This document shows, piece after piece, positions 1 through 64,000 of a stretch of DNA of 64,000 nucleotides; the stretch's first letter is position 1; every line of letters begins with the position of its first letter. The notes beneath the pieces are model-generated. The model saw nothing but the letters and a program-made list of their open reading frames with translations, made no database searches and was not told where the DNA came from. Source of the DNA: Cardiobacteriaceae bacterium (GTDB lineage: Bacteria; Pseudomonadota; Gammaproteobacteria; Cardiobacteriales; Cardiobacteriaceae). A program made the position numbers and the translations under genes. Location: assembly GCA_030529365.1 (NCBI GenBank), contig JAUMXB010000005.1, positions 1 to 64,000 of the forward strand, given 5' to 3'.

Positions 1-17
1 GATCCTCTTGAAGTTGA

Positions 18-359
18 GCAGGTATATTGTGCCAGTATATGCGGCGTTGGCTATACCGCCTCGAATGCTATCTGCCCGCGGCAAAACGGCAATACGGCTA
101 CTTCGCCCTGCCCGTGCTGTACGGCCGGGAATTCATCGCCCGCGTGGATTGCAAGGCGCAGCGCCGCGAACAGCGCCTGCACATCCTGCAACTGCATTGG
201 GAAAAAGGCGCTCCGAACCGGGAGACTATCGCCGCGCCGCTATGGCAGGCGCTCAATGCCTTCGCCCGCTTCAATCGCTGCACGCGAGTGGAATTGCCTC
301 GCGATAACGAATGGTTACAGCACAGCGATTGCTCAAGCTGGTTCACTCGCGGTCCATGA
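18..359 (+). pseudogene. C-terminal remnant of a YcaQ-like winged-helix DNA glycosylase
   Basis: The frame reads YRLECYLPAAKRQYGYFALP and then a GREFIARVDCKAQRREQRL stretch. This is the pattern I know from the C-terminal part of the YcaQ/HTH_42 crosslink-repair glycosylase family. The frame is closed upstream by a TGA at 15-17. The first three codons of the window in another frame read Asp-Pro-Leu, a motif that normally lies a short way before this block, so a frameshift between about 10 and 40 is likely. The C-terminus after about base 300 no longer resembles the family. The rest lies outside the window, so a damaged gene is inferred rather than proven. No start codon or ribosome binding site belongs to this piece. 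Confidence 0.5.
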
Positions 360-709
360 ATTGCCACGACTCGCATCATGGCAAGCCCTTCATCTGGCGG
401 CAAAACGATCCAGTCTCGCTGCCGGAGATCAGGATGCCAACCCATCCCTCAAAAATCTGCTGATAGTAAGCTGTTGAAAAAATGGCTTTATTTAACAGGC
501 TATCTATCTGGCTTTTCGGTGACCCTGCTATATAGCGGTGCTCCCGAAAAATGGCATGGACACCTCTTTGAACAAGGCCTTTTGTTCAAAGGCCCAAGAG
601 AAAAATCCTGTGTCATTTTTTTGGGGAAGCGGCGATAGTTCTGCCAACAGCCTGATCGACAGCGCGGGCAAAGAATCGCATCACGATCTGCGATCTTTAC
701 AATCTGGCT
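360..709. other. Non-coding stretch, no gene recognised
   Basis: Short open frames here have no ribosome binding site and no family resemblance. One frame from about 612 to 709 encodes a Ser/Gly/Asp-rich stretch ending in a stop and could be the decayed tail of a lost gene. An imperfect hairpin is visible around 568-594, where a run reading ACAAGGCC is followed by its near complement. Confidence 0.4.
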
Positions 710-795
710 AAAAATGATCGTTTTTTACCAAGGAGAAGCGCTTGTTATGATAAAAATTCTCACAACAAGCGCTTATCAATGAGAAAATTTCTCAT
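710..795. repeat. AAGCGCTT intergenic repeat, copy 1 (two-core)
   Basis: AAGCGCTT cores at 736-743 and 767-774, exactly 31 bp apart. The left arm carries a TTTTTTACCA block and the right end a GAGAAAATTTCTCA palindrome. The stop codon of der (TCA on this strand, 792-794) lies in the right-hand palindrome. It follows the 3' end of the leftward der cluster. Confidence 0.9.
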
Positions 796-2189
796 TCGTT
801 ATTCTGATAGGGATTGTGCTTGTCACGGAAGCTAATGCGCACTGGCGTGCCGTCGAGCTTGAAGTGCTTGCGGAAAAATTTGGCGAGATATTGTTCGTAG
901 CTCGCCGGTACATTGCTGGTGCGCGAGCCATGAATGATGATGTGCGGCGGATTGCGCCCGCCCTGGTGCGCATATTGCAGCTTGATGGCATAGCCGCTCA
1001 CCAGCGGCGGCTGATGGCGGCGATAGGCGATTTGCAGCGCTTCGGTGAGCTTGTTGGTGGAGAGCTCTGCCATGGCCGCGGCATAGACGCGCTTGACCGC
1101 AGGGATGAGCTGGCGGATGTTGCTGCCGTGCAGCGCGGAGATGTAGAACACTTCGGCGTAATCGACGAAGCGCAGCTTGCGCGCAAACTGTTCGCGCACC
1201 GCTTCGCGTTTTTCCTCGTCGAGATGGTCCCATTTGTTGACGGCGATGATGAGGGCGCGGCCGCGGCGCACGATTTCGCCGAGGAGATGCGCGTCCTGGT
1301 CGGTGACGCCTTCATGGGCATCAAGCATGAGCACGACGACGTTGGCGCGTTCGATGGCATCCAAGGTTTTGACGATGGAGAATTTTTCCACTTTGTCGGA
1401 AACCCGTGACTTGCGGCGGATGCCCGCGGTATCGATGAGGGTAAACACTTCACCGTCGCCATCGACATAGGGCACATCGATGGCATCGCGCGTGGTGCCG
1501 GCGACCGGGCTTGCCACCAGGCGCTCTTCGCCGATCAAGCGGTTGATGAGGGTGGATTTGCCGGCATTGGGGCGGCCGACGATGGCGAGCATGATGCCCT
1601 GTTCCTGCGGCGGCAGTTCCTCGTCTTCAGCGAGCAGGAATTGTGTTTCCGGCATGGCGCGGATCAATTCGGCAATCATCTGCCCGAGTTTGGCGGTGCC
1701 GCGCCGGTGTTCGGCGGCAATGGCAATCAGCGGCGTCATGCCGAGGGCGTAAAAGTCGGCCAGGATGATGTCGGGATCGCCGAAATCGGTTTTGTTGACG
1801 GCAAGAATCACTGGCTTGTCGATGCGGCGCAGTTCATGGGCGATTTTTTCATCGACTGCGGTAAGCCCTTCCCTGCCGTCCACCACGAATACGACGACAT
1901 CCGCTTCCTGGATCGCTTCGCGCGCCTGGCTGTCCACACGATAGTCAATTTCGCTTTCTTCTTCGCGCAACAGGCCGCCGGTATCGATCACGCGGCAATC
2001 GATGCCGCCCAGCTGCGCGCGGCCATAGTTGCGATCGCGCGTGAGGCCGGGCATGTCGGAGACGATGGAATCGCGGCTGCGCGTCAGCACGTTGAACAGG
2101 GTGGATTTGCCGACATTGGGACGCCCTACCAGCGCAACGACTGGCTGGCGCAGCACGGGAACATCATTTTCTTGCACGTTGTTTTCCAT
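792..2189 (-). CDS. der: Ribosome biogenesis GTPase Der (EngA)
   Basis: Double-GTPase protein needed for maturation of the 50S subunit. Two complete G domains are visible: GRPNVGKST, DTGG and NKTD in the first, GRPNAGKST, DTAG and NKWD in the second. They are followed by the C-terminal KH-like domain, for about 465 residues, the usual family length. The ORF is open further upstream, but the ATG at 2189 (MENNVQ) sits just after the bamB stop and leaves a short leader before PVVALVGRP, so I chose it. It is the last gene of the ndk-to-der cluster, and E. coli also has bamB immediately before der. Its stop codon is donated by the flanking intergenic repeat. Confidence 0.95.
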   Translation of the reverse strand: MENNVQENDVPVLRQPVVALVGRPNVGKSTLFNVLTRSRDSIVSDMPGLTRDRNYGRAQLGGIDCRVIDTGGLLREEESEIDYRVDSQAREAIQEADVVVFVVDGREGLTAVDEKIAHELRRIDKPVILAVNKTDFGDPDIILADFYALGMTPLIAIAAEHRRGTAKLGQMIAELIRAMPETQFLLAEDEELPPQEQGIMLAIVGRPNAGKSTLINRLIGEERLVASPVAGTTRDAIDVPYVDGDGEVFTLIDTAGIRRKSRVSDKVEKFSIVKTLDAIERANVVVLMLDAHEGVTDQDAHLLGEIVRRGRALIIAVNKWDHLDEEKREAVREQFARKLRFVDYAEVFYISALHGSNIRQLIPAVKRVYAAAMAELSTNKLTEALQIAYRRHQPPLVSGYAIKLQYAHQGGRNPPHIIIHGSRTSNVPASYEQYLAKFFRKHFKLDGTPVRISFRDKHNPYQNNE

Positions 2190-2196
2190 GTTCGGC

Positions 2197-3360
2197 TTAT
2201 TGTGGACGGAAGGCGACGAGCTGGCCGTCATCCAGTTGCCAGACGATTTTGTCATTCAGCACCAGTGCCGAAGCGCTGGCGCCACCGCGGCCGATTCTGT
2301 CCTGCCCCAGCAGTTTGCCGTCGCGGTCGGAGAGCCAGTGCAGATATCCTTCCCCGTCCAGCACGCCAATCCGCCCGGGAATGGCAAATACCGGCGAGAG
2401 GCCGCGCCCTTCCAGCGCGCTGTTCTGCCAGCGAATGCTGCCGTCCTGCTGGTTGAGCGCAATGACGTGGTCCACATCGGTAGACAGGAACAGGCCATCC
2501 TGCGAGAGCGCGAAATCGCGCGGCGTGGAAACTTCGTCCTGCTGCCAGGCCGGAACGCCTTTTTCCAAATCAATGGCAAACATCATCGACTGATAGGCGG
2601 CGCCAAACAGGCGGCCCTGGTTGACAACCGGCGTGGCATCCATATCGACGATGCGCGATACCCGCCCGCTGCCGCGACCAATGGCCAGGCGCTGCTCCAC
2701 GACCGGCAGGCCGTTTTCCTGCTGCAAGACCACGAAATAGCCGCTGTCGCTGGTGACGATGACCACGCCGCCGCCGATAATCGGGCTGGCGTTGCCGCGC
2801 ATGGTAAAGGCAGGCTCAGTGATGTGATAGCGCCAGAGCAGCTGGCCGCTGTCGGCGCGGAAAGCGCTGATCCGGCCATCCTGGGTACGGGCCACCACGA
2901 TTCTGCCATCCGATGCCGGGCGGCTGATCATTTGCCCGCCAAGCGACTGCCGCCATGCCGGACTGCCGTCTTCGGCATTGAGCGCCAGCAGGTCGCCGTT
3001 GTGCGTACCCACATACAGATAACCCGGCGCTGCGGCAACGCCCGCCGTTATGCGGTTGCCGAGGCGAACGCGATACAGGGACTCGCCGCTGTCAGCATCG
3101 AATGCCGACAGGCGCCCGTCCGCACTGACGGCGAAAATGCGGCGTCCGTCGCTATCCGGCTGCAAGGCCAAGCCGCCAGCCGCATTGCCTTTGCCCAGAC
3201 GGTGCGACCACAACACGCCGGTCTGCACGCTGCCTGCCGTCTCCGGCAGCGGGCTGGCCTGCGGGCGATTGTCTTCACCGAGGAAAAAATCCGTCGCGCT
3301 GCAGGCCGTCAGCGCCAATAGCGCGGATGCGAGGATGATATGCCGAAAAGTGCCGTTCAT
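2197..3360 (-). CDS. bamB: Outer membrane protein assembly factor BamB (lipoprotein)
   Basis: Outer-membrane-anchored beta-propeller lipoprotein of the BAM complex that inserts beta-barrel proteins. The N-terminus is a lipoprotein signal with a LTAC lipobox, so the mature protein would start at Cys about 20. The rest is a chain of PQQ-type propeller blades (for example GRRIFAVSADGRLSAFDADSG and GYLYVGTHNGDLLALNAEDG-like repeats). At 387 residues it matches the family. The start codon overlaps the yfgM stop in an ATGA arrangement, indicating translational coupling. It lies between yfgM and der as in E. coli. Confidence 0.94.
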   Translation of the reverse strand: MNGTFRHIILASALLALTACSATDFFLGEDNRPQASPLPETAGSVQTGVLWSHRLGKGNAAGGLALQPDSDGRRIFAVSADGRLSAFDADSGESLYRVRLGNRITAGVAAAPGYLYVGTHNGDLLALNAEDGSPAWRQSLGGQMISRPASDGRIVVARTQDGRISAFRADSGQLLWRYHITEPAFTMRGNASPIIGGGVVIVTSDSGYFVVLQQENGLPVVEQRLAIGRGSGRVSRIVDMDATPVVNQGRLFGAAYQSMMFAIDLEKGVPAWQQDEVSTPRDFALSQDGLFLSTDVDHVIALNQQDGSIRWQNSALEGRGLSPVFAIPGRIGVLDGEGYLHWLSDRDGKLLGQDRIGRGGASASALVLNDKIVWQLDDGQLVAFRPQ

Positions 3361-3986
3361 GATGAAGCATCCCGGGTCAACAATTGCTGTTTCAGGGCCT
3401 GGATTTGTACTTCCAGGAAAGGACTGGGCATGCGGCTTTGCGCATCTTCCAATGCTGCCAGCGCCTGCTCCGGCTCGTTTTTGGCCCTGTGCGCCAGAGC
3501 TTTCAATTCCAGCGCAGGCACGGCATAGATGGATGTCTGCAAGGCCTGCACCTGCCCGAGCACGTCATCCCATTGCCCATCTGCCGCAGCAAGTTGGGCG
3601 AGATGCCAACGTGCCGTTTGCGCCACAAACGCATCCTTCGCCGCCGCAGCCTTTTCAAGATGCGCTTTCGCAGCGGACTTGTCGCCAGCCTGCATCTGCG
3701 CCTTGGCGACCAGCATGGCCGTCATTTCCGCCATTTCTCCCTTGGCATCGCCCATTTTGGCAAACAGCGCCTGCGCTTCTTCATGCTTGCCAGCCTGTAC
3801 CGCCTGCTGCACGGCCTGCATTTGCACGGCCTGCTCCTGTGCCGCCCTGGCTTGTGATCCCTGCCACCATTCATAGGCAAAAATGCCGGCAATACCCAGC
3901 CCCAGACCGCCTGCCACGGTCAGGCCGTATTGGCGCAACCAGTCACGGATCAGGTCAACGGTTTCTTCATCAGTTCTGTCTGTCAT
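3357..3986 (-). CDS. yfgM: YfgM family SecYEG ancillary / periplasmic chaperone protein
   Basis: Inner-membrane protein with a short cytoplasmic N-terminus, one transmembrane helix (about residues 24-42, LTVAGGLGLGIAGIFAYEWW) and a periplasmic tetratricopeptide-like domain rich in Ala, Gln and Lys. In E. coli YfgM associates with the Sec translocon and PpiD, and is encoded between hisS and bamB exactly as here. At 209 residues it has the usual size. It is coupled to bamB by a 4-nt overlap. The assignment rests on topology plus synteny. Confidence 0.88.
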   Translation of the reverse strand: MTDRTDEETVDLIRDWLRQYGLTVAGGLGLGIAGIFAYEWWQGSQARAAQEQAVQMQAVQQAVQAGKHEEAQALFAKMGDAKGEMAEMTAMLVAKAQMQAGDKSAAKAHLEKAAAAKDAFVAQTARWHLAQLAAADGQWDDVLGQVQALQTSIYAVPALELKALAHRAKNEPEQALAALEDAQSRMPSPFLEVQIQALKQQLLTRDASS

Positions 3987-4001
3987 GCTTGCATTCCTGT
4001 A

Positions 4002-5264
4002 TCACGAATGTGCCGGTGTGGCCAACTGGGCAACGATTTGCGCCAGCGGCAAGGTTTGCTGCTCGCCACTTGCCAGCGTTTTCAGGGTAAAGAGATTTTG
4101 CTCGGCCTCGCTTTCGCCAAGGATCAGGGCATGGGCCGCGCCGGATTTGTCCGCTTTTTTCAGCTGGTTCTTGAGGCTTTGCGCCTCGGTCTGCACGATG
4201 ACGCGCACGCCCTGCGCACGCAGGATTTCACAGGCCTTGAGCAATCCGGGCATCTGCGCCGGCGCGGCGGCTATGGCATACACCTGCGGCGCTGTGGATA
4301 CGGCAAGGCTTTCTTCGCAGAGCAGCGCAATGCGATCCACGCCGAAGGCAAAACCCGCAGCAGGCGTCGCTTTGCCGCCCAGTTGCTCGACCAGACCGTC
4401 ATAGCGGCCACCGGCGCAAACTGTGCCCTGCGCACCCAGTGCTGTCGTCGTCCACTCGAAAACGCTGTGGCAGTAATAATCCAGTCCGCGCACCAGTCGC
4501 GGATTTTCGCGATAGACAATGCCAAGCGCTTCCAGCAGGGTTTTGACGGTGGCAAAGTGAGTCGTCGAGGTTTCGCCGAGATAATCGGCAAGCACTGGCG
4601 CACCATCAAGCACCCGCTGCACACCAGCATCCTTGCTGTCGAGAATGCGCAAGGGGTTGGTCGTCAAACGGCGGCGGCTGTCGTCATCAAGCGCATCCAC
4701 ATGATTCTGCAAATACGCCACCAGCGCCTGCTGGTAGGCACGGCGTTCCTCAGGCAAGCCTATGCTGTTGATTTCCAGCGTAACCTTGTCATAGACACCC
4801 AGTTCGCTGAAAAGCGCCGCACTGACGGCCATCAGCTCGACATCCAGCGCCGCATCGGCCATGCCAAAGGCTTCCACACTGATTTGCGTGAACTGGCGAT
4901 AGCGACCTTTTTGCGGACGCTCGTAGCGGAACATCGGCCCTTCCACATAAAGGCGCTGCACCTGTTGCAGCAGCCCGTTCTCAATCAATGCGCGCACCAG
5001 GCCAGCAGTGGCTTCCGGGCGCAATGTCAGGCTTTCATCATTGCGGTCGGCAAAGGTATACATTTCCTTGCTGACAATATCGGTTTCCTCACCAATGCTG
5101 CGCGCAAAAAGGCCGGTCTTTTCGAGAAGCGGCGTTTGCGCAGGAAGATAGCCGTAACGCTGCAACAGCGCGTGGGTAATAGTATGCAAGCGCTCCAGTT
5201 GCAGGGAATACGGCGGGAAAATATCGCGCATGCCGCGCACGGACTGGATGGTTTCCCGACTCAT
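4002..5264 (-). CDS. hisS: Histidyl-tRNA synthetase
   Basis: Class II aminoacyl-tRNA synthetase charging tRNA-His. It begins SRETIQSVRGMRDIFPP, the canonical HisRS opening, and contains the class II motif 2 region (RYERPQKGRYRQFTQ), the LVRGLDYYCHSVFEW histidine-binding segment and a C-terminal anticodon-binding domain. It has about 420 residues. I chose the ATG at 5264, which overlaps the rodZ stop as TGATG and has GGAGG nine bases upstream, rather than the GTG one codon earlier. In many gammaproteobacteria ispG sits between rodZ and hisS; it is absent here. Confidence 0.96.
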   Translation of the reverse strand: MSRETIQSVRGMRDIFPPYSLQLERLHTITHALLQRYGYLPAQTPLLEKTGLFARSIGEETDIVSKEMYTFADRNDESLTLRPEATAGLVRALIENGLLQQVQRLYVEGPMFRYERPQKGRYRQFTQISVEAFGMADAALDVELMAVSAALFSELGVYDKVTLEINSIGLPEERRAYQQALVAYLQNHVDALDDDSRRRLTTNPLRILDSKDAGVQRVLDGAPVLADYLGETSTTHFATVKTLLEALGIVYRENPRLVRGLDYYCHSVFEWTTTALGAQGTVCAGGRYDGLVEQLGGKATPAAGFAFGVDRIALLCEESLAVSTAPQVYAIAAAPAQMPGLLKACEILRAQGVRVIVQTEAQSLKNQLKKADKSGAAHALILGESEAEQNLFTLKTLASGEQQTLPLAQIVAQLATPAHS

Positions 5265-6211
5265 CACTGCACCTCCGCAAAATTCACATTGAAGCGGCGC
5301 TCCGAACCTTTCTGCCGGAAAGGCATCAGATCCACGGGCTTGTCGCCCAGCATCACCACCACGTCCGAAGGACGGCCAATATTCATGGAAAAGGGACCTT
5401 CCGGCAACGGCAAGGCCACCGTATCGCCTTTCTTGAGAATGGCGGATGCCACCACCCGTCCGGTAGCGCTTTTCACTTCCAGCCAGGTTTCGCCCTGCAC
5501 CCTGAGTTCTGCCGCTTGCGGCACAGGCGCCGGTACGGGCGCTGCGGTTTCAGGCTCTGTGGTGACCTGTGCGTCGCTACTGTTTTGTTCGGCCGTGCTT
5601 TCCAGGGCGATGAGCTGCATGCCCTGATGATTGTCGCCTGTTGCCTGGTCAGGCTGCGGCGTTTGTTCTGCCGTCAGCGGTGCATCCGGGCCAATCTGCA
5701 GGATGATGTCATTCGTACCCGGCTGCGGAGCGGTTTCCGGCGCTGGCGTCTCCTGCGGCGCAGACGCAAACGCGCCGCGGATTTGCTGCATCAGCCAGGA
5801 TTCATTGTCCGCCACCTGCAGCACAATAACGCCGGCCAGCGCAAAAAGCGGTACCAGCGCCAGCCAGGCTTTCCACGGCGTGCGCTTGTAGGATTTTTTC
5901 TGGCTCGCCACATTGGCGGAGGTCAAGCGCAACTCTGTGGGCGTATCCATGCTGAGTGCATTGAAAGCGCGGGTAAAGGCGGCCTGGTTCAGGCCGAGAA
6001 AACGGGCGTAGATGCTGAGATAACCACGGGAAAATACCGGCGCACCGATTTCCTGAAAACGGTTGCTTTCCAGCTTCTCGATGATTTCCACGCTGAGTTT
6101 GGTCTGCATGGAGGCAGAGGCGAGAGAAAGCCCCTTTTCTTCCCGGGTCTTGCAAAGCAACGCACCGATATCGTCGATAGGTTGCTCGTCATTCCAGTCC
6201 TTTTCCGTCAT
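5264..6211 (-). CDS. rodZ: Cytoskeleton protein RodZ
   Basis: Bitopic cell-shape protein linking MreB to the elongation machinery. Residues about 15-80 form a helix-turn-helix (HTH_25) domain (GLSLASASMQTKLSVEIIEK, then a SRGYLSIYARFLGL block). A basic stretch (KKSYKRTPWK) precedes one transmembrane helix at about 112-135. A long Pro/Ala/Thr/Glu-rich periplasmic linker leads to a C-terminal DUF4115-type beta domain (LRVQGETWLEVKSATG). At 315 residues it is typical. It lies in the cluster just after pilW and overlaps hisS. Confidence 0.92.
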   Translation of the reverse strand: MTEKDWNDEQPIDDIGALLCKTREEKGLSLASASMQTKLSVEIIEKLESNRFQEIGAPVFSRGYLSIYARFLGLNQAAFTRAFNALSMDTPTELRLTSANVASQKKSYKRTPWKAWLALVPLFALAGVIVLQVADNESWLMQQIRGAFASAPQETPAPETAPQPGTNDIILQIGPDAPLTAEQTPQPDQATGDNHQGMQLIALESTAEQNSSDAQVTTEPETAAPVPAPVPQAAELRVQGETWLEVKSATGRVVASAILKKGDTVALPLPEGPFSMNIGRPSDVVVMLGDKPVDLMPFRQKGSERRFNVNFAEVQ

Positions 6212-6216
6212 AGCAT

Positions 6217-6984
6217 TCAGAGTCCCAATTGTTTGGCCAAGGGCGAGTCATTGTAATTGCCGCGCATCACCCGGATCAGCTCTTCTTCGAGGCGACTGTC
6301 GCCTGTCGCGCGGGCAGCAAGAATGCCGAGATAGGCGCTGTCCGCGCTATAGCCCACATAAGTGTGCACCACTTTCAGGTAACGCAGGGCGCTGGCATAG
6401 TCCTGTTTGTCAATCGCAATTTGCGCCAGCGGCAGCAGAGCACCTGCCGCCTGGGAATTGGTGGCAAGCGCTTGCCGGTAAGCGCTTTCTGCCGCATTGA
6501 TCCGCCTTTTTTCCCGCTCGCAGTTGCCTTCGGCGATATAAGAAAGCGTGACAAATTCCCCGCCTTTTGCGCGCATGCGGCCATACAGGTTCTGACGCTC
6601 CGGTTCGCGATCAAATTTGCACAGGAAGGTGGCAAAATTCATGAAGCCCAGCGTGTAATCAGGATGCGAGGACACCAGCTTTTCATAAACCTGATAACCA
6701 TTGGCAATATCGCGTTTTTCTTCGTAAAGCACGGCCAGCACGTTCCATGCTTCCGGATTCTGCGAATTGATTTCAATCGCCCGCTTGAGCTTGGGTTCGG
6801 CGAGATCGAAACGCCCCATCTGCAAATAACGCGCACCCAGAGCAAGATAATCGTCATACGCCTTGTCGTAATTCGGTCCGCGACTGCTTCGATCATTATC
6901 AGGGCTTGTAGAGCAGGCTCCCATGGCCAGAGCGGCCATCAAAAGTGCCGCTTGCAGCCTTTTTGCTTTCTTCCTCTCCATCAT
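6217..6984 (-). CDS. pilW: Type IV pilus biogenesis/stability lipoprotein PilW (PilF)
   Basis: Outer-membrane pilotin-like lipoprotein needed for PilQ secretin assembly and stable type IV pili. The signal peptide ends in an AMGAC lipobox. The mature protein is built of tetratricopeptide repeats (YDDYLALGARYLQMGRFDLA, NPEAWNVLAVLYEEKRDIA). It has 255 residues. The start overlaps the rlmN stop as ATGATG; the first ATG has GGAG eight bases upstream. The order rlmN-pilW-rodZ is the normal one, and its presence implies type IV pili, hence twitching or natural transformation, in this organism. Confidence 0.92.
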   Translation of the reverse strand: MMERKKAKRLQAALLMAALAMGACSTSPDNDRSSRGPNYDKAYDDYLALGARYLQMGRFDLAEPKLKRAIEINSQNPEAWNVLAVLYEEKRDIANGYQVYEKLVSSHPDYTLGFMNFATFLCKFDREPERQNLYGRMRAKGGEFVTLSYIAEGNCEREKRRINAAESAYRQALATNSQAAGALLPLAQIAIDKQDYASALRYLKVVHTYVGYSADSAYLGILAARATGDSRLEEELIRVMRGNYNDSPLAKQLGL

Positions 6985-8084
6985 ACGCTCTCCATTTCCA
7001 CTCGCTTGAGCCGGCGTTCGCGCCGGCTTCGATCATTGACCTGGCCGACCAGCTGGCCGCATGCCGCATCGATATCCTCGCCCCGTGTCTTGCGAATGGT
7101 CGCCACATAACCCGCTTCCTGCAAATGGCGCTGGAAGGCCATGATGCGGTTGCGCGACGAGCATTCAAAGCGGCTGCCCGGGAAGGGATTGAAGGGAATC
7201 AGGTTGATTTTGCCGGGCACATCGCGCAACAGGGCGGCAAGCTCGCGCGCATGCTCAAGGCTGTCGTTCACATCTTTCAGCATGACGTATTCCCAGGTCA
7301 CGCCGCCATGCTGGTTGTTGTGCTCCACATACATCTTGCACGCTTCCAGCAGCGCATCCAGCCCGTAACGGGCATTGATGGGCACGATTTCGTTGCGCAG
7401 GGCATCGTTGGGCGCGTGCAGGGAGACCGCCAGACTCAGATCCGTCACTTCGCGCAACTTGTGAATGGCAGGCACCACGCCAGACGTGCTGAGCGTCACC
7501 CGCCGTTTGGACAGGCCGAAGGCAAGGTCGTCCATGAAAATTTCCGTGGCCGGCAGGACATTGTTGAAGTTGACCAGCGGTTCGCCCATGCCCATCAGCA
7601 CCACATTGGTAACCACGCGCTTGTCGCTCTGGCCGCAGCCGAGCAAATCCTTCGCAAGCCACACCTGCACGACAATTTCGCCGGTGGTGAGGTTGCGGTT
7701 GAAGCCTTCGTGCGCAGTGGAGCAAAAAGGGCAGGCGAGCGCGCAACCAGCCTGCGAGGAAATGCACAAGGTGCCACGATCATCCTCGGGGATAAAGACC
7801 GTTTCAATGCTGTTGCCGCAATCGTAGCGGAACACCCATTTGCGCGTGCCGTCGCTCGCCAGCTGATCGGCGATAATCGTCGGAAATACCAACGTCGCCC
7901 GCTCTTTCAGCATGGCGCGCGTTGCCTTGCCAAGATCCGTCATCGCATCGAAATCCGTAATCCGCTCGTGGTACAGCCATTTCATCAGCTGTTTGGCACG
8001 AAAAGGCTTTTCGCCCTGAGCAACAAACCAGTCACTCAGGGCGCGCGGCGTAAGATCAAAAAGATTGATGCGATCTGCGTTCAT
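6981..8084 (-). CDS. rlmN: Dual-specificity RNA methyltransferase RlmN
   Basis: Radical SAM enzyme that methylates C2 of A2503 in 23S rRNA and A37 in several tRNAs. The iron-sulfur cluster cysteines are Cys114, Cys118 and Cys121 (CALACPFC). The protein also shows VLMGMGEPLVNFNNV, the SLAVSLHAPND block and a C-terminal half with LIPFNPFPGS. It has 367 residues. It follows ndk by 3 nt and overlaps pilW, so all three are probably one transcript. Confidence 0.96.
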   Translation of the reverse strand: MNADRINLFDLTPRALSDWFVAQGEKPFRAKQLMKWLYHERITDFDAMTDLGKATRAMLKERATLVFPTIIADQLASDGTRKWVFRYDCGNSIETVFIPEDDRGTLCISSQAGCALACPFCSTAHEGFNRNLTTGEIVVQVWLAKDLLGCGQSDKRVVTNVVLMGMGEPLVNFNNVLPATEIFMDDLAFGLSKRRVTLSTSGVVPAIHKLREVTDLSLAVSLHAPNDALRNEIVPINARYGLDALLEACKMYVEHNNQHGGVTWEYVMLKDVNDSLEHARELAALLRDVPGKINLIPFNPFPGSRFECSSRNRIMAFQRHLQEAGYVATIRKTRGEDIDAACGQLVGQVNDRSRRERRLKRVEMESV

Positions 8085-8087
8085 GCC

Positions 8088-8516
8088 TTATTTACGCTGG
8101 CAAAGTTCAGCATCAGTAAAGAAGAAGGCGATTTCTGCCTTGGCCGTTTCCGGTGCATCAGAGCCGTGCACGGCATTGGCATCGATGCTTTCGGCGAAAT
8201 CGGCGCGGATCGTGCCCGGCGCGGCTTCTTTCGGGTTGGTGGCGCCCATCACTTCACGGTTCTTGGCAATGGCGCCCTCGCCTTCCAGCACCTGAATCAT
8301 CACCGGGCCGGAAATCATGAATTCCACCAGATCATTAAAGAAAGGACGCTCTTTGTGCACAGCATAGAAACCTTCGGCATCCGCGCGGGAAAGCTGTTTC
8401 ATTTTTGCGGCAACAATGCGCAGACCCGCTTTCTCGAAACGGCTGTAAATCTCGCCAATTACATTCTTGGCAACAGCATCAGGTTTAACAATGGAAAGTG
8501 TACGTTCTACAGCCAT
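8088..8516 (-). CDS. ndk: Nucleoside-diphosphate kinase
   Basis: Equilibrates NTP and NDP pools through a phosphohistidine intermediate. It begins [17 protein letters not shown] and carries the active-site block [12 protein letters not shown], whose His is phosphorylated. At 142 residues it is standard. A TAGGAG ribosome binding site lies about 10 nt before the ATG. It is the first gene of the leftward cluster ending in der. A single-core intergenic repeat (8629-8688) lies about 110 bp upstream. Confidence 0.96.
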
Positions 8517-8628
8517 TTACAGAGACTCCTACAGTTAATTGAATGGAAAAAAACAGCGCGTATCTTAGCATAATCGCGGACGGACTCCGCGCTTTTTGGC
8601 CACAATCTTCCCTCTATAAATCCCTATC

Positions 8629-8688
8629 AAAAATAGCTGTTTTTTACTACCATCGAGCGCTTATCTCAATAAAAAATCACTATAAAAT
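8629..8688. repeat. AAGCGCTT intergenic repeat, copy 2 (single-core)
   Basis: A palindrome whose arms read AAAATAGCTGTTTTTTACTA and, inverted, AAAAAATCACTATAAAA around a near-perfect core (GAGCGCTT). It shows the minimal one-core form of the family with both outer ends present. It sits between the ndk 5' end and the 3' end of the small gene at 8765. Confidence 0.8.
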
Positions 8689-8764
8689 GCATAAAAATTT
8701 CTATTTATCATCATCAGCACGCCAAAGCATCGCCAAACCCCGGCGCTTTGTGCGCCGCCGCCCG

Positions 8765-9016
8765 TTACAAAGTGCAAATCCCCCAGGATTCCCTTATCGC
8801 AGTTCCCGCATGCCTGCGCTCCTGAACGGTTTTCTCGCCTTCATAGCGACGGGGATTACCGCACATAAAACAGGAACACACTTTGGGCGTCGCCGCATGA
8901 ATCCCCACGCGCCGCGGCGTGCGCTCTTCCGGTGAGAAGCAATTGTTGCGCAAATGCCGCCAGGCACGGCGCTTGTGCTTGCCTTGCTGGAAACGGCGAA
9001 AAGCCAGACCTCGCAT
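8765..9016 (-). CDS. Small conserved basic protein with CSCxMCGNPRR motif
   Basis: An 83-residue, Arg-rich protein starting MRGLAFRRFQQGKHKRRAWR and containing PKVCSCFMCGNPRRYEGEKT followed by VQERR. I recognise the CSCxMCGNPRR...GExTxQERR signature from small uncharacterised proteobacterial proteins. The Cys-x-Cys-x-x-Cys cluster could bind a metal; that is inference. The start is set by a strong GGAGGG six bases before the ATG at 9016. The longer frame above it runs into repeat copy 3 and is not real. It is monocistronic, with no informative neighbours. Confidence 0.7.
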   Translation of the reverse strand: MRGLAFRRFQQGKHKRRAWRHLRNNCFSPEERTPRRVGIHAATPKVCSCFMCGNPRRYEGEKTVQERRHAGTAIRESWGICTL

Positions 9017-9038
9017 ACACCCTCCAAAAAATAATTCA

Positions 9039-9124
9039 AAATAATCGATTTTTACCATCAATAAGCGCTTATTGTGGGAAAATTTCTCGCAATAAGCGCT
9101 TTATAATGAGAAAATTTTTCATTA
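9039..9124. repeat. AAGCGCTT intergenic repeat, copy 3 (two-core)
   Basis: Cores at 9063-9070 and 9094-9101 (31 bp apart), with GGGAAAATTTCTC between them and GAGAAAATTTTTC at the right end. Lies just upstream of the small gene at 8765-9016. Confidence 0.9.
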
Positions 9125-9158
9125 TACTCTCTAACCGGCTCGCAAGTCGATCACTTTA

Positions 9159-9366
9159 TGGCCGAATATTTTCATGTCAGACACCAGGTGCCCGACCTAC
9201 GAACGACATTGCGATCCATCCCGTAGGTCGGCCATTTATGGCCGACGCGAGATTTGATGTCGGGCACAAAGTGCCCGACCTACGAAATACATCATGCTTC
9301 ATCCCGTAGGTCGGTCATTTATGGCCGACATTTCAACGTCGGGCACAAAGTGCCCGACCTACGATT
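9159..9366. repeat. GTAGGTCGG hairpin repeats, two full copies and a partial
   Basis: Two direct copies (about 9221-9284 and 9305-9364) of a unit that opens CGTAGGTCGG, carries a CCATTTATGG-type inner palindrome and closes with CCCGACCTACG. A decayed third copy precedes them. The same motif recurs around 45826-45853. It lies at the 3' side of the carboxyspermidine dehydrogenase gene and can fold into long hairpins. The stretch 9017-9371 otherwise contains no gene. Confidence 0.75.
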
Positions 9367-9371
9367 TAAAA

Positions 9372-10562
9372 TTACAGCTCAACCACTTGCCACGGCAATC
9401 CGTACTGGGCGAGCACGTCGAGGAAAGGATCGGGGTCGAATTGCTCCATGTTGAAGACGCCTTCACCGCGCCATTTGCCATCGAGCATCATTTTGCCGCC
9501 AACCATCGCGGGAACGCCGGTGGTGTAGGAAATGGCCTGCGAGCCGACTTCGGCATAAGCCTCTTCATGGTCGCAAATATTGTAGATATAAACGGTTTTT
9601 TCCTTGCCGTCTTTCACGCCCTTGGCGACGCAACCAATGCAGGTTTTGCCCTTGGTACGCGGGCCGAGCGATGCCGGATCAGGCAAGACTGCCTTCAGGA
9701 ACTGGATGGGGATGATTTCCTTGCCTTCGAACATGACAGGCTCGATGGAGGTCATGCCGACGTTTTCCAGCACTTTCAGGTGATTGAGGTAGTTGTCGGA
9801 GAAGGTCATCCAGAAGCGCGCGGTTTTGATTTCCGGGAAGTGCTTGACGATGGATTCCAGTTCTTCGTGATACATCATATAGATGTTTTTCTCACCGATA
9901 CCAGCGGGGAAATCGAAGACGCGCTTGTGGGAGAGCGCGGGCGTGATTTGCCAGTCGCCGTTTTCCCAGTGCTTGGCATCGGCGGTCACTTCGCGGATGT
10001 TGATTTCCGGGTTGAAGTTGGTGGCAAAGGGCAGGCCGTGGTCGCCGGCGTTGGCGTCGATGATGTCGAGTTCGTGGATTTCGTCGAGCAGATGCTTTTT
10101 GATGTAGGCAGTGAAGACGTTGGTCACGCCCGGATCGAAGCCGCTGCCGAGGAGCGCCATGATGCCTTTCTGCTTGTAGCGCTCGTGGTAGGCCCATTGC
10201 CATTTGTATTCGAATTTGGCTTCTTCCGGCGGCTCGTAGTTGGCGGTATCGAGATAATCAACGCCGGTGGCAAGGCACGCATCCATGATCGGCAAATCCT
10301 GGTAGGGCAGCGCGATGTTCATGACCAGATCGGGCTTGATTTCCTCGATGAGCTGGATCATGTCGCCGACGTTGTCGGCATCGATTTCGCGGGTTTTCAC
10401 TTCCACGCCGTATTTGTTTTTGACGGCGAGCGCGATGTCATTGCATTTTTTCAGGGTGCGGCTCGCCAGCGTGATTTGCGTGAAGGTATCCTTGGCTTGC
10501 GCGCATTTGTGCACGACGACGTTGGATACGCCGCCAGCGCCGATGATGAGAACGTGGGACAT
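9372..10562 (-). CDS. Carboxyspermidine/carboxynorspermidine dehydrogenase (saccharopine dehydrogenase family)
   Basis: Expected to condense aspartate semialdehyde with putrescine (or diaminopropane) to carboxyspermidine, using NADPH, in the alternative spermidine pathway. It opens with a Rossmann GAGGVSNVVVHKCAQ motif and has the family hallmarks DYLDTANYEPPEEAKFEYKW and LGSGFDPGVTNVF. It has 396 residues. AGGAG lies about 7 nt before the ATG. The partner decarboxylase gene nspC, usually adjacent, is not in the window. Arginine decarboxylase (speA) lies one gene upstream and agmatinase (speB) 19 kb away, which could supply putrescine. A saccharopine reductase role is less likely given the close match to the polyamine subgroup. 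Confidence 0.85.
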   Translation of the reverse strand: MSHVLIIGAGGVSNVVVHKCAQAKDTFTQITLASRTLKKCNDIALAVKNKYGVEVKTREIDADNVGDMIQLIEEIKPDLVMNIALPYQDLPIMDACLATGVDYLDTANYEPPEEAKFEYKWQWAYHERYKQKGIMALLGSGFDPGVTNVFTAYIKKHLLDEIHELDIIDANAGDHGLPFATNFNPEINIREVTADAKHWENGDWQITPALSHKRVFDFPAGIGEKNIYMMYHEELESIVKHFPEIKTARFWMTFSDNYLNHLKVLENVGMTSIEPVMFEGKEIIPIQFLKAVLPDPASLGPRTKGKTCIGCVAKGVKDGKEKTVYIYNICDHEEAYAEVGSQAISYTTGVPAMVGGKMMLDGKWRGEGVFNMEQFDPDPFLDVLAQYGLPWQVVEL

Positions 10563-10603
10563 GGTTGGCTCCTATATGGATGGAAATGGGTGATGGCGGC
10601 GGA

Positions 10604-11605
10604 TTATACCGTTGCCGAAGGCATTTTGGGGCTGCAGGCGGCTCGGCTTTGCGCAATAAGTTGCACACCCCACAAGGCAAGCCATATCCACAACCCTGCG
10701 ACACTAAAATAGAGTTGCGCGAAAAAGTAGTAGGGGTGGTAGGACACGCCCTGCAAGCTGATGGCAGATCTCGGGCGGATATGCAGGGGCTTGTCCATCG
10801 CGGCGGGCGCAGCATCGATGATTTCCACATCAAGATAATGGAATCCGGCATTGGGCTGGCAGATGGCGGAAGGCGTGATTGGTTCAAAGTGCCGCCCCCC
10901 TTCGCTGCGCAAAATTTGTTCGCATCCGCTATCGCTGCGGAGGCGCAGGGTCACGGGGTTTTTATCAAAAAAATCCCAGCTGCTATTTTCAGCAAAGTTG
11001 TCGAACTTTAAGATGTCCAAATCTATTTCCACTCTCGGTAGATAATGCGAAGTTGGACGGAAATAGTGCAGACGGGCGGTTTCGCCTTTTTGCACACGGA
11101 TCATTGCGGTATTGCTGTAATTGCTGACCATATAACCGCTGACAGTTACAGCCAGGCAGCACAGGACGGCGACAAGAAAAGCCTTTTTGTGCTTCGCTTG
11201 CGGCGCGACGACGGGAAGCGACAGATGCTTTTGCCAATGGGTGTACATGAACCAGGAGAATAACGCGGCAATTGCAGCGCTAACAATCATGAGAACCGGC
11301 AGAAACAGAATATCCGCCGCTCCCCTTACCCATAGCAGCCAATAAATCAACATTGCCATAGCACCGACGACGGCGGCGAAACGATAAAATACGGTGACAG
11401 AAAGTCTGGGCATAAGGATTTCCAAGATTGCCCAAATGACTATTGCGGCACATCCCAAAAACATGAAAACAAGCAGCGCCATCATCAAACCACCACCCAC
11501 ACCGAAGATGCCAATACCCGGCACGAGCAAGATCGCAAAAATGACCAAGAGCAGGCGCAACAGGCGGCTCAAGGTGAAATAGAGTGTTCGGGCGGATATT
11601 GTCAT
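10604..11605 (-). CDS. Unknown membrane protein
   Basis: A 333-residue protein I do not recognise. The first half contains about five hydrophobic helices (for example LLRLLLVIFAILLVPGIGIF and FLPVLMIVSAAIAALFSW). A further helix around 145-163 (AFLVAVLCCLAVTVSGYMV) leads to a soluble, probably periplasmic domain of about 130 residues with two Cys (DSGCEQ and SAICQP). A last helix at about 295-315 precedes a short tail. No ribosome binding site is obvious at the ATG. It sits alone between speA and the carboxyspermidine dehydrogenase gene on the same strand; no function can be inferred from that. Confidence 0.65.
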   Translation of the reverse strand: MTISARTLYFTLSRLLRLLLVIFAILLVPGIGIFGVGGGLMMALLVFMFLGCAAIVIWAILEILMPRLSVTVFYRFAAVVGAMAMLIYWLLWVRGAADILFLPVLMIVSAAIAALFSWFMYTHWQKHLSLPVVAPQAKHKKAFLVAVLCCLAVTVSGYMVSNYSNTAMIRVQKGETARLHYFRPTSHYLPRVEIDLDILKFDNFAENSSWDFFDKNPVTLRLRSDSGCEQILRSEGGRHFEPITPSAICQPNAGFHYLDVEIIDAAPAAMDKPLHIRPRSAISLQGVSYHPYYFFAQLYFSVAGLWIWLALWGVQLIAQSRAACSPKMPSATV

Positions 11606-11655
11606 GACACTATGGAGTTTTGTGTCGCAAGAAAAATAAAATCTTCTTTTATGGC

Positions 11656-11734
11656 ATTTTTACACCATCAAAAAGCGCTTATCGTGAGAAAATTTCTCAA
11701 AACAAGCGCTTTACCATGAGAAAATTTCCCATCA
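11656..11734. repeat. AAGCGCTT intergenic repeat, copy 4 (two-core)
   Basis: Cores at 11673-11680 and 11704-11711, 31 bp apart, with GAGAAAATTTCTC between. The stop codon of speA (11732-11734) lies at the right edge of the element. Confidence 0.9.
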
Positions 11735-13630
11735 AGGTTCGTAATAGGTATAGCCGCGCAGGCCGGTGGCGAAGGCATCGACGAGGTGCTGGCGTTCGGC
11801 GGCGGTAATCGTGCCGTTGCGCACGGCGCGTTCCGCGGTCTGGCGGAATTGCGCGAGCAGGTTGGCGGGCTGGTATTCGACGTAGCTCAAGACGTCGGCC
11901 ACGGTATCGCCTTCCACTTCATCAACGAAATCGATGCTGCCGTCTTCGTGGATATAGACGGAGACGACGTGCGTATCGCCGAGCAGGTTGTGCAGGTCGC
12001 CCAGCGTTTCCTGATACGCCCCGACCAGGAAAGCGCCGAGATAGTAGTCTTCGCCATCGCGGATATCGTGCAGCGGCAGAACGTTGGTGATGTCGCCGTC
12101 GTTTACGAAATGATCGATTTTGCCGTCGGAATCGCAGGTCATGTCGGCGATGATCACATTGCGCGTCGGGCGTTCGTTCAGGCGGTGCAGGGGCACCACC
12201 GGGAAAATCTGGTCGATCGCCCAGGCGTCCGGCAGGGATTGGAAGACGCTGAAGTTGCCGTAGTAAATGTCGGCGAGCATTTTTTTGAGGATATCCGGCT
12301 CGGAGATGGCATCGGGTTCGTCGTCGGTGATTTTCGCGACTTCTTTCATGATGCACATGAAGATTTGCTCGACTTCGCTTCTGACGCGCAACGGCAGGTT
12401 GCCGCGCATGAAGGCATCGCGCGCTTCGTCGCGGTAATAGATGGCGTCGTTGAAGCATTCCTGCGCGGTTTTGGCGGTCAGTGCATGATATGTGTAGTGC
12501 AGATTGCGCAGCATGGCGCTTTCTTCGTCTTCGCGCAGCGCCGGCATTTTCGCGTCGGAAAAGCCGGTGACGTCGAGGATGTCGAAAAGCAGCACGCTGG
12601 AATAGGCGGTCACGGCGCGGCCGGATTCGGTGACGATCGTCGGGTGAGGAATGCCTTCTTCGTCGAGTACGGTCTGGATCGTTTCCACCACGTCAGCGCA
12701 ATATTCCTCGAGACCGTAGTTGCGGCTGTGAATGGCGCTGGAACGGCTGCCGTCGTAATCGACGGCCAAACCGCCGCCGAGATCGAGGAAACGCATCGGC
12801 GCGCCCTCTTCCACCAGCTCGGCATAATAGCGGCAAGCTTCGCGCACGCCGGTACGGATGTCGCGGATATTGGGGATTTGCGAGCCGAGGTGGTAGTGCA
12901 GGAATTGCAGGCAATCGAGCATACCCGCTTCTTTGAGACCGTCAATCACGCCGACCAGCTGGCTCGCGTTCAGGCCGAACATGGAGCGGTCGCCGCTGGT
13001 GGAATTCCAGTGCCCGGAGACGTGCGAAAAAAGTTTGGTACGCACGCCAACCATGGGGCGGATGCCCATGCGCCGCGAGCAATCGACGATGATCGGCAGT
13101 TCCGCCGGCGTTTCGATCACGAAGATCACGTTGAAACCGAGCTTGGTCATGCCGAGGCCGAGTTCAACAAATTCGCGGTCCTTGTAGCCGTTGCAGACGA
13201 TAAGCGCGCCCGGCTCTTGCAGCATGGAGAGCGCAATCATGAGTTCGGCTTTCGAGCCTGCCTCCAGACCATGCTGGTAAGGCGCACCGAAACGCACAAT
13301 ATCTTCAATGACTTGCGCCTGCTGGTTGACCTTGATCGGGAACACGCCGCGATACTCGCCCTGATAGTTGGCCTCACGAATCGCCTTGGCAAAGGTTTCA
13401 TTCAGCTCGCGAATCTGGTTTTCCAGCAAATTCTGGATGCGCAGCAATACCGGCATTTGCTTGCCGCGCGCCTTCATGCCTTCGATCAGCTCCAGGAGAG
13501 GCACTTTGCGTGCGCCATTGGCGGTAACGGCGAGATTGCCATCCTCGTTGATGACGAAATAGCCCGCGCCCCAGCCGGAGACGTTGTATTGGGCTTCGGC
13601 ATCGTCGATGGTCCAGTCGTGTTGGGTCAA
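11732..13630 (-). CDS. speA: Biosynthetic arginine decarboxylase
   Basis: PLP-dependent decarboxylase converting arginine to agmatine, first step of putrescine synthesis. Visible features are the N-terminal VSGWGAGYFVINEDGN opening, the PLP-lysine segment (YRGVFPIKVNQQ), HYHLGSQIPNIRDIR, the glycine loop FLDLGGGLAVDYDG, and a C-terminal domain with IADMTCDSDGKID. It has 632 residues, as expected. The best start is a TTG with GAGG eight nt upstream; no ATG lies nearby in frame. Agmatinase (speB) elsewhere in the window completes the route to putrescine. The C-terminal codon and stop run into repeat copy 4. Confidence 0.95.
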   Translation of the reverse strand: MTQHDWTIDDAEAQYNVSGWGAGYFVINEDGNLAVTANGARKVPLLELIEGMKARGKQMPVLLRIQNLLENQIRELNETFAKAIREANYQGEYRGVFPIKVNQQAQVIEDIVRFGAPYQHGLEAGSKAELMIALSMLQEPGALIVCNGYKDREFVELGLGMTKLGFNVIFVIETPAELPIIVDCSRRMGIRPMVGVRTKLFSHVSGHWNSTSGDRSMFGLNASQLVGVIDGLKEAGMLDCLQFLHYHLGSQIPNIRDIRTGVREACRYYAELVEEGAPMRFLDLGGGLAVDYDGSRSSAIHSRNYGLEEYCADVVETIQTVLDEEGIPHPTIVTESGRAVTAYSSVLLFDILDVTGFSDAKMPALREDEESAMLRNLHYTYHALTAKTAQECFNDAIYYRDEARDAFMRGNLPLRVRSEVEQIFMCIMKEVAKITDDEPDAISEPDILKKMLADIYYGNFSVFQSLPDAWAIDQIFPVVPLHRLNERPTRNVIIADMTCDSDGKIDHFVNDGDITNVLPLHDIRDGEDYYLGAFLVGAYQETLGDLHNLLGDTHVVSVYIHEDGSIDFVDEVEGDTVADVLSYVEYQPANLLAQFRQTAERAVRNGTITAAERQHLVDAFATGLRGYTYYEP

Positions 13631-13693
13631 TTGCGTGTCCTCATGCTCATAGGTTGAAAAAGCGGCGCATCATTGGCATTTTCGCCTGCCAAG

Positions 13694-14134
13694 TCAAGCA
13701 GGTTGTGCCACCGATACGGATTTGCCCGCCAGCAGCGCTTCCTGCCGGTCCATCATCTGGCGCAGGGTTTCCACCGGGCTTTCGCCATCAAAATCCAGCA
13801 TCTGCCCGCGGAAAACATCCTGATGACGGATGAAAAGCGTCAGGCATTGCTCGAGATAGTTGCCGAGAATGCCGGCGAGCAGGCTGTCTTCATAGCCGAC
13901 CAGCTCGGCGAGCATGCGTTGCGGCAGCACCGGCGTCTTGCCATGCAGCTCGTCTTCGGCAAGGATCTGGAACAGCACGGCACGGGTAATATCGGCGCCG
14001 TTGGTGGCATCGATCACGCACACCTGCTCGCTCTCGGCAAACAGCGCCTTCACGTCTTCCAGGGAAACGTAGCGGCTCGCGCCAGTGTCGTAGAGCCGAC
14101 GGTTGGCGTATTTCTTGATCTGGCGGATGCTCAT
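13694..14134 (-). CDS. phaR: Polyhydroxyalkanoate synthesis regulator PhaR
   Basis: DNA-binding regulator family that controls phasin and polyhydroxyalkanoate genes. The conserved N-terminal PHB/PHA accumulation regulator domain begins MSIRQIKKYANRRLYDTGAS and continues through YVSLEDVKALF and VIDATNGADITRAVLFQIL. It has 146 residues. The start codon overlaps the stop of the upstream small lipoprotein gene (TGATGAG). No PHA synthase or phasin gene is in the window, so the target here is unknown. Confidence 0.85.
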   Translation of the reverse strand: MSIRQIKKYANRRLYDTGASRYVSLEDVKALFAESEQVCVIDATNGADITRAVLFQILAEDELHGKTPVLPQRMLAELVGYEDSLLAGILGNYLEQCLTLFIRHQDVFRGQMLDFDGESPVETLRQMMDRQEALLAGKSVSVAQPA

Positions 14135-14364
14135 CAGAACAACCAGCCGCTTTTGCTGTTGCGTGGCGTATATTCGCCGCCAAGCATGGCGCACTGCGCC
14201 TGCGTCAGCGATTCATGATAGGTGCGGCACTGCCCGCCCTCGCATACTTCGATGTTGCGGCAATCGCCCTTGGAGAGATTGTGGGTGCCGGCGGAAATGT
14301 TGGCATTGCCGGAAGAACATCCGGCAAGCGCGGCGGCAAGACAAAAAGAGAAGAAAATTCGCAT
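14134..14364 (-). CDS. Small secreted lipoprotein of unknown function
   Basis: A 76-residue protein with a classical lipoprotein signal (MRIFFSFCLAAALAGC, lipobox LAGC). The mature part, about 60 residues, contains four Cys spaced as two pairs (GDCRNIEVCEGGQCRTYH and QAQCAML), suggesting disulfides in the periplasm. I chose the ATG at 14364 because the signal peptide begins there; the longer frame adds an implausible leader. It overlaps phaR by one base, so the two are probably co-translated although no functional link is evident. Confidence 0.65.
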   Translation of the reverse strand: MRIFFSFCLAAALAGCSSGNANISAGTHNLSKGDCRNIEVCEGGQCRTYHESLTQAQCAMLGGEYTPRNSKSGWLF

Positions 14365-14455
14365 GATGAACAAGCTTCGCCTGCTGAAAATGAGGTGCAT
14401 ACTATAGCCGCGCAGCCCCTGCAAAGCAAAGGCTATACCTGGCTACTGGAAAAAT

Positions 14456-14536
14456 GGTAAATTTTCTCACCAACAAGCGCTTATCGTGAGAAAATTTATC
14501 ATAACAAGCGCTTCTTAATGAGAAAAAACTACTATT
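14456..14536. repeat. AAGCGCTT intergenic repeat, copy 5 (two-core)
   Basis: Cores at 14475-14482 and 14506-14513, 31 bp apart. The left arm reads ATTTTCTCACCAAC and the inner palindrome GAGAAAATTTATC. It lies just past the yfaE stop codon. Confidence 0.88.
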
Positions 14537-14554
14537 TCTTGATGATTTATATTT

Positions 14555-14839
14555 TCAATTTTCTTCTTCATCTTCTTCGGGAAGCATCGGTTCTTCCAGC
14601 AGAATATCGCCTGCCGGCACGGCGCAGCAGGCCAGCACTTCCCCGCGGCTGAGATAGGCCAGCGGTTTGCCCGCCGGATAATGGATGTCGCCGCTGATGA
14701 CGCGCATCCGGCAGGAGCCGCAATAGCCCTGGCGGCACTGGTATTCAATATCGTGCCCGGCGCGTTCCAGTCCCTCCAGCAGGGTTTCGCCTTCTTTCAG
14801 GACGATGCGCTCCAGCCCCAGCGTGACAACAGCCTTCAT
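14555..14839 (-). CDS. yfaE: 2Fe-2S ferredoxin YfaE, ribonucleotide reductase cofactor maintenance
   Basis: Plant-type ferredoxin that supplies electrons to maintain or regenerate the diferric-tyrosyl radical of NrdB. The cluster ligands are visible as YQCRQGYCGSCRMRV, with the last Cys in the VLACCAVPAGDI segment. It has 94 residues, with an acidic C-terminus. It starts 2 nt after the nrdB stop, the same nrdA-nrdB-yfaE order as E. coli. Confidence 0.93.
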   Translation of the reverse strand: MKAVVTLGLERIVLKEGETLLEGLERAGHDIEYQCRQGYCGSCRMRVISGDIHYPAGKPLAYLSRGEVLACCAVPAGDILLEEPMLPEEDEEEN

Positions 14840-14841
14840 GC

Positions 14842-15984
14842 TCACAACTCGAAGTCGTCCAGATCGTCGAGATTGACTTCGGAGTCGATCTGGCCGATGA
14901 GGTAGGAGCTGATTTCCACTTCCTGCGGGGCAACCTGCACGTTGTCCGAAGACAGCCAGGCGTTGATCCAGGGAATCGGATTCTGGCGGCTTTGCGGGAA
15001 GGCCGGCGCGAGGCCGACGGCCTGCATGCGCAGATTGGTGATGTATTCGATGTACTGGCAGAGGATGTCTTTGTTGAGCCCTATCATCGAGCCGTCCTTG
15101 AAGAGATATTCCGCCCATTCCTTTTCCTGCTCGGCGGCAAGCGTGAAGATGCGCGCGCTTTCTTCGACGCATTCGCGGGCGATATCGACCATTTCCGGGT
15201 CATCATGGCCTTCGCGCATGAGGTTGATCATTTGCTGGGTGCCGGTGAGATGCAGTGCTTCGTCGCGGGCGATGAGCCTGATGATTTTGGCATTGCCTTC
15301 CATGAGTTCACGTTCGGCAAAGGCGAAGGAACAGGCAAAGGAAACATAGAAACGGATGGCTTCCAGCACGTTCACGCACATGAGGCAAAGGTAGATTTTC
15401 TTCTTGAGCTCGCGCCTGGTGACAACGATTTCGCGCCCGTGGCAGAGGTAGGTTCCTTCGCCATAGAGCAAATAATGCTGGGAAAATTCGATGACGTCGT
15501 CGTAATAGACGGCGATGTCGGCGGCACGGCGCCGGATGTATTCGTTATCGACGATGTCGTCGAAGACGATGCCGGGATCGTTGACGATATTCCTGATGAT
15601 ATGGGTATAGGAGCGCGAGTGGATGGTCTCGGAAAAGGCCCAGGTCTCGATCCAGGTTTCAAGCTCGGGGATGGACACCAGCGGCAGCAGTGCCACATTG
15701 GGGCTTCGGCCCTGGATGGAATCAAGCAAAGTCTGGTATTTCAGGTTGCTGATAAAAATGTGTTTTTCGTGCTCGGGCAAATTCTGGTAGTCGATCCTGT
15801 CCTGGGAGACGTCGATTTCCTCCGGCCGCCAGAAAAACGACAGCTGCTTTTCAATCAGTTTTTCGAAAACTTCAAATTTTTGCTGGTCATAACGTGCCAC
15901 GTTGACCGGCTGGCCGAGAAACATAGGCTCGAGCAACGGATCATTTTTTTTCTGCACGAAAGTGGAATAGTTTTTCATCGCCAT
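14842..15984 (-). CDS. nrdB: Class Ia ribonucleoside-diphosphate reductase, beta subunit
   Basis: Small subunit that houses the diiron centre and tyrosyl radical for deoxyribonucleotide synthesis. Long stretches match NrdB closely ([53 protein letters not shown]), including iron ligands in the Trp-Ala-Phe-Ser-Glu-Thr-Ile-His segment and in [12 protein letters not shown]. It has 380 residues. The start at 15984 is chosen because AAGGAG lies seven nt upstream. It follows nrdA by 11 nt and precedes yfaE by 2 nt. Confidence 0.97.
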
Positions 15985-15995
15985 GGGGAAACTCC

Positions 15996-18254
15996 TTAGA
16001 TTTTGCACGCGCCACCGAGGCAGTCCCCGGCAAGGTCATCCTGTTTGTCGGCTGCCCCATCTCGCGTGTTGTGGTAATACAGGGTCTTGATGCCCAGTTT
16101 GTAGGCCAGCAGCAAATCCTTGATGAGCTGGTTCATCGGCACCTTGCCGCCCGGGAAACGCGCAGGATCGTAGCTGGTGTTGGCGGAAATGGATTGATCG
16201 ACAAATTTCTGCATCACACCGACCAGCTCCAGATAGCCCCTGTTTTCCGGCATGTGCCACAAAAGCTCGTAGGCATCTTTCAGACGCCCGAATTCCGGCA
16301 CCACCTGCTTCAAAATGCCGTCTTTCGACGCTTTCACCGAGACATGGCCACGCGGTGGCTCAATGCCGTTGGTGGCATTGGCAATCTGTGAACTGGTCTC
16401 CGAGGGCATGAGCGCGGAGAGCGTGGAATTGCGCAGGCCATGGGCAAGAATGTCCGCGCGCAGGCCTTCCCAGTCGAAATGCAGGGGTTCGGCGCAAACG
16501 TCGTCAAGTTCTCTTTTGTAGGTATCGACGGGCAACAACCCCTTGGCATAGGTGGTTTCGTGAAAGGCCGGACAGGCGCCCAGTTCGCGCGCCAGCCGGT
16601 TCGAGGCTTTCAGCAGATAGTATTGCAGCGCCTCGAAGGTGCGGTGGGTCAGCGCCAAACCGCTGCCGTCGGAATATTTCGCGCCGTTCCTGGCGAGAAA
16701 ATAGGCATAGTTGATCACGCCGATACCGAGCGTGCGCCGCGCCATGGTGGCATTTTTCGCGGCAAGCACCGGATAATCCTGATAATCGAGAAGCGCATCC
16801 AGCGCGCGCACGATGAGGTCGGCCACCGGCTCCATCTCCTCAACGCGGTCGAAAGCGCCAAGATTGATGGCAGACAATGTACACAGCGCGATTTCGCCAT
16901 CCGGATCGTTCAGATCCTGCAAGGGTTTGGTCGGCAGGGCAATTTCCATGCACAGATTGGACTGGCGCACCGGCGCAACTGCCGGATCGAAGGGACTGTG
17001 CGTATTGCAGTGATCGACATTCTGGATGTAGATGCGCCCGGTACCGGCACGTTCCTGCAACATCTGCGAGAAAAGATCGACAGCAGGCACGCGGCGCTTG
17101 CGAATGGAAGCATCATTTTCATATTGCACGTAAAGGCGCTCGAATTCGGCCTGGTCGGCAAAAAATGCTTCGTAAAGCCCGGGCACATCCGAGGGAGAAA
17201 ACAGGGTAATATCCTGTTTTTTCAGAAGACGGTTATACAGCGTACGGTTGATCTGCACGCCGTAATCCATATGGCGGATGCGGTTTTCCTCCACGCCGCG
17301 ATTGTTTTTGAGCACCAGAAGCGCTTCCGCCTCCAGATGCCAGAGCGGATAGAAAAGCGTGGCTGCCCCGCCGCGCACCCCGCCCTGCGAACAGCATTTC
17401 ACCGCAGCCTGGAAAAGTTTGTAGAAGGGAATACAGCCGGTATGGCGCGCCTCGCCGCCGCGAATCTCGCTGCCTTCGGCACGGATGCGTCCGCCGTTGA
17501 TGCCAATGCCGGCGCGTTGCGACACATAGCGAACAATGGCGCTGGTGGTCGCATTGATGGAATCGAGGCTGTCACCGCATTCGATGAGCACGCAGGAGCT
17601 GAACTGGCGCGACGGCGTGCGCACGCCGGACATGATCGGCGTGGGCAGGGAAAGCCTGAAAGTGGACGCCGCATCATAGAAGCGCTTCACATAATCGAGG
17701 CGCGTGGCTTGCGGATAGCGGGAAAAAAGGCACATGCCCACCAGCATGTACAAAAATTGCGGACTTTCATACACTTCTCGCGTCACGCGATTTTGCACCA
17801 GATATTTGCCCTCGAGCTGTTTCACGGCGGCATAGGCGAAATTCATGTCGCGGCCATGGTCAATATGGCGGTCAAGCTCGGCAAACTCTGCCTCGCTGTA
17901 ATCGGCAAGCAGGGCAGGATCGTATTTGCCGGCTTCGACCAGCTTTTTCACATGCACGTAAAACGCGGGTGGTTCGAACCTGCCGTAGGCAATCTTGCGC
18001 AAATGGAAAATGGCCAGGCGCGCAGCGAGATACTGGTAATCCGGCGCCTCCTCGCTGATGAGATCGGCGGCCGACTTGATCAGCGTTTCATGGATGTCAC
18101 GGGTGCGGATGCCGTCGTAAAACTGGATATGCGAGCGCAACTCCACCTGCGAGACCGACACATTGGACAAACCCTCCGCCGCCCAGGTCACCACACGATG
18201 AATCTTGTCGAGGTCTATTGCCTCCTTGCGCCCGTCACGCTTGGTGACGCGCAT
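15996..18254 (-). CDS. nrdA: Class Ia ribonucleoside-diphosphate reductase, alpha subunit
   Basis: Catalytic large subunit. The ATP-cone domain is at the N-terminus ([20 protein letters not shown]), followed by the barrel with [17 protein letters not shown], the IALPTKPL region, NLCMEIALP and [18 protein letters not shown], and the C-terminal redox pair (DCLGGACKI). It has about 752 residues. The start at 18254 (MRVTKRDG) fits the family and has GGGAG about ten nt upstream; an ATG six codons earlier (18272) with a very close purine run is the alternative. A pair of NrdR boxes lies directly upstream. Confidence 0.96.
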
Positions 18255-18283
18255 GTTTTCCGCTCCCGTCATCTCTCCCCCAA

Positions 18284-18299
18284 ACACAACATATATGGT
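18284..18299 (-). promoter_or_regulatory. NrdR box 2 (proximal)
   Basis: ACACAACATATATGGT matches about 13 of 16 positions of the NrdR box consensus as I remember it (ACACWATATATWGTGT). It begins exactly 31 bp from the second box, the three-turn spacing known for tandem NrdR boxes, and lies between the promoter and nrdA. Confidence 0.75.
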
Positions 18300-18314
18300 C
18301 AAAAAAATTTTTCG

Positions 18315-18330
18315 GCACTATATAGTGTGT
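18315..18330 (-). promoter_or_regulatory. NrdR box 1 (distal), overlapping the nrdA -10
   Basis: GCACTATATAGTGTGT contains a perfect 12-bp palindrome (18316-18327) and matches 14 of 16 positions of the NrdR consensus. It overlaps the predicted -10, so NrdR bound there would block transcription. Confidence 0.8.
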
Positions 18331-18345
18331 TTTGATGCGAATCAA
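18317..18345 (-). promoter_or_regulatory. Predicted sigma-70 promoter of nrdA-nrdB-yfaE
   Basis: On the minus strand TTGATT (18340-18345) and TATAGT (18317-18322) are separated by 17 bp. The -10 is covered by NrdR box 1. This is inference from spacing and match. Confidence 0.6.
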
Positions 18346-18421
18346 TCTTGACAAAAAGCCTGCGGGAAAAATGGCAAACGCCTTCGCCGGATAGCTGTCA
18401 AAAAAGAACGCAGGGAAAGCA

Positions 18422-18511
18422 TATGAGAAAATTTCTCACCAACAAGCGCTTGTAGTAAGATTTTTTCTCGTAACAAGCGCTTCATGATGATAAAAAATGA
18501 CTATTTTAGTG
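18422..18511. repeat. AAGCGCTT intergenic repeat, copy 6 (two-core)
   Basis: Cores at 18444-18451 and 18475-18482, 31 bp apart. The right end reads TGATAAAAAATGACTATTTT. The thiE stop codon (TAG on the minus strand, 18501-18503) is the TAG of the element end. Confidence 0.9.
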
Positions 18512-19115
18512 CTTTCGTTGCGGAAGAAACATCTTCCTGCCCGCAAATGGCGGAAATCACCGCCAAGCCGTCCGGGTTGATGGCGCGGATGGTGGCGACA
18601 TGCTCCGCCTTGATGCCGCCAATGGCGACACCAGGCAGCGTTTTTGCCGCCACCATGGCGCGCAGGCCGTCAAGGCCAATCACGGGATCGGGATCTTTTT
18701 TCGATTGCGTGGCGAACACCGGCCCCATGCCGATGTAATCGACGATAGCAGTATCCACGGCCTGCACTTGCGCGACGCTGTGCGTGGAAAGGCCAAGAAT
18801 TTTGTCCTCGCCGATCAAGCGCCGTACCACCGCGACCGGCAAATCGCCCTGCCCCACATGCACGCCATCGGCATCGACCGCGAGCGCAATATCGACCTGG
18901 TCATTGATGATGAAGGGCACGCCTGCCTGCGCGCACAAGGGTTTCAGAGCCAGCGCCGCTTCGTACCAGTCGCGCTTGCCCCATGCCGTCTTGTGGCCGC
19001 GCAATTGCAGGATGGTGACGCCATTGGCCAGCGCTTCCTCGGCAGTGGCCAGCAGTTTGTCGCCGCAAATGGCGGCGTCAAGAACGAGATACAGAGACAA
19101 ATCCAGTGTTTTCAT
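18501..19115 (-). CDS. thiE: Thiamine-phosphate synthase
   Basis: Joins HMP pyrophosphate and thiazole phosphate to thiamine phosphate. It is a TIM-barrel protein of about 204 residues with the family blocks FIINDQVDIALAVDADGVHVGQGDLP, DYIGMGPVFATQSKKDP and GVAIGGIKAEH. The ATG at 19115 has AAGGA six nt upstream; the longer frame upstream crosses an intergenic repeat and is not used. It is downstream of thiM, with a hairpin repeat (19141-19229) inserted between them. The stop codon comes from repeat copy 6. Confidence 0.94.
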   Translation of the reverse strand: MKTLDLSLYLVLDAAICGDKLLATAEEALANGVTILQLRGHKTAWGKRDWYEAALALKPLCAQAGVPFIINDQVDIALAVDADGVHVGQGDLPVAVVRRLIGEDKILGLSTHSVAQVQAVDTAIVDYIGMGPVFATQSKKDPDPVIGLDGLRAMVAAKTLPGVAIGGIKAEHVATIRAINPDGLAVISAICGQEDVSSATKALK

Positions 19116-19140
19116 GGTATTTCCTTTTATCCAGCGGATC

Positions 19141-19229
19141 GTAGGTACGGTTAGCGCCAATGGCGCGTAACCGTACATGGGCGGAGGAACATATCAGCGT
19201 ACGGTTACGGCTTCGCCTAACCGTATCTA
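19141..19229. repeat. TACGGTTA hairpin repeat between thiM and thiE
   Basis: An inverted arrangement: GTAGGTACGGTTA at the left and TAACCGTATCTAC at the right, with two inner hairpins (GCGCCAATGGCGC and a TACGGTTACGG...CTAACCGTA pair). Its right end supplies the thiM stop codon (CTA on this strand, 19227-19229). A diverged relative is at about 45316-45394. Confidence 0.7.
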
Positions 19230-20009
19230 CAGCCCGTTTTCCCAGCTCAGCCCATCCATCAGCCGCGCCGCAAATTCGCCCATGCCCCGCGCGCAAGATG
19301 CCTGATCGCCCGCTTTTTTCATCACCGCACAGGCGGCGGCGCTGGCCGCGAGCACGTCGCCATCGGCAACAGCAGGCGCAACAAAGGCGGCAACGAGGGC
19401 AGACAGCGTACAGCCGCAGGCAGTGAGCCGCGTTTGCCGCACATCGCCGCCGGTGGTGTAGAACGTGTCCGTGCCATTGGTAATGAAATCGCGTTCGCCG
19501 GTTACCACGACCACGCCATCCTGCGCCTTGGCGAGCGCCTGCGCGGCAGGGAGCGCTTCCTCGCTGCCGCTTAAACTGTCCGCACCGCGCTGCGCGCTTT
19601 TTTCCCCGGCCAAAAAGAGGATTTCCGCCGCGTTGCCGCGAATGACCGCGGGGCGATACGTCATCAGTTCACGCGCAAAATCCGTGCGATAGGCAAGCAC
19701 ATTGCCCACCGCGACCGGATCGAGAACCCACGGCTTGCCATGCGCTTGCGCCGTCTGCGCCGCCTTGCGCATCGCAGCGAGACGACCATCATGCAAGGTG
19801 CCGACATTGATCAGCAAATTGGCGGCAAGCGCGGTAAAGCGCGGCACTTCCTGCTCGGCCTCGACCATCGCGGGCGAGGCGCCGGCAGCCAGCAGGGCAT
19901 TGGCGCTGAAATGGATGGCGAGCGGATTGGTGAGCACGTGAATAAGCGGCGTGCGCGCAACAAGCACTTGCCAGTGCGGGATGGCGTCTGCAAAAGAGAA
20001 AGGGTTCAT
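19227..20009 (-). CDS. thiM: Hydroxyethylthiazole kinase
   Basis: Phosphorylates hydroxyethylthiazole for salvage into thiamine. It has 260 residues with the ribokinase-like fold blocks PLIHVLTNPLAIHFSANALLAAGASPAM, WVLDPVAVGN, VIRGNAAEILFLAG and the C-terminal LTACGCTLSALVAAF, where the catalytic Cys of this family occurs. The start codon overlaps the rimI stop (ATGA). With thiE but without thiD or a thiamine riboswitch here, this looks like a salvage branch. Confidence 0.93.
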   Translation of the reverse strand: MNPFSFADAIPHWQVLVARTPLIHVLTNPLAIHFSANALLAAGASPAMVEAEQEVPRFTALAANLLINVGTLHDGRLAAMRKAAQTAQAHGKPWVLDPVAVGNVLAYRTDFARELMTYRPAVIRGNAAEILFLAGEKSAQRGADSLSGSEEALPAAQALAKAQDGVVVVTGERDFITNGTDTFYTTGGDVRQTRLTACGCTLSALVAAFVAPAVADGDVLAASAAACAVMKKAGDQASCARGMGEFAARLMDGLSWENGL

Positions 20010-20407
20010 GGCATTTCCTTGCGAAAAATCAGGGCATCTTCATCGCCGTAATAGGCTTTGCGCGTGGCGATGGGCGCGTAGCCGCAGGCGCGATAAAGCG
20101 CTTGTGCTGCCTCATTGCCAGCGCGCACTTCCAGAAAAAAGGTTTTGGCTTGCGGCAATTGCGCTTCGCCCGCGGCGACAAGCGAAGCGGCGATGCCTTT
20201 GCGGCGGGCGTTGGGACTGACAGCAATGCCAAGCAAGGTCGCTTCATCGAGCACGCTTTGCCAGGCAGCAAAGCCCTGCAAGGCATCGCCCTGCCAGGCG
20301 GTGAGCAGCAAGTCTTCACTGCCATTGGGCACATAGACCCGCGAAGCATGCGCAAGCGCCTGCACAGCATCAAGATTTTCTTTCAAAAAAGAACGTATTA
20401 TCATCAT
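20006..20407 (-). CDS. rimI: GNAT N-acetyltransferase, RimI type
   Basis: Probable ribosomal protein S18 alanine N-acetyltransferase. GNAT motif A is LLGIAVSPNARRKGIAASLV, and the RimI-type C-terminal block is EVRAGNEAAQALYRACGY, followed by ARKAYYGDEDAL-like residues. It has 133 residues, slightly short. The ATG sits inside repeat copy 7, so the repeat supplies the start codon and leader; no Shine-Dalgarno sequence is visible. It overlaps thiM by 4 nt. Another GNAT acceptor specificity cannot be excluded. Confidence 0.75.
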   Translation of the reverse strand: MMIIRSFLKENLDAVQALAHASRVYVPNGSEDLLLTAWQGDALQGFAAWQSVLDEATLLGIAVSPNARRKGIAASLVAAGEAQLPQAKTFFLEVRAGNEAAQALYRACGYAPIATRKAYYGDEDALIFRKEMP

Positions 20408-20454
20408 TTTTTACCGCAACAAGCGCTTCATGATGGTAAAAACATACTATAAAT
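20398..20454. repeat. AAGCGCTT intergenic repeat, copy 7 (single-core)
   Basis: One core at 20421-20428 flanked by ATTTTTTACCG and GATGGTAAAAAC. The rimI start codon (20405-20407) lies inside the left arm. The stretch from 20455 to 20653 contains no recognisable gene. Confidence 0.85.
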
Positions 20455-20653
20455 TGACAAAATATAAATCTAATCCCGCCATGGCATCAAATTTCGGCAG
20501 GAACATCCTTTTCCCCAATTTGCGGAAAACGCTCAAGGAAAAGAGATTTCGTCCATGGCCTGCCTGACGTTTGTTCTGTCAGCAATCTGGATTACCAAAC
20601 ACATTCTGTGAAAAGACCATGATCGTCGCGTTTTCCCGTTTTGCTGCCTGCTT

Positions 20654-21469
20654 TCAGAGCAGACGGCGGCGGAAGTAGGTAATGACGATTTCGGCGATGA
20701 TGACGACAACGAATATGGTCAGCAGGATAACGGCAACGCGATCCCACTCGAAAAGGTCGATCGCCGAATTCATGATCATGCCGATACCGCCGGCGCCGAC
20801 CAGCCCGAGCACCGAGGATTCGCGCACGTTGATGTCCCAGCGCAGCAGCATGATCGACCAGAAGGCGGGTTTTACGGCAGGCCAGTAGCCGTAAAGGATT
20901 TGGCTGCTCTGGGTTGCGCCCGCCGCTTTCAGGGCTTCGATAGGGCCGCGTGGCACTTCTTCCAGCGCTTCGCCGAGCAATTTGCCGATGAAGCCGACCG
21001 AGCGGCAGGCAATGGCGATGGTGCCGGCCAGTGCGCCGGGGCCGAAAACGGCAATGAAGAGCAGCGCCCAGACGAGCGAGTTGACGGAACGGCTGGCGAC
21101 AAGCAGCGTCTTCGCGAAGAAATTGAGCGCGCGGTTGGGCGTCAGGTTGTGCGCGGCCAGTATGGACAGCGGCAAGGCGGCAATCAGGGCAAAGAGGGTT
21201 CCCAATGTAGCGATGTGGAAGGTTTCCATCAGCGCTTCGTGCACCGCAGCAGGATAGTAGGCGTAATCGGGCGGGAACATGCGCTGCACCATGTCGAGCA
21301 TCTGCTGTGGTGCATCCCAGAGGAATTCCCAGATGACGTTGATGTTTTGCAGCGACAGCAGCACGGCAATGCCGATGCCCAGCCAGAATGCAGTGCGCGC
21401 AAGTTTTTCGGCCAGCGTATGGCGCTGCCAGAGGCGCTCGGAAAGCGCGGTGTTGTTGGCGTCAGACAT
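20654..21469 (-). CDS. phnE: Phosphonate ABC transporter permease, second PhnE
   Basis: Integral membrane permease of about 271 residues with six or so hydrophobic helices and the inner-membrane coupling (EAA-like) loop around EALEEVPRGPIEALKAAGAT. It ends GIGMIMNSAIDLFEWDRVAVI, typical of PhnE. The start at 21469 (MSDANN) overlaps the stop of the first phnE by 8 nt. It is paired with the preceding paralogue, so the channel is probably a heterodimer. Confidence 0.9.
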   Translation of the reverse strand: MSDANNTALSERLWQRHTLAEKLARTAFWLGIGIAVLLSLQNINVIWEFLWDAPQQMLDMVQRMFPPDYAYYPAAVHEALMETFHIATLGTLFALIAALPLSILAAHNLTPNRALNFFAKTLLVASRSVNSLVWALLFIAVFGPGALAGTIAIACRSVGFIGKLLGEALEEVPRGPIEALKAAGATQSSQILYGYWPAVKPAFWSIMLLRWDINVRESSVLGLVGAGGIGMIMNSAIDLFEWDRVAVILLTIFVVVIIAEIVITYFRRRLL

Positions 21470-22274
21470 TGAAGATCCGTTTGACCGCGTTGGCAGCCAG
21501 TTCACCGAGGAGGACGACGGCAATGATGGTGATCAGAATGGCGAGGACGAAATCGTATTCAAAGCGCTGGAAGGCAGCGAACAGCGTGCCACCGATACCG
21601 CCGGCGCCGACGATGCCAACCATGGTGGAATTGCGCAGGTTCGCATCGAGCTGGTAGGTGCAAAAGCCGACGAGACGCGCCATCACCTGCGGCAGCACGC
21701 CGTAGATGACGACAGAAGCGAAAGGTGCGCCAGTGGCGCGCACGGCTTCGATTTGTTTCATCGAAATTTCTTCGATGGTTTCCATGAACAGCTTGCCGAC
21801 AAAGCCAATCGAAGCAACGACCAGCGCAAGAATACCAGCCAGCGGACCGAAACCGACCGCCTTGATGAAGATGATGGCAACGATGACCGGGTTGAAGGCA
21901 CGGCAGAAAGTCACAACGAAACGTGCCGGCCAGGTTGCCCAGGCGGGCATCAGGTTGCGCGCACCGAGAATGGCGATAGGCAGGGAAAGCAGCACACCGA
22001 AAAAAGTCGCCAATACCGCGATTTGCAGGCTTTCGATCAGGCCGGTGAGCAACTGCGACCAGTCCTTGAAATTGGGCGGGAACATGCGCCCGAGAAAGCG
22101 CGCGCCATTATCAAGCCCCTTGATGAAGCGTTCGGCAGAAAAATCGAGCTGCCCGAGTGCGTAAACGGCATAAGCGACAAGTGCCAGCGCCAGCAGCCGT
22201 GCCCCCCAGGAGGCACGGAAGGGGCGGACAGCAGCAGATGACGGAACAATCGCCGGATGGGATGGAGCGTTCAT
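21462..22274 (-). CDS. phnE: Phosphonate ABC transporter permease, first PhnE
   Basis: Membrane permease of 270 residues, homologous to the next gene. The coupling loop is [19 protein letters not shown] and the C-terminal segment [24 protein letters not shown]. Its start overlaps the phnC stop by 4 nt. With phnD, phnC and the second permease it forms a complete importer for phosphonate, phosphite or a related anion. Confidence 0.9.
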
Positions 22275-23029
22275 TGCAGCCAGTCCTTGCCGCCATAAAT
22301 CATGTTCAGAACCTCATCGCTCAACGCAGCGGGCACGTCATCAAACACAACCTTGCCGCCATTCATGCCGACAATACGGTCGGCGTAGCGACGCGCGAGA
22401 CCAACATCGTGAATGTTGACCAGTACGGGAATCTGCTGATCAATACCCTGCGATTTGAGCAGCTCCATGATTTCCACAGAAGTCTTCGGGTCAAGTGAGG
22501 AAGTCGGTTCATCAGCGAGCAGAATCTCCGGCCGCTGCATCAGCGCACGGGCAATACCAACGCGCTGCCGCTGCCCGCCGGAGAGGCTGTCGGCACGCTG
22601 GTTGGCAAAATCGGCGAGACCGACAATCTCAAGCAGGTGGTAGGCATAAGCGATGTCCTCGGCAGGAAAGCGGCGCAACCAGGCGTTCATCGGCGACACA
22701 TAGCCCAAACGCCCGGTCAGCAGGTTTTCCATGACGGTCAGGCGTTCGACGAGGTTGTATTCCTGGAACACCATGCCGATGCGCCGTCGCGCTTCGCGCA
22801 GTGCGCGCCCTTTGATATGGGAAAGCTCTTCTCCCTTGAACAGGATGGAGCCATCGCTAGGGTCAATCAGGCGGTTGATGATGCGGATGAGCGTGGATTT
22901 ACCTGTCCCGGAGGGGCCGATAATCGCCGTCAATCCGCTGCCTTCAAAACACAAATCAATGCCTTTGAGCACCGGCTTCCCGGCCTTGTATGCCTTGGTC
23001 AGGCCGCTAATTTGCAGAACAGCATTCAT
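22271..23029 (-). CDS. phnC: Phosphonate ABC transporter ATP-binding protein
   Basis: ATPase of the importer. It has Walker [11 protein letters not shown]-loop [13 protein letters not shown], signature [15 protein letters not shown], Walker [14 protein letters not shown] and the H-loop region [11 protein letters not shown]. It has 252 residues. The ATG at 23029 has AGGTAGAGG just upstream; the longer frame adds 11 residues without support. It lies between phnD and phnE. Confidence 0.93.
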
Positions 23030-23064
23030 GCCTCTACCTGCTTTTTCAGTATCTGTCGTCAAGC

Positions 23065-24075
23065 TTATTTCTTCTTGGCGCTTTCCGCCTCATAGCCGCT
23101 GCGGTTCAGGCTTTGCCCGGCAGCAATGGCGACTTTGCGCACCAGTTCCCAGTCTTTCTCATAATTGGCAGGCAGGAAGCGGTCGCCGCCCAGGCCTTTC
23201 GCCATTTCCGGCGGAATGCGGTACTCGAAGAAACACTGTTTGATTTTTTCCACCAGCTTCGGATCCAAATCGTGCGCATGCGCATAGGAGTCGGTCGGGA
23301 ACATGTCGCTGGTATAGAGAACCCTGAAATCATCGGCATCAACCACGCCGCGTTCCGTCATATGCTGCAATACGTCGCTGGCGACGGGAGCAGCATCGTA
23401 GTCGCCTGACTTGACGCCCAGAATCGATTGATCATGTTTGCCGGAAAACACTACCTTGTAATCCGTGTCGGGAATCAGTCCCTGCTCGGGGAAAAGCGCG
23501 CGGGGCGCCAGGTTGCCGCTGTTCGAAGAAGGTGAGGTGTGCGCGATATTTTTGCCTTTCAGATCGGAAAGTTGCTGGTAGGGGCTGTCTTTGCGCACGA
23601 TCATCTTGATGGCGACACCTTCCGGCCCGTTTTCCGTACCGCGAATGGCGAAAGGCACGGCACCGGCGATATTGACCGCAAAGTTGGTCGGCCCGGTCGA
23701 GAACGCGGCGATGTGCAGGCGCCCGGAACGCATCGCTTCGATTTCCGCCGAGTTCGACTGCACGGCGAAGAATACCGTCTTGCGCCCCACGCATTGCGAC
23801 AAGTGCCCCATGAACGGCTGGAAGAGTTTTTCATAGATTGTCGGATCTTCTACTGGCGTGAAGGCAAAGATCAGCGTTTTCGGATCGCGGAATTTTTTCG
23901 GGTCCGTCGGCGGGTCGGCAACCATGTCTTTATCGGCATCGCAATAAATCGCATCGAGATCGCCACGGTGCGGACAGGTATCGTCCGCCATTGCCGCGCC
24001 GGCGAAAGCCAACCCTGCGGCGATCAGGCTGAAACGGAAAACCGGCATAACATACTGTTTGGCATGAGCTTGCAT
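23065..24075 (-). CDS. phnD: Phosphate/phosphite/phosphonate ABC transporter substrate-binding protein
   Basis: Periplasmic binding protein, about 336 residues. It has a Sec signal peptide ([16 protein letters not shown], cleavage before DD). The family block includes [39 protein letters not shown] and [16 protein letters not shown], the last resembling the anion-binding loop of PhnD. I chose the ATG at 24075, where GGAG is six nt away. It is first in the phnD-phnC-phnE-phnE operon. No C-P lyase, phosphonatase or phosphite dehydrogenase gene is in the window, so the substrate is not settled. Confidence 0.9.
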
Positions 24076-24520
24076 CATTTTCTCCAGTCTTGTTTTTAGA
24101 ACAATCAAACCTTCGGATTAACCGGTGCATACCAGCAACTGGCGATACGCGATGAACGGTCAACAGAGAAAGAGCGGCGAGTTTGTGAAGCGAGGCCTCC
24201 TCATAATATCGGCTCCTGAGAGGAGCGGGGCAACCGCCTGAAAAACAATCGGTATCGGTAAAACCGCGAGCATACGACGGGGCATACATTAACATAATCT
24301 AACAATGCATACACGCTACTGCCCCAGGTAATCGGTAATTGCAGAAATACATTGGCAATTCACACTCCCGGCAATGATCATCGAAAGCAAGGCCCTTCCC
24401 TTCTGCTCCGATAGAATCTTCCAAAGCGCTTGCCATGACGCTTTGCCGCATGAACCCGGGTTCCCGCGTCAAAACAATTTGCGCGGGTGCCCGGGGTTAC
24501 GCCTATCCTGCTTTTTGTGC
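24076..24520. other. Non-coding region upstream of phnD
   Basis: No gene is supported. A GC-rich hairpin (GCTCCT, GAG, AGGAGC) lies at about 24211-24225 in the phnD leader. I looked for a Pho box or a known riboswitch and did not recognise either. Below it, 24300-24480 is ordinary spacer before the convergent-side end of the esterase gene. Confidence 0.4.
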
Positions 24521-25327
24521 TCAGCCTGCTACGCCATCATAACAATCATCATGGAAAACGACCTGCTCGCGGGCATGTGAATGCACGAAGAAGAAGCTGT
24601 GGTCATAGCGCTTGCGGGTGTTCAGCGTGCAGGAGACGGGTTGCGTACCGAGCACGCGCTGCACCGCTTCATACTGGATTTGCTGGCCGAGCAGCGGATC
24701 GGCATCGCCCTGGTCCAGCCACAACGGAATGCCCAGGGTTTTTTCGCCGGATTCCAGCGCCACCAGGGGATCGATGTCAGCGGAAATGCCCAGCGCCTCG
24801 CAATGCTCGCGAAACCACACGGAGCCGTAAAAGCCGAGCCACGGCGCAAAGAGCGACACGCCGCGGTAAAGATTGGGATAGCGCAACGCCAGATCGAGCG
24901 CCACGGTGCCGCCGAAGCCGTAGCCCATCAGCCCCCAGGCATCGAAGATGCGGAAGCGGTGCTCGAGCACGTGCGGCAGGCTTTCCGTGAGGTAGTGAAG
25001 AATGCTGTCCCTTTCCGACTGGTATTGCTGGAGTTTTTCGCCGACGCTGCCTTGCAGGTGGGAAAAGATGTCGGGCACGACGAGGATGATGTCGTAACGG
25101 TTGGCATAGCACTGGTAATCGCTCTGGTTGGCCATATCGCGCGCCGTGCAGCCCAGTTCCGGCAAATAGAAGAGCACCGGGCAGTGCCGCCCTTTCAGCA
25201 ACGACGCCACGGGCACATAAATGGCGAGTTCCACGTCGCGCCCCAACGGCTCGGCCATGTCGCGATAAAAGCGCTGTTCGCCCTTGTAGCTGACGTGGGC
25301 TTCCAGAAGTTCGATGTGATGGTCCAT
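24521..25327 (-). CDS. S-formylglutathione hydrolase-like protein lacking the nucleophilic serine
   Basis: An alpha/beta-hydrolase of 268 residues with the layout of S-formylglutathione hydrolase (esterase D family): CPVLFYLPELGCTARDM near the N-terminus, the nucleophile elbow, DQGDADPLL (acid) and RYDHSFFFVHSH (His243). At the elbow, where the family has Gly-His-Ser-Met-Gly, this protein reads GYGFGG, and the codon at the Ser position (residue 137) is GGC for glycine. The acid and histidine remain. The protein is therefore probably not a serine hydrolase, or uses another residue. It is monocistronic; no formaldehyde dehydrogenase gene is nearby. The family assignment is good, the function unknown. 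Confidence 0.78.
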   Translation of the reverse strand: MDHHIELLEAHVSYKGEQRFYRDMAEPLGRDVELAIYVPVASLLKGRHCPVLFYLPELGCTARDMANQSDYQCYANRYDIILVVPDIFSHLQGSVGEKLQQYQSERDSILHYLTESLPHVLEHRFRIFDAWGLMGYGFGGTVALDLALRYPNLYRGVSLFAPWLGFYGSVWFREHCEALGISADIDPLVALESGEKTLGIPLWLDQGDADPLLGQQIQYEAVQRVLGTQPVSCTLNTRKRYDHSFFFVHSHAREQVVFHDDCYDGVAG

Positions 25328-25354
25328 GATGTCTTCCTTGCGATGAAATGCAGC

Positions 25355-25444
25355 GATATGAGAAATTTTCTCATATATAAGCGCTTATGGTGAGAAAATT
25401 TATCAAGATAAGCGCTTATTGATGGTAAAAAATGATTATTTTTG
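25355..25444. repeat. AAGCGCTT intergenic repeat, copy 8 (two-core)
   Basis: Cores at 25379-25386 and 25410-25417, 31 bp apart. Left GAGAAATTTTCTC, inner GAGAAAATTTATC, right TGGTAAAAAATGATTATTTT. It lies just upstream of the esterase gene and beyond the end of metG. Confidence 0.9.
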
Positions 25445-25506
25445 GTTATTTTTTAAAATCCCTCTGCGAGATGGCCGACAAACCGAATGGTGGGCTGAAT
25501 TCCACC

Positions 25507-25722
25507 CTAGGGGCTGATGACAATTCGCGACTAGGTTTACGGAGTCTCAGAAAAATATTTGAAATATCGATAGTTTCGTCGCTACGCGATTTTCTCTATC
25601 CCCCTCTCCCCAACCTTTCTCGTCCTTCGGACGAGCTGGCAAGCCAGTCGCCCCTCAATGGGGAGGGGCTTTAGTTCATTGCTTTATTTGGCGTTCATGG
25701 CATCAATTATCAACAGCCCTGC
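25507..25722. mobile_element. MITE-like element with CTAGGGGCTG inverted ends, copy 1
   Basis: Left end CTAGGGGCTGATGACAATT (25507-25525) is the inverted match of the right end AATTATCAACAGCCCTG (from 25705). The interior shares CCCCAACCTTTCTCGTCC, GGACGAGCTGGCAA and a GGCTTTAGTTCATTGCTTTA stretch with the better-preserved copy at 45864-46114. There is no coding capacity. With repeat copy 8 it fills the 400-bp gap between metG and the esterase gene. Confidence 0.65.
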
Positions 25723-25727
25723 TCTTG

Positions 25728-27749
25728 TCAGCTGATTTTCATGCCCGGTTTGACGGCATCGCCCGGCGCAAGGAGCTGCAAACCGTCTTCGCCGCTCGCC
25801 GACAGAATCATGCCGGTAGAGGTGCCGAAGCGCATTTTGCGCGGCGCGAGGTTGGCGACATAGACCACCATGCGGCCAACCAGATCTTCCGGCTGATACC
25901 AGGCCTTGATGCCCGAGAAAACTTCACGCTCGCCCAGTTCGCCGACATCGAGCCTGAAGGCGAGGAGTTTGTCCGAGCCGTCGATGTGGCTGCATGCCAG
26001 CACTTTGGCGATGCGCAAGTCGAGTTTGGCGAAGTCGTCAATGCCGATCCAGTTATCGGTTTCCACGGGGTTTTTCTCCTTTTTGCCCAGTTGGGCTTCT
26101 TCCTGCAGATCTTCCTTGCTGTCGGCCAGCACGGCGGCAATCTGCCCTTCTTCAACGCGCTGCATCATCGGCTTGAAGGCGGCAATGGTGTGGCCAAGCA
26201 AAGGAGCTTGTGCATCCGCCCAGGCGAGCGGCGCGATATCGAGAAACTGCTCCGCATCCAGCGCCACTTGCGGCAACACGGGCTTCAAATACACGATGAG
26301 CTGGCGGAAGGCATTCAAGCCAACGGTGGCGATGCCCTGCACTGCGGCGCGCGTCGCTTCGTCTTTCACTTTCACCCACGGCTTTTCCGCATCGATGTAT
26401 TCGTTGGCCATGTCGGCGAGTTTCATGATGTCGCGCAGGGCATGGCCGTATTCGCGTTTTTCGTAATAACCGGCAATGTCTTCGGATTTTTCGGCAAAGG
26501 CGTTGAACAGCGTGCGATCCATGTCGGCAGCGAGTTTGCCGCCAAAGTGTTTGGCAAGGAAAGGCGCACAGCGGCTCGCGAGGTTGACGAGTTTGCCGAC
26601 GAGATCGCTGTTCACTTTCTGGCGGAAGTCTTCGAGATTGAGATCGATGTCTTCCACGCGCGCGGAGAGTTTGCTCGCGAAGTAATAGCGCAGGTATTCC
26701 GGGCGCAGATGTTTGAGGTAGGTGGCAGCCTTGATGAAAGTGCCGCGCGATTTGCTCATTTTTTCGCCATTGACGGTCAAAAAGCCGTGGCAGAACACGC
26801 CGGTCGGCTTGCGGTAACCCGCGCCTTCGAGCATGGCCGGCCAGAACAGCATGTGGAAATAGGCGATGTCCTTGCCGATGAAGTGATAAAGCTCGGTTGG
26901 GCTGCCTTCGCCCCAGAAGTCGTTGAATGCCAGCCCCTTGCGGTCGCAGAGCGCCTGGAAGGCAGCCATGTAGCCGACTGGCGCATCCACCCACACGTAG
27001 AAATACTTGTCTGCCGCACCCGGGATTTCAAAGCCCCAATAGGGGGCATCGCGGGAAATATCCCACGGCTGCAAACCCGCTTCGAACCATTCGCCGAGCT
27101 TGTTGCGCATGGATTCCTGGATGTCGGCAGTGGCAAGCCAGCCTTGCAGGAAACCGGCAAAAGCGGGCAGATCGAAGAAGAAATGCTCGGATTCGCGCAG
27201 CACGGGCGTGGCGCCGGAGAGCGCGGAATAGGGTTGCAACAGATCAGTAGGCGCATAGGTGGTGCCGCACACTTCGCAGTTGTCGCCATACTGGTCTTTG
27301 GCCTGGCATTTCGGGCAAGTGCCCTTCACAAAGCGGTCAGGCAGGAAGATGTTCTTTTCGGGATCGAAAAGCTGCGAGATGGTTTTGCGCAGGATGTGGC
27401 GCTTGCCGTCGAGCGCCTGGAAGATTTCGCCGGTGTAGTGGCGGTTTTCTTCGCTGTGGGTGCTGTGATACTGGTGATGATCGACGAGAAAGCCCTGAAA
27501 ATCGCGCATGTGCGCTTCACGCATGCGGTCAATGAGCGTTTGCGGCGTGATGCCTTCTTTCTCGGCGCGCAGCATGATGGGCGTGCCGTGGGCATCGTCG
27601 GCGCAGATGTAATGGCATTCGTGACCGCGCATGCGCTGGAAGCGCACCCAGATATCCGTTTGAATGTATTCGACCAAATGCCCGAGATGGATGTCGCCGT
27701 TGGCATAGGGCAAGGCGCTGGTGACGAGGATTCGCCGTATGTCCGTCAT
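25728..27749 (-). CDS. metG: Methionyl-tRNA synthetase
   Basis: Class I synthetase for initiator and elongator tRNA-Met, 673 residues. It has the HIGH-type motif NGDIHLGH, the zinc knuckle [18 protein letters not shown], the KMSKS loop [10 protein letters not shown] and a C-terminal tRNA-binding EMAP-like domain ([21 protein letters not shown]). The ATG at 27749 ([18 protein letters not shown]) matches family starts and has AGGA upstream. It is monocistronic; a MITE-like element abuts the 3' end. Confidence 0.96.
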
Positions 27750-27818
27750 GATGAGTCCTGAAAAATCGCAAAGCGCGCATTCTAGCAAAACCCCGCCCCA
27801 AGCGCTGGAATGCCGTTT

Positions 27819-28202
27819 TTACAGCACGGTATGCGCCGGTTCGTAGCGGATGATGTCACGCAGGCGGTTCTGCCCGTCCACCAGTACCACTTTCGGCGCA
27901 TGCGCGGCAATTTCCGGCTCCGACAGCAGCACGTAAGACATGATGATGACCACGTCCCCGGCCTGCACTCGTCGCGCCGCCGCGCCGTTCAGGCAAATCA
28001 CGCCGCTGCCCCGTTCGCCGGCGATGGTGTAGGTTTCAAAGCGCTCGCCGTTGTTATTGTTCACGATCTGCACTTTTTCATGCACGCAGATACCGGCGGC
28101 ATCAAGCAGATCTTCGTCGATAGTGATGCTGCCCACATAGTTGAGATTGGCCTCGGTGACCGTGGCGCGATGAATCTTGCCGCCAAGCAGGGTTCTGAAC
28201 AT
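27819..28202 (-). CDS. panD: Aspartate 1-decarboxylase (pyruvoyl-dependent)
   Basis: Makes beta-alanine for pantothenate and coenzyme A. The self-cleavage site is visible as YVGSITID (Gly24-Ser25, the Ser becoming the pyruvoyl group), and the protein continues with [26 protein letters not shown]. It has 127 residues. The start at 28202 has GGAG eight nt upstream and lies 4 nt after the aroG stop, so the two are one operon. panB and panC are not in the window. Confidence 0.95.
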
Positions 28203-28206
28203 GGAT

Positions 28207-29253
28207 TCAACTCCGCGTGGCCGCAGCGGCTGCCAGCTCTTCCAGCAAGGCGACCGAATCCTCCCAGCCCAGGCAGGCATCGGTGATGCTTTGCCCATAG
28301 ACGGGCGCCTGGCCATCCACCAGCTTCTGCGCGCCGCCAACAAGATGACTTTCGATCATCACGCCGAAAATCGAGCGGTTACCCGCGCGGATTTGCGCAC
28401 AAATATCGGCAGCCACGATTTTCTGGCGCTCATGCTCCTTGTTGGCATTGGCATGGCTGCAATCGATCATGATGTTTTTTGGCAATTTCGCCTTTTCCAG
28501 CAGCGCCTCGCATTCGGCGACGCTTTGCGCGTCGTAATTGGGTTCGCGGCCGCCACGGAGAATGATGTGGGTATCGGGATTGCCCGTGGTCTCCACGATG
28601 GCGGAATGCCCGTATTTGGTCACGGAGAGAAACGCATGTGGTGCACAGGCCGAGCCGATCGCATCCACCGCGATCTGGATATTGCCGTTGGTGCCGTTCT
28701 TGAAGCCGACCGGGCAGGACAGGCCGGACGCGAGCTGGCGGTGCACCTGGCTTTCCGTGGTACGTGCGCCGATCGCGCCCCACGACACCAGATCGGCGAT
28801 GTATTGCGGCGTGATCATGTCGAGATATTCCACGGCCACCGGCATGCCGCTGTCGGTAAGATCGAGCAGCAGCTTGCGCGCCACGCGCAGGCCGTCGTTG
28901 ATGGCAAAGCTGCCGTCGAGATAGGGATCGTTGAGCAATCCCTTCCAGCCCACTGTGGTGCGCGGCTTTTCAAAATAGACGCGCATCACGATTTCCAGCT
29001 GCTCGCGGTATTTCTCGCGTAGCGGCAGCAAGCGCCGCGCATAATCGTGCGCCGCTGCCACATCGTGAATCGAGCAAGGGCCAATGACCACCAGCAAACG
29101 GCGATCCTGCCCGGTCAGCATCTGGTGAATCGCGTCGCGGCAACGCTGCGTGACCGCCGCCGCTTTTTCCGTCACCGGAAACTTTTCCAAAAGCGCGATC
29201 GGCGGCAACAACTGGCGGATATTTTTAATCCGCAAATCATCCGTTTGATACAT
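28207..29253 (-). CDS. aroG: 3-deoxy-7-phosphoheptulonate synthase (DAHP synthase, AroG type)
   Basis: First enzyme of the shikimate pathway, joining phosphoenolpyruvate and erythrose 4-phosphate. It begins [18 protein letters not shown], as AroG does, and has [57 protein letters not shown] and [11 protein letters not shown]. It has 348 residues. I chose the ATG at 29253; a TTG seven codons earlier is possible. It is upstream of panD. Which aromatic amino acid inhibits it cannot be told with confidence from sequence. Confidence 0.95.
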
Positions 29254-29377
29254 TCTGTAAACCTGTTTGTCCAAGAAAGCGCGCTATGGTAACAAAAAAA
29301 CAGAACAGCTCCGCAAGGGAACTGTCCCTATTGTGATAAACGCATCATGATGACTTTTGCGCCGGAAATATCCCCGA

Positions 29378-29602
29378 GCTATCTACGAAGCCCCAGCCCC
29401 CTGGGCGCAGCCGCAGGCGCGGGGCTTTTTTGGCGGGGTCACGGGCTTGGGTGTTTGAGCGCAGCGAGTTCCCAAGCCCGCCGCCAAAAGCCTCGTGACA
29501 AGGGAAAACTGCGCCCCGGGGTCGCCTTTCTTTGCTGACTTTCTTTGGCGACGCAAAGAAAGTCAGCGGCCGCGCGGCCGTGAAGCGCAATCTCGAAAAT
29601 TG
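29378..29602. repeat. Long interspersed repeat with covarying hairpin, copy A
   Basis: About 220 bp shared with copies B (46111-46401) and C (60250-60559), with common blocks CCCCTGGGCGCAGCCGCAG, CGGGCTTGGGTGTTT and GCGCAATCTCGAAAA. It contains a 14-bp stem (GCTGACTTTCTTTG at 29534-29547 pairing with 29554-29567) over a 6-nt loop, then a CGGCCGCGCGGCCG palindrome. It fills most of the 450-bp gap between aroG and speB; the remaining flanks show nothing recognisable. Confidence 0.8.
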
Positions 29603-29702
29603 AAAATATTCTTTTCAACAGTGAGATATAAGAAAATGAATGACAAACACGCTGACAGCGAAAGCGCATAACCCTGCCTGTCGCCTGTCAGCGGACAATA
29701 CA

Positions 29703-30584
29703 TCACTTCCCCTGATGCCGCGCCACCAACCCCATCATCTTGTAGGCCAGCTCCGCCGCTGTGTAATCATACACATGCAGCCCCTTGATCGGCGCGAACT
29801 CCACCAGATCCATGCCCACCACTTCGCGGCCGCGCAGCGCGCAGGCAAAAAGATCCAGCAACTGCCAGTACGTCATCCCGCCCGGCACCGGCGTACCGGT
29901 GGCTGGCATGATCGCGCCATCAAGACCGTCGATATCCACGCTCAGATAAATCTTTTTCGGAAAATTCTGCGGCAGGGAGAAATGGCGCAAGGTTTCGCGG
30001 CAAATCACCTTGGCATCGAGATAATGGATTTGCGCGGGCAGACCGTCGCGCACCGCCTTCTCCTCCATACTCATCGCGCGCACGCCAAGCTGGAACAAGG
30101 GCAAATCCTCGTCCACCAAGCGCTTCATCACACTGGCATGGCTCCAGATGCTGCCCTCGTAGCTCTCGCGCAAATCGGCATGTGCATCGAACTGCACAAT
30201 CCCGATCTTCTCGCCATGATAGGCATCCACCACGCCCATCACCGCGCCATAACTCACGGTATGCTCGCCACCGAGCACAAAGGGAATGCGCCCCTTTGCC
30301 GCCACCGAACGCGTCGCCAGACGAATGCGCTCCAGCACGTCCGCCGGCTCGCCGCGGCAATCCACTGCTGCATGGGTATGAATCCCCATCTCGCACGGCT
30401 CGCTTTCGCCGTCATACGTTTCCAGCTGGTCGGAAGCATTGATGATCGCCTGCGGGCCGGCTGCCGTGCCGCCGCCATAGCTCACCGAATGCTCATAAGG
30501 GACGGGAATCACATGAAAAAGCGAGCGATCCGCATCGCCCTGCTCTATCTCCGAACCCAGAAAAATCCCCGAATACTGCTGCAT
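29703..30584 (-). CDS. speB: Agmatinase
   Basis: Ureohydrolase converting agmatine to putrescine and urea. The dinuclear manganese ligands are seen in VLGGEHTVSYG, FDAHADLR and SVDIDGLDGAIMPATGTP. It has about 293 residues. The ATG at 30584 (MQQYSG) is preferred because GGGAGAG lies just upstream; two upstream ATGs lack this. It is divergently transcribed from the phosphopantetheinyl transferase gene, and works after SpeA (11732-13630). Confidence 0.93.
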   Translation of the reverse strand: MQQYSGIFLGSEIEQGDADRSLFHVIPVPYEHSVSYGGGTAAGPQAIINASDQLETYDGESEPCEMGIHTHAAVDCRGEPADVLERIRLATRSVAAKGRIPFVLGGEHTVSYGAVMGVVDAYHGEKIGIVQFDAHADLRESYEGSIWSHASVMKRLVDEDLPLFQLGVRAMSMEEKAVRDGLPAQIHYLDAKVICRETLRHFSLPQNFPKKIYLSVDIDGLDGAIMPATGTPVPGGMTYWQLLDLFACALRGREVVGMDLVEFAPIKGLHVYDYTAAELAYKMMGLVARHQGK

Positions 30585-30640
30585 ACACTCTCCCTGATAA
30601 AATGCCGTCATACCTGAAACGCGCACATTCTAGCAAAAAC

Positions 30641-31309
30641 ATGCCCCAATACCTGCTTGCCCTTGCCGGCCCCGGCTTCGCCCGCCAATATGACGCACGC
30701 ACCCTCACCACCGCTGACCACGCCCGCCTGCAAGCCTCGCCCGCCCTTGCCGCACGCGTGCAATGGCAAACCTCGCGCGCCCTGCTGCATCGCCTGCGCA
30801 ATGACTACCCTGCCGCGAACCTCTGCCTGAGCCACAAAAACCACCACGCCCTCGTCGCCATTCACCCGCAGCACGGCAAGCCCGGCGCCGACCTCGAACA
30901 ACTGCGCCCGCGCGACTTTGCCGCGCTCGCCCAGCAAACCTGCTCTGCCGACGAAATCGCCCATCTCGCGCAAAGCGCCACCCCCGCGCACACTTTCTAC
31001 CAGCTCTGGACCCTCAAGGAAGCGCTCATCAAAGCCGAAGACCTGCGCTTTCCCACCGACCTGCGCCATATCGGCCTCGATCCCGCAAAACAGGCATTGC
31101 GCTCCGCCCGCCACGCCGACTATCGCTGGCTCACTCTCCTCATCGACGAATGCTGGATTGCCAGCGCCCTGTGGCCCGATTGCGGCGAATCCTGCTGCCA
31201 ATTGCAGCTCTACGACTTTCCTGCCACCAGCATACACCCCCTCGGCGGCAATCTCCCCTTGCAAATCATCACAAAATACCCAGAAAATAGTAACTTTTTA
31301 CCACCATGA
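30641..31309 (+). CDS. 4'-phosphopantetheinyl transferase superfamily protein
   Basis: Sfp/AcpT-type enzyme that would load phosphopantetheine from CoA onto carrier proteins. The Mg-binding GADLEQLRPRDFAALA block and the FYQLWTLKEALIKAEDLRF block, with the conserved Trp-x-x-Lys-Glu-Ala, are present. It has about 222 residues from the ATG at 30641. No clear Shine-Dalgarno sequence is seen, and an ATG 13 codons earlier is possible. The last seven codons and the stop are encoded by repeat copy 9, so the C-terminal tail (NSNFLPP) is repeat-derived. No carrier protein or synthase gene is adjacent. Confidence 0.82.
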   Translation: MPQYLLALAGPGFARQYDARTLTTADHARLQASPALAARVQWQTSRALLHRLRNDYPAANLCLSHKNHHALVAIHPQHGKPGADLEQLRPRDFAALAQQTCSADEIAHLAQSATPAHTFYQLWTLKEALIKAEDLRFPTDLRHIGLDPAKQALRSARHADYRWLTLLIDECWIASALWPDCGESCCQLQLYDFPATSIHPLGGNLPLQIITKYPENSNFLPP

Positions 31310-31341
31310 AGCGCTTATCTTGATAAAAAATAACTATAAAA
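31283..31341. repeat. AAGCGCTT intergenic repeat, copy 9 (single-core)
   Basis: Core at 31309-31316. Left end AAAATAGTAACTTTTTACCA, right end its approximate inverse ending AACTATAAAA. It encodes the C-terminal residues and stop of the upstream gene and lies before hisA. Confidence 0.85.
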
Positions 31342-31429
31342 TCGCTTACAAATGATAAAAAATACCATCACCCCGTATTTTCCGAAGGAAGCTATACAAT
31401 AGCCCTCCCGCCACAGCCAAGGAAATCCC

Positions 31430-32161
31430 GTGCTCCCCATCCCCGCCATTGACTTGAAAGACGGCCAGTGCGTGCGCCTCAAACAGGGCCGCATGGAAGA
31501 TGCCACCGTATTCTCTGCCGATCCCGTCGCTACCGCCACGCGCTGGGTCGCGCAAGGCTGCAAGCGCCTGCACCTCGTGGATTTGAACGGCGCCTTTGCC
31601 GGCAGCCCGCAAAACGCGCAAGCCGTGCGCGACATCCTCGCTGCCCATCCCGGACTCGAACTGCAAATCGGCGGCGGCATCCGCGATGAAGCCACCGCGA
31701 AGCACTACTTCGACCTCGGCGTGCGCTACTGCATCCTCGGCAGCAAAGCCGTCTCCGACCCGGATTTCGTCATCGCACTCGCAGAAAAATACCCCGGCCG
31801 CATCATCGTCGGCATCGACGCCAAAGACGGCCTCGTTGCCACTGACGGCTGGGCCAGCGTCTCGCAAACCCGCGCCACCGAACTGGCCGCACGCCTGCCT
31901 GCCGCACACATCGCCGCCATCATCTACACCGACATCGCCAAAGACGGCATGATGGGCGGCGTCAACCTCGCGCAAACCGCCGAACTCGCCCGCGCCACCC
32001 GCATCCCCGTCATTGCCTCGGGCGGCGTGGCCAGCCTTGCCGACATCCGCGCGCTCCGCGACGCCGGCAACATCTACGGCGTCATCGTCGGCCGCGCCCT
32101 GTACGACAACGCCTTTACCTTGCAGGAAGCCTACCGCGAAGCAGGCATGGCCGGCAGTTGA
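31430..32161 (+). CDS. hisA: HisA, phosphoribosyl-formimino-AICAR ribotide isomerase
   Basis: Fourth step of histidine biosynthesis. A half-barrel duplication is visible: PAIDLKDGQCVRLKQG with LHLVDLNGAFAG in the first half and GIDAKDG with IIYTDIAKDGMMGGVN and VIASGGVASLADI in the second. It has 243 residues. The start is GTG at 31430 with AAGGA six nt upstream. No other his gene is adjacent, so the his pathway is dispersed in this genome. It is preceded by repeat copy 9 and followed by copy 10. Confidence 0.95.
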   Translation: MLPIPAIDLKDGQCVRLKQGRMEDATVFSADPVATATRWVAQGCKRLHLVDLNGAFAGSPQNAQAVRDILAAHPGLELQIGGGIRDEATAKHYFDLGVRYCILGSKAVSDPDFVIALAEKYPGRIIVGIDAKDGLVATDGWASVSQTRATELAARLPAAHIAAIIYTDIAKDGMMGGVNLAQTAELARATRIPVIASGGVASLADIRALRDAGNIYGVIVGRALYDNAFTLQEAYREAGMAGS

Positions 32162-32220
32162 TGGCCGCAGATTACCAATCCGCGAACCGCGATTTCCCAT
32201 ATCAATTACGGAAATGTAGA

Positions 32221-32262
32221 GATTTTTTCTCACCATAAGCGCTTATTCATGAGAAAAAACCA
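32221..32262. repeat. AAGCGCTT intergenic repeat, copy 10 (single-core)
   Basis: Core at 32237-32244 flanked by TTTTTTCTCACCAT and ATGAGAAAAAACCACC. It forms the immediate leader of the next gene, whose ATG follows at 32265 without a clear Shine-Dalgarno sequence. Confidence 0.85.
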
Positions 32263-32264
32263 CC

Positions 32265-33140
32265 ATGTTTGATCCCACTCACCACTTCCCTGCCCTCTTC
32301 ACGCCACGCGAGGCCGACAGCCACAAGGGCAGCTACGGCACACTCGCCATCATCGGTGGCGCTGCCGGCATGAGCGGCGCCGTCGTGCTGGCCGCGAGCG
32401 CAGCGCTGATGAGCGGCTGCGGTCGTGTCTTTGCCGCTTTTTGCCAACCCGCCCTGCCAGCACCGTGGATCGCAGGCTACCCGGAAATCATGCTCGCTAC
32501 CGCGAGCGACATCTTCGCGCGCGACGCCATCGATACCTGGGCCATCGGCTGCGGCCTCGGCACGGACGCCGCCGCACATGACGCCTTCACCCGCCTTATC
32601 CAGCACTGCCATGCGCGCCAGCATCCCCTGCTCGCCGATGCCGACGCGCTCAACCTGCTCGCTGCCGATGCAACGCTGGCGGACAGCCTTGCCAGTGCGC
32701 AAACCCTGAAAGTGCTCACGCCGCACCCTGGCGAAGCCGCGCGTCTGCTCGCAACCGACATCGCCACCATCCAGCAGAACCGCGAAGACAGCGCCCGCAC
32801 CCTTGCCAGCCGCTACCGCGCCTGGGTCGTCTTGAAAGGCCACCAGAGCCTCATCGCCGCACCGGATGGTGCGCTCTTCACCAATGCAAGCGGCAACGCA
32901 GCGCTTGCCACCGCAGGCAGCGGCGACGTACTCGCCGGCATGATTGCCGCCTTCCTCGCCCAGCGCATACCCGTGGCAGAAGCGGTGCGCGGTGGCGTCT
33001 GGCTGCATGGCGCGGCAGCAGACAGCTTCATGGCAAACGGCGTACCGCTCGCCGGACTGCTGGCTGGCGACATCGCCCCTGCCGCCCGTCGCCTGCGCCA
33101 GCAGCTCACCGCAAAGCACACCTCCACAAAACCTTTCTAA
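32265..33140 (+). CDS. nnrD: ADP-dependent (S)-NAD(P)H-hydrate dehydratase
   Basis: Repairs hydrated, damaged NAD(P)H. A ribokinase-like domain with SHKGSYGTLAIIGGAAGMSGA, LTPHPGEAARLL and NASGNAALATAGSGDVLAGM, the anion-hole and catalytic-Asp loop of the family. At 291 residues it contains only the dehydratase domain; the NnrE epimerase domain often fused in front of it is missing. No Shine-Dalgarno sequence is seen because the repeat ends right at the start codon. Confidence 0.92.
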   Translation: MFDPTHHFPALFTPREADSHKGSYGTLAIIGGAAGMSGAVVLAASAALMSGCGRVFAAFCQPALPAPWIAGYPEIMLATASDIFARDAIDTWAIGCGLGTDAAAHDAFTRLIQHCHARQHPLLADADALNLLAADATLADSLASAQTLKVLTPHPGEAARLLATDIATIQQNREDSARTLASRYRAWVVLKGHQSLIAAPDGALFTNASGNAALATAGSGDVLAGMIAAFLAQRIPVAEAVRGGVWLHGAAADSFMANGVPLAGLLAGDIAPAARRLRQQLTAKHTSTKPF

Positions 33141-33212
33141 ATAATATTTTTTATCACAAACAATCTCTTATAAAAAATTCATTATTAAAAACGCTTCATG
33201 GTGAAAAAAACG
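33141..33212. repeat. AAGCGCTT intergenic repeat, copy 11 (degenerate)
   Basis: ATATTTTTTATCAC at the left and CTTCATGGTGAAAAAA at the right, with the core decayed to AACGCTT. It lies between the convergent 3' ends of nnrD and apt. Confidence 0.55.
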
Positions 33213-33215
33213 CGC

Positions 33216-33240
33216 ACAAAAAAGCGGGACGGTTTCCCGC
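33216..33240 (-). terminator. Intrinsic terminator of apt
   Basis: On the minus strand GCGGGA pairs with TCCCGC over a short loop and is followed by a run of T (positions 33216-33223), just past the apt stop codon. Confidence 0.75.
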
Positions 33241-33275
33241 CCCGCTGTTTTTGCAAATCGTAGGAAGAGTCGCGA

Positions 33276-33794
33276 TCAGTCTTCGATCAGGCTGCATACC
33301 GCCAAGTCACCCAGGCGTTCGCGCCCCTTGAGGGCGGGGATTTCCAGCAAAAACGCCGCGCCGATCACTTCCGCGCCGAGGCTTTGCAAAAGCGCAATGC
33401 AGGCGCTCATGGTGCCGCCGGTGGCGAGTACGTCGTCCACCATCATGATGCGCATGCCGGGTTTGACGTCGCTTTTGTGCACTTCCAGCGTATCCTGGCC
33501 GTATTCGAGATCATAGGTGAGGCGGGCGACTTCGCGTGGCAGCTTGCCGGGCTTGCGCAGGGGAATGAACCCGATGCCGAGGCGCTGCGCCAGAGCGCTC
33601 GCGAAGATGAAGCCGCGCGCTTCCGGGCAGGCCAGCGCCTGCGGGCGCAGATCGGCGCGTTCGCAGAATTGCGCCATTTCTTCGATGGCGGCGCGGAAGC
33701 CTTCGCCGTTGGCAAGCAGCGGGGTGATGTCCTTGAAGCTGATGCCGGGTTTGGGATAGTCGGGGATGCTGATGACCAGGTTTCTCCAGTCCAT
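33276..33794 (-). CDS. apt: Adenine phosphoribosyltransferase
   Basis: Salvages adenine to AMP using PRPP. It opens RNLVISIPDYPKPGISFKDI and carries the PRPP-binding loop VDDVLATGGTM. It has 172 residues, the usual length. It is monocistronic, convergent with nnrD, and ended by a clear intrinsic terminator. Confidence 0.95.
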   Translation of the reverse strand: MDWRNLVISIPDYPKPGISFKDITPLLANGEGFRAAIEEMAQFCERADLRPQALACPEARGFIFASALAQRLGIGFIPLRKPGKLPREVARLTYDLEYGQDTLEVHKSDVKPGMRIMMVDDVLATGGTMSACIALLQSLGAEVIGAAFLLEIPALKGRERLGDLAVCSLIED

Positions 33795-33929
33795 AGGGTC
33801 TCTCGGGTGTTTTTATGACCGGCGTATGGTAGCGGGGAGGGGGCGAGAAAGCTATCGGAATGTTGGGGTAGTGCGCTTGCATCTTGCCCGCCCTGCCGCG
33901 ACAATGCCCGCTTTTTGCGGAGAGGACGG

Positions 33930-34349
33930 ATGCGCCGTGCGCATTTCTGGCGGGACAAGCCGCCGTTGCTGACGTTTTACGAACAGAATTACATGCTGTT
34001 TCGCCTGGTGGTGCCGGAAGCGCCTGCCGGTGATGGCTGGCATGTGCTCAAGGCGGCGGGACGGCCGGATGTTTTCCTGCGTCGGCTTTCCGCGCATCCC
34101 TATACCAGCGAGTGGCTGCTGGCGCACCGCTATCCCGGGCGGCAACGCCTGTTTGCGCCGGATTACACGATTCGCGTCTATCATGATGCGCGCCTTGCCG
34201 AGGCGATGACGGATCCCGCCATCCCCGTGCGCAAACAGCGCGAGCGCAAATATGCGGTAAACCGCGCGCTGGGCGAGTGGCTGGATTATTGCCGGCGCTA
34301 TGGCTATCGCATGGCGGGAGCGGTGGAAATGGCGGAGGAGACGCGATGA
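33930..34349 (+). CDS. DUF1249 family protein (YqiB-like)
   Basis: A 139-residue soluble protein beginning MRRAHFWRDKPPLLTFYEQN and ending in a basic helical region. I recognise this as the DUF1249/YqiB family of unknown function. The ATG has GGAGAGGA just upstream. It overlaps the following membrane-protein gene by 4 nt (ATGA), so the two form an operon. Confidence 0.75.
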   Translation: MRRAHFWRDKPPLLTFYEQNYMLFRLVVPEAPAGDGWHVLKAAGRPDVFLRRLSAHPYTSEWLLAHRYPGRQRLFAPDYTIRVYHDARLAEAMTDPAIPVRKQRERKYAVNRALGEWLDYCRRYGYRMAGAVEMAEETR

Positions 34350-34867
34350 AAACCCAGCATTTCCGCATGCTGCTTGTTGCCTGGCTGCTGCTGGGCTTTG
34401 CCGCGTTTGTGGCGGGCATCACGCTGCCGATGATGACGCTGACCAAGCTGGTCTGGTTCGATAACACGTTTACCGTGCTTTCCGGCATTGGCGCGCTGCT
34501 CGCCGATGAAACCTTTGCGCTTGGCATGCTGCTGATGACGTTCAGCGTGATTTTTCCGGCAGTGAAGTTCCTCGGTATGTTGGCTTATGTGCTGATCTAT
34601 CCGCCGTTGCCGCGCGGTCTGGTGCAGTTCCAGTATGCGCTGGGCAAGGTGGCGAAATTTTCCATGCTGGATGTGTTCGTGGTGGCGGTGATGCTGATGG
34701 TGGTGAAGCTCGGCGTGCTGGCGGATGTGGATATTCACGGCGGCATTTACTGGTTTACGCTGGCCGTCATCGTTTCCATGACTGCGGGGCTTGCCATCGA
34801 ACACGACATCGGCAAGCGCCTTTATGCACTGGGCGTGCATCGAAGAGTATTGGCAGGCGAAAAATAG
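34346..34867 (+). CDS. Paraquat-inducible protein A (PqiA) family membrane protein
   Basis: A 173-residue inner-membrane protein with four hydrophobic helices and the PqiA-type segment LGKVAKFSMLDVFVVAVMLM. The family is linked to envelope lipid transport (with MCE-domain PqiB partners). Only one PqiA half is present and no pqiB is adjacent. The start at 34346 overlaps the DUF1249 gene. The stop codon is the TAG of repeat copy 12. Confidence 0.8.
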   Translation: MKTQHFRMLLVAWLLLGFAAFVAGITLPMMTLTKLVWFDNTFTVLSGIGALLADETFALGMLLMTFSVIFPAVKFLGMLAYVLIYPPLPRGLVQFQYALGKVAKFSMLDVFVVAVMLMVVKLGVLADVDIHGGIYWFTLAVIVSMTAGLAIEHDIGKRLYALGVHRRVLAGEK

Positions 34868-34938
34868 CGATTTTTTATCATGGATAAGCGCTTGTGGTGC
34901 AAAATTTTTGCATTTCAGGCGCTTTTTTAATGCAAAAA
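34861..34938. repeat. AAGCGCTT intergenic repeat, copy 12 (two-core)
   Basis: Cores at 34886-34893 and 34917-34924 (second with one change), 31 bp apart. The left end AAAATAGCGATTTTTTATCA provides the stop of the PqiA-like gene at 34865-34867. It lies between convergent 3' ends. Confidence 0.88.
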
Positions 34939-34957
34939 CAAGGCCAGGCGGGCGGAT

Positions 34958-36805
34958 TTATCCGCCCTGCGCTTTTTCCGGCCAGTTCACCGCCTCGCCG
35001 CGGATCATGGCCTGCATCATGTCGCGCGTTTCGCGGTCGATGGCCTGCGCCCGCGCCATGAGTTCCTCATTGGCAAAGGTGGGCACGTCGTGGTCGTGCA
35101 GGTCGGACAGGGCATGCAGCTGGTAGCGCTCGCGCATTGCGTAAAACTCGGCGAGGCGCAGCGCGCGCTCGTTGGAAAAGCCCAGTTTTTCCAGGGCAAT
35201 GCGTCCGCTGTGGATGGCAGCGTCGGTAGTTTCGCGGATGATGTCGCAGGCGCCGGCCTGCAGCAGCTCGTAGGCATGGCGATGGTTGTGGGCGCGGGCG
35301 ATGACCGGCAGCCTGGGATAGTGGCGGCGGATGAATTGCACGATTTCCGTGGCTTGCGCAGGATCGCCAATGCCGACGATGAGCAGGCGCGCGCGTTTCA
35401 GGCCGAGGCCGTGCAAGAGTTCCGGGCGGGTGGCGTCGCCGTAATAGATTTTGATGCCGTATTTGGCAAGGCTTTCCACGGTTTCCGCGTGGTGGTCGAT
35501 AACGGTGGCGCGGATTCCGCAGGCCAGCAGCATCTGGTTGATTTGCTGGCCAAAGCGGCCGTGCCCAAGGAGGATGACGGGATTGCGCTCGGCCACAGGA
35601 TCATGCGGGCGGTTGGCAGAAAGATGCGGTTGCGCGCGGGCGGCAAGCCAGTCGTAGGCCAGGAAAAGCAGCGGCGTGAGCAGCATGCTGAGGGCGACGA
35701 CGAGCGCGATGCGCTCGGAAAGCGCTTGCGGCAGCACGCGGCTTTGCGCAGCGATGGCGAGCAGCACGAAGCCGAATTCGCCGGCCTGGGCAATGCTCGG
35801 CACGAACAGGCGGCGCGCTGGCGTATCCATGCGGAAAACGTGGGCGAGCAGCCAGAGAATGAGCATTTTCACTGCCATCATGCCAAAGGTGAGTTGCAGG
35901 AGCAGTGCCCAGTCCTCGCGCAGCAGCTCGAAATTCATGCCCGCGCCGACGGTGATGAAAAAGAGGCCGAGCAGCAGCCCCTTGAAGGGCTGCAAATGGC
36001 TTTCCAGCTCGTGCCGCCAGGTGCTGTTGGCAAGCGCCACGCCAGCCATGAAAGCGCCAAGCGCGGGAGACAGCCCGAGCATGGACATGCCCGCGGCAAT
36101 GCCGATCACCAGCGCCAGCGTGAACACGGTGAACATCTCGTGCAGGCGGTGATGGCTCAAAAAGCGCAGGGCAAAAGGCACGAGATAGCGGATGGTGGCA
36201 ACGATGACGGCGATCACGCCCAAAGCGGTGAGCGCAATCATCCAGCCCGGCTGGTTGGCGAGAAGATTGTCGCCGTTGCTGTCGGCCACTGGCGACGCGG
36301 CCAGCAAGGGCAAGAGCGCCAGCATGGGAATGGCGGCGACGTCCTGAAAGAGAAGGACGACAAAGCCGGCCTGGCCGCCCGGCGTATCAAAAAGATTTTT
36401 CTCGCCATAGGTTTGCAGCACGATAGCAGTAGAGGAAAGCGCCAGCACGCAGCCGAGCGCGAGCGCCACCTGCCAGCTTTGCCCGAGCGCCATGGCAATC
36501 GCCATGATGGCCAGCGTGGTGAGCGCCACCTGCAAACCGCCGAGACCGAGCAAACGGTGGCGCAAGCGCCACAAGGTTTGCGGCGCGAGTTCGAGGCCGA
36601 CGAGAAAGAGCATCATCACCACGCCAAACTCGTCAACGTGCTGGATGGATTGCGTTTCCTTGCCGACCAGCCCCAGCATCGGGCCGATGAGAATGCCCGC
36701 GAGCAGATAGCCGAGCACCGATCCCAGCTTGAGTTTTTGCGAGATCATTACAGCGGCAACGGCAAAGGCCAGATAAATGAAGATATACAGCAGGATCGCG
36801 GTCAT
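34958..36805 (-). CDS. Kef-type monovalent cation:proton antiporter with TrkA-N domain
   Basis: CPA2-family transporter of 615 residues. About 12 membrane helices occupy residues 1-385 (LGYLLAGILIGP, EFGVVMMLFLVGLEL and LALSSTAIVLQ are family blocks). A RCK/TrkA-N Rossmann domain follows at about 405-525 (VILLGHGRFGQQINQMLL, YYGDATRPELLHGLGLKRA). It most resembles KefB/KefC, the glutathione-gated potassium efflux systems used against electrophiles; no KefF/KefG ancillary gene is adjacent. It is divergent from hrpA across repeat copy 13. Confidence 0.88.
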   Translation of the reverse strand: MTAILLYIFIYLAFAVAAVMISQKLKLGSVLGYLLAGILIGPMLGLVGKETQSIQHVDEFGVVMMLFLVGLELAPQTLWRLRHRLLGLGGLQVALTTLAIMAIAMALGQSWQVALALGCVLALSSTAIVLQTYGEKNLFDTPGGQAGFVVLLFQDVAAIPMLALLPLLAASPVADSNGDNLLANQPGWMIALTALGVIAVIVATIRYLVPFALRFLSHHRLHEMFTVFTLALVIGIAAGMSMLGLSPALGAFMAGVALANSTWRHELESHLQPFKGLLLGLFFITVGAGMNFELLREDWALLLQLTFGMMAVKMLILWLLAHVFRMDTPARRLFVPSIAQAGEFGFVLLAIAAQSRVLPQALSERIALVVALSMLLTPLLFLAYDWLAARAQPHLSANRPHDPVAERNPVILLGHGRFGQQINQMLLACGIRATVIDHHAETVESLAKYGIKIYYGDATRPELLHGLGLKRARLLIVGIGDPAQATEIVQFIRRHYPRLPVIARAHNHRHAYELLQAGACDIIRETTDAAIHSGRIALEKLGFSNERALRLAEFYAMRERYQLHALSDLHDHDVPTFANEELMARAQAIDRETRDMMQAMIRGEAVNWPEKAQGG

Positions 36806-36884
36806 GGCAGGGCAGAACGAGGAAAGAAGGCGCGGATTTTACACGCTTGCCGTTTGAAAAATATGAGGTTTTACAAAATGCTTC

Positions 36885-36970
36885 AAAATAGTCGTTTTTT
36901 ACCATTATGAAGCGCTTGTTGCGAGAAAATTTATCACAACAAGCGCTTATTTGTGAGAAAATTTCTCATC
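36885..36970. repeat. AAGCGCTT intergenic repeat, copy 13 (two-core)
   Basis: Cores at 36910-36917 and 36941-36948, 31 bp apart, with GAGAAAATTTATC between and GAGAAAATTTCTC at the right. One of the few copies between divergent genes (kef and hrpA), so it cannot simply be a terminator here. Confidence 0.9.
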
Positions 36971-37088
36971 ATGATTTTGCCTTTGCATGGCGGGTTTGCC
37001 CGGCTTTTGCGCCAGAGCCGTTCGACGGGCTTGTAGCGCCATCTCGAATACCCCATTCCGCGCCCCGCGATTCACTATAATGCCGCGC

Positions 37089-40000
37089 ATGAAAACCGAT
37101 ATTGCCTCTCTTCCCGTATGCAGCGCCGATCGCGGCCTGCTGATTGCCCTCGACAAACAAATCCGCCAGCGCGAAAAGCGCGGCCTGCCGGTTGACCGCA
37201 TGCGCGACAAACGCGAGCGTCTTTTCCGCGAATCCAATGCGCGTTATGAAGCGCGCCTTACTGCCTTGCCCAAGCCCAAACTCGACGCCGATTTGCCGGT
37301 GCTGGCCGCGAAAGACAGGCTGCTGGAGCTGATAGGCAAGCATCAGGTGGTGATCGTTTCCGGCGAAACCGGCTCGGGCAAAACCACGCAATTGCCGCAG
37401 CTTTGCCTGGAACTCGGTTTGGGTGCGCGCGGCATGATTGCCCATACCCAGCCGCGCCGCATTGCCGCACGCAGCGTCGCCGAGCGCATTGCCGAAGAGC
37501 TTGCCGTGCCACTCGGTGCGGATGTGGGTTATCAGGTGCGTTTTGATGAAAAAACCTCGGACAACACCGTGATCAAGCTCATGACTGACGGCATGTTACT
37601 CGCGGAAACCCTCTCCGATCCGTATTTGTCGCGCTATGAGGTGATCATCGTTGATGAGGCGCACGAGCGCAGTTTGAACATCGATTTTTTGCTCGGGTAT
37701 CTGCACCGGCTGCTCGCCAGGCGCCCGGACTTGAAGCTGATCATTACCTCCGCCACCATCGATGCCGACAAATTCGCCGCCCATTTCGGCAACGCCCCGC
37801 AGATCAACGTTTCCGGCCGCACCTATCCGGTGGAAATCCGCTATCGCCCGCCGGATGAGGACGAAGACGTGAACGACGCCATCGTCGCTGCCGTTGCCGA
37901 GCTCGATCACTTGGCGCGCGGCGATATTCTCGTCTTTCTCCCCACTGAGCGCGACATCCGCGAAGCCGCGGCCGTTTTGGAGCGCGAAAAGCTGCGCGAA
38001 ACCGATGTATTGCCGCTTTTCGGGCGCTTGTCGCTTGCGGATCAGCAGGCCGTTTTCCATCCCGGCAAACGCCGCCGCATCGTGCTCGCCACCAACGTCG
38101 CGGAAACCTCGCTCACCGTGCCGCGCATCAAATACGTGATCGACACCGGCACGGCGCGCATCAGCCGCTATTCGCTGCGCAGCAAGACCCAGCGCCTGCC
38201 GATCGAGCCGATTTCGCAGGCCAGCGCCAATCAGCGTGCCGGACGCTGCGGACGACTCTCGTCCGGCGTGTGCATTCGTCTCTACGGCGAAGACGATTTC
38301 AAGCTGCGCCCCGAATTTACCGAACCGGAAATCCTGCGCACCAGTTTGGCCGCGGTCATTTTGCAAATGCTGGTGCTCAATCTTGGCGCGGTCGAGGAAT
38401 TCCCTTTTGTCGATGCGCCCGACCAGCGGCAAATCAATGACGGCTACCGTCTTTTATACGAACTCACTGCCGTGGACGACGGCAATCGCTTGACGCCGCT
38501 CGGCAAGCGCATGGCGGCGCTGCCCATCGATCCGCGCTTTGCCCGCATCGTCTATGCCGCCGAAAAGGGCGGCTGTTTGCAGGAAGCGCTGATTTTGCTG
38601 GCAGCGCTCTCCATTGCCGACCCGCGCGAGCGCCCCTTCGGCAAGGAGCAGCATGCCGACCAGCAGCATCGTCTCTTTGCCGACAAAGATTCCGATTTTA
38701 TAAGCCTCTTGAACCTTTACGCCGCCTGGCAGCAAACGCGCGAAACGATGAGCAACCGCGAGCGCCGCGCCTGGGCGAAAGCGCATTTTTTGAACGCCCA
38801 GCGCCTGCGCGAATGGCGCGAACTCGCCGAGCAACTCGCGCGCGAATGCCGTGCGCAACAACTGCGCTTCAATCAGGAAGCGGCGACGCCCGACGCCATC
38901 CATCGCGCCATGCTCGCCGGATTCCTCGATCAGGTTGGCCTCTGGGACGAGCAAAACCAGGATTATCTCGGCCCGCGCGGGCGGCGTTTCCTCATCATGC
39001 CCGGCTCGGCGCTCGGCAAAAAGCGCCCGCAGGCGATCATGGCGGCGAGTATCGTCGAAGTCTCGCGCACCTTTGCGCGCACCTGCGCGCCGATCGAGCT
39101 GCACGAACTCGAAGCGCTCACCAGACATCTCGTCAAAATCACCATGAGCGCGCCGCACTGGAGCAAAAAAGCGGGCAACGTCATGGCTGATGAAAGCGTG
39201 CTGCTCTATGGTCTGCCCATCGTCGCCGGGCGCAAAAAGCCGTTTGCGCCTTTTGATGCCCAGCTTGCCCATGAAATCTTCGTGCAGGAAGCGCTGGTCA
39301 CCGGCGAACTCAACACCCGCCTCAAAGCCATTGCCGAGAACCACATCTTGCGCGAAAAACTCGAAGCGCTGGAGGATAAAACGCGCAGCGTACTCGTTGA
39401 CGAACAAGCCATTGCCGCGTTTTATTTCAAAGTATTGCCGGAAAGCGTGCATTCGGTGGTGAGCCTCGAGCAATGGGCAAAACAGCACGGCGAAAGCGCG
39501 TTGCGCATGAGGGAAGCCGACATGCTCATGAACGAGGCGGCAGTCAACCAGGCCGATTATCCTGAAAGCCTCACCGTGCGCGGCCATCGTTTGGCGCTGG
39601 AATATGCCTTCGATCCGGGCGGGCATGCCGATGGCGTGACTGTGCTCATGCCGATGACTGCCCTGAACGCTTTTGCCGCAGAGGATTTCGAGCGCCTCGT
39701 GCCCGCGCTTTTTGGCGAAAAAATCGAGGCGCTGCTGCGCAGGCTGCCGAAAGTGTGGCGACGGCAACTGGTGCCGATTCCCGAATTTGCCCGCGCGCTG
39801 CACGAGCGCCTGGCCGGCGATGAGCGTCCGCTTGTTGCGGCGCTTGCGCAAGAGATTGAAAAGATGAAAGGCATCCGCATCCCCGAAGCCGATTTCGATG
39901 CCGAAAAAATCGACGATCATTACCGCATGAATTTCCGCCTCATCGATGCGAAAAAGCGCAGCGTGGCGGAAAGCCGCGATCTCGCCGCCCTGCAAGCCGA

Positions 40001-40916
40001 GTACGGCGCGGATGCCGCCGAGCAATTCCAGAAGCGCAGCAAAAGCCAGCTCGCCAGCGACGAAGCGGTCACGGAATGGCTGTGGGAAAAGCTCCCCGAG
40101 CGCGAGCAAATGAAAGGCGGCATCGTCGGCTATCCGGCGCTGACGCTGGACAAAGGGCAAGTCTATCTGCGCCTGCATGATGATCCCGACCGCGCCGAAC
40201 GCAGCCACCGCGACGGCGTGCGCGCCCTGCTTACCCACAAACTGGCAAGCCAGGTGAAATACCTTAAAAAAAACCTGCCGCACATGACCACCATGAGCCT
40301 GCACTACCGCAAACTCGCCCCCGACGCCCAGCTGGGCGACGACATCATCGCCGCGTTGATCGAGCGCGTGTGCCTGGCGGGCGGCGTGCCGCGCACGAAA
40401 GCGCAGTTTGACAAAGCGCTGGCCAAAGGGGAAAAGGAACTGGTCGCGAGCGGCAACGATCTCGCCAAACAGCTTGCCGGATTGCTCGCCGACTACAGCG
40501 CCATCAACGAACGCCTGCGCGCCCTGAAGCATCCGGGCGTGAAGGCCGACATCGCGGCGCAGCTTGCCCGCCTCGTCTTCCCCGGCTTTATCCGCCAAAC
40601 CCCGGCAGAGCGCCTGAGCGATACCGCACGCTACTTGAAAGGCATGCTCCTGCGCCTCGACAAACTCGCGCGCGAACCGATGAAAGACCTGCAACGCCAG
40701 CAGCAAATCGCGCCGTGGCAGGAAAAACTCGGGCAATGGCTGCAAGCGCTCGGCATCCGCGCGCCACTCGAAGACAGCCGCGACGCCCACGGCCAGACGG
40801 CAATGCTCGCCTACTTCTGGCTACTCGAAGAATACCGCCTGCAAGTCTTTGCCCAGGAAGTCGGCGTAAAAGGCAAGGTATCGGAAAAGCGCTTGCAGGA
40901 ATTGTTGCAAAAATAG
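37089..40916 (+). CDS. hrpA: ATP-dependent RNA helicase HrpA
   Basis: DEAH-box helicase of about 1275 residues, the usual size. Walker A is GETGSGKTTQ, motif II DEAHERSLN, motif III SATID, and motif VI QRAGRCGR. It then has the winged-helix/ratchet, OB-fold and a long C-terminal DUF3418-type region. In E. coli HrpA rescues stalled ribosomes. I chose the ATG at 37089; another ATG three codons earlier is equally possible and no Shine-Dalgarno sequence is visible. A TATAAT ends about 8 bp before this ATG, so the message could be nearly leaderless. It is monocistronic. Confidence 0.94.
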   Translation: MKTDIASLPVCSADRGLLIALDKQIRQREKRGLPVDRMRDKRERLFRESNARYEARLTALPKPKLDADLPVLAAKDRLLELIGKHQVVIVSGETGSGKTTQLPQLCLELGLGARGMIAHTQPRRIAARSVAERIAEELAVPLGADVGYQVRFDEKTSDNTVIKLMTDGMLLAETLSDPYLSRYEVIIVDEAHERSLNIDFLLGYLHRLLARRPDLKLIITSATIDADKFAAHFGNAPQINVSGRTYPVEIRYRPPDEDEDVNDAIVAAVAELDHLARGDILVFLPTERDIREAAAVLEREKLRETDVLPLFGRLSLADQQAVFHPGKRRRIVLATNVAETSLTVPRIKYVIDTGTARISRYSLRSKTQRLPIEPISQASANQRAGRCGRLSSGVCIRLYGEDDFKLRPEFTEPEILRTSLAAVILQMLVLNLGAVEEFPFVDAPDQRQINDGYRLLYELTAVDDGNRLTPLGKRMAALPIDPRFARIVYAAEKGGCLQEALILLAALSIADPRERPFGKEQHADQQHRLFADKDSDFISLLNLYAAWQQTRETMSNRERRAWAKAHFLNAQRLREWRELAEQLARECRAQQLRFNQEAATPDAIHRAMLAGFLDQVGLWDEQNQDYLGPRGRRFLIMPGSALGKKRPQAIMAASIVEVSRTFARTCAPIELHELEALTRHLVKITMSAPHWSKKAGNVMADESVLLYGLPIVAGRKKPFAPFDAQLAHEIFVQEALVTGELNTRLKAIAENHILREKLEALEDKTRSVLVDEQAIAAFYFKVLPESVHSVVSLEQWAKQHGESALRMREADMLMNEAAVNQADYPESLTVRGHRLALEYAFDPGGHADGVTVLMPMTALNAFAAEDFERLVPALFGEKIEALLRRLPKVWRRQLVPIPEFARALHERLAGDERPLVAALAQEIEKMKGIRIPEADFDAEKIDDHYRMNFRLIDAKKRSVAESRDLAALQAEYGADAAEQFQKRSKSQLASDEAVTEWLWEKLPEREQMKGGIVGYPALTLDKGQVYLRLHDDPDRAERSHRDGVRALLTHKLASQVKYLKKNLPHMTTMSLHYRKLAPDAQLGDDIIAALIERVCLAGGVPRTKAQFDKALAKGEKELVASGNDLAKQLAGLLADYSAINERLRALKHPGVKADIAAQLARLVFPGFIRQTPAERLSDTARYLKGMLLRLDKLAREPMKDLQRQQQIAPWQEKLGQWLQALGIRAPLEDSRDAHGQTAMLAYFWLLEEYRLQVFAQEVGVKGKVSEKRLQELLQK

Positions 40917-40995
40917 GGTATTGCTGTGATGCGGGACGCAACAGGCGACGTTCTTGCAGTGCTGCAACAATATTGTGGTAGAATTTCAAAAGATA

Positions 40996-41085
40996 ATCAA
41001 AAATAGTTATTTTTTACTATAAAAATCACTTTTTGTGGTAAAAATAAACGATGATAAGCGCTTAATATGGTAATTTTTTACCATT
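40996..41085. repeat. AAGCGCTT intergenic repeat, copy 14 (one intact core)
   Basis: Left end AAAATAGTTATTTTTTACTA, a decayed first core, an intact core at 41056-41063 and right TTTTTTACCATT. It lies between convergent hrpA and hxlR. Confidence 0.8.
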
Positions 41086-41092
41086 TCCTCGT

Positions 41093-41452
41093 TCAACCCT
41101 CCGCTGCGGAGGGTTTTTTGTGCCTTGCGCATTCGCCGGCATAGGCCAGCCCCCAGTCGTACATGGTGGTGATGACGGGCATCAGTGTTTGCCCGAAGGC
41201 GGTCATGGAATATTCCACTTTGGGCGGCACTTGCGGATAAACCTCGCGATGGACGATGCCGTCGTTTTCCAGTTCGCGCAATTGCAGGGTGAGCATGCGC
41301 TGGGTGATATCGGGCAAAAGACGCTGCAATTCGTTGAAGCGGCGCGTTTCTCCGTGCAAATGATAGAGAATCAGGGCTTTCCATTTGCCGCCGATGATGT
41401 TCAGGGTGATGCTGACCGGGCAGCAGGGATGGTCGGGGGTGTTGTTGCGCAT
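41093..41452 (-). CDS. HxlR family transcriptional regulator
   Basis: A 119-residue winged-helix regulator: [20 protein letters not shown], then [19 protein letters not shown] and [19 protein letters not shown], the diagnostic HxlR blocks. A Cys pair near the N-terminus (CC) is typical of members that sense electrophiles or quinones; that role is inference. It is divergent from the DUF896-pirin operon, which it probably controls. The last codons encode KKPSAAEG and contain an intrinsic-terminator hairpin for hrpA read from the other strand. The start at 41452 is set by the HxlR domain beginning. Confidence 0.88.
41095..41119 (+). terminator. Intrinsic terminator for hrpA inside the hxlR 3' end
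   Basis: AACCCTCCGC pairs with GCGGAGGGTT and is followed by six T residues on the plus strand. The hairpin is coding sequence for the last residues of the opposing hxlR gene. Confidence 0.7.
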
Positions 41453-41484
41453 GGTTTTCCGGGGCTGCTTTACAGTATAAAAAA

Positions 41485-41521
41485 TGTACGTACTTGTATG
41501 ATTGAATGTACCAATTATAAT
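41485..41521 (+). promoter_or_regulatory. DUF896-pirin promoter with candidate HxlR operator
   Basis: TTGTAT (41494-41499) and TATAAT (41516-41521) are spaced by 16 bp. Around and between them are TGTACGTAC and AATGTACC, i.e. repeated GTAC half sites in the spacer shared with divergent hxlR. HxlR-type regulators often bind such GTAC-containing dyads; the operator assignment is inference. Confidence 0.5.
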
Positions 41522-41608
41522 GCGGGCATGGCAACGGCGCTTGCGAAAAACGCAAGCCGGATTTTGCAAAAGCGATTGTTTTGAATGGGTTTAAAAAAGG
41601 AGTTTGCG

Positions 41609-41845
41609 ATGCGTATCGCGGAACTGGATCGTATCAACGCTTTGGCGGCCAAGGCGAAAAGCGTTGGCCTTGCCCCGGAGGAAATCATCGAGCGCGATGC
41701 GTTGCGCCGCGCCTATGTGAGCAAGATTGCCGGACAGGTGAACAATATGATGGCGGTGATGACGGTCATCGATGCAAACGGCAGCGATGTAACGCCCGCA
41801 AGGCTGCGCCAGGCGCAGGCGCGCGGCATGTTGCAAGTGATTTGA
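41609..41845 (+). CDS. DUF896 (YnzC-like) small protein
   Basis: A 78-residue protein with the DUF896 pattern: LDRINALAAKAKSVGLAPEE, ERDALRRAYVSKI and a C-terminal GSDVTPARL. The family is known mainly from Firmicutes (YnzC, linked to SOS or cell division there, not firmly). AAGGAG lies six nt before the ATG at 41609. It precedes the pirin gene by 19 nt, so they are probably one operon opposite hxlR. Confidence 0.72.
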   Translation: MRIAELDRINALAAKAKSVGLAPEEIIERDALRRAYVSKIAGQVNNMMAVMTVIDANGSDVTPARLRQAQARGMLQVI

Positions 41846-41864
41846 GGTTTTTCAGGGAGTTTTT

Positions 41865-42737
41865 ATGCGCAATGTGGAAAAAGTATATCGCGCCAACAGT
41901 CAGCACTGGGTGGGAGACGGATTTCTCGTGCAGCCGCTCTTTTCGCACATGGGCGATGACAAGGGCACCGATCCTTTCCTGATGCTGGATTATGCCGCGC
42001 CTTATGAATTCGCGCCGAACGAGGCAAAAAGCCCGCGCGGCGTCGGTCAGCATCCGCACAAGGGGTTTGAAACCGTGACCATCGCCTATCACGGCGAAGT
42101 GGCGCACAGCGATTCTTCCGGCGGCGGTGGCGTGATCCGGGCTGGCGATGTGCAATGGATGACGGCGGGCGCTGGCATCATTCACGAGGAGTTCCATTCC
42201 GAGGCGTTCAGCCAATCGGGCGGGTTATTCGAAATGGTGCAGCTTTGGGTCAATCTGCCCGCCAAGGACAAAAATGCCGCGCCCGGCTATCAGCATCTCG
42301 CCAAAGCGGATATTCCGGTGTTACCGCTCGCCGATGATGCCGGGCATGTGCGCCTGATCGCTGGCGAATATCAGGGCATCAAGGGCGCGGCGCGCACGTT
42401 TACCGAGCTGAATGTGTGGGATGTGGTCATTCATGCCGGCAAAGAGGCAGTGATCAGCGTGCCGGAAACGCACAGTCTTTCCATGGTGGTGCTGCGTGGC
42501 GATGCGCTGTTCAATGGCAAGGACGCCGCTGCCGCCGGGCAACTGGTGCGCTTTGCCGATGGCGCGGGCGAGGTGCGCATTGCCGCCAATGATGCAGAAG
42601 TGAAAATCCTGCTGCTGTCGGGCGTGCCGATCAACGAGCCGGTTGCGGGCTATGGCCCGTTCGTGATGAACAGCATGGACGAAATCCGCCAGGCCGTGCT
42701 CGATTTCAACAGCGGGCGTTTCGGCCAGCTGCGCTGA
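41865..42737 (+). CDS. Pirin family protein
   Basis: Bicupin iron protein, 290 residues. The metal-site residues are visible in QHPHKGFETVTI and AGAGIIHEEFHSE, and the family blocks GDVQWMTAGAG and LFEMVQLWVNLPAKDK are present. Bacterial pirins include quercetin dioxygenases and redox-linked regulators; the exact role here is unknown. GGGAG lies six nt upstream. The HxlR neighbour suggests induction by quinone-like or electrophilic compounds. Confidence 0.88.
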   Translation: MRNVEKVYRANSQHWVGDGFLVQPLFSHMGDDKGTDPFLMLDYAAPYEFAPNEAKSPRGVGQHPHKGFETVTIAYHGEVAHSDSSGGGGVIRAGDVQWMTAGAGIIHEEFHSEAFSQSGGLFEMVQLWVNLPAKDKNAAPGYQHLAKADIPVLPLADDAGHVRLIAGEYQGIKGAARTFTELNVWDVVIHAGKEAVISVPETHSLSMVVLRGDALFNGKDAAAAGQLVRFADGAGEVRIAANDAEVKILLLSGVPINEPVAGYGPFVMNSMDEIRQAVLDFNSGRFGQLR

Positions 42738-42764
42738 AAAAAGTCCGTTGTAGCATAGGAATAT

Positions 42765-42800
42765 AAAAAGGGAGCGGCTATAATGCCGCCCCTTTTTTTC
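42765..42800 (+). terminator. Intrinsic terminator between pirin gene and typA
   Basis: GGGAGCGGC and GCCGCCCC pair over a TATAAT loop, flanked by A and T runs (seven T residues at 42793-42799). It lies across the longest possible typA start, supporting the downstream GTG start. Confidence 0.75.
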
Positions 42801-42815
42801 GTACCGGAATTCCCC

Positions 42816-44639
42816 GTGAGTGATATCAAAGACGTTTCCAAAATCCGCAATATCGCCATTGTCGCGCACGTTGACCATGGCAAGACGACGCTGGTAGACC
42901 AGCTTTTCCGTCAGTCCGATACTCTGGCCGAGCGCGCCGAAGTCTATGAACGGATGATGGATTCCATGGATTTGGAACGCGAGCGCGGGATTACCATCAT
43001 GGCGAAGAATACCGCGATCCGCTGGAAGGATTACCAGATCAATATCGTCGATACGCCGGGGCACGCCGATTTCGGCGGCGAAGTCGAGCGCGTTTTGAGC
43101 ATGGTCGATTGCGTGCTGCTTTTGGTGGACGCGATGGATGGCCCCATGCCGCAAACCCGCTTCGTCACGCAAAAAGCTTTCGACATGGGCCTGCGCCCCA
43201 TTGTGGTCATCAACAAGATCGACCGCCCCGGCGCGCGCGCCGATTGGGTGTTGAATGAAACCTTTGATTTGTTTGACCGCCTGGGCGCAACGGATGAACA
43301 GCTCGATTTTCCTATCGTTTACGCCTCCGGCCTCAACGGCTATGCTGGCGACAATCCCGATATTCGCGAAGGAGACATGAGTTATCTCTTTGAGGCGATT
43401 GTCAATTACGTGAATCCGCCGCAAGTCGATCGCGACGGGCCGTTCCGCATGCAGGTTTCCTCGCTCGATTATTCCAGCTACACCGGCGTGATCGGCGTCG
43501 GCCGCATCGAGCGCGGCAGCATCAAGGGCAACACCCAGGTGAAAATCATTGGTCGCGAGGGCGAAGTGCGTAACGGCCGCGTCTTGCAGATTTTCAAATT
43601 CCTGGGCCTTGAAAAAGTGGAAGTTGATAGCGCCGCCGCTGGCGACATCATTTCCTTCACCGGCATCGATCCGCTTTATATTTCAGATACTTTATGCGAT
43701 CCCAACCATGTGGAAGCGCTGCCGAGCCTCTCGGTGGACGAGCCGACCATGAGCATGACTTTTCAAGTCAATAATTCACCCTTTGCCGGCCGCGAAGGCA
43801 AATTCGTGACCTCGCGCCAGATCAAGGAGCGCCTCGAACGCGAGCTGATTCACAACGTCGCCCTGCGCGTTGAAGAAATGGACGACCCGGACAAGTTCAA
43901 GGTGAGCGGCCGTGGCGAACTGCATTTGTCGGTCTTGATTGAAACCATGCGCCGCGAAGGCTACGAACTCGGCGTCTCGCGCCCGGAAGTCATCTTCAAG
44001 GAAGTGGATGGCGAGATTCACGAGCCTTACGAATTCGTGGTGCTCGATCTTGATGAGCAGCATCAGGGCGGCGTCATGGAGCGCATGGGCGAGCGCAAGG
44101 GCGAGCTGCGCAACATGATTCCCGACGGCAAGGGCCGCATGCGCCTCGAATACCTGATCCCGACGCGCGGCCTTATCGGCTTCCAGACCGAATTCATGAC
44201 GCTGACTTCCGGTAGTGGTCTGAAATTCCAGACCTTCGATCACTACGGCCCGAAAAAAGAAGGCCTCGGCAAAACGCGGCACAACGGCGTGCTGATTTCC
44301 ATGGCGCCGGGCAAGGCGCTCGCCTATGCGTTGTTCAACCTGCAAGACCGCGGCCGCCTTTTCATCGGCCACGGCGATGAAGTCTATGAAGGCATGGTGA
44401 TCGGCATCCACAGCCGCGATAACGACCTGACCGTCAACCCTTTGAAAGCCAAGCAGCTCACCAACATCCGCGCCGCCGGATCGGATGAAAACCTCATCCT
44501 GACGCCGCCGATCCGCAACACGCTGGAACAGGCACTGGAATTTATTGATGAAGATGAGCTGGTGGAAGTCACCCCGCAATCCATCCGCATCCGCAAGAAA
44601 CTGCTCACCGAAAACGAGCGCAAGCGCGCGAAGAAATAA
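42816..44639 (+). CDS. typA: Ribosome-associated translational GTPase TypA/BipA
   Basis: Elongation-factor-like GTPase involved in ribosome assembly and stress adaptation. G1 is [11 protein letters not shown]3 [11 protein letters not shown]4 NKIDRPGAR; the domains V and C-terminal region follow ([17 protein letters not shown], then GKARHNGV-like text). It has about 607 residues. I chose the GTG at 42816 because the ATG at 42783 lies in a terminator hairpin. A terminator follows the stop at 44664. Confidence 0.95.
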
Positions 44640-44663
44640 CGGAGTTTCGGGAATTGAACCAAG

Positions 44664-44688
44664 GGACGTTGCAAAACGTCCTTTATTT
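44664..44688 (+). terminator. Intrinsic terminator of typA
   Basis: GGACGTT and AACGTCC pair over a GCAA tetraloop, followed by TTTATTTAT. Confidence 0.7.
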
Positions 44689-45212
44689 ATACCGGAATGG
44701 TTGTTTTTTACTATGGCAGGGGTCCCGAAAAATCAGATAGCCTGTTGAGAAACTGCATGCCGAACAGCCCACACCGCACATCTTTTTTACACGGCAAACA
44801 AACTATTTGCAGATTTATTGCATCAATAGGGATAAAATCTTTATCATTATGTTTTACAAACAAATTTTATTATCTTTTCCTAGCTTGCCGGCACAATGCT
44901 TTTCATAAAGCCTATGCCGCAGGCAAGTTCTGATCCTATCTCTCTCTGGCAAAGTACAGCGTCGGCTGCGCTTTTTTAATTGGAAACCGTGCAGTTGGAT
45001 CGCCTTATTGACTATAGCCATTCAGCCCAAAAAATCTGCTATGACTCTCCATAAAACAGGCGAACGACAGTAGGCTGGGGGTGAGTCGAAGACGAACCCA
45101 GCGCAGGGGATTAAAAAGTTTGGGTTCGGCAAATTCTCACCTCAACCGATGCCCGCAGAGGCCAAATGCCGGTTGGTGCTCTGCAAGACGCATAAAAATT
45201 TACAAAATTCTG

Positions 45213-45299
45213 AAAAAAATAGATTTTTTACCATTATAAGGCGCTTATAATGATAAATTATCCCACAACAAGCGCTTATTGATGAGAAAATTTCTCATA
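45213..45299. repeat. AAGCGCTT intergenic repeat, copy 15 (two-core)
   Basis: Cores at 45239-45246 (one change) and 45270-45277, 31 bp apart; right end GAGAAAATTTCTC. Inside the gene desert. Confidence 0.88.
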
Positions 45300-45577
45300 C
45301 CATCTGAATTCATCAGTAAGTACGGATAGCCCGCTGGGCGTAACCGTAAAATAAGTCCATGGAAAATATACGGTTACGGCGCATTGCGCGCTATAGCGTT
45401 TTTGGCTCACCTTTGCATAGGATTAAAAGCCCCTTTCCCGTGGGATTCGTCAGAGCTCACGCAGCAAGAGATTGGGGTTGGAATGAAGGCAGAAACAAAG
45501 CCTTCCACATCTTTTGCCTCAGCAAATCTTGTCATTAGATGAATCAAAAGTGTCCTAAAAAACCATATAAAAATATC

Positions 45578-45660
45578 TTAAAAATAGTATTTTTTACCAG
45601 TATGAATTTTTGATAAATTTTATCAGAATAATCGCTTTATTATGGTAAAAACAACGATTT
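45578..45660. repeat. AAGCGCTT intergenic repeat, copy 16 (degenerate)
   Basis: Left end AAAATAGTATTTTTTACCA and right TATGGTAAAAACAACGATTT are kept, but both cores are decayed (the second to ATCGCTTT). Confidence 0.7.
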
Positions 45661-45863
45661 CTGATGAATTTTTGTTTTTTTGCAGAACGATATCCATTCA
45701 TCCTTTACCCGCAGAGTAAGCATGAAGAACAATTGGGCACCATTGCGGTCAAGACGGTGGATTGAAGCCCGTTCACACTTGATTCTGTGCTGCGATTTCA
45801 CACAAAGCGTTTCATCATCAGAGGTTTGTAGGTCGGCCACTTTGTGGCCGACATATCTTGGGG

Positions 45864-46114
45864 CTAGGGGCTGTTGACAATTAACGAGCGAGATTTGGGG
45901 AAGTTCGAAAACCAGCTTGAAATATTGAAAGTTTTATCGCTGCGCGGCTTTTTATAAACCTTCTCCCCCAACCTTTCTCGTCCATCGGACGAGCTGGCAA
46001 AGCCACTGGAACAGCTCGCGTCAGCGAGAGTCGCCCCACAGGTGGGAGGGGCTTTAGTTCATTGCTTTATTTGGAGTTCATTGTGTTAAAGCGTGAATTG
46101 TCAACAGCCCCTAG
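45864..46114. mobile_element. MITE-like element with 19-bp perfect inverted ends, copy 2
   Basis: CTAGGGGCTGTTGACAATT at 45864-45882 is the exact inverse of 46096-46114. The 251-bp interior has no coding capacity and shares several blocks with 25507-25722. CTAG at both tips may be part of the ends or a target duplication. A right-end fragment abuts long repeat C at about 60197-60253. Confidence 0.75.
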
Positions 46115-46401
46115 AGCAAATTGGATTTATCCGTTTGCACATGTAGTTGCTACGAAGTGCCTCAAAACCCCTGGGCGCAGCCGCAGACACGGGCTTTTTT
46201 GGCGGAAATACGGGCTTGGGTGTTTTAGCGACAGTGAGTTTACAAGCCCGCCGCCAAAAGCCCCGCGGCAAGGAAAAACTGCGCCCCTGGGTCGCCTTTC
46301 TTTGGTTCCTGTTTTGGAACCGGCCGCGCGGCAGCAAAGCGCAATCTCGAAAAGAAAGAATCATGCGGAAAATCGCCGTGGAACTTGTTGACACAAATAT
46401 T
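46111..46401. repeat. Long interspersed repeat with covarying hairpin, copy B
   Basis: Adjoins the right tip of the MITE-like element. It shares blocks with copies A and C. The hairpin here is shorter: GGTTCC (46304-46309) pairs with GGAACC (46316-46321) over a TGTTTT loop. Confidence 0.8.
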
Positions 46402-46530
46402 GTGGAAATCTTTGTTTCCCTATCGTCGTCCCAATGCCATGCCAATCGGACAATTGGCATTTGCGTTTCGTCACTATTTAAACCAAAAGCGCTCTAAAGC
46501 CCACCCTACGCTTGACTTTAGGCCGCAGTT

Positions 46531-47115
46531 TCACACAAAGCGGTTCATCATCAAGAGATTGGTCAGGCTGCTTTCCGAGCGGCGATCAGTATTGGGATTG
46601 AAGGCTTCGTAGCGCTTGTCTTCACTGGCTTCTATGGCAAAGCCCTGAATGGAAAGACGATCTGCAGGTTTGCCGACGATGGTCAGCACCAGCGCACCAT
46701 CGCGCACCAGCTGGATACGATACAGGTTGAGAGCGGGTTCGCGGCCAAAACCCAGTTCGATGCCGTAAGTCACGGCATGGTGCGCGCTGTCGTAAGTCGG
46801 CGGTGGCGCAAACTTTTTGAAACGCACTTCTTCCGCGCCTTCCAGCCCGTTTTCCTGGTTCAAAATCAGGAGGTCTTCTTCCGCTTTCGCCTTGACGGCC
46901 GCCACGTCAATATGCCCGCCTGCGGCATCCACATAGCCCACCGGCAAGCTGGTCAGCAGGGCGAATACGCCTTCCTGCGCCGCTTTGGGTCTGGCCACGG
47001 CGATGATGTTGCTGCCGCTGTCAGGTTCGCCGTATTCCTCGGCGAAAAACTGGCGACGCTCGCTGTCATTCAATACCTGCCAGTCGGCAGGAACAATCAG
47101 TTTGCTCTGCATCAT
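46531..47115 (-). CDS. Uncharacterised protein, DUF2167-like pattern
   Basis: A 194-residue soluble protein without signal peptide or membrane helix. Parts resemble DUF2167 ([20 protein letters not shown], then [20 protein letters not shown] and a GALVLTIVG block), but that family usually ends in membrane helices, which are missing. The family call is therefore tentative. Its start overlaps the rnt stop by 4 nt, so it is co-expressed with RNase T; what joins them functionally is unknown. Confidence 0.6.
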
Positions 47116-47735
47116 GGGGAAAAATTGAATCCTATGTTGTCTGCCCAGGTGTTGACGATTTTACAGAAAATTTCCGCGGTGAGTTCAGTGTCGTATTTGG
47201 CGGAATGCGCTTTGCTGCTGTCGTATTCCAGCCCCGCTTCGCGGGCAATGCGCGCCAGCACGGTTTGCCCGTAGGCAAGTGCGCCAAGCGACACGGTATC
47301 GAGCGCGCTGAAGGGATGGAAAGGATTGCGGTCATATTTGGTGCGCTCGGCAAGCGCGTTCACAAAGCCGAGGTCGAACTGGGCATTGTGCCCCACCAAA
47401 ATGCTGCGGTTGCAGCCCTGCTTTTTCTGGTATTCGCGGATGGGCGCGAAAAAGCGATCGGCCACTTTCGCTTCTTCCAACGCCGGACGCAGCGGATGAT
47501 AGGGGTCGATGCCGGTGATTTTCAGCGATTCAGGATCGATATTGGCATTTTTGAAGGGCTGGACGTGGTAATGAATGGTTTCCACCGGCACCAGACGCTG
47601 TTTTTCATCGAAATTCACCAGCACGGCGGCCACTTCGAGCAAGGCATCTTTCTTGGCGTCGAAACCGCCGGTTTCCACATCGACGACCACGGGCAAAAAA
47701 CCGCGGAAGCGCTGGCTGATCAGGGAAGTTGTCAT
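47112..47735 (-). CDS. rnt: Ribonuclease T
   Basis: DEDDh 3'-5' exoribonuclease that trims tRNA and other stable RNA ends. The catalytic blocks are [20 protein letters not shown] and the [12 protein letters not shown] segment carrying the final His and Asp. It has 207 residues. It overlaps the downstream unknown gene. Confidence 0.94.
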
Positions 47736-47752
47736 TATTGTCCTTCAAAAAA

Positions 47753-48319
47753 TTAGGGAACCTGCACGCCGCGCCAGGCCGCCTGGGTATAGAGAATCAT
47801 GGAATAAAGCGTGAGTGCGGCCGCGATGATGAGCAGCACTTGCCCGATTTGCCAGATGGGCAGGCCGATGAAGCGCTCCTGGTAGATGAGAAAACCGAGC
47901 GAGAACATTTGCGCGGTGGTTTTCCATTTGCCGATATTGGAGACGGCCACTACGCTGCGCTTGCCCAGCCCGGCCATCCATTCGCGCAAGGCGGAAATCC
48001 AGATTTCGCGGCCAACGATGATGATGGTGCACAGCATCAGCCAGATTTCCGGGCGGCTTTGCAGCACGACAGCCAGCACGGTGCAGACCATGAGCTTGTC
48101 CGCCACTGGATCGAGAAACGCGCCAAACGGACTTTCTTCCCCGTATTTGCGGGCAATCCAGCCATCGAGATAATCGCTGATGCAGGCCACGGTGTAGATG
48201 ATCAGCGCAAGCCACTGCCCCCACGCGGCCGGATGCCAATAAAAGGCAATGATAAAGAGCGGTATCAGGATGACCCGCAATATCGTCAGTTTCATGGCCA
48301 TACCTTTCATCGTCATCAT
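47753..48319 (-). CDS. pgsA: CDP-diacylglycerol-glycerol-3-phosphate 3-phosphatidyltransferase
   Basis: Makes phosphatidylglycerophosphate, the committed step to phosphatidylglycerol. An integral membrane protein of 188 residues with the CDP-alcohol phosphotransferase signature SDYLDGWIARKYGEESPFGA followed by FLDPVADK. Several in-frame ATGs occupy the first nine codons; the first overlaps the uvrC stop. The uvrC-pgsA pair is the usual gammaproteobacterial order. Confidence 0.93.
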   Translation of the reverse strand: MMTMKGMAMKLTILRVILIPLFIIAFYWHPAAWGQWLALIIYTVACISDYLDGWIARKYGEESPFGAFLDPVADKLMVCTVLAVVLQSRPEIWLMLCTIIIVGREIWISALREWMAGLGKRSVVAVSNIGKWKTTAQMFSLGFLIYQERFIGLPIWQIGQVLLIIAAALTLYSMILYTQAAWRGVQVP

Positions 48320-50139
48320 CCCCTGTCGTGTAAGCTTGCGTAAATGTCTTCGGCCAGTTGCAGCGAAATGCCGGGCACCCGCGCCAGTTCCTGCACGGAA
48401 GCCGCTTCGACCATGCCCAGACCGCCGAAATATTTTAGCAGGGCTTGGCGGCGTTTGGCACCGACGCCCGGAATTTGTTCCAGCACCGATCCCTGGCTTT
48501 TCTTGCCGCGGCTTTTGCGATGCGCGCTGATGGCAAAGCGGTGCGCCTCGTCGCGGATCTGCACGACGAGTTGCATCGCCTGGCTGTCGGCAGGCAGGAA
48601 AAACGGCTGGTTATCGCCGGGCAACCAGAATTGCTCCAACCCGGCCTTGCGCCCCTGCCCTTTCGAAACGCCGACCAGCCGCACGCCGCTCACGCCCAGT
48701 TCGGCAAGCGCTTCCACCGCCTGCCGCAACTGCCCTTTGCCGCCGTCGATAAACATCACGTCCGGCCATTTCGCGTCCGCGCTTTCCTTCAGGCGCGCAA
48801 AGCGCCGCGCCACCACCTGCCGGATCGCCGCATAATCGTCGCCAGCGGCCACGTCTTTGATATTGAAGCGGCGATAATCGCTTTTCAGCGCGCCACGCCG
48901 GTCGAACACCACGCACGACGCCACCGTGCTGTCGCCCTGGGTATGGGAAATATCCACGCATTCGATGCGCTCCGGCACTTTCTCCCAGGCAAACGCCTCG
49001 GCGAGCGCCTGAAAACGCGTCTGCATGGAAAGCTTGGCCGACAGGGTCATGTTGAGATTGAGGCGGGCATTCTCCTCGGCAAGCGTCAGCCATTGCCGCC
49101 TGTTTTCGCGCGGATTGGCGTTGAGCATCACCTTGCGCCCGGCGCGTTCGGCCAGCCATGGCAGCAGCATGTCCTGCTCGTGCGGCATGGCGTTCACAAT
49201 GAGCTGCGGCGGCGGATGGCGCTCGGCATAAAACTGGGCGATAAAGGCGGACATGATTTCCCCGTCTGCCGTCTCATCGGGGATTTTCGGATAGTACGCC
49301 TGCGAGGCCACCTGGTCGCCGTCGCGGTAAAACATCACCTGCACGCACGCCTCGCCGTAGCCCGTCACCACGGCCAGCACATCCGCATCCTGCGCGCCGT
49401 GGCTTTGATGCTGCGGCCCGCCCACTTTGCGCAACTGGGCAATCTGGTCGCGCAACTGCGCCGCGCGCTCGAAATCGAGCTTTTCCGCCGCCGCATTCAT
49501 CTCGGCAGTCATCTGCGCGAACAGCTCGTCGCTGCGTCCGCTCAAAAACGCGCGCGTCTGCGCTACGGTTTTCGCATAGTCCTCAGCGCTGATATAGCCC
49601 ACGCACGGCGCATGGCAGCGCTCGATCTGGTATTGCAGACAGGGGCGGCTGCGATTGGCGAAAAAGCTGTCCTCGCACTGGCGCACGCGGAACACTTTCT
49701 GCAAGGTATCAAGCGCCTGACGCACTGCGCCGCTGTTGGGATACGGCCCGAAAAACTCGCCGTTCCTGCGCGCGCCACGATGAAAGGCAAGACGCGGGAA
49801 AGCGTGGCTGGAGAGCTTGATGTAGGGATAGGATTTGTCGTCGCGCATCAGGATGTTGAAACGCGGGCGATGCGCCTTGATCAGATTGTTCTCGAGAATC
49901 AGCGCCGCGCTTTCGCTTTCCGTCGCCGTGGTTTCAATATCCACCACCAGCGCCATCAGCGCCTGCGTTTTCACGCTCAGACCGGTTTCGCGGAAATAGC
50001 TCGCCAGGCGCTTTTTGAGATTTTTCGCCTTGCCGACATAGAGCACCGTGCCGTTCCTGTCGCGCATCTGATAGACGCCGGGCAACGTCGTCACATGGCT
50101 CAAGAAAACCTTGGCATCGAAACTGCGGGATTCACTCAT
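48316..50139 (-). CDS. uvrC: Excinuclease ABC subunit C
   Basis: Makes the dual incisions of nucleotide excision repair. The GIY-YIG nuclease domain is N-terminal (LPGVYQMRDRNGTVLYVGKA), with a UVR domain in the middle (ERAAQLRDQIAQLRK), the RNase H-like nuclease (VDISHTQGDSTVASCVVF, DVMFIDGGKGQL) and C-terminal helix-hairpin-helix motifs (QIPGVGAKRRQALLKYFGG). It has 607 residues. The ATG at 50139 lacks a Shine-Dalgarno sequence; its leader is repeat copy 17. It overlaps pgsA. Confidence 0.95.
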   Translation of the reverse strand: MSESRSFDAKVFLSHVTTLPGVYQMRDRNGTVLYVGKAKNLKKRLASYFRETGLSVKTQALMALVVDIETTATESESAALILENNLIKAHRPRFNILMRDDKSYPYIKLSSHAFPRLAFHRGARRNGEFFGPYPNSGAVRQALDTLQKVFRVRQCEDSFFANRSRPCLQYQIERCHAPCVGYISAEDYAKTVAQTRAFLSGRSDELFAQMTAEMNAAAEKLDFERAAQLRDQIAQLRKVGGPQHQSHGAQDADVLAVVTGYGEACVQVMFYRDGDQVASQAYYPKIPDETADGEIMSAFIAQFYAERHPPPQLIVNAMPHEQDMLLPWLAERAGRKVMLNANPRENRRQWLTLAEENARLNLNMTLSAKLSMQTRFQALAEAFAWEKVPERIECVDISHTQGDSTVASCVVFDRRGALKSDYRRFNIKDVAAGDDYAAIRQVVARRFARLKESADAKWPDVMFIDGGKGQLRQAVEALAELGVSGVRLVGVSKGQGRKAGLEQFWLPGDNQPFFLPADSQAMQLVVQIRDEAHRFAISAHRKSRGKKSQGSVLEQIPGVGAKRRQALLKYFGGLGMVEAASVQELARVPGISLQLAEDIYASLHDRG

Positions 50140-50152
50140 TATCAAAAATCAA

Positions 50153-50241
50153 TCAAAAATAGTTGTTTTTTACCATCACAAAGCGCTTATCATGCAAAAA
50201 TTTCTCATCGAAAGCGCTTCACATTGGTAAAAAATGACTAT
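50153..50241. repeat. AAGCGCTT intergenic repeat, copy 17 (two-core)
   Basis: Cores at 50181-50188 and 50212-50219, 31 bp apart, with both outer ends (AAAATAGTTGTTTTTTACCA and TTGGTAAAAAATGACTAT), so the element is complete and nearly symmetric. The kdsB stop TAG (50238-50240) is the TAG of the right end. Confidence 0.92.
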
Positions 50242-50987
50242 CCTTTGCTGTTCCGCAAAAATTCCTCGATGCGCACAACATCCGCTTCGCAATCCACGCC
50301 GGCAGGCGGCGCTTCATCCACAACCTGCACGGCAATGCGGTGGCCATGTTCGAGAAAGCGCAATTGTTCGAGATTTTCCGCCTGCTCCAAAGGTGTTGCC
50401 GCCATATGCGGATAGGCGTTGAGCGCCGCAACACGGTAGGCATAGATGCCGATATGGCGCAGATAGGGAAAGTTCGCATCCACGCCACCCGCGTCACGCA
50501 CGAAAGGGATGGCGGCGCGCGAAAAATACAGGGCATGGCCGGACTGGTCGCAAACCACTTTGACGGCGGTGGCCGCGGCCACCTCTTCATCAGCAGCAAA
50601 ACGCGCGGCCAGCGTGGCCACGCTCGCTTCGGGATGGCGCACCAGCGCATCGGCCACGGCCGTGATCAGCGACGGCGGCAACAGCGGTTCGTCGCCCTGC
50701 ACGTTGACGACGATCATGTCGTCCTCCCAGCCGAGAAAGGCGGCAACTTCCTGCAAGCGCGCCGTGCCGTTGGCATGATCGGGCCGCGTCATGATCCACG
50801 GCACATCTTCCCTGTCCAGCACTGCGGCAATGCGCCCGTCATCGCAGGCCACCAACAGTGGCAAGCCTGCCTGTTTCGCCTGGCGCACGGTGCGCACGAT
50901 GAGCGGCATACCGCCTATCTCGCGCAGCATTTTGCCAGGCAGGCGAGTGGATGCGTAACGCGCGGGAATGACGATGACCGGTTTCAT
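50238..50987 (-). CDS. kdsB: 3-deoxy-manno-octulosonate cytidylyltransferase
   Basis: Activates KDO as CMP-KDO for lipopolysaccharide core synthesis. It opens KPVIVIPARYASTRLPGK and has WEDDMIVVNVQGDEPLLPP and HIGIYAYR, all family hallmarks. It has 249 residues. The start at 50987 overlaps the Trm112-like gene stop by 4 nt, as in the common ycaR-kdsB pair. Its presence implies a Gram-negative outer membrane with KDO. Confidence 0.95.
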   Translation of the reverse strand: MKPVIVIPARYASTRLPGKMLREIGGMPLIVRTVRQAKQAGLPLLVACDDGRIAAVLDREDVPWIMTRPDHANGTARLQEVAAFLGWEDDMIVVNVQGDEPLLPPSLITAVADALVRHPEASVATLAARFAADEEVAAATAVKVVCDQSGHALYFSRAAIPFVRDAGGVDANFPYLRHIGIYAYRVAALNAYPHMAATPLEQAENLEQLRFLEHGHRIAVQVVDEAPPAGVDCEADVVRIEEFLRNSKG

Positions 50988-51178
50988 GTCTGCGCCTGCC
51001 ACTCGTCATCCGCGTTTTTCTGCTGCGCGGCTTCCGGCAGCAGGCGGGCAATGCCGTCCAGCAAGGGATAGCGCCGCTGCCCGTCGGCAGTGACGAGCCA
51101 TTGCCCGTCCTCGCTGGTAACGAGCGACTGCCCGTCCAGCGGGCAGCGCAGGAGATCAATGATTGCCGCGATTGTCAT
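50984..51178 (-). CDS. Trm112-like protein (YcaR type)
   Basis: A 64-residue protein with the Trm112 pattern: IIDLLRCPLDGQSLV near the start and RRYPLLDGIARLLP after a short hairpin. GGAGGAAG lies just before the ATG at 51178. Its first codons overlap the last 23 bases of the rne-tal fusion gene, and it overlaps kdsB by 4 nt, tying all three into one leftward transcription unit. Confidence 0.8.
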   Translation of the reverse strand: MTIAAIIDLLRCPLDGQSLVTSEDGQWLVTADGQRRYPLLDGIARLLPEAAQQKNADDEWQAQT

Positions 51179-54100
51179 CGTCTTCCTCCGCCAGATCATC
51201 GTCCTCAGCTGGTGCGTCCGTTGCCGGGGATTCTGCTGCCGGTGCGCTGTCTTCAGCGGTTTCTGCCGCCGGAAGCGCTTTTCCGCCTTCCTGGATGTCG
51301 GCACGGATGGCATTCATCTTGGCTTCCAGGGCATTGAGCAAATCGGCAAACGCCCCCTCAAACTGGGCAACGCCTTCCTGCTCCAGCGTATCGGTAATCG
51401 CGCCGAGATTGATGCCGGCATCTTCGATGTTACGAATGAGCGCCGGCGCCTGGTCGATATCGCGCAACAGGGTGGCAGCCGGCTGGCCATGATCACGGAA
51501 AGCATCGTAAGTGGCGGGCGGCACGGTGTTGACGGTATCGACGCCAATCAGCTGGTCAACATAGCGCACGTCGGAATAGGCCGGATTCTTGGTGCCGGTA
51601 CTCGCCCAGAGCAGACGCTGCACTGCCGCGCCTTTCTGCGCCAGCGCAATCCAGTCATCATGGCTGATGCGCTCCAGATAGTAGGCATAGGCCATCTGCG
51701 CATTGGCAATCGCCGCGCGGCCACGCAGTTCCGCATGTTCTTCGCCGAGCAGGTCATCGATTTTGCTGTCCACGCGGCTCACGAAGAAGCTCGCCACGCT
51801 GCGGATGAAATCGATGGACTCGCCTTTTTCCACGCGCTGCTTCAAGCCATCCATATAGGCTTCGAGCACGGCGGCATAGCGCTCCACGGAGAACAGCAGG
51901 GTCACGTTCACATGAATGCCTTCGGCAATCAGACGGGCGATGGCCTCTACACCAGCCTGGGTGGCCGGCACCTTGATCATCACGTTTTCCCGCGCCACAC
52001 GACGGTGCAGGTCAAGCGCTTCCGCCACGGTTTTTTCCGCGTCATGGGCAATATCGGGCGACACTTCCAGCGATACCATGCCATCCGTACCGCCAGTTTT
52101 TTCAAAGACCGGCATCATCTGGTCGCACGCGGCCTGAATGTCTTCAATGGCCAGCGCGAAGAACGCATCGCGCACGTTGCCTTCGGGATTGGCGGCAAGC
52201 CAGGCGCGCAAACCGGCATCATAGGCATCGCTGCCGGCAAAGGCTTTCTGGAAGATGGCCGGGTTGGACGTCACGCCGCGCAAATCGTCTTCGGCGATCA
52301 TCTTCGTGAGTTCGCCGGCTTCCAGCATGCCGCGGTGGATGTTGTCGTACCAGATGCTCTGGCCGTACACCTCCGGCAACTGGCGCAGCGGATTGGCAGA
52401 TGCCTTGCCCGCCTTTTCCTTGCGTTCCTTGCGCTCGCGGCGCGGTTTGCCCGCTTTTTCTTCCTTGGCGGCAGGCTCCGCTTCCGTTGCCTGCGCAGCC
52501 GCCGCTACCGCTTCGACTGCCTGCGCGTCTTCTGCTGCCACGTTTTCGTCGTTTTTCATGTCATTGTCCCCTTCCACAGATTCTGCCTTCGCAACCGGCT
52601 CCTCACGCAGCATGGCCACCATGCCCGGCGCCGAACCTTGCAGCTCAGCCGCAGTCGGCACGAAATCCTGCGCGCCATCCTGAAGATCGGTCATCACGAC
52701 TGCGTCGTCCGCCGCTTCAAGCTGCCCGTTGTCCGTCTCGACGTATTGCTCATCCGCCAGTTCATGCGTGCTGGTCACCTTGTCTTCTGCGGCCGTGTGC
52801 AGGCGGGTTTCTTCCGCCTTGCCCTGGCCACGCACGGCATTGACATCGCGCGGACGCCCCTTGCGCACTTCGCGGCCATTGATTTCTGCCGGCGGATTGG
52901 TCAGCGCTTCGATGCTGGGATTGACTTCATCTTTTACTGGCGCGCCACGATCGCGACGGCTGCGTTCCTGGCGTTCCTGACGCTCGCCACGCTCCTCGCG
53001 CTGCGCGGATTTTTCTTTCTCCGCCGCTCTTTCCGTAATCGCAGGCACCTCCTGACGGGCATTGTCGAAATCATCGACAACAGCGTTGTCGCGCAGATCT
53101 TCTTCATCCCGCTCATGGCGACGGCGACGGTCTGCATTGCTGCGACGGCCATTGCGCTGGTTTTCCTGCTCGCGGCCATTGCGACGGGCGCGTTCGCCAT
53201 TGTCGCGGCTTTCGCTCTTGTCGCCGTTTGCCTTGGCTTTTTGCCCCGGCTTGCTGGCATTGCGGTCTTCCTTGAAAAGCGCCACCACTTTCGAGAAGAA
53301 AGCGCTCAGTCCCTTGGCCTGCGGCACCGGCGACTGCGGCACCACGCCCTGCACGGCAGCCTGCTCGGGTAAAGTGCGCGCGCCGGATTTCTGCGCGGTA
53401 TCCTCTTCGCTTTCGCGGCGCACCGGCACACGATAGCTTGGCGTGCGCGCCATTTCCTCGCTCACTTCGTCATCACGCAGGCGCTCGATGTGATAATCCG
53501 GCGTATGCAGATTCGGATTGGGCACGAGAATGACTTCCACGCTGTTGCGCAGCTCGATCTGGCGGATGGCATGGCGTTTTTCGTTGAGCAGGAAAGTGGC
53601 GATGGAGACCGGCAATTCGCCCGTGATGCGTACGGTGCGCTCCTTCATCGCCTCTTCCTCGATCAGGCGCAGCAGGGAAAGCGCCATGGACTGGATGCCA
53701 CGGATGCTGCCCTGCCCCTTGCAACGCGGGCAGACCTGATGGCTTGCCTCATCGAGCGACGGACGCAAGCGCTGGCGTGACATTTCCAGAAGGCCGAAAC
53801 GGGAAATGCGGCCGATCTGGATGCGGGCGCGGTCAATATTGGTGGCGTCCATCAGACGCTGCTCCACATCCTTGCGGTTGCGCGATACGCCCATGTCAAT
53901 GAAATCAATGACAATCAAACCGCCCAAGTCGCGCAGGCGCAACTGGCGGGCAATCTCGTCGGCCGCTTCGAGGTTGGTCTGGTAGGCGGTTTCCTCGATG
54001 TCGCCGCCCTTGGTGGCGCGCGAGGAGTTGATGTCGATGGAGACCAGCGCTTCGGTGTAATCAATCACCAGTTCGCCACCGGAAGGCAGTTGCACGTTGC

Positions 54101-54941
54101 GCTGGTAGGCAGTCTCAATCTGGCCTTCGATCTGGTAGCGGGTAAACAGCGGAATATTGTCGTTATAAAGCTTCAGCTTGCTGATGTTGTTCGGCATCAC
54201 CAGCTTCATGAAATCGGTCGCCTGCTGGAACACGCGCTCGTCATCGATGAGAATCTGGCCGATATCCGGGCGCAGATAATCGCGCAGCGCACGCACGATG
54301 ATATTGCTTTCCTGGTAAATCAGGCGCTGCGGCGGCGCTTTCTGGTATTCCTCACTGATCGCGTCCCAAAGCTGGAGCAGGAAATCGAGGTCCCACTGCA
54401 ATTCTTCCTGGGCACGGCCAACGCCGGCCGTGCGCACGATCACGCCCATGTTGTCCGGCGCGTCGAGGCTGTCCAGCGTATCGCGCAGCTCGCGGCGGTC
54501 ATCGCCCTGAATGCGGCGCGAGACGCCACCGGCGCGCGGATTGTTGGGCATCAGCACCAGAAAACGGCCGGCGAGCGAGATATAGGTAGTAAGCGCCGCA
54601 CCCTTGTTGCCGCGCTCTTCCTTGTCGATCTGCACCAGCACGTCCTGGCCAACATGAATCATGTCCTTGAAAGAGGGCTGACCATCGCCGGTATAGGTGG
54701 AACCAACCAGATATTCCTTGGCGATTTCCTTGAAGGGGAGAAAACCGTGCCGGGCGCTGCCGTAGTCAACAAAAACCGCTTCGAGGGAAGGCTCGATACG
54801 GGTGATTTTCCCTTTGTAGATATTGGATTTCTTTTGCGCCGAGTGCAAAGTCTCGATATCGAGATCGTAGAGCTGCTGACCGTCCACAAGCGCTACGCGT
54901 AGCTCTTCTTGCTGGGTCGCGTTGATAAGCATTCTTTTCAT
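51156..54941 (-). CDS. rne: Ribonuclease E - transaldolase fusion protein
   Basis: One uninterrupted frame of 1261 codons. Residues 1 to about 515 are a full RNase E catalytic half: MKRMLINATQQEELRVALVD, the S1 domain, the 5'-sensor, the DNase I-like core with VSIDINSSRATKGGDIEETA and IVIDFIDM, and the zinc-link Cys404 and Cys407 (CPRCKGQG). Residues about 540-555 (GLSAFFSKVVALFKED) resemble the amphipathic membrane anchor. An Arg-rich then acidic and Ala/Lys-rich linker follows. At about 848 a complete transaldolase begins (NPLRQLPEVYGQSIWYDNIH), with LRGVTSNPAIFQKA and the Schiff-base motif MIKVPAT near residue 988. An acidic tail ends the protein. A possible internal start is Met795. RNase E normally has no such domain; the fusion is what the sequence shows, and its role is unknown. 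Confidence 0.92.
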   Translation of the reverse strand: MKRMLINATQQEELRVALVDGQQLYDLDIETLHSAQKKSNIYKGKITRIEPSLEAVFVDYGSARHGFLPFKEIAKEYLVGSTYTGDGQPSFKDMIHVGQDVLVQIDKEERGNKGAALTTYISLAGRFLVLMPNNPRAGGVSRRIQGDDRRELRDTLDSLDAPDNMGVIVRTAGVGRAQEELQWDLDFLLQLWDAISEEYQKAPPQRLIYQESNIIVRALRDYLRPDIGQILIDDERVFQQATDFMKLVMPNNISKLKLYNDNIPLFTRYQIEGQIETAYQRNVQLPSGGELVIDYTEALVSIDINSSRATKGGDIEETAYQTNLEAADEIARQLRLRDLGGLIVIDFIDMGVSRNRKDVEQRLMDATNIDRARIQIGRISRFGLLEMSRQRLRPSLDEASHQVCPRCKGQGSIRGIQSMALSLLRLIEEEAMKERTVRITGELPVSIATFLLNEKRHAIRQIELRNSVEVILVPNPNLHTPDYHIERLRDDEVSEEMARTPSYRVPVRRESEEDTAQKSGARTLPEQAAVQGVVPQSPVPQAKGLSAFFSKVVALFKEDRNASKPGQKAKANGDKSESRDNGERARRNGREQENQRNGRRSNADRRRRHERDEEDLRDNAVVDDFDNARQEVPAITERAAEKEKSAQREERGERQERQERSRRDRGAPVKDEVNPSIEALTNPPAEINGREVRKGRPRDVNAVRGQGKAEETRLHTAAEDKVTSTHELADEQYVETDNGQLEAADDAVVMTDLQDGAQDFVPTAAELQGSAPGMVAMLREEPVAKAESVEGDNDMKNDENVAAEDAQAVEAVAAAAQATEAEPAAKEEKAGKPRRERKERKEKAGKASANPLRQLPEVYGQSIWYDNIHRGMLEAGELTKMIAEDDLRGVTSNPAIFQKAFAGSDAYDAGLRAWLAANPEGNVRDAFFALAIEDIQAACDQMMPVFEKTGGTDGMVSLEVSPDIAHDAEKTVAEALDLHRRVARENVMIKVPATQAGVEAIARLIAEGIHVNVTLLFSVERYAAVLEAYMDGLKQRVEKGESIDFIRSVASFFVSRVDSKIDDLLGEEHAELRGRAAIANAQMAYAYYLERISHDDWIALAQKGAAVQRLLWASTGTKNPAYSDVRYVDQLIGVDTVNTVPPATYDAFRDHGQPAATLLRDIDQAPALIRNIEDAGINLGAITDTLEQEGVAQFEGAFADLLNALEAKMNAIRADIQEGGKALPAAETAEDSAPAAESPATDAPAEDDDLAEEDDDNRGNH

Positions 54942-55142
54942 AAGACGTAAATCTCCGTTTTTCCCGGCAGGGCATGCGGCTGAACGCACGTTTTCCGGGA
55001 GGTATTGCCATAAAAATTACAAACATCAACATGCTCCCCGGCAACCTGAAAAACAGCGCAGGGAACAGTGTCAAAATTCGGATGAAGAATCGCGGATGGG
55101 TCACAAAAAAACTCGCCAAACCGTGGCTGAAATGAGGCTCGA

Positions 55143-55171
55143 ATCATAACAATTTGCCCATATTTCCGCAA
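55143..55171 (-). promoter_or_regulatory. Predicted promoter of the rne-tal gene
   Basis: On the minus strand TTGCGG (55166-55171) and TATGAT (55143-55148) are 17 bp apart. This would give a leader of nearly 200 nt before the ATG at 54941. Long leaders mediate RNase E autoregulation in E. coli; whether this one does is unknown. Nothing else is recognisable in the 290-bp spacer to zapD. Confidence 0.5.
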
Positions 55172-55230
55172 CGGCGCGCTTGCCCCGCGAGGGCGATTTG
55201 TGCCACTATCGGCACAATTTCAGAAAAGTA

Positions 55231-56037
55231 ATGATCATGATCCACGCTTCTTCATCGCTGCCTTCGCTCCCCCCGCTCACGGTCTATGAACAGCCTCTGA
55301 ATGAAAGAATGCGCCTGTTCATGCGGCTGGAAACCATGTTCACGCAAATGAAGAATTTCCACCGCGCCGACGAATATTATTCCATCCAGCTTTTTCTCAA
55401 TGCCCTGTTCGACGTGCTCGATTTCCTGCACCGCTATGAAATCCGCTCGGAAATCATCAAGGAATTGCAGCGCTATCGCAGCGCCATCGAACGCGGCAAT
55501 CTCGCCTTTGCCCAGCACACGGAATCGCCCGCCGAGCTGCTGGCGCAAATCGACCATTCGCTTGGCGAAGCGCACGCCATCAATTTCAATATCATCAGCT
55601 CGTTGCGGGAAAACGAGCTTTTCAACAGCATGCGCCAGCGCAATTTCAACCAGAGCGGCAACTGCCTTTTTGAAGTGCCCGCCTACCAGTTTTGGCTCAT
55701 CCGCCAGGGAAACCGGGAAAATCCCTTTCTCATCCAGTGCTATGAAATGTTCCAGCCCATCATTCGCGCCATCATCCTCATCCTGCGGCTGGTGCGGCAA
55801 AGCGATGAAATCAGCGTGGTGCGCGCCGAAAAAGGCATGTTCCTGCGCGCCCTGAACAGCCAGATGCGCAACCAGATGATCCGCATCCACATGAACGCCA
55901 CCGACACCGTATTCCCCCGCGTCAGCGGCGACAAACACCGCTTCGCCGTGCGTTTCCATCATCAGGACGGGCCGGAATGCCGGGCTGAACAGAGCCGGGA
56001 CGATATTTGCTTCGGCGTGCAGATTTGCGCATTATAA
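55231..56037 (+). CDS. zapD: Cell division protein ZapD
   Basis: Cytoplasmic FtsZ-bundling protein (DUF1342). The family layout is clear: VYEQPLNERMRLFMRLETMF, FLHRYEIRSEIIKELQRYR, GNCLFEVPAYQFWLI and a C-terminal VFPRVSGDKHRFAVRFHH block. It has about 268 residues. The ATG at 55231 is favoured over one 17 codons upstream; a second ATG two codons later is possible. It is divergent from rne-tal. coaE and yacG, the usual neighbours, are not adjacent. Confidence 0.88.
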   Translation: MIMIHASSSLPSLPPLTVYEQPLNERMRLFMRLETMFTQMKNFHRADEYYSIQLFLNALFDVLDFLHRYEIRSEIIKELQRYRSAIERGNLAFAQHTESPAELLAQIDHSLGEAHAINFNIISSLRENELFNSMRQRNFNQSGNCLFEVPAYQFWLIRQGNRENPFLIQCYEMFQPIIRAIILILRLVRQSDEISVVRAEKGMFLRALNSQMRNQMIRIHMNATDTVFPRVSGDKHRFAVRFHHQDGPECRAEQSRDDICFGVQICAL

Positions 56038-56041
56038 AAAG

Positions 56042-56131
56042 CAAAAAATAGTCTTTTTTTACCACCATGAAGCGCTTATCGTGAGAAATATTCTCGCAGC
56101 AAGCGCTTATATATGAGAAAATTTCTCACTT
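56042..56131. repeat. AAGCGCTT intergenic repeat, copy 18 (two-core)
   Basis: Cores at 56070-56077 and 56101-56108, 31 bp apart; inner GAGAAATATTCTC, right GAGAAAATTTCTC. It lies between convergent zapD and folP, and the folP stop codon begins at its right edge. Confidence 0.9.
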
Positions 56132-56966
56132 ACACCTTTTCATATGCTTCGCGGATGCGCAAGGCATCTTTGGTGGCGCGCACATCATGCACGCGGAGAA
56201 TGTGCGCGCCTGCCTCGACGCCGAGCATGGCAAGCATCACGCTGCCGACAAGGCGCTCCCCGGGCGGCACGCCACCGAGCAACTGGCCGATAGTCGATTT
56301 TCGCGACACGCCGAGGAGAAGCGGATGGCGTTCGTGGCCAAAGCGGTGGATATGTTTGACGAGCAAAAGGTTTTGTTCCACGTTTTTGCCGAAGCCGAAG
56401 CCGGGATCGAGCGCGATGCGCTCGGGCGCAATGCCGGCAGCAAGGCAGACGGCGGTTCTCTGTTGCAGGTAAGCATCCACTTCGGCGAGCACGTCGGCGT
56501 AATCGGTGTTGTGCTGCATGGTGTCCGGCATGCCGCGCATGTGCATGAGGCAGAGGCCGCAGTTGCTGTCTTTCACGGCATCGAGCGCGCCCACGTCTTC
56601 AAGGCCATGCACATCGTTGATGATGTCGGCACCGAGCGCCAGCATGGCGCGCATGGTTGCCGCCTTTTTCGTATCAATGGAAACGGGCACGCCAAGTTCG
56701 GCCACCAGCGCTTCGACCACTGGCGTCAGGCGGCGGATTTCTTCTTCACTGGAGATGGCTTGCGAACCGGGGCGCGTCGATTCCGCCCCGATGTCGATGA
56801 TGTCCGCGCCTTCGGCGACCATTTGCCGCGCGCGGGCAATCGCTGCGGCGGGCGCAAGAAACTGTCCGCCGTCGGAAAATGAATCGGGCGTACAGTTCAG
56901 TACGCCCATGATTTTCGGTTGGTCGAGCTCGAGGACGAAGCGTCCGCACTGCCAGCGTGGCGTCAT
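56130..56966 (-). CDS. folP: Dihydropteroate synthase
   Basis: Condenses dihydropterin pyrophosphate with p-aminobenzoate; the sulfonamide target. It has IMGVLNCTPDSFSDGG, DIIDIGAESTRPGS, VSIDTKK, INDVHGLED, RIALDPGFGFGKN and LLGVSRKSTIG. It has 278 residues. Its start overlaps the ftsH stop by one base. The order rlmE-ftsH-folP is the E. coli order, but glmM does not follow. Confidence 0.96.
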   Translation of the reverse strand: MTPRWQCGRFVLELDQPKIMGVLNCTPDSFSDGGQFLAPAAAIARARQMVAEGADIIDIGAESTRPGSQAISSEEEIRRLTPVVEALVAELGVPVSIDTKKAATMRAMLALGADIINDVHGLEDVGALDAVKDSNCGLCLMHMRGMPDTMQHNTDYADVLAEVDAYLQQRTAVCLAAGIAPERIALDPGFGFGKNVEQNLLLVKHIHRFGHERHPLLLGVSRKSTIGQLLGGVPPGERLVGSVMLAMLGVEAGAHILRVHDVRATKDALRIREAYEKV

Positions 56967-58900
56967 CAGCTTTGCTCGGCGGGTTTGTCGAAGGTGCCGT
57001 CTTCCTTTTTCGCTTCCGCTGTTGGCGGCTGCGGGTTGTCGGGACGGCTGCCATCGTCATTCCAGCCCTGCGGTTCGCGCACCGGCCGACGGTTCATCAA
57101 ATCGTCGATCTGGCCTTCGTCGATCGTTTCGTATTTGACCAGCGCCTTGGTCATTTCATGGAGGATGTCCATGTTGTCTTCGAGAATCTTGCGCGCCCGC
57201 TCGTAGTTGCGGTCGATGATGTCGCGGATTTCGAGATCGATGACGCGCGCGGTTTCATCAGAAACGTTCTTGTGGCGCGTGACGGAGCGGCCGAGGAACA
57301 CTTCGCCTTCTTCCTCGCCATACATCAAGGGCCCGAGTTTTTCGGACAACCCCCATTGCGTCACCATGTTGCGCGCAATGGCGGTGGCGCGCTCGATGTC
57401 GTTCGAAGCGCCGGTCGAGACCTGATCCTTGCCATAGATGATTTCTTCGGCAAGACGTCCGCCATAGAGCGTGGAAATCTGGCTTTCCAGGCGCTCCTTG
57501 GAATAGCTGTAGCGATCCTGGTCAGGCAGGAACATGGTCACGCCCAGCGCGCGACCGCGCGGGATGATGGTGACTTTGTAAACCGGATCATGCGAGGGCA
57601 CGAGACGGCCGACAATGGCGTGCCCGGCCTCGTGATAGGCGGTCATTTCCTTTTCCGCATCGCTCATGACCATGGAACGGCGCTCCGCCCCCATCATGAT
57701 CTTGTCCTTGGCATCTTCCATGTCCTGCATGGTGATGGCCTTGCGGTTGCGACGCGCGGCAAAGAGCGCCGCTTCGTTGACGAGGTTGGCGAGATCCGCG
57801 CCGGAAAAACCGGGCGTGCCGCGGGCAATGTCGCGGGCACTCACTCTGTCGTCAATCGGCTTCTTGCGCATGTGCACCTTGAGAATCTGCTCGCGCCCCT
57901 TGATGTCGGGAAGCCCTACCGTGACCTGGCGGTCGAAACGGCCCGGGCGCAGCAGCGCGGGATCGAGCACGTCGGGACGGTTGGTGGCGGCAATGACGAT
58001 CACACCTTCATTGCCCTCAAAGCCGTCCATTTCCACCAGCAACTGGTTCAGCGTCTGCTCGCGCTCGTCATGCCCGCCGCCGAGGCCAGCACCGCGCTGG
58101 CGACCGACGGCATCGATCTCGTCGATGAAGATGATGCACGGCGCATGCTTTTTTGCTTCCTCGAACATGTCACGCACGCGCGAAGCGCCCACGCCGACAA
58201 ACATCTCGACAAAATCAGAGCCGGAAATGGTGAAAAACGGAACTTTCGCCTCGCCGGCAATGGCGCGCGCCAACAGCGTCTTGCCCGTTCCCGGCGGCCC
58301 TACCATGAGCACGCCGCGCGGAATCTGTCCGCCCAGGCGGCTGAACTTGGTGGGATCGCGCAGGAATTCCACCATTTCGACCACATCCTGCTTGGCTTCA
58401 TCCGCACCGGCCACATCGGCGAAAGTCACCTTGATCTTGTCTTCGGGAATGAGCTTCGCGCGGCTCTTGCCGAAGGAAAACGCCCCACCGCGTCCGCCAC
58501 CGCCCTGCATCTGCCGGGTCACGAACATGAACAGCGCCACAAGCAGGATGAAAGGCAGCAAATTCATCAGCAGCTTGCTCAGCAGGCTTTCCTTCTCGAT
58601 CGGCTTGCTGGTGATTTCCACATTGTTGTTGCGCAAATCGCCAATCAGCGCGCTGGTATTGATTTCCGGCGTGTTGGTCACGAAGCGGTTGCCGCTGTTG
58701 TCGGTGAAAGTGACCGTCATGTCCTGAAGATCGATGTCAGCCGTGCGTACCTCGCCGTTGTACACGCGATCGAGGAATTGCGAATACGCCACTTCGCGCT
58801 TGTTTGCCGCAGCGCCGAATCCATCAACTTCATTGACCAGCAGCAGGAAAAGCAGAATCAACCCGCCCCAGACCAGCAATGACTTTCTCATATCGTTCAA
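56966..58900 (-). CDS. ftsH: ATP-dependent zinc metalloprotease FtsH
   Basis: Membrane-bound AAA+ protease for quality control and regulated turnover (LpxC and others in E. coli). Two helices (about 8-24 and 110-127) flank a periplasmic domain. The AAA module has Walker A GPPGTGKT, Walker [12 protein letters not shown] and the [23 protein letters not shown]. The zinc motif is HEAGH. It has about 644 residues. The TTG at 58900 has GAGG eight nt upstream, whereas the ATG three codons later would be 17 nt from it, so TTG is the likelier start. Confidence 0.96.
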
Positions 58901-58924
58901 TTGTCTTTCCTCATAACTTAATGA

Positions 58925-59548
58925 TTAACCCCGGAATCCACGCGCCAACAAATACGTTTCCTGGCTTCTGGCTCGCGAAGCGGCAGGTTTGCGGGTTACC
59001 ACCTGGGAAAAATCCGATTTCAAATTCTTGAATAGTGTATCAAATCCGGGGCCATGAAAAATTTTTGTCAGGAAATCCCCGTTCTTCACCAGCTTGTCTT
59101 TCGCAAAATCCACTGCGAGTTCCACCAGATACAGGCTTTTCGCCTGATCCACGGATTTCACGCCGCTGGTATTTGGGGCCATATCGGAAATTACCAAGTC
59201 CACGCCCCGCCCTTCTCCAACCGCCGCATTCAGGGCCTGCAAAACATCATCCTCACGGAAATCGCCCTGGATGAACGTCACGTCAGCCAGTGCATCCATC
59301 GGCAAAATATCGAGCGCAATCATGCGCCCGCGCCCTTTCAGGCAATAGCTGACATATTGCGACCAGCCGCCGGGCGCCGCGCCCAGCTCCACTACGGTCA
59401 TGCCCGGACGGATGATGCGATCCTTTTCCTGGATTTCCTGCAACTTGTACACCGCCCGCGAGCGCCATCCCTCCTCGCGCGCCCTTTGCACATAGGGGTC
59501 GTCATGATGTTCTTTCAGCCATTTGGCCGAACTTTTACTGCGTGCCAT
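58925..59548 (-). CDS. rlmE: 23S rRNA (uridine-2'-O-) methyltransferase RlmE
   Basis: Methylates U2552 of 23S rRNA late in 50S assembly. The SAM-binding loop [16 protein letters not shown] and [12 protein letters not shown] are present, with the catalytic Lys-Asp-Lys-Glu set represented in [20 protein letters not shown] and SQETYLLA. It has 207 residues. It is upstream of ftsH by about 25 nt and divergent from yhbY, the classic arrangement. Confidence 0.95.
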
Positions 59549-59601
59549 GATTTATTAATCTGCTATTCTATACAAACGACAATAGACTATTAGGAAAACT
59601 C

Positions 59602-59892
59602 ATGCTTAGCAAATCACAAATCCGCCATCTGCGCAGCGAGGCACACCATCTTCATCCTGTGGTGATGATCGGTGCGCAAGGATTGACAGAAGGCGTGCAC
59701 AAGGAAATCGACCTTGCGCTCAACTCGCACGAGCTGATCAAAATCAAGCTCGGCAATCTCGATGACGATACGCAATCGGCGATGATGGCAGACATTGCCG
59801 CGCGCCACAGCGCTGAACTGGTGCAGAAAATCGGCCATACTGCGGTCTTTTTCCGTCAACTGGCGAAAGATTCCCGTTTTGTCCTGAAATGA
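59602..59892 (+). CDS. yhbY: Ribosome assembly RNA-binding protein YhbY
   Basis: Small CRM-domain protein of 96 residues that associates with pre-50S particles. It opens LSKSQIRHLRSEAHHLHPVV and contains the GAQGLTEGVHKEIDLALNSH and IGHTAVFFRQ blocks. AGGAAAA lies just before the ATG. It is divergent from rlmE and followed by a strong hairpin. Confidence 0.93.
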   Translation: MLSKSQIRHLRSEAHHLHPVVMIGAQGLTEGVHKEIDLALNSHELIKIKLGNLDDDTQSAMMADIAARHSAELVQKIGHTAVFFRQLAKDSRFVLK

Positions 59893-59894
59893 AC

Positions 59895-59918
59895 TACCCC
59901 GCAGCAGGCTGCGGGGTA
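59895..59918 (+). terminator. Hairpin after yhbY
   Basis: TACCCCGCAGC pairs with GCTGCGGGGTA over two bases, right after the stop codon. There is no long T run, so termination strength is uncertain. Confidence 0.5.
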
Positions 59919-60249
59919 TCTATCGCTATTGAAAGTCAGAACGCTTCGGTCACTCTTTCAAAAAACAGTCGCGAGTAGGTTGGTGGTGCATCTCGGCAAG
60001 CTCGATAACCGTGCGCAGCACGAACCCCAACGCAATGATTTAGTCGATGTTGGGGTTCGCCTACGGCTCACCTCCGGGCACCCATGAAAATGCGGATGCA
60101 TTTTCATGGGAATCCGCGCCAACCTACGCCTCTTCAGTCGAATTGAGTTTACAGCGTGTTTTTCGCCGCAAGCGGCGGGGAATGCACCCTTTGAGATTCA
60201 CTGCTTTATTTGGAGTTGATTGCATCAAGGTATCAATTGTCAACAGCCC
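59919..60249. repeat. Gene-free region with degenerate hairpin repeats and a MITE end
   Basis: It begins with spacer, then a GTAGGTTGG...CCAACCTACG inverted pair (about 59976 to 60127) enclosing a hairpin with CCATGAAAATGC and its inverse. A right-hand fragment of the MITE-like element follows (from about 60197, ending in the inverse of CTAGGGGCTGTTGACAATT). No gene is supported. Confidence 0.55.
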
Positions 60250-60559
60250 CTAGAGCAAATTGGATTCATCTGTTTGCACATGTAGTTGCGACGAAGCGCC
60301 TCAAAACCCCTGGGCGCAGCCGCAGACGCGGGGCTTTTTTGGCGGAAATACGGGCTTGGGTGTTTGAGCGCAGCGAGTTTACAAGCCCGCCGCCAAAAGC
60401 CCCGCGGCAAGGGAAAACTGCGCCCCGGGGTCGCCTTTCTTTGGTTACTTTCTTTGGCGACGCAAAGAAAGTAACCGGCCGCGCGGCCGCAAAGCGCAAT
60501 CTCGAAAAGAGAGAATCATGCAGAAAATCGCCGTGGAGCTTGTTGGCGCAAAAATTGTA
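60250..60559. repeat. Long interspersed repeat with covarying hairpin, copy C
   Basis: The most complete copy, about 310 bp. The 14-bp stem is GGTTACTTTCTTTG (60443-60456) pairing with 60463-60476 over GCGACG. It ends with a conserved ATGCAGAAAATCGCCGTGGA stretch that starts a short unsupported reading frame. It reaches the 3' end of the threonine aldolase gene. Confidence 0.82.
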
Positions 60560-60562
60560 CCC

Positions 60563-61609
60563 TTAGGCCAGCGCCCGTGCTGTCGCCGCGAGCAGCGCAT
60601 CGACATGCGCTTCCTGCGTATCGAAGCTGCACATGAGGCGTACCGTGCCGTCCTGATCCCAGTCGTAGAAAAACGTGGTTTGCCGCACTTTGTCGGCGAC
60701 GCCCGCCGGCAGGCGCACGAATACGCCATTGGCCTGATGCGGATAGACAAATTCAACGCCTTCCATTTTCGCAAGCCCTTGCGCAAGGCGCGCTGCCATC
60801 GCATTGGCGTGCGCGGCTGAGCGCCGCCACAAATCGCCTTCGAGCAGCGCGATGAACTGCGCGGCAATAAAGCGCATTTTCGAGGCGAGCTGCATATTGA
60901 GTTTGCGCAGGTATTTCATACCGTCGGAAACCCTTTCAGGATTCAGTACCACCACGCATTCGCCCAGCAACAGACCATTCTTGGTTCCACCGAAAGAAAG
61001 GATATCGACGCCGGCGTCCGTGGTGAGCGCGCGCAGCGGCACATCGAGCGCAACGGCGGCATTGGCAAGCCGCGCGCCATCCATGTGCAGCGCCATGCCG
61101 TATTCATGGCAGCAGTCGGCAATGGCGCGGATTTCGTCCGGCGTATAGACCGTGCCCACTTCCGTGCATTGCGTAAGGCTCACCGCAAGCGGCTGGGCGC
61201 GGTGCTCGAAGCCGTAGCCATGCGCTTCGCGGCGGACACGTTCGGGCGTGAGCTTGCCGTCGGGCGTGGGTATCGTCCACAACTTGAAACCGCCAACAGC
61301 CTGCGGCGCGGTGCTTTCATCATGATGCACATGCGCGGTATCCGCGCAAATCACCGCGCCCCAGCGCGGCAAAACCGCCTGCAAGGCCAGCACGTTGGCG
61401 CCGGTGCCGTTGAAGACGGCAAAGGCCTCTGCCGCCTCGCCGAAATGGGCGCGGAACACGGCCTGCATGTTTTCCGTATAGGGATCATTGCCATAGGCGC
61501 CGACATGGCCGCCATTGGCCCCGGCCATCGCGGCGAGAATCTCGGGATGCACGCCGGAGTAGTTATCGGAAGCGAAGGCATGGGATTGCGGATCGTGGAG
61601 TATTTTCAT
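60563..61609 (-). CDS. ltaE: Low-specificity L-threonine aldolase
   Basis: PLP enzyme cleaving L-threonine/allo-threonine to glycine and acetaldehyde. It has FASDNYSGVHPEILAAM, AYGNDPYTENMQAVF, the Asp-containing HMDGARLANAAVAL and the PLP-lysine loop SFGGTKNGLLLGE. It has 348 residues. No Shine-Dalgarno sequence is evident before the ATG. The gene stands alone; a beta-eliminating lyase relative is possible but less likely. Confidence 0.88.
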   Translation of the reverse strand: MKILHDPQSHAFASDNYSGVHPEILAAMAGANGGHVGAYGNDPYTENMQAVFRAHFGEAAEAFAVFNGTGANVLALQAVLPRWGAVICADTAHVHHDESTAPQAVGGFKLWTIPTPDGKLTPERVRREAHGYGFEHRAQPLAVSLTQCTEVGTVYTPDEIRAIADCCHEYGMALHMDGARLANAAVALDVPLRALTTDAGVDILSFGGTKNGLLLGECVVVLNPERVSDGMKYLRKLNMQLASKMRFIAAQFIALLEGDLWRRSAAHANAMAARLAQGLAKMEGVEFVYPHQANGVFVRLPAGVADKVRQTTFFYDWDQDGTVRLMCSFDTQEAHVDALLAATARALA

Positions 61610-61635
61610 GGTTAAAACGGGATTTATTAAATAAT

Positions 61636-61998
61636 TTAATCAGTATTATTTCGTACCCAAGAATAGGAATTTACCTGACCGTTTTTCTTTTTGTCAAAAA
61701 TACGCTTAGTGTCTTCAGCCAATACTGCTTTCAGCAACCACCCTGCATCTTGTGCAGCTTGATCGAATGCTTCTTCATCGCTTTTCCCCTCATTACTGTG
61801 TTTCCACCACAGATCTTCTAAAGGAGTTCCCGTCCAGACCGCATTTGTTCCACCGAATAAGTCCCTCAAAGAAAAGGGTTCATTTTCTCTATTTTTCAGC
61901 CAGCAATACACAGCACCTTTAATAAAAGCCTTGGCCAGCAAAATTTCCCGTTCATTTAATCCCCTGACTTTATATATGGTTTCTTCGTGCAAAAACAT
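61636..61998 (-). CDS. AT-rich orphan protein of unknown function
   Basis: A 120-residue acidic, Lys-rich soluble protein (ILLAKAFIKGAVYCWLKNRE, GTPLEDLWWKHSNEGKSDEE, then AQDAGWLLKAVLAEDT). I do not recognise a family. Base composition is clearly more AT-rich than the flanking genes and its codons look different, suggesting recent acquisition. It lies between ltaE and repeat copy 19 with no operon partner. The ordered amphipathic patterning argues that it is a real gene. Confidence 0.6.
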   Translation of the reverse strand: MFLHEETIYKVRGLNEREILLAKAFIKGAVYCWLKNRENEPFSLRDLFGGTNAVWTGTPLEDLWWKHSNEGKSDEEAFDQAAQDAGWLLKAVLAEDTKRIFDKKKNGQVNSYSWVRNNTD

Positions 61999-62022
61999 AT
62001 TACTTCCCCATAGTCTCGTAAA

Positions 62023-63567
<1,545 letters not shown>

Positions 63568-63583
63568 TTAATTCATTAAATGG

Positions 63584-63672
63584 CAAAAAATATTGATTTT
63601 TTACCACTATAAAGCGCTTATTGTGAGAAAATTTTTCATGTAAAGCGCTTAATGGTGAGAAAATTTCCCATT
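63584..63672. repeat. AAGCGCTT intergenic repeat, copy 20 (two-core)
   Basis: Cores at 63612-63619 and 63643-63650, 31 bp apart; left TTTTTTACCACTA, inner GAGAAAATTTTTC, right GAGAAAATTTCCC. It lies between sucB and lpdA. The rest of the 290-bp gap holds a GGTGGGTTGACACCCACTCT hairpin and the sucB terminator. Confidence 0.9.
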
Positions 63673-63798
63673 TTGTTATGGTGCGGGCACTTTGCGTTCA
63701 GCGTTGCCTTAACGTTGGCCACGAATAGCAGACCTGCAATCGCTGCGCGATGGTGGGTTGACACCCACTCTACGTGGCACCCTACGGTTTTTGTACAT

Positions 63799-63823
63799 AA
63801 AAAAGGCGCGGGGATGCCGCGCC
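63799..63823 (-). terminator. Intrinsic terminator of sucB
   Basis: On the minus strand GGCGCGG pairs with CCGCGCC over a 5-nt loop, followed by six T residues, 14 bp after the sucB stop. Confidence 0.8.
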
Positions 63824-63836
63824 TGTGGTGCCGAAA

Positions 63837-64000
63837 TTAGACGCCGAGCAACATGCGTGCCGGATCCTCCAGCGCATTCTTGATGGCAACGAGGAAGCTC
63901 ACGGCTTCGCGGCCATCGATGATGCGATGATCGTAGGTCACGGCCAGGTACATCACCGGACGGATGACGATTTCGCCGTTTTCCACCACCGGACGCTCAA
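63837..64000 (-). CDS. sucB: Dihydrolipoyllysine-residue succinyltransferase (E2), C-terminal part
   Basis: The last 53 codons of an E2 acyltransferase, cut by the window end. The visible text [19 protein letters not shown] is followed by the catalytic [19 protein letters not shown] with the His-Arg-x-x-Asp-Gly motif, and the protein ends DPARMLLGV. The residues match the succinyltransferase (SucB) type rather than acetyltransferase. lpdA lies downstream. Confidence 0.88.

Follow-up and report, generated by a model that had tools for sequence, protein, structure and literature searches.

What is a protein that aligns throughout with S-formylglutathione hydrolase (FGH) when a glycine occupies the place of the catalytic serine? 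The question is raised by a gene at 24521..25327, on the minus strand of the window (the whole stretch of 64,000 nucleotides of Cardiobacteriaceae DNA that was analyzed), whose product, P0001, we refer to as the Gly-elbow FGH-like protein. A first-pass annotation had placed the ORF at exactly this position, without giving its strand, and had described an intact frame of 268 codons; translation of the window bears out both, with the ORF running from ATG to TGA, encoding 268 aa, and containing no internal stop. The nucleophile elbow, residues 135-140, reads GYGFGG as annotated, and codon 137 (24917..24919, minus strand, as are all codons given here) is GGC, a Gly codon where FGH has its catalytic Ser. 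The acid and the histidine, which the annotation regarded as retained, are Asp210 (24698..24700), the last D of DQGDAD, and His243 (24599..24601), within YDHS.

The assignment of Gly137 to the position of the catalytic Ser, also claimed in that annotation, was checked with three alignments, which all agree with it. In a phmmer alignment to the Shewanella FGH 6jzl, Gly137 falls on Ser148, Asp210 on Asp224, and His243 on His257, the three residues that make up the catalytic triad of that enzyme (PMC6699074). A profile-profile comparison against ten canonical FGHs gave the same register (E 1.9e-48), and Gly137 also falls on the catalytic Ser in a MAFFT alignment with 34 Ser-type FGHs. Nor is there a displaced serine at the elbow, the finding that would have undone the claim: a G-x-S-x-G motif was sought across the whole length of all seven family members described below and was found in none. 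The GHSMGG elbow with its catalytic Ser that is expected of an FGH is thus replaced by GYGFGG in the window protein, while the catalytic Asp and His are invariant in all seven members.

Database models place the protein in the same fold family at some distance from FGH itself. The Pfam Esterase model PF00756 (alpha/beta hydrolase) matched with an E value of 1.3e-17 and 64.9 bits, above its gathering cut-off of 22, and the FGH equivalog TIGR02821 scored 121.8 bits against a cut-off of 281.7. The AlphaFold model of the window protein has a mean pLDDT of 64 and a pTM of 0.70, with the His-bearing C-terminus below 50, and a second run with the Cardiobacterium hominis protein placed first was worse (mean pLDDT 56). 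The top 23 Foldseek matches to the modest first model are all FGH/esterase D-type structures, with E values down to 8e-12 and TM scores of 0.5-0.6, and the predicted fold of the window protein is of the FGH-type alpha/beta-hydrolase kind.

Searches for relatives recovered the gene in seven of twelve Cardiobacteriaceae genomes, the window's own included, spread over four genera. The other six members are 47-80% identical to the window protein. The elbow motif is G-[YF]-G-F-G throughout the seven, and differences at the Gly codon are synonymous only, with GGC in six members and GGG in one. The orthologue comparison proposed in the first-pass annotation therefore excludes a point mutation peculiar to this strain: since all seven members in four genera share the replacement, we are dealing with an established family. 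The window's own genome (2.30 Mb in 32 contigs) holds a single copy and no further match at E <= 0.001. A pattern scan with two peptides of the clade across 84,980 species genomes matched in Cardiobacteriaceae only, with carriers including C. hominis NCTC10426, C. valvarum NCTC13294, Rappaport israeli, and two Cardiobacteriaceae MAGs. Nor did a profile search of 369 Gammaproteobacteria turn up members beyond this family (own score 465 bits, next 162 bits), with the proviso that very divergent members could escape both searches. The Ser is kept in each of 30 outside FGHs examined at the elbow. A phage origin was also considered and rejected, as two scans of viral contigs yielded no relative.

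In a tree with the 34 Ser-type FGHs, a branch with 100/100 support sets the seven Gly members apart, and a very long stem joins them to the Ser-type proteins. The closest pair, the window and its sister species, gives a dN/dS of 0.156, and purifying selection acts on the gene. One carrier, G010, encodes both the Gly type and a separate Ser-type FGH, and because a single genome holds both, the Gly type is a paralogue and not a replaced FGH. The history within the family is less straightforward: the window's genus goes with Cardiobacterium in the metG tree (99/99) but with Rappaport and G010 in the tree of the Gly-elbow gene, a conflict for which gene transfer or long-branch error could account. 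G010 is also the only one of the seven carriers with frmA above cut-off, beside its separate Ser-type FGH (locus L024, G010:C1:437906-439844); in the search of twelve Cardiobacteriaceae genomes, no other true frmA-frmB pair was found. The Gly-elbow gene thus lacks the linkage to frmA that is expected of an FGH gene, and glutathione-dependent formaldehyde oxidation seems to be absent from the other genomes searched. Formaldehyde detoxification was accordingly rejected as its role, as six of the seven genomes have no frmA above cut-off.

To describe how the clade departs from FGH, we used the 81 positions with conservation of 94% or more among Ser-type FGHs. In the Gly clade 26 of these are kept, 37 vary, six are deleted, and twelve have switched to another invariant residue: Ser to Pro56, Lys to Gln68, Gly to Asp70, Pro to Tyr102, Ser to Gly137, Met to Phe138, His to Thr141, Ile to Trp163, Pro to Phe166, Leu to Trp203, Leu to Ile217, and Phe to His251. 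Those kept include Asp210, His243, the preceding Tyr241-Asp242, the gatekeeper Trp171, and the elbow glycines 135 and 139. The active-site loop of FGH, TSPRG..., is disrupted by deletion of S-P-R, and the GAGFY stretch is unconserved. In FGH, Lys65 and His147 make the substrate site positively charged (PMC6699074). Here Lys65 corresponds to Gln68 in all seven members and His147 to Tyr or Phe136, and the oxyanion Met149 corresponds to Phe138. Twelve switches to other invariant residues point to a new role rather than decay, and the switched residues may line the old pocket.

The reading to which we give somewhat better than even confidence, on the strength of these sequence comparisons, is that the Gly-elbow protein is a pseudo-esterase repurposed for binding, an FGH paralogue that would have arisen once and become fixed in part of the Cardiobacteriaceae. 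The first-pass suggestion of a binding or regulatory protein is the likeliest of those considered. As expected of a pseudoenzyme, no member of this conserved family, which is under selection, has the nucleophile, and a Gly in place of Ser throughout the members found closes off the acyl-enzyme route of FGH. The loop and residues surrounding the glutathione-thioester site have likewise been lost or replaced. The alpha/beta-hydrolase fold would persist around a pocket re-lined by Gln68, Asp70, Phe138, Thr141, Trp163, Phe166, Trp203, and His251, in which a small molecule or a peptide or protein partner might be bound reversibly and without hydrolysis. The protein would probably be cytosolic, together with the products of the co-directional genes for methionyl-tRNA synthetase and a RimI-like acetyltransferase.

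What speaks against a protein that only binds is that Asp210, His243, and the gatekeeper Trp171 are invariant despite deep divergence, which is more than binding alone would seem to require. A tentative alternative, clearly less probable than a binding protein, is an active enzyme that is no longer a serine enzyme, in which the His243-Asp210 pair would act as a general base in a new reaction that uses no nucleophile. Such an enzyme could conceivably activate water, or abstract a proton as a lyase, decarboxylase, or isomerase does; the elbow Gly might make room for the substrate, and the clade-specific Asp70 could perhaps take part. The Asp, the His, and the Tyr-Asp of YDH preceding it are the same in all seven members, against 37 other canonical positions that vary; Trp171 is kept, as are elbow glycines 135 and 139, and the new invariant set is coherent and includes Asp70, adjoining the former substrate Lys. 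However, about 27% of positions are invariant within the clade, which makes the invariance of Asp and His weak evidence, and the two may be structural. Related non-catalytic alpha/beta hydrolases can, moreover, retain part of the triad.

The neighborhood of the gene bears on a further possibility, one we consider rather improbable from the gene order and sequences at hand: that the protein scaffolds or regulates either the RimI-like acetyltransferase or methionyl-tRNA synthetase. The upstream neighbor in six of the seven carriers is metG (25728..27788, minus strand, in the window), with a small ORF between the two in one of them (G010), and the RimI-like GNAT acetyltransferase gene lies at 20006..20407, also on the minus strand; its product scored 73.6 bits against the RimI model, just below the cut-off of 86.4. 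The order metG, Gly-elbow gene, GNAT on one strand recurs in five genomes of three genera (G004, G007, G009, G011, and, with its extra ORF, G010). Junctions between the Gly-elbow and GNAT genes are tight or overlapping, the stop codon of the former overlapping the start of the latter in G011, and related elements lie upstream of both genes in the window. Against this, metG adjoins GNAT with no Gly-elbow gene in four genomes (G002, G005, G006, and G008); this adjacency predates or survives without the gene, which either entered a pair that already existed or has been lost from one, and may simply sit inside it. In the sister species (G001), metG is on a different contig and does not adjoin the gene; GNAT lies some 4 kb from the gene in this species and in the window's own, the two species of the genus. 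Only in these two is it split from the Gly-elbow gene by a phosphonate-type ABC transporter cassette (20654..24108, minus strand, in the window), comprising a phnD-like gene, a phnC ATPase gene, and two ORFs that gene order and sequence suggest are permease-like. The PhnD-like protein scored 153 bits, below the PhnD equivalog cut-off of 261, which leaves the substrate of the cassette uncertain. The genes around the Gly-elbow gene may be its neighbors by position only. An Rfam search of 20-28 kb of the window gave no match.

An ordinary FGH that has recently lost its Ser, or a decaying pseudogene, is what the one missing catalytic residue suggests at first sight, and it is very unlikely: the orthologues reject it, with members in four genera, open frames everywhere, purifying selection, and a long separate branch, in line with the first-pass view that the gene is not decaying. 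The substitute nucleophile offered in that annotation, Cys60 (25148..25150), can hardly be credited, as the Cys-Thr said to be conserved there is present as Cys60-Thr61 in the window protein and the Cys is found in no other member, the position reading C, S, D, A, T, T, T across the seven, which refutes it as a family-wide mechanism. The sole cysteine common to all members, Cys49, is predicted to lie at the start of strand E51-54 and not at the elbow.

Among known systems, FGH/esterase D proteins (FrmB, FghA; TIGR02821; 6jzl, 3i6y, 3e4d, 4b6g) share full-length homology with the Gly-elbow protein at roughly 24-32% identity, along with the predicted fold, the positions of the acid and His, and the gatekeeper Trp. 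Unlike them, the Gly-elbow proteins have Gly for Ser, a deleted TSPRG loop, no substrate Lys or His, and no Cys, the window protein scores well short of the equivalog cut-off, and there is no adjoining frmA. In neuroligins and other cholinesterase-like adhesion proteins the nucleophilic Ser has likewise been lost and the alpha/beta-hydrolase fold is used for binding; unlike the present family, these are eukaryotic cell-surface proteins of the carboxylesterase family and are not relatives at this level. MPT51, which is related to antigen 85, is a secreted protein of another lineage that lost catalysis independently. As cited in PMC6119806, it is similarly an esterase-type alpha/beta hydrolase that persists after the loss of catalysis, and its relative antigen 85 was also matched by the model of the window protein in Foldseek. 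A literature search found no paper on the Gly-elbow family. We would therefore describe it as a real, lineage-restricted family of putative FGH-derived pseudo-esterases, the product of a known kind of event and itself undescribed in the literature found. It is an apparently clean bacterial example, with one origin and a closed clade; G010 would hold an active and a retired paralogue side by side, the switched residues provide a testable set, and the family can be tested through its orthologues in cultured species, C. hominis among them. Neither "S-formylglutathione hydrolase" nor "esterase" would be a correct annotation for these genes.

Just upstream of the Gly-elbow gene (25366..25458, no strand assigned) is a copy of a repeat that carries two AAGCGCTT boxes 31 bp apart. 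The box occurs 40 times in the window, against a mean of 2.6 and a maximum of 6 in shuffled sequences, and ten pairs are spaced by exactly 31 bp (736-774, 9063-9101, 11673-11711, 14475-14513, 18444-18482, 25379-25417, 36910-36948, 50181-50219, 56070-56108, and 63612-63650). In the elements, two alternating palindromes, ATAAGCGCTTAT and TGAGAAAATTTCTCA, are accompanied by a TTTTTTACCA arm that recurs, and the elements inspected are intergenic and upstream of genes. The arrangement AAGCGCTT-N23-AAGCGCTT is found 391 times in the window's genome, 362 times in the sister species, and 5 times in G003, with none in the nine other Cardiobacteriaceae and none for a reversed-pattern control. Judged by this pattern, the elements are a candidate genus-specific, genome-wide operator or repeat family, and merit a study of their own. 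Two of them share a 33-bp sequence (20410-20442 and 25399-25431) at 79% identity, one copy upstream of the GNAT gene and the other upstream of the Gly-elbow gene, which suggests either common regulation or a repeat-mediated rearrangement around the phn cassette.
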